Source: Prorocentrum cordatum
Taxonomy: Eukaryota; Sar; Dinophyceae; Prorocentrales; Prorocentraceae
Length of the DNA: 64,000 nucleotides
Assembly: GCA_963575745.1 (NCBI GenBank)
Contig: CAUYUJ010017797.1
Location: forward strand, 26,253-90,252
Direction of reading: 5' to 3'
The notes beneath the pieces were generated by a model. The model searched no databases and was not told where the DNA came from. It saw nothing but the letters and a program-made list of their open reading frames with translations. The position numbers and the translations under genes were made by a program. Numbering within the stretch: position 1 is the first letter of the stretch; each line of letters starts with the position of its first letter. Positions 1 to 64,000 of the stretch are shown piece by piece.

Positions 1-2354
1 CACCGCGCGCCAGCCCCAGGAACACGCCGACGAACTCGTCGTTGGTGAGGTCGTGCTTCGGGTCGATCACCGCGTCGATGGACCAGACCTGGACCTCGTA
101 GCCGTCGAGCTCCGCCCGCGAGTGGATGGCCCCCTCCATGTCCCCCCCCCCGGCGCCTGCCCGCGAAGAGGTACAGCACTCGGTAGACCCTCCGAACGAC
201 CCGCGGCGGGGGCGCGGTCGATGCCTCGGCGATCTCGTCCACGTCGTAGGCGCGCCCCCCAGCGTGGGGTACCCGCGCGCCCTCTTCCTGGCCCGTGTAA
301 GTGTGCTCGGTGGCGATCGTCCATCCCCTCATCTCGCTGTAGCGCGCGTCCTCCCGGATCTCCTCCGGCGATGCGTCGGTGACCGCCACCCCGTAGCCCG
401 TGTCGCTGGAGTCCGCCATGAACGCCTGCGCGAGCCAGGGCGCCTCGAGGTCCGTGCGCAGGAGCGGCGCGCAGTATGCAATCGTAGTCAGCTCCCACCT
501 CGCCGCGTCCGACAGGCGGAACGGCGTCTTGGCGGTCTCGGGGCGTCTCATCTCGTGATAGACCTGGTCGAAGATGGCGAGGCCCGTGCGCTGGAAGAGG
601 GCCGCCCGCGCCCACGGCACCACGATGCGCTCGAGGAGCTCCGCGGTCCAGCACGTCCGCTCCACCACCCGCGACGTCACCAGAGCCAGGCCGCAGGTGC
701 GATCGATCTCGGCCGAGACTGTATAGGGTCGGCCTCGGATGACTGCCCCCAGCGACTCGAGCCCCTCGCCCTCGTTCTCCTTGTGGGCGGGGGGGCCCGA
801 CCTGCCCCGGATAGTGCTTGACGCGGGCCGTCAGCCTGCTCACGACCTCGCCCACTGGCTGCTGCGCGCTGGCGGACGTGGCCAGGACCCCGTGGTCGTC
901 CATGTACGCCCAACTCACCGACTCGAACCCGTCGGGTCCGATCAGTTGCGGCGTCGGAGCCCCGTGGGCCAGGCGCGCGCCGACGGAGTCCCCCCCGGGC
1001 CCGCGCGCCATGCATGCCTGCGGCGTAGAGAGGGCCAAGAACGGGGCCCACGACCAGCCCATCGCCAAGACCTCAGCGCCAGGAAGGGCCAGCCATCGGG
1101 GACGACGCACTCCCGCCCCTTGGTCTTCACGTAGTCGACGAACTCGCGGACGGGGACCTCCTCCAAAACAAAGTATGGCCACGCTTCGGGCGGCGTCTCC
1201 AAGCGATGGAACATGTCCGGGATGTCGCCCACGCCCGTGTAGACCACGTCCTTCTCGCCGAGGTTGGAGAGGTCCAGGTGGGCGAAGGACGCGGGGCTGC
1301 CGAGGGGCACGCACGGGGGTCTCTGCCAGCGGAGGTTGGCCCGCCTCTGGTCCCAGATGGCGCGGACCTGACGCTTGGCGGGACCGAGGAGGTCCGCCTC
1401 CTCCTGCAGGTACTTCTTGATGACCCCGAAGAGCGAGACGCCCTCGACTAGCTGGTCGGTGGTCCCGAGCACCCCCGCGCCCCAGAGCCTCTCGGCCAGG
1501 CGGAGACGCGACGCCCGCGATTAGACCTTCTGGCCCTTCAGCTCCTCGTCCATGGCTAGGCTGGGCTCGCGTAGCATCCCCCCGGCGACGTCGGAGAAGT
1601 ATTCGGCGGCCAGCGGGCAGATGTCCGCGATCCTGGCAGGGGCGGCCCCTGGCGGCGGAAGGGCCAACTCCCCCGCGTCGACGGAGCACATCGCGCCCTT
1701 CGGTAGCATCTCTCTTCCCTTTGAACCCTTCCCCAGGGCAATGGCAGCCCCTTCGCCTGAGCATGGCGAGGCCCGACCGGCCGTGACGCGCCGAAGGGCA
1801 GCGTCCTCGTCTTCCCCACCTGGCTGCCCCAAGCTAGCCGCGCCTCCAGGAGCCCCCTCGAAGTGGCCCTCTGGAGCGGAGACGCCCGCCCTCACGAGGC
1901 CGACGGCCCCGCGCCCTCGGCCGCCCCGACCGTGCCCCGCGAGAGGTTGTGCATGGATCGGATCAGCCCGTTGGCGAGAGCTCGCACATGTCGCAGCGTT
2001 CCTTGGCGCATCGGCCCCGCGCGGTCCGCCACCACCGACCAAGGTAGCAGCGGCAAGTCTGGCAGCGGGTCTCGGTCTCGAGGAGCGGCTTCGGGAGGCA
2101 CGCCCGCGGCTGCGGTCGAGGTAGACGATGGAGAGGCGCGTGGATGTGGAAAAGCGGGGATGGGGTCGCCTCCCACGGGATGCGGTACCACGCGAAAAGA
2201 TCGTCACGACTAGCAGGAACACCACCGCAGCTATCAGGAGAGTAAGCCCACCGGAGTGGCCGTCATCAGAGCGAACGGAGCGGGAGACCGCCGGCCCCTC
2301 GCGCAAGCACGGGGGGCCTTGCAGGGCACCACAGACGGGGGGGATCTCCCCCAC
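1..2354 (-). pseudogene. Retroelement Pol fragment: reverse transcriptase and RNase H, broken, runs off the left edge
   Basis: Read right to left, this is a degraded retroelement polyprotein. The RT catalytic box reads YMDDHG at about 889-906, preceded by a MGWSWAPF block near 1045-1070. An RNase H-like block MADSSDTGYG lies near 385-416. The last 170 bases read LYLFAGRRR and then KHDLTND across a 10-C tract at 142-151, so a further domain probably continues outside the window. An in-frame TAA at 1521-1523 separates the upstream part from the RT part, which is otherwise in the same frame (LAERLWGAG follows the stop). The frame changes again near 1060. A hydrophobic stretch lies at about 2196-2249. 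The assignment to a retroelement is secure from the YMDD box and the RNase H block. The exact family is not. The breaks argue for a dead copy, although homopolymer assembly errors could explain some of them. Confidence 0.72.
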
Positions 2355-2356
2355 GT

Positions 2357-3925
2357 CTACTCGTCCTCCTCTTTGGCCGCGTCCGAGCCCCCCTTCTGCA
2401 GATACTTCTGGAAGAGATCCTTATGCTGCAGCCTGGCCGTCAAGTCGCGCTCCACTCCTGGATGCGCCTCCTCGCCCTCCGTGAGAGACCTCCAATCCAA
2501 CTCGCTCGCGAGGTCCCAGCGCACCTTGGACTTCCACTTGTTGGCCCCGCTGCCCCGAGGCTGCTTCCAATCCTTGATGCCTGCCACGTCCTTGAACGCC
2601 CTCTTCAACGCGTAGACCCCCGCGCGCAGGATCTCGCGCCCCGCCGTCTGGATGAACTCGGGCGAGGCCTCCAGCATCCGATCCAGCGCCATGCAGTGCA
2701 GCATTATCTCGCGCCCGATATGGTTCCGGTTCAGCTCCTCGAGGCGCGCCCAGTCCGTCGCAAACTTCACCATGCTGCCGTGCTTCCCGTAGGTCTGGAC
2801 CAGCAGCTCGGGCGCCGCGCGCGAGGTGGGCCCGCGGGGAGGGCGAAGGTCGGCGGAGCGTCGATCTTCGAGAGGTTGGCGAGCAGCCGCTCCCTGGGGT
2901 CCCTGAGGGCCTCCCTCAAGGGCTCGAGGCTCACCCCCGCGCCCTCCAGCGTCTCCTTCGCCCCCAGGTCGATGGCGGGGCAGGTCGTGGATCCCGCCGT
3001 GGCCGCCGACGACGATGCATCCTGCAGAGGCTCGCAACCAGGCGAGGCCTTGTCCGCGCTGATAGTGTCTCCGAATCTCTTCAACCTGTCGATCATCCTG
3101 TCCACATGAATGTCCATGCTGGGCTCGGACGCGACGCTGGGCACTCCCCCAGCTGGCGCGGCTGCTGTCTGCTGCCGACGACGTGCTCTGACTGGTTCGT
3201 GCCCGAGGCGACTCCGATCGCGGGCGGGTAATCTCGTCGAGGAGGCTGCTCATCATGGCTCTCATCTCCTGCATTTCCTTCGCGGGCTCCGACTCGTCCG
3301 AGGCGCCCGCCGCCGAATGTTTCGCCCCCCCGTCGCTGTCGATGTCGCTCCCTGGAGGCGTGCCACTGGCCAGCAGAGGCGACGGGCGCTGCTCGAAGCA
3401 GCGCAGGGGGCTCGGCCCCACAGCCACCAAAGCAGCGAAGATCATGATGGGGATCTCGAACTTGCCGTCCTCGTAGAGGTCGAACAAGTAGCCTCGGAAG
3501 TCGTCGACCTCGAGGAGCAGGTTGTGGCCATCCTCGAGCTTCTCGGCAGTCCAACGCATACACTGCCATAAATTGAAATAGACAGCCACCCTCCAGAAGA
3601 AGAAAGCGGCGCCCACCGTCGATCCCCAGTTCCACGTGCCCCAGGTACCAACTAGCCCAGAACGAAAACAGGACAAGTAGGCCACGTACCCTCGGATATT
3701 TGAAAGATACAGCTCGGCCTCGAGCTGCTTCTCCTTGGCCTTCTCCATGATGTCCGTCTTCTCCGAGGCCGTCAGGGCGGGGAAAGACTCGTAGTCCCAC
3801 CCTTGCTGGCGGCGGCTCGACAGCTTCGATCGATCCTTGATGTCGCCTACGCCCAGGGCGCGGTCCGGCTTCACGTAGATCCACCGCGTATCGTTCTTCT
3901 TCTTGGGGTGCATTCGCATCACCAT
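2357..3925 (-). CDS. Gag-like ORF1 upstream of the Pol fragment
   Basis: An open frame of 522 codons starts at ATG 3925 and stops just before the Pol region. It has a basic N-terminus, a hydrophobic patch around residues 85-115, and a charged middle rich in E, S and R. The C-terminal part contains TYGKHGSMVKFATDWARLEE and ends QKYLQKGG followed by an acidic tail, as structural ORFs preceding dinoflagellate RT ORFs often do (recalled, not searched). In the middle (about 2820-3150) the coding signature moves to another minus frame, which reads MDIHVDRMIDRLKRF. The single long ORF therefore probably hides two compensating indels. Its position directly before Pol on the same strand supports a capsid or nucleic-acid-binding role. 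No zinc knuckle was seen. Confidence 0.5.
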   Translation of the reverse strand: MVMRMHPKKKNDTRWIYVKPDRALGVGDIKDRSKLSSRRQQGWDYESFPALTASEKTDIMEKAKEKQLEAELYLSNIRGYVAYLSCFRSGLVGTWGTWNWGSTVGAAFFFWRVAVYFNLWQCMRWTAEKLEDGHNLLLEVDDFRGYLFDLYEDGKFEIPIMIFAALVAVGPSPLRCFEQRPSPLLASGTPPGSDIDSDGGAKHSAAGASDESEPAKEMQEMRAMMSSLLDEITRPRSESPRARTSQSTSSAADSSRASWGSAQRRVRAQHGHSCGQDDRQVEEIRRHYQRGQGLAWLRASAGCIVVGGHGGIHDLPRHRPGGEGDAGGRGGEPRALEGGPQGPQGAAARQPLEDRRSADLRPPRGPTSRAAPELLVQTYGKHGSMVKFATDWARLEELNRNHIGREIMLHCMALDRMLEASPEFIQTAGREILRAGVYALKRAFKDVAGIKDWKQPRGSGANKWKSKVRWDLASELDWRSLTEGEEAHPGVERDLTARLQHKDLFQKYLQKGGSDAAKEEDE

Positions 3926-4198
3926 TCAGACCACCTGCCCACGCTGGGGCGCCGTAGTCCGATAGAAGCGGCTCCATCGCGTCACGCTGGACATGTGGAC
4001 CCGGAGGTAGTCGCAGAAACTCATCCGCTCAGACTCTCTCGTGCACCTCAAGGACGCGTCGTCCTCGGGCTCCACGAGCGGCTCTCCCAAGATCGAGTCG
4101 AGGGCCCCGAAGTTCCCGATGTAGGAGAGCAAGGCGGCACCAACCAGCCACCACCGCCTCGCCGTGGCGCCGACGATCAGAGCCCGCGCCGCGAGCAC
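3926..4198 (-). CDS. 90-codon ORF in frame with the Gag-like ORF, separated by one TGA
   Basis: This short ORF begins MLAARALIVGATARRWW and ends QRGQVV. Its TGA stop (3926-3928) is followed immediately and in the same frame by the ATG of the next ORF at 3925. The first 25 residues are hydrophobic and the remainder is charged. It could be the real N-terminus of the Gag-like protein interrupted by a mutation, or a separate leader. No family was recognised. Confidence 0.35.
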   Translation of the reverse strand: MLAARALIVGATARRWWLVGAALLSYIGNFGALDSILGEPLVEPEDDASLRCTRESERMSFCDYLRVHMSSVTRWSRFYRTTAPQRGQVV

Positions 4199-4357
4199 CT
4201 GGCTCGAAAGACTTCGAGCCAGAGAAAGCTTGAGCGGACACGAAAGACAGACAGGGCAGGGGGAGGGAGGACAACCTGCACTACTATCTTACACGGCCCA
4301 CCACGACCCAACCACCCCGAGACGCGACCAATCAAGTTTGGAAAGCGATCAGTTTCG

Positions 4358-4950
4358 CAACACGGATTTTCAACAAAAGCGTGCGCGCGCTCTTGCGTCG
4401 GCGTCGTCGTCGTCGTCGCCGTCCTCCCTCCTCCCGCGTCGTCGTCGTCATCGCCTACGTCGTCCTCTGTCTTTCCTCGTGTTCGTCGTTGTCGTCCTCT
4501 TTGGCGTCGTGGTCGTTTCCGTCGTCGTTGTCGCCGTGGTCGTCTTTCCTCCTCCTCCCTCGTCGTCGTCGTGTCGTCGTCCCTCCTATTTCGTCGCCGT
4601 CGTCGTCGTCGTCGTTGTCGTCGTCGTCTTCCCTCCTCCCTCGTCGTTGTCGTCGTCGGCGTCGCCGTCCTTCCTCCTTCTTCGTCGTTCGCGTCGTCGC
4701 CGTCCTCCCTCCTCCCTCGTCGTTGTCGTCGCTGTCGTCGTTGTCGCCGTCGTCGTCCTTCCTCCTCCCTCGTCGTCGTCTTCGTTGGCGTCGTCGTCGT
4801 CGTCTTCGTCGTCGTCGGCGTCGTTGTTGTCGCCGAAGTCGTCGGAGACGTCGTCGGTGTCGTCGTAGTCGTTGTCGTCGGTGTCGTCGTAGTCGGTCTC
4901 AAGAGGTTTTGCAGACCAAGTTGCGGGTGGGTGGGTGGGATGTTTGCGCG
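4358..4950 (+). repeat. GTC-rich degenerate array, copy 1
   Basis: This stretch is dominated by cgt/gtc triplets mixed with ccctcctcc blocks, so several frames are open as poly-S, poly-V or poly-R. It starts at aaaagcgtgcgcgcgctc and ends near a gtgggtgggtgggatg block. The same structure recurs at 9158-9755 with the same borders, so the two are copies of one dispersed repeat and not coding sequence. Confidence 0.8.
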
Positions 4951-5169
4951 AGCAGTGGAAATGACGACTTCAAGTTCAACAGTGGTTAAAAACAGAATAA
5001 GATCTCCCCCCGGCATTAGCGGTCCCCCTTTCGGGTATGTAAATCATATATGATTATGACCACATGTCCTTCCTAAATATGAAATCGCAATGTCAAATGC
5101 CAACCGGGTGCCCCCCCCTGAAGTCCCTTCCTATATATATATATATATACATACATACATGTGTACATC

Positions 5170-5213
<44 letters not shown>

Positions 5214-5872
5214 TATATTAACGGGTGCACTTGCACCTGGTGGTTCGTTGTAGTGCGTGGCTCGTATCCGCGGCGCTGTGCGTTGCTAGCTTGTTGCGGC
5301 TGGGCACTTGGACAAGGTTGTAGTGGGAGGAGGGATCGGATGGGTAGGAGGGACATATGATATCATGCACAAAGGGATATATGATGGATAGGAGGGATGC
5401 GAGGGTTAAGAGGGACAGGAGGGATATGCCGGATATGAGGGATACGCACGAGCGGAGGCAGGCCTGAGCAGAGGCATGGCAGGGAGAAGAGGGACACACA
5501 GAAGGTGCCAGAAGGACAGGATGGATGCATGGGAGGTGCCAGAGGGGCCAGCTCATCGTGTGTGTGTGGGGGGGGGGGGGGAACATCCCAGGTGACGGCC
5601 GCAATCGCGAATCGCACAACACTCGCTCAGACAGCTCAGGGCGCGAGGCTTAGGGCAGGAGGCTGCAACCAAGTACTGCCCCAGCCGTCCCAGAGATCGA
5701 TGCGATCCTTCAACGGGTTGCGCCTCGAGGCGAGACCAGACGTGCGATGCCCGGATTTCTTCTACTGTAGGGAGGGGTCCGTGGCTGTAGCTCCTGGTGA
5801 TCTACAGATTAGCACGGTGACCACTACCAAAAAACACTATGCTTTTTGGTGTTGTTTTCTACATGGTTCTGA
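4951..5872. other. Spacer with a TA microsatellite and no gene seen
   Basis: A (TA)n tract with CA-type interruptions fills about 5131-5220. From 5380 to 5540 there is purine-rich agggat/gagggac low-complexity sequence, and a (TG)n(G)n tract sits at 5558-5581. No convincing coding frame was found. Confidence 0.7.
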
Positions 5873-6008
5873 GCAGCTCTTCCGTGGCCGTTTTGGCCCA
5901 AGGCCCAGAGGCTCCCAGCGTGCCATTTTGGCATGCCCAGGTGCGACTACTGCAGGTCTCCTTGTGGCTGGCACTCGTTTCCGGGGCTGCAACGCAGCTC
6001 TTCCGTGG
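5873..6008 (+). repeat. 15-bp direct repeat pair around a relict spliced leader
   Basis: The sequence gcagctcttccgtgg occurs at 5873-5887 and again at 5994-6008. The first copy runs into the relict spliced leader. The second runs into gtaagt, a strong 5' splice site look-alike. Confidence 0.75.
5882..5902 (+). other. Relict dinoflagellate spliced leader (DinoSL)
   Basis: Including the preceding T, 19 of 22 positions match the dinoflagellate spliced leader. The read is ccgtggccg then ttttggcccaag, against ccgtagcca then ttttggctcaag in the leader. It is in sense orientation 31 bases before an ATG at 5933. An 11-base SL core, gccattttggc, follows at 5922-5932 and touches that ATG. Known biology: retroposed dinoflagellate mRNAs keep decayed leaders at their 5' ends. 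Confidence 0.55.
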
Positions 6009-6283
6009 TAAGTTGCCTCCCTTGCTGGTTCGACCCCGACCACAACTGGGAGTTCGACTACGAGGACGACCCAGTGACGGACTGGCTGTCCGACGAGGAG
6101 GACAACAACGGGCTCGGACCCTGCGGGTACGAGGAGGCCAGCGAGAGCGAGGAGAGCAGCTTCGTGCCAGACACGGAGCTCGACAGCGACGAGGAGGCAG
6201 AGGGCCCCGTGGGCCCCGTGGAGGAGCCAGAGCCAGAGCCCGAACCAGACTCTGCTACTGCTAGAAGGCGCCGCTTGCAGTGA
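5933..6283 (+). CDS. Small Cys- and Asp/Glu-rich ORF overlapping the transposase start
   Basis: The 116-codon ORF begins MPRCDYCRSPCG and has a second CxxC (CLPC) about 20 residues on, so an N-terminal zinc-binding fold is possible. The rest is strongly acidic (DWLSDEEDNN, then repeated EPEP). The TGA stop at 6281-6283 overlaps the ATG at 6283-6285 of the transposase ORF. Either this is an independent upstream ORF or it is an N-terminal exon of the same gene. A GT-AG segment of about 56 bases ending before 6265 could join the two frames, but I cannot establish that. No family was recognised. Confidence 0.4.
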   Translation: MPRCDYCRSPCGWHSFPGLQRSSSVVSCLPCWFDPDHNWEFDYEDDPVTDWLSDEEDNNGLGPCGYEEASESEESSFVPDTELDSDEEAEGPVGPVEEPEPEPEPDSATARRRRLQ

Positions 6284-8151
6284 TGCCGAAGCCTCAGCAG
6301 CGAGTGTGCCAGCATTGCGGCAAGGCTGGCCACAACCTCAGGAGTTGCCCCAAGCTCGCCCAGCAGCTCCTCCGCAGCGTGCAGAAGGCCCACTCCCCCA
6401 GCGCCGTGGTGGACGCGCTCAAGACAGGCGGGTCGGGCCTCAAGGTGACGGGGATACAGACGAAGTTCATCTACCGCAAGGCCCACAAGCTGCAGCGCAG
6501 GGTGTCGCACAAGGGCAGCCGCAGGGTCCACGCGAGCACGCCTTCCCCCCTGGGAGATACACGTGGAGGAAGAGACGAGGAGGAGGAGGCGGAGGAGGAG
6601 ACGGAGGAGGAGGAGGAGGAGGAGGAGGAGGAGGAGGAGGAGGACGGGATGGGGAAGAAGGAAAAACAGGAGGAACACCAACTTGCCTTCATCGCCGCGG
6701 GCGGACGAGGCTCGACCAACTAGACACAGAGGTATCTCCCATCGGGCACGGCGCGCCTGTGAAGGTCTCCGCGGCCAGGAAGGCAGCGAAGGGGCGCAAG
6801 AAGGCGGCGAAAGAGAAGCGCCGCTGCTTGACCAGGAGCACCAAGGACGAGGCAAAGCTGGCCTTGGCAGCAAAGCAGAGCATGGCAAAAGCGTGGAAGG
6901 CTCTGGCCAAGTGGCGCTTGGCCAAGGCGGGTGCGCGTGGTAACTGCAGGAGCTACCTTTGCCCTCGGTGCCATGCAAGCTGCGCCTGCACCAAGCTCGA
7001 CGGACACGGCCAGACACGGAACGGCCCGCAGACCAAGCGGAAGAATGCGCTCCAGGCCACGCTGGCGGTCAAGAAGAGAAAGCTCACCTCGGTCTTCTTT
7101 CGGGGCAGCAGATGCGGTGACATCTACAATGGCATCAAATTCTGCGTTCTCCCCCAGGTCAAGTACCCGTTCCCACTGCCTGCGCTCTTGGAGTTTGTAG
7201 AGAAGTACCATGCAGCCACCAGGCCCGAGCTGCAGCAGCTCTGCAAGGATGTCGGCATGTCTCGCTCTCGCTCCATCATGAAGCTCTTTCGCTGGCTCCG
7301 CTGGCAGGAGGCGAACCTCGGCTACGAGGAGATGCAGGCCATGACGCGCAAGGGCGTCGTCGAGGGCGACGGTACTGGCCTGAAACTCTTCAAGCATAAG
7401 GGGAAGAACTGCCACGTGGCATTGTGGAGTTTGGCGGAGCGGCCCCGCGATCCGGCCGTGCCGCGAACAATGGTGTACTTCGCGCCCGTCAAAAAGGTTG
7501 CGCCCAATGCCGTGTGCCCGTCAGTGCGAGGAGTAAAACAGGACAGGCCAGCTCTCTTGGCCCTCCCCCCCCTTGCCTTCGTCGGATGGAGGGATGGGGG
7601 TGGCAGGAGGGAGGGGGTGGGACAGAGGAGGAGGAGGAGGAGGACGACGACGACGAGGAGGAGGAGGAGGGAAAGGAGGAGGAGGATGAGGAGGAGAGGG
7701 GGCGATGAAGGCAGGGAGGGTGGAGGGCCAGAGGTGACCTGTCGTGATTTCCTCCTCCCAGGTAGAGTGCCGCGAGGACGTCTTGGCGTCGGGCGGCCTT
7801 GACCACGTCGCGGACAAGTCGGTGCTGGTCTCTGACGGTGCTCGTTTGTACGCCCGCCTGGCTCGTGAGCATGGCCTACGCCATCGATTCTGTGTACATT
7901 CCAAGGGGGTATTGAATGAGAAGGCGCGTGTGCGTGGGTATGGCACACTCGATGTGAACACAGGTCTGATCGATGAGCGGTGGTCTCGCATCAAGGAGTG
8001 GATTCCGAAGGGAATCTGGGGGAGTGACGGCGAGGGTAACCTGAACGTGGAGCTCTGGAGCTACGTCTACCAGTGGTGGTTTCGATGCCATCATCCTTTG
8101 AAAGCGGACAGGCAGGCGCGCTTGGCCGAATACTCGGGGCGTGAGGCTTAG
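6283..8151 (+). CDS. ISXO2/Merlin-like DDE transposase with CCHC knuckle, three exons
   Basis: Exons are 6283-6562, 6730-7532 and 7762-8151. Joined they give 1473 bases, exactly 491 codons including the stop. The N-terminus carries a CCHC knuckle (CQHCGKAGHNLRSC). A basic linker follows, then a CPRCHASC zinc-ribbon-like segment and a helical region (PLPALLEFVEKYH). The DDE-type core has VVEGDGTGLKLF for the first Asp, VLVSDGARLY for the second, and TGLIDERWSRIKEW at the position of the third acidic/Asn motif of IS1595-type enzymes. The order and spacing fit ISXO2-like transposases, which cut and paste DNA transposons. No terminal inverted repeats were identified, so this may be a stranded or domesticated copy. 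The frame is broken unless both introns are removed, and each removal restores it exactly. Confidence 0.68.
6563..6729 (+). other. Intron 1 of the transposase gene (GT-AG, 167 bp, phase 1)
   Basis: The donor is gatacac|gtggagg and the acceptor is gacacag|aggta. The body is an (AGG)n purine tract. Removing it joins GDT to QVSPIGHG in frame. Confidence 0.6.
7533..7761 (+). other. Intron 2 of the transposase gene (GT-AG, 229 bp, phase 0)
   Basis: The donor is cgagga|gtaaaac and the acceptor is cctcctcccag|gta. The interior is again an AGG-rich purine microsatellite (about 7620-7700). Splicing joins the first catalytic-Asp region to VECREDVLASGG ahead of the second. Confidence 0.6.
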
Positions 8152-8189
8152 GGCACCTAGGCCTTGCGAGCAAAAAAAACAAAAAGAGC

Positions 8190-8430
8190 AAAGCGCTCTG
8201 AGGCTCCCTGAGCCTCCCTGGGCCTCCCTGAGGCTCCCTGGGGCTCCCTGAGACTCTCGGAGGCTTTCTGAGGCTCCCTGAGGCTCCCTGAAGCTTTCTG
8301 AAGCTCTCTGAGGCTCTCTGAGGCTCCCTGAGGCTCCCTGAGGCTCTCTGAAGCTCCCTGAGGCGCACAAGGGCTCACTGAGGCTCCCTGAGGCTCCCTG
8401 AAGCTCCCTGGGCCTCCCTGAGGCTCCTCT
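8190..8430 (+). repeat. 10-bp minisatellite (ggctccctga)n
   Basis: About 24 imperfect units of ggctccctga follow the transposase stop codon. Because 10 is not a multiple of 3, several frames stay open on the minus strand as repetitive SLREPQGASE-type peptide. This is not evidence for a gene. Confidence 0.9.
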
Positions 8431-8749
8431 TCACAGGACGCACTTACACACATGTACACATACACACATACAGACACATCTACCTATACCCTATACACAT
8501 ACGTATACACATGCACCGACTTACAAACACAAACAAACATATACGTGCATATACTACACATATCATACATCGCGCACCAGGTGCAAGTGCACCCGCAGGG
8601 ATACATATATAATTAACTAATTACTTACTTAATTGATTAATCAATTAATCAATTAATTAATTACTTAATTAATTCATTCATTAAAAACAATGCGGTGACA
8701 TTTGTGGTAATAACATAACACTTTTCCACGAATCCCTTGCAAAATAATA
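8431..8749. repeat. ACACAT microsatellite and AATTA-rich low-complexity tract
   Basis: (ACACAT)-type sequence covers about 8445-8530. An A+T-only aattaatt tract covers about 8610-8685. No coding signal was found. Confidence 0.75.
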
Positions 8750-9157
8750 GGACGAAGTGCGCGCGCGCGTCGTCGCGCGCGCATGCCGAAATCCTGCAAC
8801 AGCCTTCGGTGCCGGAAAGATTTCGCAATCGAGTTCCCAAAAGACATACAAACACACAGGGTTTCGCAACACTGATCTGCTAAGAAAGCTTCCGCGCGAG
8901 CTCTTGCGAAATCTTAAGAAATATGTTTGTTTTTCAAGATTTTGCCAAAATGCTATTAAACGGGCTTCGCGCGCGCATGTCGAAATCTGTCGAACGCCCT
9001 TGCGAGTGTGCCGTCGCGGGAATCCTCTGCAAAAAATGAAACGAAGTGCAGACGCGCGCGTCGTCGCGCGCGTACGCCGAAAACCTTCAAAACCCATCGG
9101 TTTCGGAAGGATTGCAAAATCGTTGCCAAAAAACCTACAAAAAACCCAAGGTTTCGC
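8750..9157. repeat. Two diverged tandem units of about 290 bp with a gcgcgcgcg/cgcgcgcgc palindrome
   Basis: Each unit opens with gaagtgc, then an alternating GC block with central tcgt, then gccgaaa, and closes with a ggtttcgcaac motif (about 8753 and 9039). The second unit abuts the GTC array. Confidence 0.6.
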
Positions 9158-9755
9158 AACATGGATTTTCTACAAAAGCGTGCGCGCGCTCTCTTGCGTC
9201 GTCGTCGTTGTCGTCGCCGTCCTCCCTCCTCCCGCGTCGTCGTCGTCGTCGCTTACGTCTTCCTCTGTCTTTCCTCGTGTTCGTCGTCGTCGTCCTCTTT
9301 GGCGTCGTGGTCGTTTCCGTCGTCGTTGCCGCCGTTGTCGTCCTCCCTCCTCCTCCCTCGTCGTCGTCGTCGTCCGTCGTCGGCGTCTCGTCGTCGTCCC
9401 TCCTATTTCGTCGCCGTCGTCGTCGTTGTCGTCGTCTTCCCTCCTTCCTCGTCGTTGTCGTCGTCGGCGTCGCCGTCCTTCCTCCTTCTTCGTCGTTCGC
9501 GTCGTCGCCGTCCTCCCTCCTCCCTCGTCGTTGTCGTCGTTGTCGTCGTTATCGCCGTCGTCGTCCTTCCTCGTCCCTCGTCGTCGTCTTCGTCGGCGTC
9601 GTCGTCGTCTTCGTCGTCGTCGGCGTCGTTGTCGTCGTCGAAGTCGTCGGAGACGTCGTCGGTGTCGTCGTAGTCGATGTCGTCGGTGTCGTCGTAGTCG
9701 GTCTTAAGAGGTCTTGCGCACCAAGTTGCGGGTGGGTGGGTGGGATGTTTGCAAG
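9158..9755 (+). repeat. GTC-rich degenerate array, copy 2
   Basis: Same borders and internal pattern as 4358-4950: it starts aaaagcgtgcgcgcgctc and ends gtgggtgggtgggatgtttgc. The copies differ by small indels in triplet runs. Open frames inside are a by-product of the triplet repeat. Confidence 0.8.
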
Positions 9756-10494
9756 AGCGTGGGATGTGTCACATCATGGGTAAGAATCAATTGCACCATA
9801 TAGATTGCACCGCATAGACTCCAAGAACCTACCGTTGGGGTCCACGCTGGCTACATTGCAAAATCCACGGTGCGCGGCGTTCGGGGGCCGCGGGCGGGAG
9901 GGTCAGGTCCAAGCGCCCGGGCGGCTGCTATGGAGACCCCTGTGGGCCAGCACCGAAGGTCACTCCGGCGAAAGGTCTCTCTTACAGTTGACGTTTGAAA
10001 GGTACGGTGCAACATTGATCTCCGAAAGGCACGCTGTCCCCGTGAGGCGGTCCCCCCGCGAGGGATCCCTCTGTGAACGCCATCCCCCAGGCGGGGGGCA
10101 GCGCGTGATGAGCAAGGCGGCGCCACATCGCATGCCACCTTTCCAACGCCAACCTGCGCGTGGCCGAGGGAGCCTTCCTCTTCCTCCTGTTCCTCCTCTC
10201 TCTTCACCTCTCTCCTCTCTCCTCTCTCCCCTCTCGTCTCTCCTCTCTCCTCTCTCCTCCCTCCTCCTCCTCCTCCTCCTCCTCCTCCTCCTCCTCCTCC
10301 TCCTCCTCCTCCTCCTCCTCCTCCTCCTCCTCCTCCCCCCCTCCTCATCCCCCCTCCTACGGAACCGTTGCGCATTTCCCTGCCAAACTTTCTCTCAGAG
10401 GTAGTTGTCGGACGTTTCTGGCCTTCTGGGGGCCTTCGGAGGCCTCCGAGTGTGCCCCAAAGGAGGGCGAGGAGGGGGTGCGAGGAGGACCAGA
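9756..10494. other. Spacer with a CTC/TCC microsatellite
   Basis: Nothing recognisable from 9756 to 10190. Pyrimidine-only ctctcct then (CTC)n fills about 10195-10345. Confidence 0.65.
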
Positions 10495-11175
10495 GTAAAT
10501 CCAAGAGTCATCAACGATGTTTTAATAAACCCTCCCTCCAAGCTCCCTCTTCATAGGCCCATAGGCCCCATACAACGGTTCATTTCCACTGAGGGAACTG
10601 CCTCGTTGGAAGACAGCCGTTTGAAGATCCTGCAGCATGCCAAAACAATGTTCTCGGGACTCCAACGCCACGGAACAATCTGACTGCTGCGTCTTGGCGA
10701 TCCTGAGTCGTGCCAAGACGTCACTCCTGGGACTTCAACACCGCGAATCAACGCAACTGTTGTTGCGCATTCAAAATCCTAAACCCTTCCAAAACACAAT
10801 TTCTGGTACGCTGATCACGGGAATCCGTGAAACTCGTGGAAACGTTGAAAATGAATGTGCGTGGCGCTACTGCGAAAGCCACATGTTGAAAAAACGCCCT
10901 GAATCCGTGAAACCCTTGCAACATGTTAAAGCGAATGCGCGCGGGGTTACGGCGCGAACCACACTTTGAAGACGGGTCGCCCTCAATCCGTGAAGCTGTT
11001 GCAACGTTTAATAACAAATGCGCGCGGCGCTAAGGGGAGAACCGCAGTTTGAAAACGACCCGCCCTCCAGTTGTGGGACCTAAGAGTGGTGAGGAAGTCT
11101 CAGGCGAAACACCCAGCCCGCCCTAAAAACTGGCCTCGGGGTGCGCCAGGTAAGGTTACTGATAAGGAAAAGGAA
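10495..11175 (-). repeat. Interspersed repeat R1, copy 1 (inverted relative to copies 2 and 3)
   Basis: Compared on opposite strands, this segment matches 34766-35410 and 22262-22878. Shared landmarks include cgaggcc and agggcggg, gtttcgcctgagacttcctc, an internal sub-repeat containing ttcacgg and tggctctcgc, and cttccaacgaggca. Both ends meet TCC/GGA microsatellite, and no ORF is shared among copies. Confidence 0.75.
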
Positions 11176-12891
11176 TCGAGGAGCAGGAGGAGGAGGAGGA
11201 GAAGGAGGAGGGCGATGAGCACGAGGAGGGGGGGCGAGGAGGAAGGCGACAAGGAGGGCGAAGACGAGGGCGAGGAGGAGGACGAATAGGAGGAGGGCGA
11301 GGAGGAGGGCGACGAGGGCGAGGAGGTACGCGCGGCCGAGAGCCCATCCCTGCCACACTCTTTCGAGCAACAGCCCAGCCGACGCCCAGCCCGCGGAACA
11401 CAGCGCGCGGGCGGCGGGCCGAGGGCGCGCGCGTCGTCGTCACGCGGCCAGCAGCAGCGGCCGCCTCGCCGCGGCATCCGCCGCGGGACATCCGCGCGCC
11501 GCCTGTCGCCGACGGCCCCCTCCCTCCTCGACCCTCCTCCCCGTCCCGCCTCCTCTTCCTCTTCCTCCTCCTCCTCATCCTCTTCCTCTTCCGCATTCTC
11601 TCTTTGATCCTTGATCCTTCCTGGAGGTGCGGTCGAAATCGACCGCGCCCCTCCGCTGTCCGTCCACCACTACCGCCCCTCGACGGTGCGACGCGCCAAA
11701 TGCGCACCAACAGCGTGCGCGGCTTGCCGAACACAGAACCGACCGAACTCAGAACACGACGGAGCCAGATCTGATATCCAGCCAACCACCATGTGGAATA
11801 CGCCACCCACTTCACCAAAGAAAAAGCCAAATGCACTGCCCGAGCGACAAGAGCATGCCGATACATCCCACTGCCGAAAACAGGGCTGCCGACCACCAGA
11901 AGATAGGATGAGAAAATAGGATGCGCCAGCACTAAAAAAACTTAGCCCAAGGGGGGGCCCACGCCACGCATATGGAAGAACCGATCACTGTTTTTGATAC
12001 GCGCCTTCTGGCCGTCCTTCGCCGCGGCAACCCCGCCGCGCCTTCTTCCTGAGGTATAGAAACTTGCCACCGAACCTTGCCTAGTAGCCAGCGCGCATAG
12101 CGCGACTCGCCGCGTTGGCCGACCACGACATTTCGCGCCCGAGCATTCGGAACGACTTGTCCACTGGTTCCCCGCGGTCAACCTCGCCGTTGCCCTGAAC
12201 TGGCTGCCCCACCGCCGCGCAAGCGCCCGTGACAATGCCATCTGCTTCCAGCGCAGCCTGCACTACAACAGGTCTATAACACTGGAACTGCACGCGCTCG
12301 ACGGCGTTGAAGTGCGCGTCCATGCGAGCGCTTCGCATAGACGCCTGAACGCCATGGCTGCCAGTGCCCCGAGTAAAGTACACCCAGTGCGCCTGCGTCT
12401 GGGCCATGACTTCACAGCTGCGGCCTCTCCAGACAGGCCTGCGGGCCTTCGTGACTGCAGATCCAGAACTCCAATATCGCAAGACGTTGGTACTTCACCT
12501 TCACCGCTGTCTGCCGCGCGAATTTCCGAGGTTGCTGCTGAAATGGCCGAGTCAGGCCCCAGCAAAGATACCTGGCCAACATGCGCCCCTCATAAAAACG
12601 CAAGCAGGACCTGCCCAGCGCCGCCCTTAGCGACGGTGGCCTCTTCCGCACCCGACTTAGCGACGTCGCCCGCCCCTCCGGTGGCGAGAAGCCACTTAAG
12701 GTTTAAGCCTGGAAGTCCCCGCCCTTCAACCGCTGCGCTAACATCCAGATGCGATGGGCATTGCTTGGCCTGCAGAAGGAACGCATTGCGCTTGCTGGCT
12801 TGGCGGTGGATCTTGCACCATGCTCCAACCTGTCTGGCTTCTGCTGCTTCGTCGGCGTCGCTTCATCAGCTACCTACTTTGACTGGCGATA
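11176..12891. other. GGA microsatellite, then GC-rich sequence with no supported gene
   Basis: (GGA)n/(GAGGGC)n fills about 11176-11330. TCC-rich sequence lies at 11520-11600. The rest to 12891 has moderate-length ORFs on both strands, but none shows a recognisable motif. Confidence 0.55.
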
Positions 12892-15120
12892 TCAAATCAA
12901 GCCCGCACGTCGCCCAGCTGGCCCAATAGTTTGCTGGCGCCCTGGCCGCCCACCATAGAAGGCGCGACGTCTGCAACCATCAAGGGACCCTTGGGACGAG
13001 GCAAACCACAACCTGACCACGCCGCGCGCGAACGTGCACCGTTCAGCCCCATGCGAAGCTGCGGCGCCACCAAGACAAGTCGAGCTGCAAGCTTCATCAC
13101 CGCTGCATGCTGCAACCAAGCCTGCGGCAACGCGCTCCCGCGAACCCCCCGCGCAACCGCCGCGGCCGCAATCGAGTGCAAACCAGGAAGCAACTCCGCC
13201 TCTGCAGTAAGATAGCGTTGAAACGCAGAGGCCCTCGCCGATCGACCTGCACCTGCCCCCCCCGCATGGAAGGCCCATTTGATTGAGCCATTGCGGTGAC
13301 ATGATGCTGCAAGCCCTCCATGTAAATCTAAAAACTGACTGAGCCAAACCAACGAAGCAGCTTCCACCGACTGGCTTGGGCAAACGCACCAATATATCAA
13401 TGCTCCCACCATTGGGCGAGACCCTGGCAAGCGCGCATTTGAAAAATAGCACGCCGCCCAATACCAGCCCACCAACGCGCTCCTGCCAGAGCCCCTCAGG
13501 CGCGATCCCTGTCTGCTCTTTCGCCTTGCGCGAAGGAACTTCGAGTGCAACCCGCCTCAAGAACAAAATCACTTGACAACTTGAGCTTCGCGCAACCGTG
13601 ATTCGCCGTTTCCACTTCGCGGACTCACACCCCACCATCAGATGCGCCTCTGCTTGGAACCCAGTCTTAACAACCTCCTCCTTGACAGGTGCCTTCATGC
13701 GCTCATGGGCAACGCCAGCTCCACGATGCCAACTCTTGAGTGCCCGCCGCCTCCAACTTCTCATGCTGCCCCGCATAGCCTGAAACTCCCCGTTCATGCC
13801 GAGCCCGACGATGCTGGCAATGGCCCTCTGCGCATCACCACTCGGGGCCATCCAGAGCCCATCCTTGGAGAAATTAATGGTGCCCTGGTCGGTTTGTTTC
13901 ATAACCTCCTTGCTGTGCGCAACATTTTGCCGGGATAGCTTCACCTCTTTCTCCCGCTCAAACAGATGCCCGCATTGTGCCGCTGAAATCAAACTACACT
14001 TGGCCACCGAGTTGCAAAACCCGCAGCGTTTCCCTAAGACTGCGCTGCCCCGTCTGTAAGTGTTTCCCCCAGAAACCAACGACCTTCCATGCGTGAGCCG
14101 TCTCAGTAACGCACGTCCGACGTCCTCGTGCAATGGCCCCCGCTCCCGTTTCTTCCTCCGTGAACGCCCGGATCCAGCCCCCCGTGCCATATGCGTTTGT
14201 CGAACCTTGTCTTTGTCATCCCAACTGTCTGCGAACCCATCTTGTCGCGTTTCGCCTCCAGCCGCGACCTGCCCCACGCCTTTGGCGTCGCGAAACCGAA
14301 CCCCCGGTGCGGCCAGCAGCTCTGGTAACTCCCTCGCCACTTCCTGCGACCCTGCCAGGTCCGGGCTGCCCCGGCTGCGCCGCGATCGCCGCCGACGGCA
14401 AGTCTCAGGCGCGTGATCTCGAGGCGCGTCTGCCATCGCGTCCGCAATGCTGTCATACGAACGCCGACGTTGAGCTGCCATCGCCTCCCGTTCATCTCCG
14501 CCGCAATGCCGCAGAAAACAATACAAGTCGCGCCGGCGCCCGCGCGCCTCGCGCCATGCGTCGGCGCGCATCTCTGCAACCAGCTCGGATCCAAAGGCCA
14601 AATTGCACGCGACTTCCAGCCTTCCGATGAGTCCTGCGCGTTCAGGGGGCGCCAGGTAGACGCGCGGATAAATTTCGCACCGCGCGCGCCGTACATCGGG
14701 ATCTTGAAACTGCTCGCCTCGAAGGCCCCTGCTCCAATGCCCAGCGCAACCATTGATATCGCCCGCGAACTGCACCTCGACAGGGAACCTGCATGGTGAA
14801 TTGCAGATTGCCTCCTTGGCCAGTTCAATCTGAACGCTCGAGCACTCTGGACCAGCCAGGGCATGGCAAGCTCCAGGGTTCCTCCAAAGACATATCCCGG
14901 GTAGGCCCCAAAGAGTCACGCTTGGTCGACCCTCCTGTTGCCCGCGCGCTGCGTTGAGGCCCCCACCCCCGGGCCGAGCGCTTAGCCGCCGAGACGCCCC
15001 TGCAAACCGACGCCTGGGGTGGGCCCCAAGGCGCGGCGACGAGCACGTTAGGCGAAGCCCTGTTCGATGCGAGATTCTGCCATGCCGCGCCCCCAGTGGC
15101 GCCGCGAGATCCCCCGGCAA
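12892..15120 (-). CDS. 742-codon ORF of unknown significance
   Basis: This is one of the longest uninterrupted frames in the window that is not made of simple repeats. It begins MPGDLAAPLGARHGR. The middle has a Cys/His cluster (CGFCNSVAKC followed by CGHLFE) and a basic segment (RSRRKKRERG). The C-terminal third is rich in G, C and S. I recognise no enzyme family: there is no RT, integrase, endonuclease or kinase motif. It lies downstream, on the same strand, of a coiled-coil ORF resembling a LINE first ORF, so it may be the decayed second part of such an element. The GC content lowers the stop frequency, so chance openness is possible. Confidence 0.3.
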   Translation of the reverse strand: MPGDLAAPLGARHGRISHRTGLRLTCSSPRLGAHPRRRFAGASRRLSARPGGGGLNAARGQQEGRPSVTLWGLPGICLWRNPGACHALAGPECSSVQIELAKEAICNSPCRFPVEVQFAGDINGCAGHWSRGLRGEQFQDPDVRRARCEIYPRVYLAPPERAGLIGRLEVACNLAFGSELVAEMRADAWREARGRRRDLYCFLRHCGGDEREAMAAQRRRSYDSIADAMADAPRDHAPETCRRRRSRRSRGSPDLAGSQEVARELPELLAAPGVRFRDAKGVGQVAAGGETRQDGFADSWDDKDKVRQTHMARGAGSGRSRRKKRERGPLHEDVGRALLRRLTHGRSLVSGGNTYRRGSAVLGKRCGFCNSVAKCSLISAAQCGHLFEREKEVKLSRQNVAHSKEVMKQTDQGTINFSKDGLWMAPSGDAQRAIASIVGLGMNGEFQAMRGSMRSWRRRALKSWHRGAGVAHERMKAPVKEEVVKTGFQAEAHLMVGCESAKWKRRITVARSSSCQVILFLRRVALEVPSRKAKEQTGIAPEGLWQERVGGLVLGGVLFFKCALARVSPNGGSIDILVRLPKPVGGSCFVGLAQSVFRFTWRACSIMSPQWLNQMGLPCGGGRCRSIGEGLCVSTLSYCRGGVASWFALDCGRGGCAGGSRERVAAGLVAACSGDEACSSTCLGGAAASHGAERCTFARGVVRLWFASSQGSLDGCRRRAFYGGRPGRQQTIGPAGRRAGLI

Positions 15121-15463
15121 AGAACCTCAGCCTGCCCTTTCCCTTCGCGTAATTATTTTCCACGGCATTCGAGTGGCAACTGTTCCGTCGCCATTGCCCG
15201 TGAACCAACCAGTCCATGGCGATCAGCAGACCCGCATATCTAGAAGGGCTCGAACGCCACCTTAGGTTGTTTTTGCCTCCACGTGAGAAAATAATTTGCC
15301 GCGTCGCGCATCTCTTCCTCGTCCATGCCACCAGCGTTGAAACCGATGCGATCAAGATGCCCTCTGAGAGCAGCAACGTGATCAGCCCGCGCAGAGACCG
15401 CAGCTGGCGGCGTCGATGGGGGGCGCTGCACCGCCTTCCTCTGCCCCTGCTCCAGCTGCATCA

Positions 15464-16075
15464 TCAGGTGATGCCCTCTGCCCCGAGCCTGCCGCCGCTG
15501 CCGCTGGAACCAGGGCGTCGGTAAACCGCTCGCTCGTCCTGCGTCAACGCCGTGGCTTCGAGGAGCGCATCGACTGTGGACCCAGGCCCCAACGTTGCTG
15601 ACTGAACAGACCCTGATTCATCGGGCGCCGCCACATCTAAACCTAACGCCAGCTCTTTGCGCTGTTGCTCCAAATCCAACAGCTGCTGCCGCATCTCTGC
15701 GATCTTGCTCGCGTCATGCTCCACCAACTCCTGCAACTTGGCGACTTCGCCCTTCTGCTCGTGCAGGACATGTGTTGCTTTAGAAAAATGTTCTTCCATG
15801 TTGGCGCACGTGCGGGACACGTCGGATATCTGCGTGCCCACAGGTTTGCTTGCACGACGCTTGGCGAACAGTTCTCCCTGCAGCTTGAGCAACCCTTCCC
15901 GAACCGGTGCCAACCCCATGTACTTGCGCAACCAGCGCCTGCGGACACTTCTTGACTTCACCCTCAACATCGTCGATCTGGCGCTGTAGCTCAGACGCTG
16001 GCGCCAACGTTCCAGCACCATCTTCATCCATGGTCTCGGCGTCGGGTCCACCAGACTTCTTTGCAGCGAGCTCAC
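15464..16075 (-). CDS. Coiled-coil ORF, LINE ORF1-like
   Basis: The 203-codon frame contains a long amphipathic helix (about residues 95-147) with heptad-spaced leucines and charged residues, for example EVAKLQELVEHDASKIAEM. It then has an acidic, Ala/Ser/Gly-rich tail. An overlapping frame starting near 16031 (MDEDGAGTLAPASELQRQID) looks like the natural N-terminus, which would imply a frameshift around 15930-15950. First ORFs of dinoflagellate LINEs are typically coiled-coil RNA-binding proteins of this kind (recalled knowledge). No zinc knuckle is visible. The assignment is inferred from composition only. Confidence 0.4.
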   Translation of the reverse strand: MSSLQRSLVDPTPRPWMKMVLERWRQRLSYSARSTMLRVKSRSVRRRWLRKYMGLAPVREGLLKLQGELFAKRRASKPVGTQISDVSRTCANMEEHFSKATHVLHEQKGEVAKLQELVEHDASKIAEMRQQLLDLEQQRKELALGLDVAAPDESGSVQSATLGPGSTVDALLEATALTQDERAVYRRPGSSGSGGRLGAEGIT

Positions 16076-18002
16076 GTTGAAGACGCTCTAGTTATTTCTC
16101 ATTTCTGCCATCTTCTTGGTCTGTTCCCGTCGATTTCCCCAAGGTAATCCATCGTGTTCAGGTCGGAGTGAGGGCGAGGTAGCTGCACGAATGCCTCCGA
16201 ACACGACCCTTGTGTAGGCGGTACCGAACGCAATGCAAACGATAACCAAAGTTCAGGTAGCGAGTCTCCTTCTTCGGTCCCCTCTGTACACGCAATCCTT
16301 GCAGTACCAGTCCTCCCTCTCGCGGTCCCTGCTGTCTGCTCGAGGGAGACCCATCTTGTTGGTTCGCCACTGCCGACAGACTGATCACCCCGAAGAACTA
16401 TCGAATAATGAAGTGGCGCCGTACCGCAAAGTTGAAAACCTTGGGACCACCCCAATGCAGAATGGAAAGTGGTGGGGCCGCGACTCCCCTCGCCAGCAAG
16501 ACGCAGTCCTCGAGCCGAAACATTGCGGACTTGAGCCAACATGGCGACGGATCTCCTCCTCCTCCCCTCCTCCTCCTCCTCCTCCTCCTCCTCCTCCTCC
16601 TCCTCCTCCTCCTCCTCCCTCTTCCTCCTTCCTCCTCCCTCCTCCGTCCTCCGTCCTCCGTCACCCGTCCTCCCTCCTCCCTCCTCCCTCCTTCCTCCTC
16701 CCTCCTCCCTCCTCGTCCTCCTCCTCCTCCTCCTCTTCTTCTTCCTCCTCCTCCTCCTCGTCCTCGTCCTCCTCCTTCTCCTCCTCCTCCTCCTCTTCCT
16801 CCTCCTCCCCCTCCCCCTCCCCCATCCCCCTCCTCCTCTTCCTCCTCTTCCTCCTCTTTCTGCTCCTCCTCCTCCGCCTCCGCCTCCGCCTCCGCTCCTC
16901 CTCCTCCTCCTCTACCTCCTCCTCCTCCTCCTCCTCCTCCTCCTCCTCCTCCTCCTCCTCCTCCTCCTCCTCCTCCTCCCCCTCCTCTTCACCTCATGCC
17001 GGGTCTCTGGACAACATGTCCGTTGACAACATGTTTAGCACGCCTAGTCTCTGAATGCGCATATCAGAAGGGTCCATGCTGCAATTACTAATTAACGGAG
17101 GTCCAGATTCGACGCGCCCTCCTGTGTATTTCCTTATCTGCAGTCCCTCACGCAGTCTACTTTTGGGCACACTACTGAATGACATCCTGCATGCATCGTG
17201 CAGCCAGACATGACGAACATGATATCCTCCACTGGCCCAACTGAAGAACACTCAAGGGTTCCCCCCCCCCCCCAGGATCCACAAGAACATCCACCACCAC
17301 CCCAGAGCCAAGCATCTGGAAGGACGCGTGGACAGAAGAGCGCGCAATTGGCAGCCCTTCGGTAATCATTGAAAGAGCCACGGAAAGCAAAGCGCCCCAC
17401 GACTGTGAAGCAGAAAACAGAAGCGCCCGACTGTAAGACGACGAGGAGGAGGAGGAGGAAGAGGAGGAAGAGGAGGAAGAGGGGATCCTGCCTATAGTCA
17501 CGAGAAAAGCTCACAGACCGATGTGGCCCAACGCTGCCGCGGCCGCCCTCGCCTTCTACGAGAGGCCCACTGTCTGGGAGAGCCGTCGACGTTGCAGAGT
17601 ATAGATCTCAGGCACGAACCATTTCCGTGTGCGATCTTGGTGTACAGGGCCGTCTGCTTGCCACCTAACATGCCAGAGGAGCGGCTTCGCTCCGGCTTCG
17701 ACCCGACCCGACCTCGATCTCATACCTCGGTCCGACCGTATTCTATATCACGCACACACATCTTACACCTCAAGAGGTTATGGCAGAGCTGGCGGCACTA
17801 GAGACAGCCCAGCATATGAGGTTGGTCTCCCGGGGCCTCTCCCCGTCTGCCTCTGCCCTCCCCTCCTGGACCCTCCCCTGGGGCACTGTCCCTCGAGGCC
17901 TGGGCTGCACTAAAACCGTTGTACCAAGGCTGAACCTCTACGGTTTACATCTGTCAGACACCGTGGAGCAGACCACAGGCTGGAGCAGGTAGATGCTCTC
18001 GT
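16076..18002. repeat. CCT/TCC microsatellite block and spacer
   Basis: A long (CCT)n/(TCC)n tract with interruptions runs from about 16545 to 16985, a poly-C run lies at about 17259-17272, and (GGA)n lies at 17440-17490. No gene was recognised in 16100-16540 or 17000-18000. Confidence 0.75.
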
Positions 18003-18135
18003 CCATCCTCCTCCTCCTCCACCTCCTCCTTCTTCTCCTCCTCCTTCCTCCTCCTTCTCCTCATCCTCGTCCTCCTCCTCCTCCTCATCATCATCATCAA
18101 CAACAACATCATCATCAGCATCAGCAGCATCATCA
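18003..18135 (+). repeat. TCC then ATC/CAT microsatellite
   Basis: (CTC)n passes into (ATC)n and (CAG)-interrupted triplets immediately upstream of the acidic-protein gene. Confidence 0.85.
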
Positions 18136-18368
18136 TGCTCTCGTCGAGGCAAGGCTCTCGGCAAGGACGGTGGCGGAGGCGATCTCGAAGCATGACATGC
18201 TGGTTGAGTGGCACGGGGCCATGCTGGTTGAGTTGACGTCCAACTGCCGCAGAACCTGAAGCGGGACAAGAAGGACAAGTCCAGGAAGAAGGAGAAGAAG
18301 CCCAGGAAGGACGAGCAAGAGGGCAGGCGGAGGAGCCGATCTCGCTCCTGTCTTCCGAGGGAGGTGGA

Positions 18369-19033
18369 TTGAACGACAAGGCGGACATCCTTGTCGACAA
18401 CGTCCAGCAAATGTGTCCGGAGATCGCGGAGGTGCACGTGCACAGCGACCTCTTCGGCATCTGCAGCGACGACGGCGTGGACCTCAGCATGGACGGCGTG
18501 GACCCAGCGGACGGCTGGGCTTGCTGGCATCGGGATGAGGACCCAGTCAACGCCTTCGGCGCCGTCCTCATGCCGAACAGGGAGGCCTTCGAGAAGACGG
18601 AGCGGGCTCGCGGAGCACGCCGCTCGCTGTGGCGGCTGGGCGTCGGCGAGGTGGTCGGCATCATCAGTGGTAGCCTAAGGAGGACTACTGCGTGGACACC
18701 GCGGACGTGGCCGAGGGCCCTACGCTCGGCGTGGACGGCACCGACAAGGAGAAGTTCGACGGTGAGGACAGCATCTTCGAGGAGAAGCCTGTGGCCCTCG
18801 ACATCGAGGACGGCACCGGCAAGGAGAAGTACGAGGGAGAGGGCAGCATCTTTGAGGTGAAGCCTGTGGCTCTCGGCTTCGACAGCGACGTGAAGAACAT
18901 GGTGAAGCACACTCTCGGCGAGTGCTGCCGATTGGAGGATGAAGGTGGAGCTCGCGCTGCCTTCATGTGCTGGTTGATGGACCAGCCCGAGTTCGAGGGC
19001 CTTGGGATCGCCTCGTGCGCCATCGCTGGCTGA
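18369..19033 (+). CDS. Acidic protein with a duplicated 25-residue motif, two frames
   Basis: The first part (18369 to about 18680) reads NDKADILVDNVQQMCPEIAE and is acidic. The second (about 18675-19033, ending in TGA) is in another frame and includes the duplicated block KEKFDGEDSIFEEKPVAL / KEKYEGEGSIFEVKPVAL. Those two 75-bp units (18734-18808, 18809-18883) differ mostly at codon third positions or by conservative changes, which favours real coding. The join near 18665-18680 needs a frameshift, or an intron that I cannot place. Upstream (18255-18350) a Lys/Arg/Ser-rich frame (KRDKKDKSRKKEKK) may be an earlier exon. No family was recognised. Confidence 0.45.
18734..18883 (+). repeat. 75-bp in-frame tandem duplication inside the acidic gene
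   Basis: Both units start gacggcacc and keep the frame, since 75 is 25 codons. Confidence 0.85.
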
Positions 19034-21178
19034 TCGAGTAGTTCGGCCAGGCCATGCGGTACACTCAGCACTGAGGAGGGCGTGGGGGGGGTAACACCCT
19101 GGGCTGGTGCCCTGGGGCCTTTGTGGGCCGCGGCGGCCTGTGGGGGCCGCCGCTTTCGCCGCTTCTGGGATGCTCCACCTCCCTCGCGGGCCTGCAGCAG
19201 TAGTGCCGAGAGAGTGCACCTGCGCCGCAGCTGGTCTCCAGTCTCCAGCCTCATGCTCTCGTCAGTCCCAAACCCCAGGACGATCAGGATACCAACCCGC
19301 TCCCCTCGGACGTTTTCAGTGGCCGTCCGGCACGGGCGCGTGTACAGGGGTGCTTCAGCGAGCTCGGCCCCTCGTCACAGAAGTAAGAAACAAGCTGCTG
19401 TCGCCCTCTTTTCTGTTGCGGCCAGCGGCGGCCGCACGACACTCCACACGATTTGGTATTGACTTGCATCAGAACAACCCTCGTTTGGATCGGTAGCGCG
19501 ATCGCTTGACAGTGCTCTGGATCGCGAGAGAGGCGATCCGACGAGGCCCGGCTCTCTGGACCTATGGGCCTCCCACGCTGAAGCAGGCACAGTTCGGGCC
19601 ATAGGCCCCCCCCCTTGCGAAGCTTTCTGCACAGCTCGGTGGTGAGAGCCCCCCCAAACGCCTTTGAGGACATGGCAGGCCATTTGAGGGGCTGAGGGCT
19701 CTGACTCCTACGCAAAGGCTTCAAATTCAGGTGGCTAACGATTCATTTCAAGCGGCTACTGAATTGCTGTCGGTTGCTACGACATGTCCTGCTATAGGAT
19801 GGTTCGAGTACCCAGCACCACCGTCGCGGGAACCTCGTCGTGCTCCTCTAGGCATGCTGTGCCAGCTAAGACGATACTTGCTATGCATGCTAGCAGGTTC
19901 ACGGTATTTGATAAACGCATGTTCGCCCAGTCAGGTCGACCCTCTACGGCTATGCTGACCAATCATACGTCTTCGTTTCATGACAAGGCTCGGGCTTCTC
20001 CTGGGGGCGGTTTCTGCATCCATGGAAAAGGAGCTCACCCTCCTATGGTGGGATGGGGCCCTGTTTCACAAAGCTTTCGCTCTGCGCCCAAGACAATCTA
20101 CCCACTGCACCTATGTAAGACCATGGCACAACCTATCTTACAATCCTTGCTGCCTTCCCTTTTGGGTCAGTCCGCTCCGCTCCGCATCCCGACACCAGAA
20201 CAGATGGCCGAGTACGATTCGTTGAAACAATTGCTCCCTGATGCAGCGAATATTGATTCAAACGCTCCGGAATGTGGCCCTGACTATAATTTGGGTTCTA
20301 ATATCGAATCTAATCCCCAGCATCAGCTCGCATTGACAAGATTCTGCACAATTTTCAGCAAGAGGAAACCTTTCCGACTCCAGAAGAAGAACTGGAGGGC
20401 TCCCATTCGGTTGCTATGGAAGCTGCGCCAGCAGCTCAGGATGAAGCTGATCACTTACTGATTGATTATCTTGTTGCTCCGCCTCCTCCTCCTCCTCCTT
20501 CTCCTCCTCCTCCCCTGCTTTCCGAGACGTGCTTCAAAGGATTGCATCCAATCATGTTGCAGCCTTGGACCAGCGCAGAATTGCTGCGAGGAGAGTGCCA
20601 GGTTCGATAGTAAGGTTGTTTGCCCCGATCCCTGAGCCCCCTTAGTCCCATCTTCTTCAATCCGATGCGCACATCACATATGTTTCAAGTTGGCCATTCA
20701 TGATTCCTGAGGGTGTGGGGGGTGGCGGGATAGCAGCAATTTTTCTAGGCGTCTATATCCTGTCGCGGTGTCTGGGGCCGCTAGTGGCGGGTGTGAAAGT
20801 ATGTTAGGTTTATGTTTATTTTCAATTTCCTTGTTTCGCTTTCACCCCCTTCATTTCTTCTCATGTGGCCTGGCTTCCCCCCCCTTCCCGCCCGCGCTGC
20901 CCCCGCGTACAGGCGCTCAGCGGGCTTCGGCCACGCCGTCGAGAGCGTGTTCCAGGAGGTGGGTGGAGGCAATAGGAGGAGGTCTTATCAATCACTAACT
21001 CGCAATTACCGTTTTACTTTGCTCGAGCTTCTATCGTGGGAATGTTTTCGGGATTGTGATCCCTGAGCTTTCCTGGCCCCTCGTGGGGCCACCCTCGACC
21101 GTTCGGCCCACTGGGGCTGAACGCTCGCCCAGCAGCAAGCGTTGACCCTTCTCTCGCGGACAGCCGGTCCGATCCGAT
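19034..21178. other. Region without a recognised gene
   Basis: Several ORFs of 60-225 codons exist on both strands but none shows a motif. A (CCT)n tract of about 40 bases lies at 20477-20515. Confidence 0.5.
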
Positions 21179-21526
21179 CCTCCTCCTCCTCCTCCTCCTC
21201 CTCCTCCTCCCTCTCCTCCCTCTCCTCCCTCTCCTCCCTCTCCTCCCTCTCCTCCCTCTCCTCCCTCTCCTCCCTCTCCTCCCTCTCCTCCCTCTCCTCC
21301 CTCTCCTCCCTCGCCTCCCTCTCCTCCCTCTCCTCCCTCTCCTCCCTCTCCTCCCTCTCCTCCCTCTCCTCCCTCTCCTCCCTCTCCTCCCTCTCCTCCC
21401 NNNNNNNNNNNNNNNNNNNNNNNNNNNNNNNNNNNNNNNNNNNNNNNNNNNNNNNNNNNNNNNNNNNNNNNNNNNNNNNNNNNNNNNNNNNNNNNNNNNN
21501 ATCATCATCATCATCAGCAGCAGCAG

Positions 21527-21582
<56 letters not shown>

Positions 21583-21601
21583 ACATCAACATCAACATCA
21601 A

Positions 21602-21634
<33 letters not shown>

Positions 21635-22258
21635 CATCCTCATCCTCATCCTCATCTCCATCCTAATCCTCATCCTCATCCTCATCATCATCATCATTAC
21701 CGTCACCATCATCATCATCACCATCATCATCAGCATAAGCATAAGCATAAGCATCAGCATCAGCATCAGCATTAACATCACCAAACCATCGCTTCCACCA
21801 CCACCATCATCATCAGCAGCATCATCCTCATAATCCTCATCATCACCATCATGATCAATCATCATCAGCATTATCATCATAATCAGCATCGTCAACATCA
21901 TCGTCATCAACATCATGGTCATCATCACATAACAACATCAACACCATTACCATCACCATCATCGTCACCATCATCATCACCACCATCATCAGCAGCATCG
22001 GAATCCTCATCGTCCTGATCACCACTACCATGATCAATCATCATCATCAGCATCACTATCATGATCATAAACAGCTCAGCATCGTCAACAGCATCATCAT
22101 CATCAACATCATCGTCATCATCACCGACAACATCAACAACATTACCATCACCATCATCATCACATGGTCATCACATCATCATCATCATCAGCATCATCAT
22201 CATCATCATCATCAGCATCATCATCGTCATCGTCATCATCATCATTCTTCCCCCCTCG
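21179..22258. repeat. CTCCCT array, 100-N assembly gap, ATC array
   Basis: (CTC)n then a regular (CTCCCT)n array runs to 21400. N runs from 21401 to 21500. (ATC)n with AAC, CTC and AGC interruptions runs to about 22258. Different repeats meet at the gap, whose 100-N length looks nominal. Confidence 0.9.
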
Positions 22259-22261
22259 GCC

Positions 22262-22878
22262 TCCTCCTCCGCAGGCTGGGCCGGGCGTTTCGCCTCAGAC
22301 TTCCTCCCCACTCATTTCACGCCTGAAGTCTACAACGGTTCCAAGGATGGATGCCGGGTCGCTTTCAAAATGCAGCTCTCGCCTGAGCGCAGCGCAAACT
22401 AGTTTAAAAAGTCTGCGACAATTAAGGATGGAGGGCGGGCCATTGTTTAAATGGAAGTCTCGCTTCGATTAAGAGCTTGAAGCAATTTCAAAGATAGAGC
22501 TGGCTTCCTTTTCAACATGTGGTTCTCGCCATATCGCCACGCGCATTCGCCCTTAAACGTATGTAGACATTCCAAAGGGTTAGTAAGGCTGAAGTCCCAG
22601 GAATGGTTTTCTGACACGGTTCGGGAATGTCAGGACGCAACGGTTACGTTGATTCGCGGCGTTGAAGTCCCAGAGTGGTGTTTTGGCACGATCTAGGATT
22701 CTCAAAACAAATCGTAAACTGAGGGATGCCCGAATCCGAGTGAACTGTAAAGCTGTGGTTGCATTGTTTGAATTATCCACTCCTGCAATGAAAATAGTTG
22801 TCGGGACCTGTGGATAGGGAACTTGGAGAGAGGGTGTACTGCAACATCATTGATGCGTATTGGGTCACCACTGGTCCT
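22262..22878 (+). repeat. Interspersed repeat R1, copy 2 (diverged)
   Basis: It begins gccgggcgtttcgcctcaga and ends at a TCC/TCATCC microsatellite, with internal units containing ctctcgcc and cgcgcattcg. It aligns by eye with 34766-35410 and with the complement of 10495-11175. Confidence 0.65.
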
Positions 22879-23130
22879 CCTCCTCCTCCTCCTCATCATC
22901 ATCCTCATTATTATCATTATTATCATTATTATCATTATTATCATCATCATCATCATCATCATCATCCTCATCTCCATCCTCATCCTCATCCTCATCCTCA
23001 TCCTCATCCTCATCCTCATCCTCATCCTCATCCTCATCCTCATCCTCATCCTCATCCTCATCCTCCCTCCCTCCCTCCTTCCCTCCCTCTTCCTCCTCCT
23101 CATCCCCCTCCTCATCCTCCCTCTCAGTAG
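22879..23130 (+). repeat. TCC, TTATCA and TCATCC microsatellites
   Basis: Successive blocks of (CTC)n, (TTATCA)n, (ATC)n and (CTCATC)n directly follow the R1 copy. Confidence 0.9.
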
Positions 23131-23349
23131 AAGGGAGAGCCGACGTGGCGGGCCCGACCCGAAGCGCCGAGGCGGAGTCGAAGAAGTCGGGGGCGAAGCA
23201 GCAGCTGCGGGAACGCCTGGTGCCAGGAGTGAGAGAGGGAGTAGGGGGGGGAGGGAGGGAACACGTAGGAATTGCAATAGAGAGGGCACCCCTTTGTGAA
23301 ATGCACTACAGCTCCCGCCCTCCTCCCTAGCAGTAATGACACTCGTTCA

Positions 23350-24369
23350 AATAATTACCATAACCATGAAACCGTGCGAAAAAGACGCCTCCCAGACGGC
23401 CCCAGAATCCCTCAAGACGGCTCCATGAGAGTGCCCAGACGGGGGGCCCGAACGAACATTTCGGACTTCAGCCCCAACAGCCCCCAAGAGACCCCGAGGA
23501 AGCCCCAGGAGGCCCGGGGGCCCTCAGAAACGGACCCGGGGCGCAACACTGCGTCAGCAGGCCCCCGGAAGGGGTCCAGGGTCCAGGGACCGGCTTCGAG
23601 TAGTCCAGGGGGAGGAAGAGGAGGAGGAGGAGGAGGAGGAGGCGGAGGAGGAGGAGGAGCAGGAGGAGGAGGAGGGGGAGAAAGGAGCATCTGTGCTCTA
23701 CTCCACACGAGGGCCCAACGCAGGAGGGCTGGGAAATACGGGAGGGAAAACGCCCAGCAGCGGTGCTTACCGTCCGAAAGCCTGGTGCGCCGCGCTATCG
23801 CTCTCTTCCTTTCCCCCCCCCTCTGACAAAGCTCCGCTCAAACTCGTTCGTCGGGACCCTCCCAGGGTCCACCCGGTGCACTTACTTTTGCACCCCGGAT
23901 CCGTTTTTGGAGCCCTGGAACACCAAGACGTCCCCCAGTGACCGAAAAAAGAGAAACACTTCCTCGAACCTCCAACCTGGAAGGTCGCCATCGCTTTGCA
24001 TGCCAGCACGATGCACCACAGGCCGACCCTCAAGCGGCAGGGGTGCAGGCTCTGAGGCAAAACACCGTGGCCTCCTGCCCCTCCCCCTCCCGCCTGCGCC
24101 TCGCCCTTCCGCCGCTTCCCTTCCCCTTCCCCTCCCCCTCCCACACCTCCTCCCCCTCCACTCTTCCCCTCTCCTCCTCCCCCTCCCCCTCCCCCTCCTC
24201 TCCTCTCATCCCCTCCCCTCCTTTCCTTTGCCCCCCTCGCCGTTTCCCTCCCCTGCCCCTGCGGAAGTACACGCCAGGATGGCCCGGGAAGGCCCCAAGA
24301 CGGCCCAAAGGCCCCCCAGCCCGGGAAGGCCCCAACAAGGACTCGCGATCGTCGTCGCCGTCGCCGTCG

Positions 24370-24403
<34 letters not shown>

Positions 24404-24486
24404 TCATCGTCCCCCTTCAGGGTCGGCGGCATCGGCCGTAAGGCCTTCGCAATAATTACCATAACCATGAAACCGTGCGAAAAAGA
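23350..24486 (+). repeat. Block flanked by a 36-bp perfect direct repeat
   Basis: The 36 bases starting aataattaccataaccatg occur at 23350-23385 and 24451-24486. Between them lie a gccccaagag-type minisatellite (23390-23590, akin to that at 59.6-64 kb), (GGA)n at about 23610-23690, (CTCCCC)n at about 24070-24260, and (CGT)n at about 24350-24410. Confidence 0.85.
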
Positions 24487-25269
24487 AACACAACTGACAG
24501 TCCGCAGTGCATGGGATACAGCTTATGGTAATTCAATGTGCTCCTGTAAACATTGCCCGATGCAGCAATTATCTTTCGTTGCAGTCATGCTGGCGTCCGT
24601 GCTCGCTGCAATTAGCAGAGCGAGCAACAACGTTATGAATTGCCCGCTGCATGTTCTTTAAACAAGCTGCAGCATTCGTGAGAACGATGCATCCCACAAG
24701 GTCCCGGCCCCCCTCCCGCACTCACCACGTCAAACGTTACCGCCCGCATCCACCACGGCAGTGTACCGACCCCCAAACACAAACTGTTGCGGGCGCCGCC
24801 TCCTGTCACAAGCGCGACCATCGCCACCGTCACCCAGCGGCCACGAGGCTTCAGGCCCGCCGGCCCTCCCCCGCGAGGCCGCACCCCCCCTGCGGCGAGA
24901 CCCCGCGGGCCCCCGTTCAGCCAGAAGGAGAACACTGCCGGCGTCCGGCGCCGCCCTCGCCGACCCGAGCACCCCACCGGGGGTCGGGATACGGCGGGCG
25001 TGTTCGCGCGCGCAAAACATGTCGCGCACCTGTCAGACGTTACACCTGGTGATGCGACCGCTGCCAGCGGCCGCCAGGGAAGGAAGGCCCCCTCCCCGCA
25101 CGCGCTGACCTGCGCGGCGTTCTCGCACCTGCGACGCACACGTTCGGCCGACCCGAGGCAGGACCCCTCGCAGCCGGTGCGCATCGCCTCTTGCACGGCG
25201 AAGTCCACGCCGGCGCCCATCCCAAATTCTCCCCGGTAACCCCACCGGGGCCCAGGGTGTGGTGGGTGG
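24487..25269. other. Spacer left of the DIRS-like element
   Basis: A minus-strand frame ending at 24633 and entering the 159-bp repeat reads EFGMGAGVDFAVQEAM and then several Cys residues (about 25100-25230). It looks mildly coding-like but matches nothing I know. Confidence 0.35.
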
Positions 25270-25428
25270 GAAACAAACCAACAGCAACCGCTGTCGCCAA
25301 CGCGCTTTGCTCGCACGATCCAATTGCGCGCTCTGATGCGCGCAGTCCCTGCGAGCGCGCGCGGGCGTCCCCTTCTGTCATGATTATGGTTCCCTGACCC
25401 GAGCCTCCCCGAGCCTAAAGTCAACGCA
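25270..25428 (-). repeat. 159-bp direct repeat, distal copy
   Basis: Identical base for base to 32950-33108, from gaaacaaaccaacagcaacc through to tcaacgca. Flanking bases differ on both sides. Confidence 0.95.
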
Positions 25429-25916
25429 TAATCACCGACAGCCTATTCCCCGCGCCGCGCCCTGCGCGGCCCCTGGCAACTTTCGCGCGCCGCGAATCGC
25501 ACGCGCCCCGCCGCGGCGCGAAGCGCACGCGGGCGGCCCGCTCCTCCGCGCGCGCGCGCGCTCCACCTGCGAACACGGCGCGCGACGGCCCCATCCTCCC
25601 ACCCATTCCCCCAACCCATACCCCGTCCCCCGACCCCAGAAAGTGCAACGGTGCTCCGGGGGTGCAGAACGACCTTGGGGTGACCAAACCCCCCGAATGG
25701 AACACCTGCGTGAAGAAGGCAAGACCCTGGCGTGGCTCGCCAGTAATGCCGCTCTCCCCAACGCTGCTCTGGCTCCGCGTTTCTGCACCCCCAACGCTGT
25801 TCTGGGTCCGACGCCGCTCCGCAATCGCGCGTCGATGTACACGGCGCCCCGTGTCTGAGGCATGCCCGTGCCCCGCGGCTGGGCCCGCGCTCACCTCTCC
25901 TGCGCGGACTCCTTCT

Positions 25917-28614
25917 TTACGGCGAATCCACTGAGCCTGGCGCGGCACGCTGCACGCCGCGGCCCACCCCCCGCGAATTGCCCTCGCGGAACGCGCCTTC
26001 CGCGCGCCGTAGCACCCAACGCCACGCGTCTAGTAAGCACCCGCGCCACGCGGCCGGGTCCACTCTCACCTCGCCGGTACGAAAACCATTCTCCCGGGCG
26101 AAGCTATCCTCGCCGAGCCGCCTGGCACCGCGCGAGTGGACGACTCGGGGGAAGGCCGCCCCCGCGCGCGCACGGCGCGCCGTGAGATCCCGTCCGACCA
26201 GTTGCTTTTCGAGTCTACCCACTCGAGCCAGGTGGACATGTCGCAGTGAAACTGGCGCGACACGCTGCACGGCGCGTCCCCCCGCGATTTGCCCTCGCGG
26301 CGCGCGCCTTGAAGAAATTCATAAGCTTGACGCTCCGGTCCAGGGTAGCATGGTCGCACCTGCCACTCACGAAGCTGTGGAGAGCGCTCGTGTTGTCAAG
26401 CACCCACAGGATGCGCCTCCCTCGGCACCTCCGCGCCTCTTGCGCCAGGACAATGGGGACCATGGCCCCCTCACAGAGGGCGATCGGATTCGCGCCCCTC
26501 TCCCGGTCCGCCGGCGAGAAACCCCACTCCGCGAGTATGGCATCGTCGAATACACACCATCCTCCCACACGCTCCCCTGTCAAGCAATCGACCAGGAGGT
26601 AGCCGCCTGTGGGCGCGGTCGCCCCGTCAGCCCGCGCGTCGCTTGCGATCACAATCAGCGGACACGAGGGCGGGCTCACGTCGACGCTTCTCTTCGGGGC
26701 AAGGTCTATTACAAATTCGAAGTAATCGAAGCACCGCCGAATCGCGTGGGATAACGCCCACGGAGGCGCGTCAGTGTACTGCCTCTGCTTCAGCGGCGCC
26801 ATCGCGGCGCTGCCGACGCCGTTGAACATCGCGGAGGACGACCACTGCAGAATGCCCCGGAGCTTCGAGGCCTCCGCTGGTGTCAGGCTGTTCCGCGCAC
26901 GGTGCTCCGCGAGCAGGCCTTTGATTTTGTCAATCATGCTGGCCTTCGGCCAAAAGGAGACCACCCCTCTGCCTTCAAAAACCCGAGACACGTCGTGATC
27001 GACTCCCAGGAATGCCCCAGTGGCGGCCATGCGCTGCTGCTTCGCGCTGGCATTCGGGGTACCCAACTCCGAAAACAAGACGTTGAGTAAAGCCTGTCCC
27101 GAGCCTTTCGCCAATCCGAGGTCCCCAAGACTGCCATCATCGACATACATTGTGTGCAACAATGCCGCCACGCGCCTGGCAGCGGCTTCCAGAAAGGCAG
27201 ACCACCGCATGAAATTCATAACACTCGACGACAAGCCGAACAGCATGGCGAACGCAGTCAAGTATCGCCACTCCCCGCTGCGCGGTTCCCGCGCCGCAAT
27301 GACGTTATATCGCAGCTGCGCGGGATTGACCGGCACGGACCTGTATGCGCCCGGCAGGTCCTCGCCTCCAGTCTCAAGGGTTAAGCCCTCATCGGCAAAG
27401 CCTCCCGCCGCAGCTTCCTGCCTGAGGGCGCACGCCAAACACCGGGCCGGACCACGCCCCTTGGACACCGGAGGGGCCCACTAGGCCCACACGAACGGAC
27501 CCGGGGGAACGGCCCGCGGGAAACCCGCGACACACCGGCCGGCGGGGAGGGGGAAAAGGCCACCTCCGGTGTTTGGCGTACCTCCCGACCGCTGCCTCAA
27601 GACTTTGCCATACAATGCAGGCGTGAACGCTGATGGCAAGTGCCACTTCTCAGGGTACACCGTCGCGCCGTTCTGCCCACCGGCTTTAGCATCGTCTATC
27701 CGCCGACGCTTGCCGTTCTGCTGCACGTGCACGAACGACGGCACGGCCGCCCAGCGCCCGGCGCCGTACTCGCGGTCCATCGCGGCCAGCGACGCCGGAG
27801 GAGCAGCCCAGCCCTTCTCGCATTCCTTCAAGCATGATTCCCAAAGAAACTCAGCCTCAGGATCAACCCGTCGCTTGTCCCTGGAACGTAAAAGCGCGGT
27901 GGACTCCGCCAACAAGCGGTCTTCAGAAACAGGTTCCGAACTTTCGCACCGCTCCCAGACACCCGTCTCCTCCAATCGCCCCACGATATTGAAGCCGGTC
28001 ACAAATCTCTGGGCCAGCTGCCAATCCGGCCAACCCATCACCCAAGTCAGAACACAAATCAGCGCGATGTGGGTGTTCTGCGCCACGGCATGTACTGAGG
28101 GGCTTTGCCAGAGCCGAAGGGCGCGGGACACCGGCGCCAGCCTTTGACTAAGCTCCTTCAACGCCCCGGCGCAAGACTCGCGCCACTGCCTCAGCCGATT
28201 ACCACCGGCCCACGCGAACGCAACCGTGGCAAAGGCAGCATACTTCAAATCAACGGGTGCCATGTACTCATCGTCGAATGGCAATCGCCCCGCGCTCGCG
28301 AATTCGATGCATTGAGCGAGGTGTGCCCGCTCCCCCACGCCGAGTTCGATAACCGGCGCCAGCGCTAGCCTGTGGTCGAGCACGCCTGCCTGGCGACCCA
28401 ACACGGCGCTCGCGCGCCCCTTGGAATTTCTGCCCAGAGAACATCCCAGAGGTAGTCCTTCGTCCTGCAGCTCCGCCCAGATGGCGAAATCAACGAATGG
28501 CGAAGTATTCAACAAATCTTGCAAGAACGGGATGGGAAAGCCCACCAGCCACTCTTCCGGAAAGGACTTCCGAATTTTCACAGCGATGTCCGCCTGGCTC
28601 CATCGCACGCCCAC
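25917..28614 (-). CDS. DIRS-like Pol: reverse transcriptase and RNase H, five exons
   Basis: Inferred exons are 28614-27582, 27413-26308, 26251-26181, 26121-25997 and 25936-25917. They sum to 2355 bases, a 784-residue frame. The N-terminal domain reads PDWQLAQRFVTGFNIVGRLE. RT boxes are RRIDDAKAGGQNGATV, EDLPGAYRSVPV, the catalytic TMYVDDGSLGDL and FLGVDHDVS. RNase H follows with VIASDARADGA, NPIALCEGAMVPIV and ILWVLDNTSALHSF, then after splicing CDMSTWLEWVDSKSNWSDGI. The protein would copy element RNA into cDNA and degrade the template. Without splicing the frame is broken at three introns. The first exon may extend upstream of the chosen ATG. The three frame repairs make the exon model much stronger than a simple pseudogene reading. 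Confidence 0.72.
25937..25996 (-). other. Candidate introner copy a (GC-AG, 60 bp)
   Basis: On the minus strand it starts gcgcgttccgcgagggcaa and ends gtgcagcgtgccgcgccag. It is a diverged copy of 26252-26307. Its length is a multiple of three and it lacks a stop, so the frame alone does not prove splicing. Confidence 0.5.
26122..26180 (-). other. Candidate intron in Pol (GC-AG, 59 bp)
   Basis: It starts gcgcgccgtgcgcgcg and ends cgcgcggtgccag. Removal joins the RNase H end WSDGIS to RRLGEDSFARENGF in frame. Confidence 0.6.
26252..26307 (-). other. Candidate introner copy b (GC-AG, 56 bp, phase 0)
   Basis: It starts gcgcgcgccgcgagggcaaa and ends gtgcagcgtgtcgcgccag. Removal joins NFFK to FHCDMSTW and restores the RNase H domain. 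It is homologous along its whole length to 25937-25996. Confidence 0.68.
27414..27581 (-). other. Introner-like intron in RT with 14-bp inverted repeats (GT-AG, 168 bp, phase 1)
   Basis: On the minus strand the donor is gggag|gtacgcc and the acceptor is caggaag|ctgcgg. Just inside the ends lie acgccaaacaccgg and its exact complement (27566-27579 and 27432-27445). An in-frame stop at 27481-27483 lies inside. Splicing restores the RT frame (RQRSG to AAAGGFADEG). Confidence 0.68.
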
Positions 28615-28843
28615 GACGCTGGGGCACGCGACCCCACTGGTGACTGCCCCTTCTGCCGCGGCGGGCGGCGCGGCAGCGGGTGCGTTTCAATCGCCCTTGC
28701 GGCCGCGCTTGCCGCCGTCGGCCGCGCCCCCGCTCGCGCTCCTCGCGTCGCAAACTACAACGCCGGGTGTTCCGAACATTCGGCGCTAACCGTCGCCTTT
28801 CCCGGACCCAGGGCGCCCCCGGACCCGGGCCACCCCCCTTAAG

Positions 28844-30176
28844 CTAACAGGGAAACCAAAAACTGAGACCCGGGCTCCTGGTGCACTTGAGGGCGCAGTG
28901 GTTCGACACGCCACACAAGCGCCCCGTCTTGTTGAGCACGACGGAACAGACGTGCTTATACCCGCGAGGGCACGGCTCGGAGCACTCCCCGGCGTTGAAC
29001 TTGCGACACACCTGGGTTCCGTCTTTCAACCGATCGCCCAACTGCGCGCCCTTGCCACCTGTCCGCTGGCTCCGCCCGACGCTCGTCGGCGGCCGCTGCG
29101 GCCCGGGAGCTGGCGGTGAGGGCGGGCTCCACATGACCTCGCGAGTCTGCAAGCCCTCGCGGATTATCTTCCCGACGCTCAGCTCGCTGGTGCGGACCCT
29201 GTCCGTCCACCAAGCGCGCTCCTCCTCGTCCCGACGCACGACGTTAGGCAGCGCTATCGAGAACGGCATCGCACTGGCGTACTTGACCACACGGAAATGG
29301 TAGGCCATCGCGACATCCAACGGAATCTGCACGAAATCCGTCGTATCCGAAGACGCCTTCTCTGGCGTTCCGGGCGCCGGGTCAATCGGCTTCACCCCAG
29401 CGCGCGCGTATGCCACCATGAGAGCCTGGTGCAACGCGATATAGGTTTTCAAGTCCTTCGCGGGATCCGGATCTTCCTTGTCATCGCACACGAATTCGAC
29501 ATCCCCAATGCGCTGCCGCTTCCTGGCAGCCCTCGCGGCATTCAGCAACGTGCGGACCTTCCATACACTCATCATCGTCACCTGGCGCCTGCCGACTCTG
29601 GGGGGCCGCGCGCGCGACGCGGTCACCCCCTCCGCGTGCAGTGGGACGCGCCTGCCCAGCTCCCTGCTGATCTTACTGACCAACGCTTCGGACGGCTCAC
29701 ACTCCGCTGGGTACGCCATCTTATACCGAGCGAAGAACTGCTCGCTCAATTCAGCGAGCTGCGGCGACGGCAATGGGACATCGTCGCTCTCGTCCAAACC
29801 GCGCCTCTTCCGGGTCTCGGACTCCCGGGCGGCATCGCACACGGCTTTCCACGCCTGCCGCACTACGCGCTCGAACTGCGGCGCGGGCCAGGCAGGACCC
29901 CCCCCCGCGCAGGCGAAGGCCGCGCCTGGCGCACGCGGGCAGCTGTCCCAGCCTCCTCTCGAGATCCGGCACGCGCTCGAGGATCGGCGCCCACTCGTTC
30001 TCGCTCGTGACGGCATGCGCGAAATCGACCAACGTCTCTAGACCCACGGTTTCGACCAGGTGGGTGGCGATGCGCTCATCAAACTGATACTTCGCGGCCA
30101 GCTCTCTGAATTGTGCAGCGGCGTCGCGAGCGCCGACGCGCCCCGGCAGCGCAATGCCGTCAACTGACAAAGACAT
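28844..30176 (-). CDS. DIRS-like Gag with CCCH-type Cys/His cluster
   Basis: ATG at 30176 opens MSLSVDGIALPGRVGARDAA, an N-terminal helical region (AAKYQFDERIATHLVETVG). After a candidate 61-bp intron the frame continues FERVVRQAWKAVCDAA and later KDLKTYIALHQALMVAYAR. The C-terminus has CRKFNAGECSEPCPRGYKHV, then further Cys/His residues (CGVSNHCALKC). This is a nucleic-acid-binding cluster typical of Gag from this element type. Spliced length is 423 residues. Gag would package element RNA into a particle. It lies between the recombinase and Pol on the same strand, with about 230 bases of spacer before Pol. Without the intron, the frame shift could instead reflect an extra G in the 9-G run inside the same segment. 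Confidence 0.65.
29876..29936 (-). other. Candidate intron in Gag (GC-AG, 61 bp, phase 0)
   Basis: On the minus strand it starts gcgtgcgccaggcgcgg and ends ccgcgccgcag, with ggcgcgg/ccgcgcc as inverted ends. Removal joins LGQLP to FERVVRQ in frame. A single-base error in the internal 9-G run is the rival explanation. Confidence 0.45.
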
Positions 30177-30834
30177 ACCGAGAACCACACGTGTCGCTCC
30201 GCTAAACCTACTCTCTGGACCGCGTTCGAGCCCACCTCGGGGCGCGCATACGCATCCGTTAAGTTGGCATTCGCTGGCAGGCCCACGCGCAACTCCGCGC
30301 GTCTCCGCCGCGATGACGTCACCACCTCACGCCGGGGCTGCCCGGCCGCGCAACTTTTCACACGCCGCGCACACCAGGGCTCCCTCCGGGAGCGCCGGGA
30401 ACCACTGCAGATCACTCAATCCATTCTGACATAGGTTCGTCACTGGCCCGAACTCACTGTCCGTCCAGGCTCTGGACTTTTTGAGGCGACGAATTACGGG
30501 CATCGCGACGTGATATCGAGGCCCCATAACCTCCCTTACCCGGGTAGCCCTCCCAGGCTCAGACTGCACGTACCCGATCGCGCCCCGCGGCTCGGGCGAC
30601 GGGCCCACGGCTCGCGACGCGCGCGCGGATGATCCCTCCGCAACCTGCCTGACTGGCGGCGCGCAGTGCGCTGGCGCGCCATCTGAGCCCTTTACGTCAC
30701 ATTGACCCAACTCCGCGCCCTGCGCTGCCTCGTCACCTGGAAGCGCGGTCACCGCGCGACCGGCGCAGTCAACTCCCCGCGCTTGGAACGCGGCCGGGCC
30801 TGCACGGGTTGCGTCTCCCGGCCGCACCGACACT

Positions 30835-32931
30835 TCATCTCCCCTGGACCTGGGGATGGAGACAGCCTCCAATGCCGCCCACGCCCGGGCACAATACCGC
30901 TGGGCCGCGCGATCGACCCGCGGTTCGCCCTGCGCGGCCCGCAATGGCAACCGACGCCGGACTGGCGCGCGCTCCCGCCTCTGCTGGTCGCTTGTTTTTG
31001 CCGGCAACTTTCGGCGCTCTGCGTGGACTCGCAGGCGCAGGCAACGCGTTCCCACGCAAACCGCCCGGCGCTTTACCGCGCCCCCCCCGCTTTGCACGCG
31101 GTGCCCCCGACGCGAGGGTTTGCGCAGCGCGCGCACGCGCGCCCGGCGCTTCGGCGCCCGCCCCCCCCTCACCGCTCTTACCCGCGGCGCCCCCGTCGGC
31201 AGGACCCCGACAATTGGGTGGAGGCGCGCCCGGCGCTTTACCGCGCCCCACCCGCTGTCCACGCGGGGCCACGATTATCCGGAGAAACTTCTGCCGCCTC
31301 AACTCCTCGACGACCGACGGGGGCAAGAACGCGGCCTTCTCACGAACGGTCGACACCGCCACCCGCTGCTGCGCCTCTTTCTCTAGGTCGGCCAACATTA
31401 CTTTTCCTGGCGCAGAACTCGCCCAGCATCGCACTTGCTCCCACTGCACTGGGGCCTCCAGATCGGTCCGCAGGCACGACAACACTCCGGCCATGTGCAG
31501 GCGCGTGCACATCTCGGCTTGCCGCCGACGCGCATTATACACGATCGGCATCTGGTTCCGACGGGAGTTGTCTCCCCCCTCCGTCCAACCGCCCGAGATG
31601 ACTCGGGCTTCCCAGTCCAATTGTATCGCGCTCGCCCATGTAGGCCCAGCCCGGCGCAAACTGTACGAAGTCACAAGATCCAACTGGGAATCGTCCGCTA
31701 GCGAGCCTCGGAATACTTCCTTCAGCGATCGGTTAAAGGCACCCAACTTCACCGGCGCGCCGGAAACTGGATCGAAGACGAGCCCCGTCGGCACAGCCCT
31801 TCCTGCTCGATCTTCCCGCGCCGCCAACTTGTGCCAACCATCCCACAAGGCGTCAGCGGCGGACCGCGCGCCACCTAGCCGCCTCGGCAAGCACCAATCG
31901 AACGAAGGTCGCCCCTGTCGCTTTCCCTGCTTCCCCCTCGATGCGCGGAACCAGCAAAAATAAACAGACTTCTCTAAAGGCCTAGAGCGCAGCAGGTGCG
32001 TGTACCTCACCCACGCGAATACCACCGCCAGCATCCCAGCCGCGAGCATGACTTGCCCAGGCGTTCTCGCGCCATCCAGGAAATCGATCACATGGTAAAT
32101 CATCTCGGGTTCGACGACAGTGGCCTGGGCCGGCGGTGCTACGGTTCCACTGCCTGGATCACGTGGCACAGGGCGAAACGCATCGTCCAGGCAGAAAGGC
32201 GCTTTCAAATGTACGCACATCCACTTCAAGGCGTTCCAGATCCTGACGCCGGACGTCCGTGCGATCGAGAGCTTATGCACGAACTCGGCGACTGCCATGG
32301 GTTGCCGCGCCAGACTCGTCGCCGGCTGCCCTTGCCGGCCCGCCCACTCGGCCCACTGCCCCCACACGCGCAAGGCCGTGCGCAGCGTCCCGGATTCGAA
32401 ATTACTCAGCCTAAACACCGCCGCGGACGAGACGTCGGCGAGCATCTCGGCCTGCGCCTCCTGCAACCCCTGCCCGAGGCCGCTTTCCGGGCGCCATTCA
32501 AGCGACACTCGAACTGCGCTGACCGCCAGCTGAACGCGCCCCTCACGCTCTGCCGCCTCCGTCGCCACTGCGGCACAGCGTCTCGGCCGACCGCGGCGCG
32601 CGGCGGTAGGCCCACGCCCTTTCCCCGCCGCGGCCCCCGCGCTCACGGCGGGCGCGGCGGCCGCCGCCGCGCCGCCAAATCGCCCCTCCGCGCAAATGCC
32701 ATGCGCGGGCACCAGCCACGGCGTCACCCGCGCCACGTCCCGAGCCACGGCCCAGGCCGTGGGCACTCCACACTGCTCCGCCTCGTCCGTCGAGCAAAAC
32801 AAATGCGCTAAATCGCCAGCCGACTCCAGTCCCTCTCTCTGCACGAGCGCAGAAAGGGACTCGCGCTCGGAGGAATCGACCCTCCAATCTAAGAACTCTT
32901 CGATGAAGAGCTCTCCGCGCTGCCCGGCCAT
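30835..32931 (-). CDS. Tyrosine recombinase of the DIRS-like element
   Basis: The start is taken at the internal ATG (MAGQRGELFIEEFLDW). The frame is open further upstream to 33003, inside the 159-bp repeat. A helical core-binding region (ALRVWGQWAEWAGRQGQPAT) precedes the catalytic half. Catalytic candidates are Arg in AWVRYTHLLRSRP, the box TSYSLRRAGPTW in place of the usual HxLRR, Trp in GGWTEG, and a terminal Tyr in VYNARRRQAEM. This enzyme would integrate the circular cDNA intermediate. The C-terminal third (below about 31300) becomes Gly/Ala/Arg-rich and contains two related short GC-rich inserts, so the real 3' end may be spliced differently. Confidence 0.65.
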   Translation of the reverse strand: MAGQRGELFIEEFLDWRVDSSERESLSALVQREGLESAGDLAHLFCSTDEAEQCGVPTAWAVARDVARVTPWLVPAHGICAEGRFGGAAAAAAPAVSAGAAAGKGRGPTAARRGRPRRCAAVATEAAEREGRVQLAVSAVRVSLEWRPESGLGQGLQEAQAEMLADVSSAAVFRLSNFESGTLRTALRVWGQWAEWAGRQGQPATSLARQPMAVAEFVHKLSIARTSGVRIWNALKWMCVHLKAPFCLDDAFRPVPRDPGSGTVAPPAQATVVEPEMIYHVIDFLDGARTPGQVMLAAGMLAVVFAWVRYTHLLRSRPLEKSVYFCWFRASRGKQGKRQGRPSFDWCLPRRLGGARSAADALWDGWHKLAAREDRAGRAVPTGLVFDPVSGAPVKLGAFNRSLKEVFRGSLADDSQLDLVTSYSLRRAGPTWASAIQLDWEARVISGGWTEGGDNSRRNQMPIVYNARRRQAEMCTRLHMAGVLSCLRTDLEAPVQWEQVRCWASSAPGKVMLADLEKEAQQRVAVSTVREKAAFLPPSVVEELRRQKFLRIIVAPRGQRVGRGKAPGAPPPNCRGPADGGAAGKSGEGGAGAEAPGARARAAQTLASGAPRAKRGGRGKAPGGLRGNALPAPASPRRAPKVAGKNKRPAEAGARASPASVAIAGRAGRTAGRSRGPAVLCPGVGGIGGCLHPQVQGR
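31062..31249 (-). repeat. 23-bp motif repeated 165 bp apart in the recombinase 3' part
   Basis: cgcccggcgctttaccgcgc plus ccc occurs at 31062-31084 and 31227-31249. Each copy is surrounded by partial inverted repeats (cgcaaacc/ggtttgcg; gggtgg/ccaccc). These may be further introner-like inserts, but the frame does not demand it. Confidence 0.5.
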
Positions 32932-32949
32932 CAAGCAGCACACAAGCAA

Positions 32950-33108
32950 GAAACAAACCAACAGCAACCGCTGTCGCCAACGCGCTTTGCTCGCACGATC
33001 CAATTGCGCGCTCTGATGCGCGCAGTCCCTGCGAGCGCGCGCGGGCGTCCCCTTCTGTCATGATTATGGTTCCCTGACCCGAGCCTCCCCGAGCCTAAAG
33101 TCAACGCA
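32950..33108 (-). repeat. 159-bp direct repeat, proximal copy
   Basis: Perfect match to 25270-25428. The open frame of the recombinase extends into this copy. Confidence 0.95.
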
Positions 33109-33452
33109 GGAACGCAACGAGGCATGCTCGCCCCGGGCCGCCCACCCAAGGCGCGCGCGACTTGAGATGGTTTCGAGCAGTCTCGATTCTGGGAATATGC
33201 TGGCCGCCTCATGTGGCTGGGAAAGACAAAGGGAGGGGGGCGGGGAGGGGGGCAAAATGGTTGAGAGAAGCATGCCAGGAGCAGCCAGGCACACACCTCC
33301 GTTGGCGACCATCGTCGGTTAGCAACGTTGCTTGTAGCCTCTTGAAATGCATTTTTCGTCCTCCTGCCCCCACCCTGACCAACATCCCCCCACCCCACAC
33401 ACACATATACGATTCCCTCGCCCTTCTCATCCTCATCCTCCTTTCGGGGGCG

Positions 33453-33623
33453 CGCAAACATGGATTAGCGATCCATGGATTTGGCGCGCGGTCGCCAAAT
33501 CCATGGATCGGGGGAGGTGCCCTCCGTAAAATGCGGACGGTGCCGCCTCGTTCGACGGCGGAAGGGATTTCCCATGTAAACGGGACCTGTCGCTAATCTA
33601 CGACTCCGTAATCCATGTTTGCG
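33453..33623. mobile_element. Short element with 15-bp terminal inverted repeats and an 18-bp internal hairpin
   Basis: cgcaaacatggatta (33453-33467) is mirrored exactly at 33609-33623. Immediately inside, cgatccatggatttggcg (33469-33486) is mirrored at 33493-33510 with a 6-base loop. At 171 bp with no ORF, it fits a MITE-like non-autonomous element. No clear target duplication is visible. Confidence 0.6.
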
Positions 33624-34765
33624 ATCGCCTGATCCTTCCCTTCATCCATGCACCCAGCTCCTCTTTCTCATGACTCTCTCCTCCCTCCCTCCCTCCCTCC
33701 ATCCTTCCCTCCCTCTGCTAAAAGGGCCGTGCCCGCGCCCCCACAATGCCGCCTCGCTGGGAGGACTCCATCCATCCATCCATCCATCCATCCATCCATC
33801 CATCCATCCATCCATCCTACCTCCCTCCCTTCCTCCCCCCCTCCTCCTCCTCCTCCTCCTCCTCATCCTCCTCCTCCTCCTCCTCCTCCTCCTCCTCCTC
33901 CTCCTCCTCCTCCTCATTTCCTCCTTCTCCCCTTCCTCCTGCCCCTCCTGGGCCCCCCAAAATGTGTGACCCGAACACTGGGCCGCCGAGCCTGGTGAGC
34001 ATCCCCAAGGCCAGCCAGCCGCCGGCCGAGGCGAGGACAATCAACGCGGTCGCAAGAAAGAGCAGCTCGCTCGCCTCGCCGCCCTCTTCCGCGACTTCCC
34101 CCTCCTCCTCCTCACCCGCCTCTCCCTCCTCCTCTCCCTCCCTCTCTCTCTCTCTGTCTCGGCCCCTGTGTCGTTCAGGCGCAGCCGCCACCACCCCAAG
34201 GCCGGTCGGCCGTGAGGGGGGGGGCGGATCAAACTAACAAGTCTCCCTTAGCGGCACCGTCTGGTGCGCCAGGGGTGGACCGCGCCCGCCGGCGGGCCGC
34301 GGGTCCTCCTCCCCCTCCTCCTCCTCCTCCTCTTCCTCCTCCTCCTTCTCTTCCTCCTTGTCCTCCTCCTCCTCCTCCTCCTCCTCCTCCTCCTCCTCCG
34401 CCTCGTCCTCCTCCTGTCGGCTGCTGCTGACAATGTTATGGACCCTAGCAATGGAGCTGTGAAGGAGCAGGGCTCGGCCGAGGCCAGTGAAAGGCCCACG
34501 TCAGGAGGGGGTCAGCAGGTGGGCTCTCGCTTGATGCGCTCCCTCGGGCTGGGAAGCCACAGCTGTGGCCAAGTTGCATGGTTTTGTCTCCACTGATGAC
34601 CTCTAATGCGGGAAAGACCCTGCGAGACGACTCAGGTGGAGGTTTCCGAGCTCGGTGACGGCGGCTGAGCTAAAGTGTGTGCCAGACGAGCGAGGGGCAA
34701 CCTGCTGTGCCCACTTTGTCAGCACCCGTAGCACCCTCCTCCTCCTCCTCATCATCCTCCTCTTT
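33624..34765. repeat. CATC, TCC and CTC microsatellites with spacer
   Basis: (CATC)n lies at about 33770-33815, (TCC)n at about 33840-33915, and (CTC)n at about 34310-34400. The intervening sequence shows no recognised gene. Confidence 0.75.
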
Positions 34766-35410
34766 CATTTCCTTTTCTGGTAAATAACTTTTCCCTGTCG
34801 CACCCCGAGGCCAATTTTTAGGGCGGGCCGGGCGTTTCGCCTGAGACTTCCTCACCATTCATGACTCTGGAATTAAAAAAATGACAACAGTTTCACTAAT
34901 AGAGGGCGGGTGGTTTCGAAAATGTGGCTCTCGCCTTAGCGCCGCGCACATTCTTTTTTAACATTTGCAAGAGCTTCACGGATTGAGGGCAGCTCCTTTT
35001 CAAAATGTGGCTCTCGCTTTAGCGCCGCGCACATGCATATTCATATTGTGCAAGAGTTTCACGGGTTCCCATCATAATCGTACCAGACATTGTGTTTTGG
35101 AAAGATTCTGGATGATGCGGGCGCAATAGTTATGTTAATTCGCGGTGTTGAAATTCCAAACATGGCTTTCTGGCACGGTTCCAAACCGTCAGGACGTAGC
35201 AGTCAGGTTGATCCGTGGCGTGGAAAACCCGAGAACAATGTCTTGGCTTGCTTCAAGGTCTTCAAACGGTTGTCTTCCAACGAGGCAATCCCCTCAATGG
35301 AAGTGAACCGTTGTAGGGGCCCATGAAGAAGGAGATTGGAGGGAGGGTTCATTCCAACATCGTTGGACTCTTGGGTTTACACTAGTCCTCCTCCTCCTCG
35401 TCCATTCCTT
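34766..35410 (+). repeat. Interspersed repeat R1, copy 3
   Basis: It starts catttccttttctgg next to a TCC microsatellite and ends at tagtcctcctcctcctcg. It contains sub-repeats of about 75-90 bp, each with cacggattgaggg-like and gtggctctcgc motifs (about 34910-35060). Confidence 0.75.
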
Positions 35411-35682
35411 TTGGGCGCCCGAGTTATCCGGGGTAGCTCGGGTCCGGGGTAACTCGGGCTTGGACTCCCGAAAAAGGAACCCGAGTTATCCCTGACCCGA
35501 GTTACCCCTGATGATTCTGGGGCTCTGGACGCCCGAGTTATCGGGGGTAACTCGGGTCCGGGGTAAGTCGGGCTTGGACTCCCGAAAAACGAACCCGAGT
35601 TAGCCCTGACCCGAGTTACCCCTGATGATTCGGGGCTCTGACTTGGGTTTACACTAGTCCTCCTCCTCCTCGTCCATTCCTT
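35370..35682 (+). repeat. 41-bp perfect direct repeat flanking the 114-bp dimer
   Basis: The 41 bases starting cttgggtttacactagtcct occur at 35370-35410 and 35642-35682. They represent the duplicated end of the R1 copy. Confidence 0.9.
35411..35641. repeat. 114-bp repeat dimer, locus 1
   Basis: Two units start gcccgagttatc at 35417 and 35531. Each holds several copies of cccgagtta/taactcggg in both orientations, so it can fold extensively. The minus strand is open through both units (ESSGVTRVR, NSGSFFG). The same dimer recurs at 54398-54630. Confidence 0.85.
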
Positions 35683-36606
35683 CTCCCAATGAAGAATCCG
35701 CCGACTCCGGAGGCGTGCGCGATCACCCCTCGGGCCTTGTCCTGAGCTCTTCAACCCTGCCCGTGGGCAGAATCCAGCAGAGACCCCTGCAAAAAAGCGC
35801 TGCGGTGCCCCCCCGCCCCGCCCCCACCACGCCTCCATCACCCCACCACGCCTCACAGTGCCAGCTTCCTGGCGCCCCTGGGCACGGGCTCTTAGGGCCT
35901 CCCGCCCTACAAAAACCTCGCTGGCACCTCGTGCACCACGCCTGACGCCGCCAGCCTCCTGGAGCGCAAAGGTTCTAAAGCCACGCAACATGCAAAAACG
36001 TCGCCGGCAAACCCCCCACCACGCCTGACACCGCCAGCCTCCTGGAGCCTCTGTGCACAGGTTCTTAGAGGCCACCCACCCTGCAAAAACGTCGCCGGCA
36101 CGCTCACCTTATGGAGGGGGCGAGGACGATGGGGGAGTCCATTTCCTGGGTCCTGGGCGCCCTCGCTGAGGGAGCGCTGATGCCCTCGTAGCCCAGGTGG
36201 TTGAATGCGTGACGTGGCGTGCAGCGTCGGGGTTGGAAGTGGGGGAAGTGGATGCGGGAATGCCGGGTTGCGGGGCCGGGTGGGGTGGGTGGAAGGGTGC
36301 TGCTGGGCATGCCTCGCAGCCCTTGCGCCGCCCTGAGGCCCGTCAACTGGGAGCCGAGAGCCGCGCTGACCAGGGGGCGAGGGTGCGAGCAGGCCATCAG
36401 ACGCTGCGGCGCTGCTGGTCACAGCCCAGGCCAGTCACCTCGCGGTAGTGCTCGTTTCCGCCTTGGTGGCTGTGCTGCTGGTTGCAGTCGAGTCGCTGCT
36501 GCTGGTCGGAATCGCAGTGCACGTGGTGCTGCTGCTGGTCGCTGGGTAGAGCGTCTGGCGCGGGGTGGGGCAGGGCGCCGTCCTGGTGCTGCTGTCCGCA
36601 GCCCAT
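35683..36606. other. Spacer, no gene recognised
   Basis: A diverged tandem duplication of about 110 bp (cctcctggagc, caaaaacgtcgccggca; 35940-36100) is visible. Nothing else is supported. Confidence 0.45.
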
Positions 36607-38560
36607 GCAGCTGCTGCTGCTGCTGCTGCTGCTGCAGCTGCTGCTGCTGCTGCTGCTGCTGCTCGTCCGTTGATGTGGAACGTCGGGAGCCAGCAGTCGT
36701 GCCAGGCTCAGAAGCCATGCTGGCGTCGAAACTGGAGTCAATGCTGGTGTTGGTGATGACGTAGATGATTGCCCTGGTGCTGGAGACCGCGCCATCTTCG
36801 ATGATTGCGTCGATGTTGAGGTTGATGCTGGCATCGGTGCTGGGGTCGGTGCTACGGTCGGAACTGGTGTCGATGCCGGCTGTGGGACTGGAGTCGCTGC
36901 TGTCTTCAGTGCCTGTTCCGATGCTGGCGTCGCTGGTCGCGTCGATGTCGGGGTACATGCCGGCGCAGGCGCGGACGTCGGCGCCGGCTCCTGTGCCGGA
37001 GAAGGTGTTGTCATCGGTGCTTGCGTCGATGCTTGCTGCGAGCCTGGAGTCACTGCCGTCTTCGCTGCTGGCGCTGGTGCTGGAGTCGATGCTGACTGAG
37101 GTCGGAACTGGCGTCGGTGCTGGGGTCGGTACTGGCGCTGGTGCTGACGCTGCGCTGGCTGCGGTACTCGGGTCACTGCTGTCGTCGGCACTGGTGCCTT
37201 TACTGGCGTCGGTGCTGACGTCGGTGCTGGCGTCGATGCTGGCTTCAGTCCTAACAGTCGACGCCGCTGTCGATGCTGGCGTCGATGCTGGTGCCGACGA
37301 TGTAGTCGATGGTGTGTCCGAAGCTGTTGCTGGTGCTGGCGTCGCTGCTGGTGTTGATTCTGGGGAGAGTGCTCGTGTCGGTGTTGACGTCGGCGCTTGC
37401 ACCGATACTGGGGTCGACGCTGCCATCGTTGCTGGTGCGGATGCTGGCGCCAGTGCTGAGGTCAGCACTTTGGACGATGCCAATGACGGTTCCGATGCTG
37501 ACGTTGAAACTGGTGTCGATGCTGCCGTCGATGCTGTCTTCGCCGGTGGGGTCGGTGGCGTGGTTTCGGGCTCTGATGCTGGAGTCGATACTGTCCGCGG
37601 TGCGCGCGTCGATGCTGGCGTCGATGAGGGCGTCGGTGCTGGCGTCGATGCTGGAGACGACGCCGGCGACGGTGCGGAAGTCGATGCGGGCTCCTGCGAT
37701 GGCGCCGATTCTAGCGGCGATTCGGGGGTCGATGCTGGGCGGGGTGCTGGCGTCGGAGCTGAAAGGTGCTGGTGGTTGACATAGATACTGGCTTCGGTGC
37801 TGGAGTGAGTGGTGTCTGCGATGCTGGTGTTGATGCTGAGATTGAAGGTGGCGTTGGCGGGTCAGCATTCGCGTCTGCGCCGCCACGCACTTCGAAGCCT
37901 CGCGGTGCAAGCTATCGCGCCCCATCCACGCGTCCGATAGCATGGTGGCCGACATGATCGTTAGTGGCGTCGGCAAAGGCTGCAATACTGGTGTCACTGC
38001 TGTCTTCGGTTCTGGTGCCGATGGGGGCGTCGATGCTGGCGTCGACGATGGCGCGAGTGTTATATTTCGGTAGGGCGACGGGTGAAACGCGGGATGGGGC
38101 GTCGGGGAAGGGGCCGGGGGGTGCATCGGAGACGGCGTCGAGGGGAATGTCGGGCATGACGTCGTGCGGGTGGTCGGCGAAGCATGCGTAGGAGGGCTGC
38201 TTTTGATGCTGTCGCGTGGTCGATGCGAGGGTCGACGCTGGCGTGGGTGCTGGCGCCGATGCTGGTGTTGGTCTCGACGTAGATGCTGGCTCCGGTGCTG
38301 CAGTCAGTGCCGCCTCCAATGATGACGTTGGTGCCGGGGTTGGTGCTGGCGTCGGAGCTGGGGTCGATGTTGGCGTTGGTGATGGTGACACTGTTGGCGT
38401 CGATGCTGGCGTCTGTGCTGGTGTCGGTGCTGACTCTGGTCATGAAATATGCATATATTCGATGCTGGCGTCGATGCTTCTGTCAATGCTGTCATCGATG
38501 CTGGAATCGGTCCTGGTGTCGATGCTGATGTCTTTGTTGGCTTCGGTGATGCCGTCGATG
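36607..38560. repeat. GCT triplet run and gatgctggcgtc minisatellite, block 1
   Basis: (GCT)n at 36607-36663 leads into a degenerate 12-base-type repeat (gctggcgtcgat and variants). Because the unit is a multiple of three, several frames on both strands stay open for hundreds of codons (SMLASVLAS, AGVDAGVGAG, ASTDASID). I treat these as repeat by-products. Confidence 0.8.
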
Positions 38561-38940
38561 GCGCTGATCCTCCTCATCGATCGCCTCCTCTACCTCCTCC
38601 TCGACCATGACCTTCGCCCCCCTGGTGATCATCCAGCTTGGCGTCGGGCCCGGCGTCGGCGCCAATCGGAGATGACGCGGACGCTGGCGTCGCGCTTGGC
38701 ACAGGGCTTGGCGTCGGCACCGCCGACGACGCGGGCGCGAACGTCGGACTGGCGGCAGGGTTCGGGCTGGCCCTCGGGACGGTTTTTAGGGGATGCCAAC
38801 CCATCCTCCGCCTGTCGGTGGCGGTCGCTGTTGTGGTGCTGCGGCTGTTGGCGGCGCTGCAGGTCGTAGTCGTGGTGGCGCTGTTGATGGTCGCAGTCGC
38901 GGTGCTCCTGGTCGTCCGGAGAGGCGTCGTGCGGTGTGTC
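38560..38940. repeat. Paralogous segment P, copy 1
   Basis: Matches 42940-43270: both carry ctgatcctcctc, catgaccttcgcc, tcatcc and gcttggcgtcgg-type landmarks in the same order and then ggcgctg(c/g)tggtcg. It sits inside the minisatellite field. Confidence 0.65.
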
Positions 38941-39189
38941 GGGTATGGTGCCGGGGAGGACGTTGTGCTGTTGAGGCCAGCGTGGGTGTTGACATCGGTG
39001 CTGTCGTAAGCGCCAGCGGTGGCGTCGGCACGGGTCGACGCTCAGACGGTTGCTTCTCTGCGGCCGAAGGGGATGCCGAGCGCGGCGCGGGGCTGCGCGA
39101 TTGCCCGTGACCGCCTTGTCGGATGCGATAGCTGTGATGCCGTAGCTCATGGGCCCTCTACTCTCTGGACTGGTCGATGAAGATGCCGC

Positions 39190-40310
39190 GGTCGAGGATG
39201 GGGCCGAAGAGGCTGACAGTGGTGCACAGCGTCGCGTTCGATGCAACGATCAAGGTTCTGCACGTGCATGGTCGATGCTGTGATTGTTGATGCTGGCTCG
39301 CATGCGGGTTCTGGTGCTGGAGTCGATGCTGTCCTCGAGGCGCGCAGCGGTGCTGGCATCGATGAAGGCGTCGCAGGTGGCGTCGATGCTGGATTCAATG
39401 CTGGCCTCGGCCTCAGCGCGGACGTCGATCCTGCAATCCTGGGGTGACATCTGTCTTCGATGCTGACGCCGACACCGGTGTCGATGCTGGCGTCGCTGCT
39501 GGCGTGAGTGCTAACTTCGGCACTGGCGTCGATGCTCGGTAAGTACTGGCGTCGGCGTCGATGCTGCCTTCGAGGCAAGGGGCGCGACTGCCTTTGGTGC
39601 CGGCGTCGACGCGGGCGACGATGCGGTCGTCATCGATGATCTCTGGTGCTGGCGACAGTGGCGGTGTCGGTACTGACTTCGCTGCTGGCTCCGACGGTAG
39701 GGTTTGCGCTGTCTACGATGCTAGTGTCGATGCGGGTGTCGATGCCAGCGGGTGCTGGAGCCAATGGCGTTGCTGGAGATGACGAAGGCGATTGCTCTGG
39801 TGCTGGAGTCAGTGCAGTCTTTGCTGCTGGCGTTGATGCTTGGTGGCGCTGATGCTGGGGTCTACGATGGGGTCGTTGCTGGTGTTAGCGCTGGCGTCGG
39901 TGCTGGCTGCTGTGTTGGAGTCGCTGCCGTCTTGGGTGCTGGTGCCGATGCTGGCCTCGATGCTGGCGTCGTTGCCGGCGCCAGTGCCAGCTTTGGTGCT
40001 GGGGTCTGTGCTGTTGTCGGCGTTGATGTCGGCGTTGGCTCCGGTGCTCGAGTTAGCCCTGTCTTCGATAGTAGCGTCGATGCCGGCGCCGATGTTTGTT
40101 TCGGTGCTGGCGTCGGCGCTCGCGGCAGTGCCAGCGTCGGTGCTGGGGCCGGTGCTGGCGTCGATGCTGGCGTCGTTGCTGGCTTCGATGCGGGGGTCGG
40201 TGCCGGCGTCGATGCTGACGTGCAATCTGGCCCTGGTCGTGGAGTCACTGTTGAATTCGACGCTCTGGTAGATGCTGGCGTCGGTGACGGCGTCGATGCT
40301 GGGGTAGATC
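39190..40310. repeat. gatgctggcgtc minisatellite, block 2
   Basis: Same degenerate unit as 36664-38560. It ends at ttctttttt near 40310. The stretch 38941-39189 before it has no recognised gene. Confidence 0.8.
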
Positions 40311-40376
40311 TTTCTTTTTTCTTTCGGGCGATTTCACTGCCCCTGGTGACTCTGATCTACTTTGGCTTCCGCTCAC

Positions 40377-42530
40377 CTACGGTGCACTAGCTACCGCCCG
40401 TGTTGCCTCTGGCAACGTCTCTTCCCGCCGGGGCTGGGGTCTGCCCCGGACTCGCCGGGTTCCCAACCGCGACTCCTGCCCGTGAGATGCGAGCAGGCGC
40501 GGCCAGCTCAGCCACTCCGCGCCGCGATAGCCGAGCACGCGCGGCGCCCAAGCCTGCACGTCGCGTCCGCGGCGGACGCGGGCGCCCCACGACACCTGCG
40601 CCTTCGCCCACGCCTGGCTCCAACGCCCGGCCCGCGCGACCAGGGGCTGGGCGATCGCGCGGCGCCGCAACACGAAGGCGCCCCAATCCTCGTTCGGCGC
40701 CGGCCGGATGTCGAAGGTGATGGCAAAGAGCTTGCGCTGCAGGCGGTCGAGGCTGCTGGCGTACGTTCTCTGGTAAGGCCACCGCGAGAATCGATACTTA
40801 GCTATGCTCAATACGCCATTGGTCAGGAACCGGAGCTTCGCACCCTCGTTTGCCCGGCGCAGACCTTTATCCAGATTGCCGAAGAACGCTCGGAGCATCG
40901 CAGCCGTGGCCGCCGCGTAGCACGAGGTGATGCCACCACTGTTGTCAATTATGTGGCCCAGCGTCTTCATGGACTCCTTCTTGTCCCAGCTGTGCGCGAG
41001 ACTACGTTGTCGCGCCCGCCCTTGCAAATGAGGTATTCCCGGGAGTCCTCCCCGATCTGCAAGTTCCAGCGCCGACTGAACTGCTCCGCGCAATCGTCCT
41101 GAATGCGGATGGCGGCGGACGGATCCCGGGACGCTGCGAGGAGGTTGTCAACGAAAGATGCTAACCCTGTGCCTTCGAAGCCGAGGGACTGCCAGTATTG
41201 CATGCGCTGAGACGCCACGCCCAGCAGAGGGACGCGCCCGGCTGCGCCGGCGCTCTGGGAGCCAGTGCGCATACCGACGGCGCGGGCCCTCAGCGTTGCG
41301 AAAGCAGACCCCACGCTGAGCACGACGAGTGGGCAAGCATGCAACTTCACCAGGGTGGCGGCCTCGTCAGACGAACCGGTTTCGTCCCTAAGCCACCTGG
41401 CGACGCGAACCGCTCGCAGGGCGTCGTAGTACTTCCGCACATCCTGCTGGCAGGCGCAGCCCTTGGATTCGTCGTCCTTGCCTTTCTCGATGACGAGCGC
41501 CAGCGGATGAACGGCGTCTAACGTCTGGCGCCTGCTTGGCGCACTCCAGGTACGGCGAAATCGACGCGGCCGGCAAGACGCGGGCCGAGTACCTGTCGAC
41601 GATGTCGTGCACACGCTTTGCCAAGAGGTAGTCGACGACCGCCAGCACCACAGGCAAGGGAAGTATGGTGCGGACCTTGGTGGGCGGGATGGCTCCGGGG
41701 CGCTTCGCGCTCGCCCTGCCCAGGATGATAAGGCTGACCATTTCTTCTTGGCTTCTCGCGAGGTCGAAGAAAGCCTGGTGCACGGCGTCCGGCCGGGCCT
41801 CGTAGAGGAGCCGGAGGGCTGCGACCGTGATGCCGTTGTTGTCCATAACCGCTGCATGGCGGAGGCCCGCGAGCGCATCTGCAAGCTCTTTCTTGGAGAA
41901 GGTTATTCTGGCGTTGTCACATGACCGCAGGAAATCGTTCTGCACGCTCAAGAGGTGCGGGTTGCCGCACCGCCACAAAGCGCGGAACTCGGCCTCGATC
42001 ATGGAAGCCTACTCCTGGTGGGCGACGGTCTCACCTCCGTCTGGTGCTTGCATGGCTCGGAGCGGTAGAAGCTTCTTGGACTTCCAGTTCACCTTGCCTT
42101 CGTTCAGTCGTTGCGCTTGGCGGATCTGTCGAAGCGCGGTGGCCAAGTGACGCGGGCTGTATGCAGTTCCCTCCGAATCCATTGCTGCTGGCGCCTGTCT
42201 GTGGCCGCCCTGGCTCGGCGTCGTAGCTCTTTGACCGCTGGAGGTTCCCTGGTGCTCTGGCGGGCTGCGCATGCGCGGCTGTCGGCGCTCTCGTGCTGGA
42301 GCTGGGCGACCCAGGCCATGAGGTCAGCGGTGTTCTGGAAGGTCTGAGGCGCGTGTGTCTTCGCCCACGCGACGGCGGCCTGGCCGTCCCGGCATCTCCA
42401 CGTTGAGGGGCCCACGATCGTCCGTGTCGCCTGGCCAACGTCTGCGTAGGCAGCGATTGCTGCATGGTCCGAATAGAAATCTGTCTAGTAGCCGCGAGCG
42501 GCATGCACGCATCCATCCGAAGCGACATGG
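40377..42530 (-). pseudogene. LINE reverse transcriptase fragment, 5'-truncated and frameshifted
   Basis: The minus strand encodes several frames of one LINE RT. Upstream is KLLPLRAMQAPDGGE, then MIEAEFRALWRCGN. The finger/palm region reads LAGLRHAAVMDNNGITVAAL and PPTKVRTILPLPVVLAV. The palm continues DVRKYYDALRAV, RAVGMRTGSQSAGA and the catalytic-type box SFVDNLLAASRD. The thumb and C-terminal part reads KTLGHIIDNS and YRFSRWPYQRTYASSLDRLQ. The active box is FVDN, not YxDD. I recall Y/FVDN in related dinoflagellate LINEs, so this need not be a mutation. At least two frame changes (near 41540 and 41000) and absence of an endonuclease make it a dead copy. It is embedded between minisatellite blocks. 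Confidence 0.75.
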
Positions 42531-42534
42531 TCAG

Positions 42535-43507
42535 TCAGGGACGGCTGCGGACGTTAATGATGGGGTCGACACTGGCGTCGGCGCGGGCTCGCTGCGGGCG
42601 TTCATGCCGGCGTCGATGTTGTCGAGAGGGCTGGTTTCCATGCGGAGATGCGGGCGTGGGTGCTGGCGTCGATGCTGGAGTCGATGTTGGCGTTGGTGAT
42701 GGTGTAAATGCTGGCTCTGGTGTCGGAGTCGATGTCGTCTTCGATTATGGCGCTGATGCTGGGGTGCTGGCGCCGGCGCTGGCGTCGATGGCGAGGTCGG
42801 CACTGGGGTCGACGCTGACGTGGGCGCTGGAGTGAGCGCTGGTATCGGTGCTGATTTTGATGTCAGTCCGGGCGTCGATGCTAAAAAATCGGTGCTGGTG
42901 CCAATGCTGACGTCGTTGCTGGCTTCGTCAATGGCGTCGGTGGCGCTGATCCTCCTCCCCGATCGCCTCCTCGACCTCTTCAGCCATGACCTTCGCCCTC
43001 ATGATGGTCATCCGGCTTGGTGTCGGGTTCGGCGTCGGCACCAGAGTCGGAGCTGACTTGGGTCCTGGCGTCGGGCTCGGCGTCAACACCAGAGTGGACG
43101 CGGGTGCGAACGTCGGTCTGGCGGCAAGGTTCGGCCTGGCCCTCGGGGCGGTTTCTATGGACTGCCAGCCCGTCCCCCGCCCGTCAGGTACGGTCGCTGT
43201 TGCGGTGCTGCTGTTGGCGGCGCTGCTGGTCGCAGTCGTGGCGGTGCTCTTGCTGGTTGCAGTTGCGATGAGCAGCGCATGCGTCGGGTCAGGCGTCGAC
43301 CTTGGCTTCGGGCTGGGCGTCGAGCAGGGCGTCGGGCTGGGCGACGAGCTGGGCGTCGTGCTGGGCGTAAGGCCTGGAGTCCTGTTGGGCGTCGGGCTGG
43401 GCGTGGCAGTGGGCGCTTCGCTGCTGCCGGTCACCGTCGAGCTCGTCGCGGCGATGCTGCTGGTTGCAGCCGTGCTGGACAAATTGGCATTGCTGTTTAC
43501 CGTCGCG
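42535..43507. repeat. Minisatellite block 3 with paralogous segment P, copy 2
   Basis: gatgctggcgtc-type repeats run from 42550 to about 42940. Segment P copy 2 lies at 42940-43270. gggctgggcgtcg-type repeats run on to 43480. Confidence 0.7.
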
Positions 43508-44325
43508 CTACTCCTCCTCCGGATCCACCTCCTCTTCCGGCGCGGCCTCTGCCTCCGAGACGTCCGTCTCCTCAACGATGCTGGTCTCCGCGGCGCGACG
43601 GGCGGCCGAGGCCGGCAGAGCTGGCGCCATCTCGTTGCCAGCGAGGCCCCCGCCGTCCAGAGGTCGGCGAGGGGTAACGCGCGATGCCACCGAGCGTGGC
43701 CGCGGCGCCAGTTGACAGCCCGGGCCGGCCTCCGCCGCGCGCTGGTCCTCAGCCAGGTGCTTCGCGAGGCTGGCCTCGGCCTCGCATGCCTGGCGCGCCA
43801 CTGCAGTCTTCGCGGCCTCCACGGCTGCCTCCTCGAGGCGGGCCGCCGTCGGGCAGGCGACGCCAAGCGTGGGCGCGCGGGCGAAGTCGGTGCTCCTCTC
43901 GGCGGCGGCGTTGGTGTCGGAATGGGCGCTGACGTTGGTGCTGGTCGGAGGGCTGGGGCCCGTTGCTTTGGTCGGTGCTGGTGCTGGCGTCGACCTTGAA
44001 GTGGGCGTTGGCGTTGGCACGGGCGTGACGTTGCTGATCCCATCCTTTCTGATGCCAGGTCGCCGAGGTTGAACTTGAGGATGGCGGCCACCTCGGCCCA
44101 GTCCTTGGTGCTGATTGGGCGGCCGTGCCATGCGCCGCAGCCGAGGCGGGCGCAAGCCTTGCGCAAAGCGTTCCGTTCGCGGGGAGGCCCAGGGGTGAGC
44201 TTGGGGAGCCGGCCACCTGGATACCTCTCGAAGTGGGCGGCTGCCGCGGGCTGGCGGCAGGAGACAGGGGGGCGCGGGAGGCCCCCTGCCGCCTGCAGGT
44301 GCGTCGCGGGCGCTGCGGCCGCCAT
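43508..44325 (-). CDS. Retroposed gene behind a double relict spliced leader; product unknown
   Basis: ATG at 44325 lies 91 bases after the relict leaders and opens MAAAAPATHLQAAGG. The first part includes RKACARLGCGAWHGRPISTK and WAEVAAILKFNLGDL (to about 44050) and looks genuinely coding. The frame then crosses a gccaac minisatellite stretch. The coding character reappears in a second frame (RLEEAAVEAAKTAVARQACE) and ends with an acidic tail EEEVDPEEE at 43508. Either the minisatellite is an intron-like insert or the copy is frameshifted. No domain was recognised. The relict leaders imply that the ancestor was a trans-spliced mRNA that returned to the genome by reverse transcription. Confidence 0.5.
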
Positions 44326-44415
44326 CGCGAGGAGCCGCCGCCACGCTCGTCGCCGCCCGTCACGGGCCCGGCCTGCCTGCCCCCCGGCCGCGGGGGGCGT
44401 CCCCGCATACGGCGA

Positions 44416-44451
44416 CTTGAGCCAAAATGCATTGAGCCAAAATGTCTACGA
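44416..44451 (-). other. Tandem double relict of the dinoflagellate spliced leader
   Basis: Read on the minus strand: tcgtagacattttggctcaa, then tg, then cattttggctcaag. The outer copy keeps cgtag and cattttggctcaa. The inner copy is the 3' part of a leader (cattttggctcaag), truncated as known relict inner leaders are. Both are in the sense of the ORF starting at 44325. Confidence 0.8.
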
Positions 44452-44639
44452 TGTTCCACGGAAGCCGAATCCTATCAAAAGAACCCCGGACAACCCCGTC
44501 TACTGCTGATACCATGACGACGAGACGACCTGCCCAGGACAGCCCCTCGGACATCCCAGCGGGGAGCCAGACAACCCCACTAGACAACCCCCTTTGGACG
44601 AGCCTCCCCGGGCTTTGTCTTCCACAAGATGTGGTACGT

Positions 44640-44759
44640 ACTGAAGCGTCGTCCTCCTCCTCCTTTCCCTCCTTTCCCTCCTCCTTTTCCTCCCCCTTTC
44701 CTCCTCCTCTTCCTCCTTCTCATCATCACCATCATCATCATCATCAACAACAACGACAA

Positions 44760-44797
<38 letters not shown>

Positions 44798-45060
44798 ACA
44801 ACAACATCATCATTATCCCCATCCTCCTCCTCATCCTCCTCCTCCGCTCACCCCTCTTCATCATTATCCTCCTCCTCCCCCTCATCCTTTCCTCCTCGTC
44901 CTTGCCCCTCTCCTCCTCATCCTCACTGCCACCATTAACGGCCATTGTCGTCTCCCTCAGCCTCATCATCAGATTTCTCGTCATCAGCATCGCCACCCCA
45001 ATCCCCATCATACCCATCAGTCGTCGTCGTCGTCGTCGTCATCGTCATCATCATCGTCGT

Positions 45061-45109
<49 letters not shown>

Positions 45110-45312
45110 GATCATCATCATCACCATCAGCATCATCATCACCTTCATCTTGTTCATCATCATCATCAACACCACCATGATTATCATCATCATTATCATC
45201 ATCGTCATCATCGTCGTCGTCTTCATCAACATCATCATCATCATCATCATCATCCACATCATCATCATCGCCATCACCATCACCATCAGCACCATCAGCA
45301 CCATCACCATCA

Positions 45313-45343
<31 letters not shown>

Positions 45344-45376
45344 CATCACCACCATTATCATCATCATCACCACCAC

Positions 45377-45412
<36 letters not shown>

Positions 45413-45658
45413 TGTCATCATCATGATCATCATCATCAGCATCATCGTCGTCGTCAAAATCATGATCATCATCATGATCAGCATCATCATAAATAATCAT
45501 CAGTATCCCCATTCTCCTCCTCCTCCTCATCCTCCTCCTCCGCTCACCCCTCTTCATCATTATTCTCAACCCCCCCATCATCCTTTCCTCCTCGTCCTTG
45601 CCCCTCTCCTCCTCATCCTCACTGCCACCATTAACTACCATTGTCATCTCCCTCAGCC

Positions 45659-45694
<36 letters not shown>

Positions 45695-46131
45695 GCATCA
45701 TCATCATCATCACTATCATCATCGTCATCGTCGTGACCGTCGTAATCGTGATTGCCGTCATCATCGTCATCGTCACTGTGATCGTCATCATCATCACCAT
45801 CAGCATCATGACCATGACCATGACCATCACCATCGCCATCGCCATTATCATCATCATCGTCATCATCATCAACATCAGCAGCAGCATGAGCATCAGTGCC
45901 ATCGTCCCCAGTGTCATCATCAGTATCATCATCGCCATCACCATCACCATCACCATCACCATCACAATCAACATCATCATTAGAATTATCATCCTCATCA
46001 TCGTCATCATCACCGCCATCGCCATCAGGAAAAACATAGTCGTGATCCTCGTGATCATGATGATCTCCATCGTTACCTTCGTCATCTTCACTTCCGTCAC
46101 CATATTTCCTCCTCCTCCTCCTCCTCCCATT
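44640..46131. repeat. TCC and ATC/CAT microsatellite field
   Basis: Two similar halves (44640-45120 and 45500-45700) each hold TCC-rich sequence, a short unique stretch (cctcatcctcactgccacca, ttaac) and then (ATC)n. The field continues to 46130. All long frames here are poly-H, poly-S, poly-M or poly-D repeats. Confidence 0.9.
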
Positions 46132-47205
46132 TTATCCCCCCAATCCTTCTCCGCCGTCTCCCGATCCCCGCCTCTCACCGCAATTACGACAAGAACAAAC
46201 ACAAGAGTCCGCAGCACGGAAATCCCTAAGGCTACGCACCCGTTCGGCTTTCTCAGTCCGACTTTTCCTCCTCCTCCTCCTCCTCCTCCTCCAGCGAATT
46301 TTGGAAAGTCCCACGCTCGCCTCGCCACTGTCCATATGTGTATGAACTAGCTCGCCCGCCTCGCCGCGGTCCATCATGCCCTTCCTCCTGTCCGCCCTGG
46401 ACGCGACGTTCTGTATCAGGGTGATGCCGAAATCGAACAGGCCGTGCAGAACGACCGACGGCATAACGACACACAGCAGCGAGCTGCCAGGCCCACCGGA
46501 TGGGAACATCCTCCGGGCCAGGCCAAGCCCAATCAGGCCCGTCCACATCATGTGAAGGTTCGACGACAGAGCGCGAGCGAATACCACTTCCACCGGGCTT
46601 TCCTGAGGCATCCTGTCACTCGGCGAGAAAACGTACTTCATATTCTCCAGACACTCGAAGCCAGCCCCCCCCGCCAGCGAGCAAAGCAGCACGTGATACG
46701 GGGTAGGCGCCAGTTTGAACCACCCGCAGAAGACACGACTGGTGTTTGCTGGAAGACATCCAAAACAAGTCTCGGGCAGATCGCCCAGGCTCTTTCGCAG
46801 TCGGAGAAACAACCAGATAGCCTTGCCAGTTTCCTCAATCAGCCCTGGAGTCAGAATCCACATCCCTGCCACTGATATTCCACATGTCACCGTCATTGGA
46901 CGAGGAAACGGTTGACCTGCGATCGTGTAGCCAACGTCGAAGTTCCCAGCGGTGCAGGAAGGGGAGATCATCTGCCACGCCATTTCCTCCAAAATTTCGA
47001 AAAACGCTGCGTATGCGCAGCCCAGGATCGCCCCCGAGAGGAAGAAATTTGCCATGAGGCCTGGATGCACACCATTCCGCTTCCCAAGCCGACCCCAGGC
47101 CCATATAAGCAGAATCGCCGACGGCAGCCAGCACATGGTGTAGCACACCAAGACATCCAACAGACTCTCCCGCGACCCCTGTAGGAAGAGGATGAGAACA
47201 CGCAA
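46132..47205 (-). CDS. PrsW-type glutamic intramembrane protease
   Basis: The ATG at 47205 opens a 357-codon frame with about seven hydrophobic segments (roughly residues 16-38, 51-70, 107-135, 168-182, 212-230, 243-262). Family motifs are in order: LIEETGKA (Glu124, Glu125) in a membrane segment, AGFECLENMKY (Glu184/Glu187), NLHMMWTGLIGLGL (His218) and VVLHGLFDFG (His254, Asp258). These match the EExxK, FxxxEN, H and HxxxD/N motifs of PrsW/CPBP-related membrane proteases, so proteolysis within a membrane is the inferred role. After residue 300 the frame enters a (GGA)n tract coding poly-R, which is probably intron or 3' non-coding sequence. The true C-terminus is therefore uncertain. No relict leader is seen upstream. 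Confidence 0.78.
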   Translation of the reverse strand: MRVLILFLQGSRESLLDVLVCYTMCWLPSAILLIWAWGRLGKRNGVHPGLMANFFLSGAILGCAYAAFFEILEEMAWQMISPSCTAGNFDVGYTIAGQPFPRPMTVTCGISVAGMWILTPGLIEETGKAIWLFLRLRKSLGDLPETCFGCLPANTSRVFCGWFKLAPTPYHVLLCSLAGGAGFECLENMKYVFSPSDRMPQESPVEVVFARALSSNLHMMWTGLIGLGLARRMFPSGGPGSSLLCVVMPSVVLHGLFDFGITLIQNVASRADRRKGMMDRGEAGELVHTHMDSGEASVGLSKIRWRRRRRRRRKSRTEKAERVRSLRDFRAADSCVCSCRNCGERRGSGDGGEGLGG

Positions 47206-47241
47206 GAGGAGCTTGGTAGGATCATGGATACACCCTGCGAA

Positions 47242-47384
47242 ATGCTTAAGAGATCATGGGTTAAGAAACTCATAGTCTCAGAACTTGAATAAAAACCCAA
47301 ATTTCTATTACAAATCTTGGGATTTACATTGAAACATTAAGAATCATCGAGACTCTGGCCGAAAACTTGGGTTTTCTTAAGCAT
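47242..47384. repeat. 143-bp inverted-repeat element upstream of the PrsW gene
   Basis: atgcttaaga (47242-47251) is mirrored at 47375-47384. Inside, aaaaccc (about 47291) faces gggtttt (about 47369). It is A+T-richer than its surroundings and has no ORF. Confidence 0.5.
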
Positions 47385-47724
47385 CGCCTAAGGTGTACAA
47401 GCGTGAGCTTAAGCACCAGGATGAACCAAGGCGGGAGAGCAAGCACGGGCAAACACAAAGGCATGAGCAGCAGCACGAGCACAACAGCGCGGACGAAAAC
47501 GATAACGAAAACGACAAATCCGATTACGAATGCGCGGGCGTACATGAGTACGGGTGCTAGTGCAAGCACGACTACGAATACGAACATGGGAGTTCATTTT
47601 TGATACCGGCATGTGACAGAGTCTGAACAGGTGTACAAGCACGACTGCGAGTAGAGTGTACAACGACTGGGAGTACGACACATGAGTATGGACGTAAGCA
47701 TTCGGAATATTATGGCCATACCTA
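47385..47724. other. Spacer with acgag-rich low-complexity sequence
   Basis: gagcacgac/cgaatacga-like degenerate sequence. No gene seen. Confidence 0.5.
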
Positions 47725-48895
47725 ACAATTATCCTGGCGAAGGACCCAACCATGTGCAGTTGTGAGTACCGTCGTTGCGGATATCGCCTGCGGGGGATCT
47801 CCCCATGGGGCCATGAAGCATGCGAAGGGGGTGCCAATGAGAGGCGGGGCCACCATGTGGGCGCTGCCACTGGTGCTTTAGGCGGAACGCACTACGGGGC
47901 CGCGAAAAGTGTGAGGGGTGCGCCACAATGGGGCGGGGCCGCCACTGGGCCCTTCGGTGCAGCTCCCTATGAGGCCACGAAGCGCTGTGCTGGGCGGGGG
48001 TGACGCATGCGAACACTGCCACTGGGGTCTTCGGTGGAGCTCCCTAGGGCCACGAAACGCTGCGCTCGGTGGGGAACCGCATGCGAGTGCGTCCACTGTG
48101 TCCTTCGGAGGAGCTCCCCATGGGGCCACGAAACGTTGTACTGGCTGGGGGGTGACGCATGTGGACGGTGCCACTGGGGCCTTCGGTGGAGCTCCGCATG
48201 GGGCCCCGAAACGCTGTACTGGGTGGGGGGTGACGCATGCAGGCGGTGCCACTGGGGCCTTCGGTGGAGCTCCCCATGGGGCCACGAAGCGCTGTACTGG
48301 GTGGGGGAACCGCATGCGGGCGGGGCCGCTGGGGCCTTCGGTGGAGCTCCCCAGGGGGCCACGCAACGCTGTGCTGGCTGGGGGGGTGACGCATGTGGAC
48401 GGTGTCACTGGGGCCATGGGGCCACGAAACGCTGTACTGGGTGGAGGTGACGCATGCGGGCGGTGCCACTGGGGCCTTCGGTGGAGCTCCCCCATGGGGC
48501 CACGCAACGCCGTGCTGGCTGGGGGGTGACGCATGCGAGCGGTGTCGCTGGGGCCTTCGATGGAGCTCCCTAAGGGAACACGAAGAGCTGTACTGGGTGG
48601 GGGTGACGCATGCGGTGCCTCTGGGGCCTTCGGTGGAGCTCCCTATGGGACCACGAAGCGCTGTACAAGGTGGGGGTGACGCATGCGGGCGGTAGGACTT
48701 GGGCCTTCGGTTGAGCTCCCTATGGGGCCACGACACTTGTCAGGGGTGTGCTGAAACGGGTGATGATGATGATAATGGAGGAGAGAGGAGGAGGGGGAGG
48801 AGGATGGAATGAATGAATGAATGAAGGAAGGAAGGAAGGAAGAACGCGGGGACCGTCTCTTCAAAACGAGAACCCAACACCACAGTATGGTTGGG
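47725..48895 (+). repeat. Minisatellite element M, locus 1 (units of about 75-78 bp)
   Basis: About a dozen units contain ccactggggccttcggtgga and gctcc, ccacgaa. The head carries gaaggacccaaccat and the tail carries gtctcttcaaaacgag. Head and tail recur at 61060-61640 around fewer, 90-bp units. Confidence 0.8.
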
Positions 48896-49924
48896 AAAAA
48901 AACATGATGGTCGTGAGAGTGCGTACGCGCACGAAAACTAAGAGTACGGGCTTACGTACGAGTGCGATAGTAAGCCTGAGTATGTGCACTGACGAGTACT
49001 TCGTTAAAGAACATGGTCGGATAGAAGTGCGAAGATGCATGCGAATCTGAGCGCGAAGATGAGACCGTCCTTGTGAAATCACGACCACAAATAAGACGAG
49101 GACTACGGCTGATACTACCAAAACAAACAAAGGGCGGCGCCGCGGGCGCCCCCAAGGGTGAGCGAGCAACGACATATGTACATGTACGCCCTCCGCGGTC
49201 TCGAGTGCAAGAACGTCCTCGTTCAAACGCACTCCAGGGGAAGCTAACCGCGTACGTGTACATATGTTGCTGGCCTCTGAAGGGGTCCAGCGCCGATCTG
49301 AGAAATCCGCGCGGATCTTGGAAAATCAATATTTATGCCATGTGGGTCTGCGACGGCCGCGTAATCCTGCCGTTGCCGGGTGGCCTCGAAGGGCTCTCGG
49401 GTCATGACTCGGCCCCCTGGCGGCCGCTCGGGGGGGATCTGGGCACCCCAGGAACGCCCTCGGCGAGGCGCAGCTGCTGGAGAGCACGAGGGGCAACGTC
49501 AGGGGGGAGCCTGCTCCTGGGCTCATGGGGGGAACATCGGCCCGGAATCGGCGGTGCATCGCCGATCGATCGGCGATGGCCCTTGTCGGCGATCAGTGGG
49601 CGATTGGGGGTCGGTGTGTGTGTGTGTGTGTGCCCCCTGAGCTCATCCCCCTCCCAACGCTGGCCCTGGGAACACCCCGAGACGAGAAAACCCTCCCAAA
49701 CCTCTGAAAACGCACGAACGCGGCCAAGTACAGCCCCTACCGATGACGTCCGACGAGGAGACCGACGAGGAGACCTCGAGCATCCACAGCAGGGGGGCCC
49801 CGAAGAGCACGGCGACGGCGCTGAGAGCCCTGCCGCGCCCGCCGAGCAACTCCCTGCCGAACGACTCGGTGGGTTCCCGGGCCGGCCCGGGCGCGGCCGC
49901 CGTGCCCCAGGCGCTCGCAGAGGT
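48896..49924. other. Spacer, no gene recognised; contains a 22-bp perfect palindrome
   Basis: catcgccgatc followed directly by its complement lies at 49557-49578. Also present is a (TG)n tract at 49612-49632. Confidence 0.5.
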
Positions 49925-49958
49925 GCCTGGCGACGACGACGACGACCTACGACGTACG

Positions 49959-49994
<36 letters not shown>

Positions 49995-50260
49995 CTACGA
50001 CGACGACGCCAACGACGATGACGAAGATGACGACGACGACGGCAACGACGACGACCTACGACGACAACGACGACGACGACAGCAACGACGGCGACGGCGG
50101 CGACGGCGACAACGACGACTTCCTCCTGCTCCTGCTCCTGCCCCTGCCCCTGCTAGTCCTGAACATTTTTCTCCTCCTCCTCCTCCTCCTCCTCCTCCTC
50201 CTCCTCCTCCTCCTCCTCCTCCTCCCCCTCCCACCCGCCCTCCTCCTCCCCGCCCTCCTC
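49925..50260. repeat. GAC array followed by CTC array
   Basis: (GAC)n with gacctac interruptions runs to about 50120. (CTC)n lies at about 50170-50230. Confidence 0.9.
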
Positions 50261-52465
50261 CCCCTCCGTTTCTTCCTACCCCTCCTCCCCCACACCTCGA
50301 ACCCATTTTCTTGTAGATAATTCCTCACTGTCTTTCTTTCGCTGGACCTAAGTCACTGTGATGACGGCCGGTTGGTAATTGCAGTAGTGATGGCCATCAA
50401 TGCCTGGACAGCCTCGTTCAAGGCGAAAGTTTCGGCTGTGAAAGAAAAACTCGGATCGCGAAGAAAAGCGTCTCCTATGATGATCGGGGCGGTCACAGTG
50501 CAGGCCTTCTTGCGGACGACGGCGTCGATGCACCATGCTGCCGCCAAGCGCGCCCCTGCCCTTGTGCCACCGTCCGTGTGAACCAAGACATTGGCAATCG
50601 CAAGGTCCGCGGTAGATAAGTCTCTGGCTCGAATCCACGATTTGCTCTTGTCAATCGTGTAGTTGGCCAAATAGTCTGCTCGAACATTCCAAGCCCGTTG
50701 CTGCCACCAAACGATATCGTCTATATCGCGCGCCGGGCGCCAACCGGATTGTATCACCTTGAAAATGTGAGAAATGAGGCGGTCGAATGGGGGGCGAAGC
50801 GATGGTCTGTAAGCACGATGGTTCCATCGACCACGCTGGCCAAAAACTTGCAACCCGTGATTAATACAATCCGCCGTGTCGATCCTTCCCAGGCTACGTC
50901 TGGAACGTTGTCGCCGTAGTCGTTCGGCAACTTGTCCAAAAAATGAGTGGCGACTCTCCTCCGCTTCGGGGAATTGTGTGTCTGGTGGTTGGTGTCCGCA
51001 TGGTTTTCGCCGTGACTGTATCAACCCCAAGATTCGCAAATGTGAGATTCGAACTGTGGAAAATATGGTATCCATTATGATTCCGTGTTGCACGAGCTTC
51101 GCTTGCACCGCCGATCCACCCCGAAACTGTCCACGAAAACGTCCTCCCATTCAGCGCGGTGGCCATAAACATCGCGTTTCAATCCGAACTTTCGCCGTTT
51201 ACGCTCGCTGCCAAGTAGTGGTCGAGACTGCTACCACTCTCTCGCACGGAACTGCCTTGCCATGCCTGGAAATTCGGCCAGGCCGTCAAGGGTGAAAACG
51301 TCACTCGCCAAGCATACTTGAAGACTTCCATCAAAATGCGGCTGCGCCGTGGTCGGATGTCCAATTTCTGGAAATTGCGTTCCAGGAAAGACGGGCGCTG
51401 CGGACCATGTGCTTGCCATGTTTCTCGCCAGGCTTTCGCCGCGATCGGAGTGCGCGGCGTTGCATGTGGAAGTCCCACCGCTTCGCTCTCAAAAGCGTAC
51501 GTTGTGACAAATGCCACGACGCACATCCACAGGCCGCGCTCGCCAACGGCCTTCTGGCCCACGCCCTGAGCTTTGATTGGATGTTCCCTGACCCTTCGAA
51601 TGCCCGGGCATTGGTCCAATTGTTCTTTTCTGCATCATCGAACCATTTGTTTAAAACTCAACGCTGCCATGGGTGCCACCCTCAGAACTCATTAACAATC
51701 CCGAGATGCTCATGTGCTGCACGAGCCAGACATGTGTGTTATATCTGCTGCGAACTCGACGTGATCCACGCCTTCCCTCGATAGATGCCCACACAATGTG
51801 CGCTCTAAAGAAAACAACATCCAGCAGAATCCGATATCGCATTCGTGACGTCCCGCACCAACGTGCGAAAATACATCCACGATAGAATCCATGAAGAAAA
51901 ACTACCCGCCCAGATTCGATGGGTAATCCGGCGCCCCCCGCCATCGCCCATCGCATAGCCGTCGCTTTATTGAGACCACGATTCGACCAGAATCCCCAAG
52001 GCGCCCTCCAGCATGATATTGAACTCCTGAGGCATCTCATTTCCTCCCTACTGTCCTCTGCGTTCTACGTCGACGCTCTCGGAAGGAACAGCTCCGGGTA
52101 GGGCATGATTGCACGTCGTACCAGACACATCCCGCAGTAATGCTTTTGATCAGATTGGGATGCACACCCCAGGAGTGGAAAGTAGCTGACATCATAGCAT
52201 GGTTCATGGTGTCATAAGTAGTTTCGATATCTAACACGCCCAGAATGAGATCCGCCGGCCCCCTTGTGGGGCCACCAGGCTGTAGGCGCGAGGTTCGCAG
52301 TTTCCTGTACCAGTTGTAGCTTGTAGTTTCCAGTGTTACAGTTCTGCTTCTTGCTGGTTACTGTAACTAGTTGATTGACCGCGCGAGGGGGGGGGAGGCC
52401 CAAACCAGATTTTTAGCGTCTCCTGGGCGCGTTGTCTGAATTGCTGGGGGGGCTCGAAATCGACA

Positions 52466-52833
52466 CCCCTACGCAGATCCGCGGGGTCAGGGTCCAAAAA
52501 CACAAGGGATTTGCCACATTTCTGAAATTCGGTGCCACCCCTCACGCAGATCCGCGGGGTCAGGGTCCAAAAACACAAGGGATTTGCCACATTTCTGAAA
52601 TTCGGTGCCACCCCTCACGCAGATCCGCGGGGTCAGGGTCCAAAAACACAAGGGATTTGCCACATTTTTGAAATTCGGTGCCACCCCTCACGCAGATCCG
52701 CGGGGTCAGGGTCCAAAAACACATGGGGATTTGCACATTTCTGAAATTCGGTGCCACCCCTCACGCAGATCCGCGGGGTCAGGGTCCAAAAACACAGGGG
52801 ATTTGCCACATTTCTGAAATTCGGTGCCACCTT
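52466..52833 (+). repeat. 73-bp tandem repeat, about five units
   Basis: Units contain acgcagatccgcggggtcag, ggtccaaaaacaca and tttctgaaattcggtgccac. The period is exactly 73, so the frame rotates each unit while every frame stays open for about 65-70 codons. Confidence 0.95.
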
Positions 52834-52845
52834 TCACGCACATCC

Positions 52846-52959
52846 ATCGCAAGGTGTGGTAACCCAAACTGCGAGAACTCCCTCGGCCCTTTAATCGCAA
52901 GGTGTGGTAACCAAGCCCGTAAACCATACACGTCTTACCAATCGCCAGGTGTGGTAACC
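52846..52959 (+). repeat. Three spaced copies of atcgcaaggtgtggtaacc
   Basis: Starts are at 52846, 52894 and 52941 (spacing 48 and 47). The third has atcgccagg. The intervals are unrelated. Confidence 0.85.
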
Positions 52960-54397
52960 CCTCTTGTGACCAGTTGGTTTTGCTGATTGCGAATCGGCTT
53001 CGCATGAAGTTTCGATACTGCTTCACGACAGCGCCAAGGCCTCATGACGTAGCTCTTCCATGGCCCATTCTCCGAGAGAGGGGGCCGGCGGCAAGGGGCG
53101 AAGCCCTTACGGATTTCTGTCCCAGCGACTCGTTGTAAAGATGCGCTGCCGGATCAAGCAAACTATATCGCTACATGAACGGCCTGGTCTAAACCCATAC
53201 GTAGCCACCATGCTGAGGACATTGAACTTTGGATATGCGGCTGCAGACTTAACGCGTGCGATTTGGAGCAGACGTCCAGCCTGCCTACCCGCGGCCAGAA
53301 GCCTTCCCCAACTTTAATGTGAATATCCCTTGTAGCAAAACGCTCCAATGAGAAAGCTTGGGCCCAATCCGCCAATCCAAATAGTCGCTTATTGCCGCCG
53401 CCTCCAGGGAAAAAACTCGGTCACGTTGCACGGCATGGGAGTTTCGACTATCCCCAAACCTCTACTTACCAAGATCGAAAGCTGATTGCCGCCGAGGGCC
53501 CCTCTCCGCCGTGAGCAACGCGGCATGCACGCGGCTCGGCTTGTCCACCGCGGAGATGTTCTTCAAGCAGGACTCGTTCTTCGTAAGTTTCGCCTTGCGG
53601 GTGGTCCTGTGCAGGTCTTGGAGCAATGCTTGCTTATCGTCGGGCTCATCACTGGCAACTGAAAACCTGGCAATGTTGACAGGGTTATTGATATCGTGCT
53701 TAGGTTACTGCGCTCGAGCGTAGGTAGTGCGAAAATGAATGCCAACAGCCGCGCGCAATACCGACTGCTGATTAGCTGGCAGATCAACGCCAACGCCACC
53801 AATGCAAACTTGTCAAAAACAAGACACGTCCGAAGAGGAAGCGGGAGACCAACCTGTCAACGAAGGTTTCGTGGACGCCAGGTAGTTTATCGGGCCGCGG
53901 CATGTCAACTGTGCGAACACTGGTTTGTGGTCGGAACGATTTAACAGGTTGCCCGTCATTTTCTGATCCCACGCAACCCCGAAAAGGCAGGCAGGCACTC
54001 TAAGGACATCGATTCGGGACTTCACAAATCTCGCCGATGACATGGTGTGGGTCCACGACCTCTTTTTCACACATTCCCCATGCTCCCCCACCCGACAAGT
54101 GCGGAGCGCGTTGAGAAATTGCACCCCTGGAGCCTCTGTCCAAGAACCGACCAATAGCATCTTCGCGTGAGAGTGTGTTTGACACCTGTCCAAACAAAAA
54201 TCCCCAGTCGGGTTGTTAAAGAACGCTGGCATCTGGACATACGCATCGGTACCCAGGCCAATGCCGAACTCCACTAAGGAATAAACTACGTAGTCGAATG
54301 CGTTGGACGACCAACGATGTTTTTTTCAAACGCGCGCTGTGCCATCCCATCTTCTTCAGGATGGTTTATACTGTGAGCTGATGTGTATATATATGTT

Positions 54398-54630
54398 GGG
54401 CGCCCGAGTTATCCGGGGTAACTCGGGTCCGGGGTAACTCGGGTTTGGGTTCCCGAAAAACGAACCCGAGTTAGCCCTGACCCGAGTTACCCCTGATGAT
54501 TCGGGGGCTCTGGACGCCCGAGTTATCCGGGGTTTCTCGGGTCCGGGGTAAGTCGGGTTCGGATTCCCGAGAAACGAACCCGAGTTATCCCTGACCCGAG
54601 TTACCCCTGATGATTCGGGGCTCTGAATAT
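54398..54630. repeat. 114-bp repeat dimer, locus 2
   Basis: Units start gcccgagttatcc at 54402 and 54516, the same period and internal cccgagtta/taactcggg inverted motifs as 35411-35641. It is flanked by tatatgtt and atatgtgtg. Confidence 0.85.
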
Positions 54631-55207
54631 GTGTGTGAATCGATACATGTATAGTTATGTGTATATGCATGTGTGTAGATGTATTCGCTGGCTCCCTTGT
54701 AGGGCCACCAGGCTGTAGAACTAGCCTGTTGCTCCACGCGCCAGTTGCAGTTTCAAGTATCCAATGTGATGAGCCTGCTTTCTGCATCCTGCTGTGCATT
54801 GTTGAAGTCCGCGTTCTCTAAATTCATGGGGGAGCGTGGGATACGCAAAAATACCTGAGGCTCGCGCCCCCGAGGCCTTAACCCTTCGTAAATTACACGA
54901 TGTTCGCGCCCCCGAGGCCACACACTCTCGTAATCCCACCAGCCCTCGGGGCGTCGGTGGTCTAGAGAATTTCCTCTTCCAACCCCCTTCCTCCCCTTCG
55001 GGGAGGGGTGTATCACTGTTCCCAATTGATAGACACTGCCTCCCCCAGGCGACTGGGGGGCCAACCAGGGTCCATGACACCCCCTCCCCCAGCATTCCTT
55101 GTAACAAACAATGCAAAACACACTCTGCCTCCAAATTCGGAACATGCGCAGCCAACCCGATGCGCCCCCCCCCACCATCCCTATCAAACAACAATACAGA
55201 ATACACT
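54631..55207. other. Spacer, no gene recognised
   Basis: Short ORFs only. ctcgcgcccccgaggcc-like sequence repeats twice near 54865 and 54908. Confidence 0.5.
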
Positions 55208-55452
55208 TGGCGGCGGCGGCACGGCGGTGGCGGTGACGGTGGCGGCAGCGGCTGCGGCGGCGGCGGTTTGGCAGCGGGGGGCGGCGGCGGCGGCGGCGGC
55301 GGCGGCGGCAGCGGCTGCGGCGGCGGCTGCGGCGGCGGCGGCTGCGGCGGCGGCGGCGTGGCGGCGGCGGCGGGCGGCGGTGGCGGGCGGCGGCGGGCGG
55401 CGGCGGCGGCGGGCGGCGTTGGCGGAGGCGGCGGTGGTGGCGGCGGCGGATT
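55208..55452 (+). repeat. CGG/GGC triplet tract of about 245 bp
   Basis: Nearly uninterrupted gcggcggc with tgc, gtg and ggg variants. All frames are poly-A, poly-G, poly-R or poly-P. Confidence 0.95.
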
Positions 55453-58096
55453 GGCCCCCAGTAGCTACCATCCAAAGACAACTGCTGAATATGCTGAGGC
55501 TCGGGCCAGACTCGGGTGCTACGTATGTGTTGGGAGGGCGGGTGGGAGTGAGCGAGACGGCTTGCGGGCGGGGAGGGTGTCTTGACCCCTCCCCCTACCC
55601 CCATCCACCCCCTCCCCTGGACCTGGACGGAAGGTTATGCGGGTCGTTGGGGCGTCCAGGATAGCCCAAGACGGCGCCAAGAACGAAAAGGCGAGAAAGC
55701 AAAACAACATTGATTTCCATAGGTGTTGGAAGGATTTTGGCCTCTTTTGGGGCCCAAGAAGCGATTCGAAGCACTCTAGAGGGGCAAGGCTAATTGACCA
55801 CCCCCCTTCTCCTCCAACGTGGCCCCAAGAGCGCCCCGAAGGCTCCCCAAAACACCCCAAAAGCGCCCCAAGAGGGCCCCGAAAGGCCCCAAGAGGCGCC
55901 CAAGAGGCCTCCAATAGGCTCCCAAGAGACCCCCAAGAGGCCCCAAGAGGCTCCCCGAAATACGCACGAGGCCCCCTGGACCGCCAAGAGGCCCCAAAGA
56001 CGGCCCAAGAGGTCCCCAAGCTCGCCATTGTCCTCCTCCTCCTCCTCCTCCTCCTCCTCCTCCTCCTCCTCCTCCTCCTCCTCCTCCTCATCCTCTTTTT
56101 CTTCCTCATCTTTCCTCCCCCTCCCTCTCCTCTCCTCCTCTCCTCCTCCTCCTCCTCCTCCTCTCCTCCTCCTCCTCCCTCCTCTTCTCCTTCTCTCCTT
56201 CTCGTCACTCTCGTCTTCTCCTCCATCCATCCTCCTCCTCCTCCTCCTCCTCCTCCTCCTCCTCCTCCTCCTCCTCCTCCCCTTCCTCCTCCTGCTCCTC
56301 CTCTTCCTCCTCCTCCTCCGGCGCCGACGACGACTCCTACATCCCCCCCCTCTTGGGGTATATGGCGGCTTACCCCGCCCTTCGTTATTCTGCATGCCCC
56401 CCCGCTCCCCTCATCACCTCCACTCCCTTTGGACTCATTTCCGGACGGGCTGGTGGAGATACTGTTTTAGTCAGCGGCCGCGGGCGAGCGCGCCGGCGGC
56501 GAGTCCAGTCAAAGCGGGGCACGCAGCGACGAATTAAACTAAAGCGACGGAGGTGGCCACACCTACAGCGGCTAACCGGGACCTCGCGCAGCAGCTCAGC
56601 GGCGGACCGGCGAATGGGGGGGCAGCTAAAACTGAGTCGTACTGCCAGCGTGCAAGTATGCATAGCGTCAAAAGCACCAGGAAGTCAGGACACACGACGA
56701 CCCGATTCAGAAACCGAAAATAATGCATGGACGCAACCCCGGACAATTGCGTGAGTACCAGGGTGGCCCGAAAGACCGTCGGTCAAGGTCGAATTGGTGC
56801 CGAAACGAGGCGAGAGCCTTGGCAGGCTGGGAGATCCCAGGGTGGCCGTAGCCGCACGGTCCCAAGGCAGCAGAACGCACGATTGCGGGAAGCAGCAAAG
56901 CTGCCGCGCAGCCAAAATGGTGTGGGTCACCACGGACCAGTGCGTGAAGTGGCGCCAGGATGGCTCACCACGAGCCGTGAACAGGGCCGCGAGCCCGAAG
57001 TCAGCACACCGGAGGTGGCGACAGGTGGGCGAAGGCACCACGGGGGAGACCCGGGCCGGAGACCAGGGAATCGACCAGGCTGGCGGGGATACGCGAAGCG
57101 TTTAGAATTTACTAAATTCTTGCGCCCCCGATGCAACACACCCTCGCACATTGAGCATTATTTCTTTGAGTTCTCGAGACAATCATCCATTGGAAACAAA
57201 GTATGCAATAGTCGAGTCCCCGAGGCCATCAACCCGTACAAATTAATATTCGCATAGCCGAGGGCGCCCGAAGATGGTTCCAAAACGGCCCAAGAGGGCC
57301 CCAAGAGGCCCCAAGAGCGCTCCAAGAGGCCTCCCGAGAGACCAAGACCAAGACCAAGAGACGCTGGGGACTGCTTCAACGGAATGGGAAAACAAAACTG
57401 GGGACCTTGAAACGGTCGGCAAGCGAGTCCCTGCGAAGGGCTATACCCTGTCAGAATCCAAACGTTACTGAAGGGCCCCCCGCTGGGGGAAAGACACCCC
57501 CTCTGGCCCGAAGGCACACCTCCATAGCAGGGAATTGCCCCTGCGGAGGTTGCCTGCGGCGCCAGCCATACTATCTGGAGTTTCGACGACGCGAATTCAG
57601 GCCACCACGAGATCTCACTGGGGGCCCCGAGCGCACCGCCTCGGGTGCCACGGCCCACCCCTCACGACGATCTTCAGCGGCGGCCGACGCGCGATCCCCC
57701 CCCCCACCCCACCCCCGCCCGCCCCATACAAACAAAGCGGTCCGCGCCTGCAGCACGGACATCTCGGATGGCCCCTCTCGCCACCAGCCCCTGGAATCTG
57801 ACGCCCCGAAGAAGGGCAGGCGGAAGGGCGAGGCCAGGCGGGGCAGAGAAAGAGGCAGAGGGAGCAGGGCAGGGAACAGGCGGCCTCACCTCGGGCTGCC
57901 GACGCACGGCCTCGGCAGGATGTGTCCTCTTCCTGGCCCTGTCCTCAGGCTCGCGGCGTGAATGACCATCGGCGTCCCGCGGCACAATGTAAACCCACAG
58001 TCATTCACATCTGCCCCCCTTTCTGGCAAAACCCCCGTGGGCGCCGAACCCGCCGAGGTCCGAATGAACTCTCTGTCGTTCACATCTCCCCCTCTT
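55453..58096. repeat. CCAAGAGGCCCC minisatellite, CTC arrays and spacer
   Basis: A gccccaagagg-type minisatellite (about 55800-56030) related to the 59.6-64 kb satellite leads into (CTC)n at 56030-56330. A shorter run lies at 57270-57360. No gene was recognised in 56340-58096. Confidence 0.7.
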
Positions 58097-58897
58097 TCAA
58101 GCAAAACCTCTCCGATGCCGGACCCGCCGATGCCGGAATACCGTGTACTTGCGCCTGTCGAGGATGGTGGCCGTCTCGCGCTCCAGCGGCCCCCGTGGAG
58201 CGGTACCTGCAAGCTTCATCGCCTTGGCCTCCTGGAAGATCTGCTGGATGATTAGCTTGAGCTGGGCGCCCGCCGCGTGGGTCTCCACCGCGCGGACCTG
58301 GGTCTTGACCATTCCCTTCATCTTGGCGCTGCGGTCGCCCCGCGGCTGCTGGGCGCTGAAGCGGGTCACGAACTCGCTCAGGTAGGCCTGGTCCTTGCCT
58401 TTGACGTGCTCCGCGAAAAAGGTGTTGATCGGGGCGACAGCGGACCCGTCGCCCGCGTTGGCAGCCTTGACCGCCGCCGCCATCACCATGAAGAAAACTG
58501 TCGCAAAAGGTGGCCCCAACTGCCCGAGGTCGACGGTGTCGTCGGTCTTCTTCTTCTCCTTGAGCGTCGCCACCGACTGCGAGTAGAACTGGTTGGCCCC
58601 GATCCCCGCCTTCGCGAACCAATGGGTGTCTAGGACCAGGTAGGTCTGCAGCACGTTGGCTTCCAGGGCCGCCTTCCCGCGGGCGTTGATGAGCGAGAGC
58701 CTCGCCACCGCCTCGAGCAGGTCCTTCTCCTTCTTGGGCCCGCGGGCCCGAGCCGCGCCGCCTACTTCGGCCTCGCCTTGACGAGGTCGCTGCGAGGGGC
58801 CCTCTCCGCCGCCCTCTCCAGGGCGCTTGACTCCGCACGCCGCGAACGCCCACGGCGGGCGGCCGTCCTCTCCGAACAGCTCCTCGTCGCAGTCCAT
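58097..58897 (-). CDS. Retroelement-associated ORF of unknown function
   Basis: The frame starts MDCDEELFGEDGRPPWAFAA. An Arg/Gly/Glu-rich linker follows (residues about 20-60). Next is a helical domain (LLEAVARLSLINARGKAALE, VLQTYLVLDTHWFAKAG) with a hydrophobic stretch (FATVFFMVMAAAVKAANAG), then KTQVRAVETHAAGAQLKLII. I believe similar proteins precede RT ORFs in dinoflagellate genomes, but I cannot name a domain. The open frame with consistent helical character supports coding. It lies directly after a zinc-finger ORF in another frame. Confidence 0.5.
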   Translation of the reverse strand: MDCDEELFGEDGRPPWAFAACGVKRPGEGGGEGPSQRPRQGEAEVGGAARARGPKKEKDLLEAVARLSLINARGKAALEANVLQTYLVLDTHWFAKAGIGANQFYSQSVATLKEKKKTDDTVDLGQLGPPFATVFFMVMAAAVKAANAGDGSAVAPINTFFAEHVKGKDQAYLSEFVTRFSAQQPRGDRSAKMKGMVKTQVRAVETHAAGAQLKLIIQQIFQEAKAMKLAGTAPRGPLERETATILDRRKYTVFRHRRVRHRRGFA

Positions 58898-58904
58898 GAC
58901 GGAT

Positions 58905-59252
58905 GGCCTGGACCCTCGGCTCGAAAGGGAGGTGCGACTTCGCGTGCTGCGAATGCTCCGTGGGAGACGGCCAACTTGAGCCACAAAGGCCACACCGAAG
59001 GGACGAGGGCTGGATCAAGGGTCTCAGGGTGGTCGCCTTCTCCGCCAGGCATCTCCCGTTCAGCAGCGCCCCATGCAGGTGGTTTGCGCACTCTTGCGGT
59101 CCCAAAACACCTCGGAGCAGGACACGCACTGGTTCGTGATCGCGAGGGCCTGGGACCTGACGGAGATGATTGACGAGGCCAGACCTGCTCGAGCATGTGG
59201 CCCCACAAGGTCCCGCAAGCGTCATCCAAGGGCAGACGTGGTCCTGGGACAA
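58905..59252 (-). CDS. Zinc-finger ORF directly upstream of the retroelement-associated ORF
   Basis: Two Cys/His groups are visible: CGATCSSRSGLVNHLRQV and CGLCGSSWPSPTEHSQHAKS, followed by HLPFEPRVQAIRH. They resemble C2H2 fingers. The frame runs on into the next ORF's region but loses coding character at about 58905, where the other frame begins with its ATG. A frameshift or an intended overlap could link the two. Confidence 0.45.
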
Positions 59253-59639
59253 GCACAGGGCTCCTTCTTCGAGGGCTTCAGAACCTACAGGAGCCAGGCC
59301 AGGAGGAGGAACTTCAACATCAAACTGCTTGCTCCGAAGAATGCCTACGTCGATCTTGGTAAAGTCCTGGGCAACCTCGAAGTCGAACAGCCCCTAGATA
59401 GAGTTGCCCCCTCTGGCCCAACAAGAGGCCGCTTCATCACTCCAATTCGTAAGCTCGATAACATCAGCCTGGAACTGCAAGGCCCACGGGTTAGCCTCAG
59501 GGTTGACCGACCCGTTAGCCTCAAAGACGCCCTGGGACTCGTAGGAGGTGGACCCGAACACTGCGGCCAGCATCTGTTTGTGGGATCCTGGACCGTTTAA
59601 TACACCTCCGGAGAGAGCCTCAAGAGGCCAACCTCATCG
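59253..59639. other. Spacer, no firm gene
   Basis: A plus-strand frame ending at 59600 reads NFNIKLLAPKNAYVDLGKVL, mildly protein-like but unmatched. Confidence 0.35.
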
Positions 59640-60823
59640 ATGTTACGAAGGTGCTTGAAGGATTTGGCCTTTTCGCATTTGCGGCTTTCCGACGCTCCAA
59701 GACAAGCTCAACAAGCTCCCAAGACCACCCCAAGACAGCCCCAAACACTTCCAAAATGGCCCCAAGACGGACCAAAAGGACTCCAAGATGGGCCAAGAAT
59801 CGTTCCGAAAAGCCCCGAGACGCCCCCAGGAGGCCCCAAAAGGCCGCCAAGAGGCCCCGAGAGGGGCCCGAGGCCCAAAAGATACCCCACGAGGCCCCAA
59901 GAGACCCCCAGGAGGCACCCAAACCGCCTCCGAGAGGCCCCCGAGAGGCTCCCCACGACACCCCAACACAAAAACAAGAGGTCTCAGACCAACACCCATG
60001 CACAGTGGCGGGATGGGCCGAAAGGGCACCAAGATCCGCCGCCCCCTGCTTGCAGGGGTGCACGGCGTGCTGGATGTTTCAGGTTTTGGTTTTGGTTCTT
60101 TTTCTAAAAAAACTCCCCAGTGGGCTTCGGCCCGTCCCGCCGGCCACGCGTAAATTGCCGAAAATCCGTCTGTCAATGCCCAAAAACGGCCGTTTCGCTC
60201 GGGACATCCTCAACAAATCGCGAAGATGGCCCAAGATGGCCTCCAAGTCCGCCCGAGATGGTCCAAGACGGCCTCCAAAACGGCCCAAGAGAGTCCAAGA
60301 CGGCCCAAGACGGCCCAAGAGGCCCCCCAGAGGCCTCCCAGACGGCCCAAGAGGCCTCCAAGAGGTCCTCCAGGAGAGTCCGAAGAGGCCAAAATCATTG
60401 ATTTTCCCTTGGTTTTTGAAGGATTTTGGCATTTGCGCCTTTTCGGCTCTCCGACGGCTCAAGACGGCCCAAGAAGCCCCCAAGATCGCCCAAGAGGCCC
60501 CCAAGAGAGCCCCATGATGGCCCAAGTGGCCTCCAAGATGGCCCCTAGAGGGCCCCAAGAGGGCCCAAGAGGCCTCCAACACGCCCAAGATGGCCTCCCA
60601 GACGCCCAAGATGGCCTCCAAGACGGCCCTGGAGCATTCCAAGCGGGCCCCAAGTCGGCCCATAGAGGCCCCCCAAACGGCTTCCGACGGCTTCAGACGT
60701 GCCAGGAACCCACCAAGATGGCCGAAGTTGGCTCGAAGCTGGCCCGAGACGGCCCAAAAAGCCCCAAAGATCGCCCAAAGCTTGCCCAAGAGGCCTCCAA
60801 GACGGCCAAGATGACCTTCAAGA

Positions 60824-61046
60824 TGCCCACGTGTTCCCCGAAGGCTTTCCAAACCGATTCGGGGAACACGTGGTCCGATAGCTTGGCAGGTCTGGCCTCA
60901 ACGTTCGGCCACATAGGCGCTTCCAAAAAGGCAGGGGGCGGCGGTGATTCGCCGTAGGCGTCTTCGATCCGCCGCCCCCTGTCGATTCATCGCAGGGGTG
61001 CCTGGCGTGCTGGATTTTGTCGGTTTTGGTTTTGGCTCTTATTCCA
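60824..61046. repeat. Structured module, copy 1
   Basis: It contains a 16-bp perfect hairpin (60827-60842 with 60858-60873), agggggcggcgg (60933-60944) mirrored at 60969-60980, and a bulged hairpin at 60976-60998. It ends in ggttttggttttgg. Confidence 0.85.
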
Positions 61047-61059
61047 AAATTAGCCTGAC

Positions 61060-61640
61060 GAAAGACCCAACCATACGTAGCTGTGAATACCGCAATTGTG
61101 GATATATTCTTCGGTGGCGCCCCCGGGCCACAAAACGAGTGAGGGGCGTGCCGAAATGAAGGGGTGGAACCGCATGCGAGCGCAGCCACTGGGGCGCTCG
61201 GTGGAGCTCCCTATGGAGCCACGAAACGTGTGAGGGGTGTGTCAGAATGGCTGGTGGAACCCCATTTTTGCGCAGCCACTGGGGCCTTCGGTGGGGCTCC
61301 CTATGGGGCCACGAAACGTGTGAGGGGTATGCCAGAATGGGGGGTGGAACCGCATGCGGGCGCAGCCACTGGGGCCTTCGGTGGAGCTCCCTATGGGGCC
61401 ACGAAACGTGTGAGGGGTGTGCCAGAATGGGGGGTGGAACCGCATGCGGGCGCAGCCACTGGGGCCTTCGGTGGAGCTCCCTATGGGGCCACGAAACGTG
61501 TGAGGGGTGTGCCAGAATGGGTGTGGGAGGGGGAGGAGGGGGGAGGAAGGGGAGGAGGAGGAAGGAGGAAGGAGGAAGGAACGCGGGGACCGTCTCTTCA
61601 AAACGAGGACCCAACAACACAGGTTGGTTGGGAAAAACTC
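61060..61640 (+). repeat. Minisatellite element M, locus 2 (90-bp units)
   Basis: About four to five units contain ccactggggccttcggtgga and acgaaacgtgtgagggg. Head and tail are shared with 47725-48895. It sits between a structured module and the cggcccgtcccgccgg motif. Confidence 0.85.
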
Positions 61641-62241
61641 TCCCAATGGGTTTCGGCCCGTCCCGCCGGCCGCCCAAGACCCGCAAGACGCACACGCCAT
61701 CGCCCAATCCCAATTCTTCCTCCAAGACGGCCCAACATGGCCTCCAGGATGGTCACGTTGGCCCAAGATGGCCTCCAAGATGGTCCAAGATGGCCTCCAA
61801 GTCCACCCAAGATGGTCCAAGACGGCCTCCGAGACGGCCCAAGAGGGTCCAAGATACCTCCAAGTTCGCCCAAGAAGACTCCAAGACGGCACAAGAGGCC
61901 TCCAAGAGGTTTTCCAGGAGGGTCCGAAGAGGCCAAAATCGTCCACTTCAGAATGGTTTTGGAAGGATTTTGGTTGTTTGTCTTTTTGGCTTCCCGTCGC
62001 TCCAAGATAGCCCAGGAGGCCTCCAAGAGCGCCCCAAGAGGCCTCCAGGAGCGCCCCAAGACGGGCCAAGACGGCCCCAAGACGGCCGCAAGAGGGCACA
62101 AACACGGCCCAAGAGGCCTCCAAGACGCCCAAGATGGCCTCCAAGACGGCCCCGAGGCGGCCCGAGACGGCCCAAGAGCCCCCAAAGATCGCCGAAAGAT
62201 CGCCCAAAAGGCCTCCAAGACGGCCAAAATGACCTTCAAGA

Positions 62242-62466
62242 TGCCCACGTGTTCCCCGAAGGCTTTCCAAACCGATTCGGGGAACACATGGTCCGATGGC
62301 TTGGCAGGTCTGGCCTCAACGTTCGGCCACATAGGCGCTTCCAAAAAGGCAGGGGGCGGCGGTGATTCGCCGTAGGCGTCTTCGATCCGTCGCCCCCTTT
62401 GGATTTATCCAAGGGGTGCCTGGCGTGTTCAACCCTCTCGGTTTTGGTTTTGGTTCTTTTCCAAAA
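62242..62466. repeat. Structured module, copy 2
   Basis: The long hairpin (62245-62260 with 62276-62291) has one changed pair. The bulged hairpin at 62394-62416 has a different stem sequence but full pairing. Confidence 0.85.
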
Positions 62467-63819
62467 GAACTCCCCCTGGGGCTTCGGCCCGTCCCGCCGG
62501 GGTCCCGGGAAGGATCTCAAAACGCGTCCGTCTTGCCTCTGTTTCCTCCAGTTGGCCCAAGATGGCGTCCAAGACGGCCAAGATGGCCCAGGATGGTCTC
62601 CCAGACGTCTCCAAGACGACCCAAGATTGCCTCCAAGACGGCTACGATGGCCCCAAGATGCCTCCAAGACGGCCCGAGATGTACCCAAGATGGCCTCAGA
62701 TAGCCTCAGGATGGCCTCAACATGGCCCAAGACGGCCTCCACGAGGTCCTCCAGGAGGGCCCGAAGAGGCCAAAATCACTGATTTCCCTTAAGTTTTTGA
62801 AGGATTTGGGCATTTGCTTCTTCTCGACATTCCGACGGCTGGAGACGGCCCAAGAGGCCCCCAAGATCGCCCAAGAGGCCCCCAAGAGGGCCCCATGACG
62901 GCCCAAGTGGCCTCCAAGACGGCCCGAAGAGGGCCCCAAGACGGCCCAAGAGGCCTCCAACACGCCCAAGATGGCCTCCAAGACGCCCAAGATGGCCTCC
63001 AAGACGGCCTCGAAGCGCCCCAACAGGGCCCCAAGTCGGCCCAGAAAGGCCCCCAAGGCGGCTCCCGACGGCGTCAGACGTGCCAGGAACCCACCAAGAT
63101 GGCCGAAGTTGGCTGGAAGCTGGCCCAAGACGGCCCAAGAGGCCCCCAAGAGGGCCTCCAGGAAGGCCAGAAAAAGGCCAATAACATTGATGGTCCTACG
63201 TTTTTGGACGGATTTTGACATTTGCTTCCTTTCGGCCTTCCGACGGCACGAGACGGCCCAAGAGCCTCCAAAGATCGCCGAAAGATCGCCCAAGAGGCCT
63301 CCAAGATGGCCCCAGAACGGCCCAAGAGGGCCCCAAGACGGCCCCAAGAGGCCCCCAAGACGGCCCCAAGAGGCCCCCAAGATGCCCACAAGATGCCCAA
63401 GATGGCCTCCAAGACGGCCCTGGAGCATTCGAAGAGGGCCCCAAGTCTGCCCATAGAGGCACCCCAAACGGCTTCCGACGGCGTCAGACAAGACGGCCGA
63501 ACATGGCTCTCAGATGGCCCAAAACGGCCCAAGAGGCCTCCAAGAGGGCCCAAAAATACCAAAATCTTTGATTTCCCATGGGTTTTTGAAGGATTGTGGC
63601 GCTTGCTTTTTTCTGCCCTCCGACGGCCCGAGACGGCCCAAGTGCCCCCAAAGATCGCCCAAGAGGCCCTAGCACGGCCCCAAGAGGCCCCCAAGACGGC
63701 CCAAGAGGCCTCCAAGACGCTCATAGCCTCCAAGACGGCCCAAGACCCCTCCAAGACGTCTTCCAAGAAGGCCCGAAAAGGTCAAAATGGCCTCCAGACG
63801 GCCAAGATGACCTTCAAGA

Positions 63820-64000
63820 TGCCCACGTGTTCCCCGAAAGCGTTCCAAACCGATTCGGGGAACACATGGTCCGATAGCTTGGCAGGTCTGGCCTCAACGT
63901 ACGGCCACATAGGCGCTTCCAAAAAGGCAGGGGGCGGCGGTGATTCGCCGTAGGCGTCTTCGATCCGCCGCCCCCTTGTGATTTATCACAGGGGTGCCTG
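63820..64000. repeat. Structured module, copy 3 (cut by window end)
   Basis: Long hairpin at 63823-63869. Bulged hairpin at 63972-63994, again with a different but fully paired stem. Confidence 0.85.

Follow-up and report, generated by a model that had tools for sequence, protein, structure and literature searches.

A DIRS-like retrotransposon of Prorocentrum cordatum multiplies with intron-like inserts and carries the remnant of a duplicated pol end

Organization of the Element

The window analyzed here is a 64-kb stretch (64,000 nucleotides) of the genome of the red-tide dinoflagellate Prorocentrum cordatum, and it contains a DIRS-like retrotransposon on the minus strand. Ten 9.9-kb genomic loci from the searched assembly (4.128 Gb in 21,875 contigs) were aligned with the window and gave a common 5' end at 33108 and a common 3' limit at ~24924; the ends were read in single loci. 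The features are listed below from the 5' end of the element.

24924–33108, minus strand: DIRS-like retrotransposon, window copy, without the 3' repeat B2 (alignment of the ten loci with the window)
32950–33108, minus strand: A1 repeat, 159 bp at the 5' terminus, 100% identical to 25270–25428
30838–33057, minus strand: ORF with tyrosine-recombinase-like motifs (read by eye, conserved in A2; no Pfam match)
28847–30037, minus strand: gag-like frame with a Cys/His cluster (homology to the family-2 gag frame)
29589–29651, minus strand: insert d, 63 bp, GC-AG, 9-bp direct repeat at its flanks; exactly missing in L010, L014, and L017
27596–28686, minus strand: pol frame, first part (colinear with the family-2 ORF)
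27422–27595, minus strand: TIR insert, 174 bp with GC-AG ends and perfect inverted repeats of 14 bp; missing from both P0023 and the family-2 ORF
26308–27421, minus strand: exon B, reverse transcriptase (YVDD) and most of RNase H (alignment; model of residues 115–353)
26252–26307, minus strand: insert a, 56 bp, GC-AG (BLAST, frame, and copy comparisons)
26181–26251, minus strand: exon C, terminal part of RNase H (STWLEWVDSKSNWSDGISR; 21 aa aligned with family 2 at 57% identity)
26122–26180, minus strand: insert c, 59 bp with GC-AG ends; missing from family 2 and from six proteins
25997–26121, minus strand: exon D, C-terminus (37 aa aligned with family 2 at 43% identity)
25937–25996, minus strand: insert b, 60 bp, corresponding to a' of the duplicated unit (BLAST, divergent-copy comparisons)
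25830–25936, minus strand: remnant of the duplicated exon D (D') with the stop codon TAA at 25919–25917 (similarity to exon D)
25428–25760, minus strand: B1 repeat, ~333 bp, recurring as B2 behind 24924 in other loci
25270–25428, minus strand: A2 repeat, 159 bp, identical to A1

The split direct repeats follow the plan A1-ORFs-B1A2-B2, with B2 present in eight of the ten other loci and missing from the window copy, and the ORFs run in the order recombinase-like ORF, gag-like frame, and reverse transcriptase (RT)/RNase H. The element is classified as a DIRS-like tyrosine-recombinase retrotransposon, the enzyme names resting on motifs read by eye, homology between families, and a weak structural match. 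Its family has recently multiplied, with dozens of near-identical copies. A second family (family 2) on contig C19700 displays the same repeat plan and ORF order, its A repeats (218 bp) being 99.5% and its B repeats (227 bp) 99.1% identical. The recombinase-like ORF shares 33.7% identity with the homologous family-2 ORF (E 1e-98), and the gag-like frame, taken together with 29994–30197 in another frame, shares 32.6% with the family-2 gag frame (E 9e-63). A YVDD motif and RNase H-like blocks are visible in the protein alignment. Pfam returned no family for the window pieces or for the recombinase ORF and gave no lead for the family-2 ORFs, and RVT_1 reached an E of 0.12 for the protein P0004, short of the cut-off. 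The model of exon B residues 115–353 had a pLDDT of 65.8, and its best Foldseek matches were to HIV-1 RT (E 0.0069, none below 0.001); a sequence search of the PDB gave no lead.

Two further observations concern the assembly and its annotation. A run of 100 N, an assembly gap, lies at 21401–21500 of the window and adjoins dense tandem-repeat arrays. The recombinase-like ORF is contained in the published P. cordatum gene models P0016 and P0018, of which one is named a protein kinase and one has an ATP synthase Pfam domain.

Inserts in pol

A first-pass annotation of this DNA had described a pair of homologous segments, a (26307–26252) and b (25996–25937) on the minus strand. Both the coordinates and the homology are correct, and the similarity lies far beyond chance. 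By BLAST the two are 84% identical over 63 columns (E ~2e-7 within the window), while pairwise alignment gave 50 identical bases out of 56 aligned with four gap columns, a score reached by none of 1000 Markov shuffles. The 22-base core common to both occurs twice in the window (0.02 expected), and no third full copy is found within the 64 kb.

The RT/RNase H frame stops at 26307 and continues in a different register from 26251 onward, so that a interrupts the RNase H frame as proposed. Seven proteins (P0002, P0004, P0005, P0006, P0008, P0009, and P0013) and the uninterrupted family-2 frame (L055) lack the 56 bp and read across this site, and removal of a, an insert with GC-AG ends, restores colinearity with these homologues; donor sites of the host are 51.4% GC according to the accessible part of PMC10666404. 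Placement of both segments within the RNase H gene applies to a, while b lies outside the domain, at the extreme 3' end of the reading frame. The stretch between them holds a further insert, c, which had gone unmentioned. No transposon marks (TIRs or a target-site duplication) were seen on a, and its RNA fold was no better than that of shuffles (z –0.30). A programmed frameshift across a was rejected by reasoning, since 56 bases cannot be skipped in this way.

Insert c is absent from family 2 and from P0004, P0005, P0006, P0008, P0009, and P0013; P0002 is longer by ~25 residues at the position of c and has no addition at a. The TIR insert is missing from P0023, a protein whose sequence stops six residues past the site of a. 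The insert bears AGGCAG at both ends, while the family-2 site reads CGGCAA, not AGGCAG. At the TIR-insert site in L045 the short end repeat is AGGCGA, both ends being changed alike. Genome searches found no TIR insert outside the context of the element: one gave no match, and in the other all 69 matches carry the base that adjoins the TIR in the element, the feature by which they were judged.

When aligned with the family-2 ORF (L055), the window pol is matched in three different frames, and the breaks fall precisely on the inserts. Downstream of a and c, the exons resemble family 2 only in their own frames. In a search with the junction peptide, the best 150 of 1201 candidates were scored. 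Among the matches listed, 78 showed at least 70% identity from residue 1, and 77 of these end at residues 45–51, at the insert; the remaining one, C6345, reaches residue 79 owing to a 23-bp exon deletion together with the insert in one stretch. At least 59 family-2 matches with 42–45% identity run through the site of a, mostly in an 860-codon frame.

Inserts in gag

Insert d in gag is exactly missing in three of the nine fetched copies that cover it (L010, L014, and L017). Reverse transcription of a partly spliced RNA would leave such a product, and we regard this reading as possible, if tentative: the gap is exact at AG/GC...AG/GC, and the three copies have no private SNP in common. However, the 9-bp repeat GGCAGGCGC flanks d, so that template slippage is possible and would yield the same product.

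Two other gaps or frame breaks in the copies were considered. A 56-bp gap in L009 at 28552–28497 was rejected as an intron loss, its ends not being splice-like. A break of the gag frame at 29943–29876 ("e") shows CAG at both ends, and here the window is one base shorter than nine other copies; as an intron candidate, it fails to show GN-AG ends at the junction required by the protein.

In the gag region of family 2 (L076 and L055; C19700), four inserts with GC- or GA-AG-like ends were recognized by inspection in one copy. None lies at the place of a, c, or the TIR insert, and one is located ~10 bases from d. If these family-2 inserts are introns, the two families gained their introns separately.

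Evidence for Splicing

Insert a has the look of a genuine GC-AG intron and is likely to be spliced. Together with c and the TIR insert it combines GC-AG ends, accepted splice sites, with a restored reading frame colinear with the L055 ORF, and without removal of a and c, exons C and D remain unreadable. The acceptor of a, AG/T, counts against an intron, as 79.7% of the published P. cordatum acceptors are AGG in the part of PMC10666404 that is accessible. A protein search for the spliced P. cordatum product found none among the matches listed, a set limited by length.

A dN/dS-type ratio was determined for exons C and D combined. Between the window and six old copies it was 0.38 when read in their own frame, and the two alternative frames gave 1.97 and 0.95; between the window and L045, the corresponding values were 0.58, 1.36, and 1.11. 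Over all pairs, 0.60 was obtained in the own frame, as against 1.11 and 1.01, and one of 300 column shuffles was as low. Among the six old copies alone, exons C and D of the first unit of the tandem duplication described below gave 0.79 and the non-coding second unit 0.61, indicating that dead copies add noise and that base composition alone lowers the ratio; the selection signal thus rests on the comparisons with the window copy and L045. The apparent purifying selection on the exons behind the inserts supports the intron reading.

One observation fits poorly. Mean differences amounted to 7.8% for a, 11.4% for c, 15.3% for exon C, and 18.5% for exon D, so that a is the best conserved part both within and between units, and none of its 56 sites varies in 30 near-identical sequences, compared with 61 variable sites in the 1114 of exon B. 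That a is the slowest-evolving segment is not predicted for a plain intron and counts against the explanation that we prefer. Insert a may carry a signal.

Alternatively, the family could be non-autonomous, with unspliced inserts, a truncated RT/RNase H, and copies mobilized by the proteins of another element. Intact relatives are indeed available in the same genome (the family-2 matches through the a site), and pN/pS among near-identical copies was 0.62, with exon D read one base out of phase. However, exons C and D keep protein-like conservation in their own frames, and family 2 is only ~45% identical in this region, which makes such a dependence improbable in our judgment.

Inheritance of the Inserts

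The whole 441-bp stretch is present at 99–100% identity in all 40 scored copies (88 candidates), each of which carries both a and b. Colonization of the copy after its integration, one of the two options originally offered for the presence of introns in a retroelement, is thereby excluded; the other was partial splicing, which may regulate the element. Among 29 near-identical distinct copies, a and c were found in every one. The TIR insert was present in 28 of them and had disappeared from the remaining copy together with its flanks. Exact removal was seen in 0 of 69 fetched loci for a, 0 of 69 for c, and 0 of 64 for the TIR insert (these loci overlap), and the 27-base junction lacking a did not occur with up to three mismatches in the 4.1-Gb assembly. 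The element therefore multiplied with a, c, and the TIR insert in place; insert d, missing from some copies, behaves differently.

Introns that are spliced efficiently would be kept equally well if the element were amplified as DNA, by segmental duplication or on circles, in which case the RNA template would be irrelevant. Several loci with internal deletions that are shared and have no splicing signature agree with this. On the other hand, the copies have the same element ends in different flanks, the 3' sequence after B2 differing in seven loci (L003, L004, L005, L007, L016, L017, and L018), as the integration of single elements would give, and we consider DNA amplification a poor candidate.

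Tandem Duplication of the pol End

A second full unit of ~311 bp, consisting of a', exon C', c', and exon D', was detected in six of eight divergent copies (L040–L044 and L046), and L039 contains it in part. In the most divergent copy, L045, a and c are present and exon D runs straight into the 3' region without a second unit. The two units of the six divergent copies are 62–70% identical in C, 80–83% in c, and 69–71% in D, and the part behind a' reached local scores of 134–158, compared with at most 36 in 200 shuffles each. In the window, the D' remnant agrees with exon D at 75 of 105 aligned bases, and none of 1000 shuffles was as good.

Because the homology extends beyond b into copies of C, c, and D in six of the eight, b arose by tandem duplication. 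On these sequence comparisons, b is the remnant of a duplicated pol end, masked in the window by a deletion of ~135 bp. The order of events is that a and c were present first, the tandem duplication followed, and the ~135-bp deletion then occurred in the young subfamily. In L023 and L024 the stretch from inside b to B1 is lost, with the same junction in both.

It is hardly credible that a and b derive from separate insertion events of a single introner family, as the first-pass annotation had concluded from their common ends and full-length similarity: although the two are also more alike (82–91%) than the exon parts of both units (62–71%), the homology continues past b through C', c', and D' in the six divergent copies, D' is still visible in the window, and L045 is without the whole second unit, not merely b.

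Discussion

Any sequence that replicates by way of RNA would be expected to shed its introns. Introns or spliceable segments are known to survive replication in Penelope-like elements, in Ogre with its partial splicing, and in the genomic RNA of retroviruses. These differ from the window element in belonging to other element orders and hosts. In the open-access literature, with subscription journals mostly outside, we found no report of introns inside DIRS-like elements, and PMC3783388 and PMC4157794 contain no word beginning with "intron."

The nearest element is SymbioDIRS of Symbiodinium (PMC5890265). As far as its accessible description goes, it is likewise arranged as A-coding-B-A-B repeats, has a separate tyrosine-recombinase ORF (a putative one in the window element) and a dinoflagellate host, and encodes an RT too divergent for Pfam alignments. 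In contrast to the window element, it has a DNMT domain in Pol, none being noticed here, and that part of the description mentions no introns. Ngaro elements, in the accessible portion of PMC8547959, resemble the window element in the arrangement of split direct repeats, A1-[ORFs]-B1A2B2, and encode RT, RNase H, and tyrosine recombinase, enzymes that are putative in the window element. The latter differs in having its recombinase ORF first and at least four intron-like inserts.

Dinoflagellates are known to have introners with TIRs, and introners have also been reported for P. cordatum (PMC9860276, PMC10666404, and PMC11453091, in the parts available). The 174-bp insert resembles the Symbiodinium microadriaticum introners, described in PMC9860276 as having TIRs and target-site duplications, in its TIRs, its short end repeats, and splice sites at the repeat. 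Unlike the introners of P. cordatum (PMC10666404) and S. microadriaticum, it was not found outside the element, and a and b are not separate insertions.

Taken as a whole, an intron-bearing DIRS-like element whose pol end was duplicated and then partly deleted, and which is inherited through unspliced RNA, is the best explanation and in our view a likely one. Short spliceosomal introns (c, a, and the TIR-bearing one) would have come to interrupt the pol gene before the present subfamilies split. A ~311-bp stretch at the gene end, spanning a, C, c, and D, would have been duplicated in tandem to give the a/b pair. In the young subfamily, the deletion of ~135 bp would then have taken away most of the second exon unit. 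We infer that the introns are removed from the translated RNA, joining the last RNase H segment to the enzyme, while the RNA that is reverse transcribed would keep them and pass them on to daughter copies.

A wider reading, which we put forward as doubtful, is that intron-bearing tyrosine-recombinase retrotransposons are a standing feature of P. cordatum. The two families would have gained different short GC/GA-AG introns, one in pol and the other in gag, and would inherit them through unspliced genomic RNA as retroviruses do; a might have been kept since its removal acts as a switch between the full enzyme and a product that lacks the last segment of RNase H.

Two similar adjacent introns need not mean intron transposition, as the older relatives of this element revealed a plain tandem duplication. 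The presence of frames derived from transposable elements inside published P. cordatum gene models matters for the intron counts of this genome. With dozens of near-identical copies that keep their introns, the family makes it testable how dinoflagellate genomic RNA escapes splicing and whether introns regulate an element.
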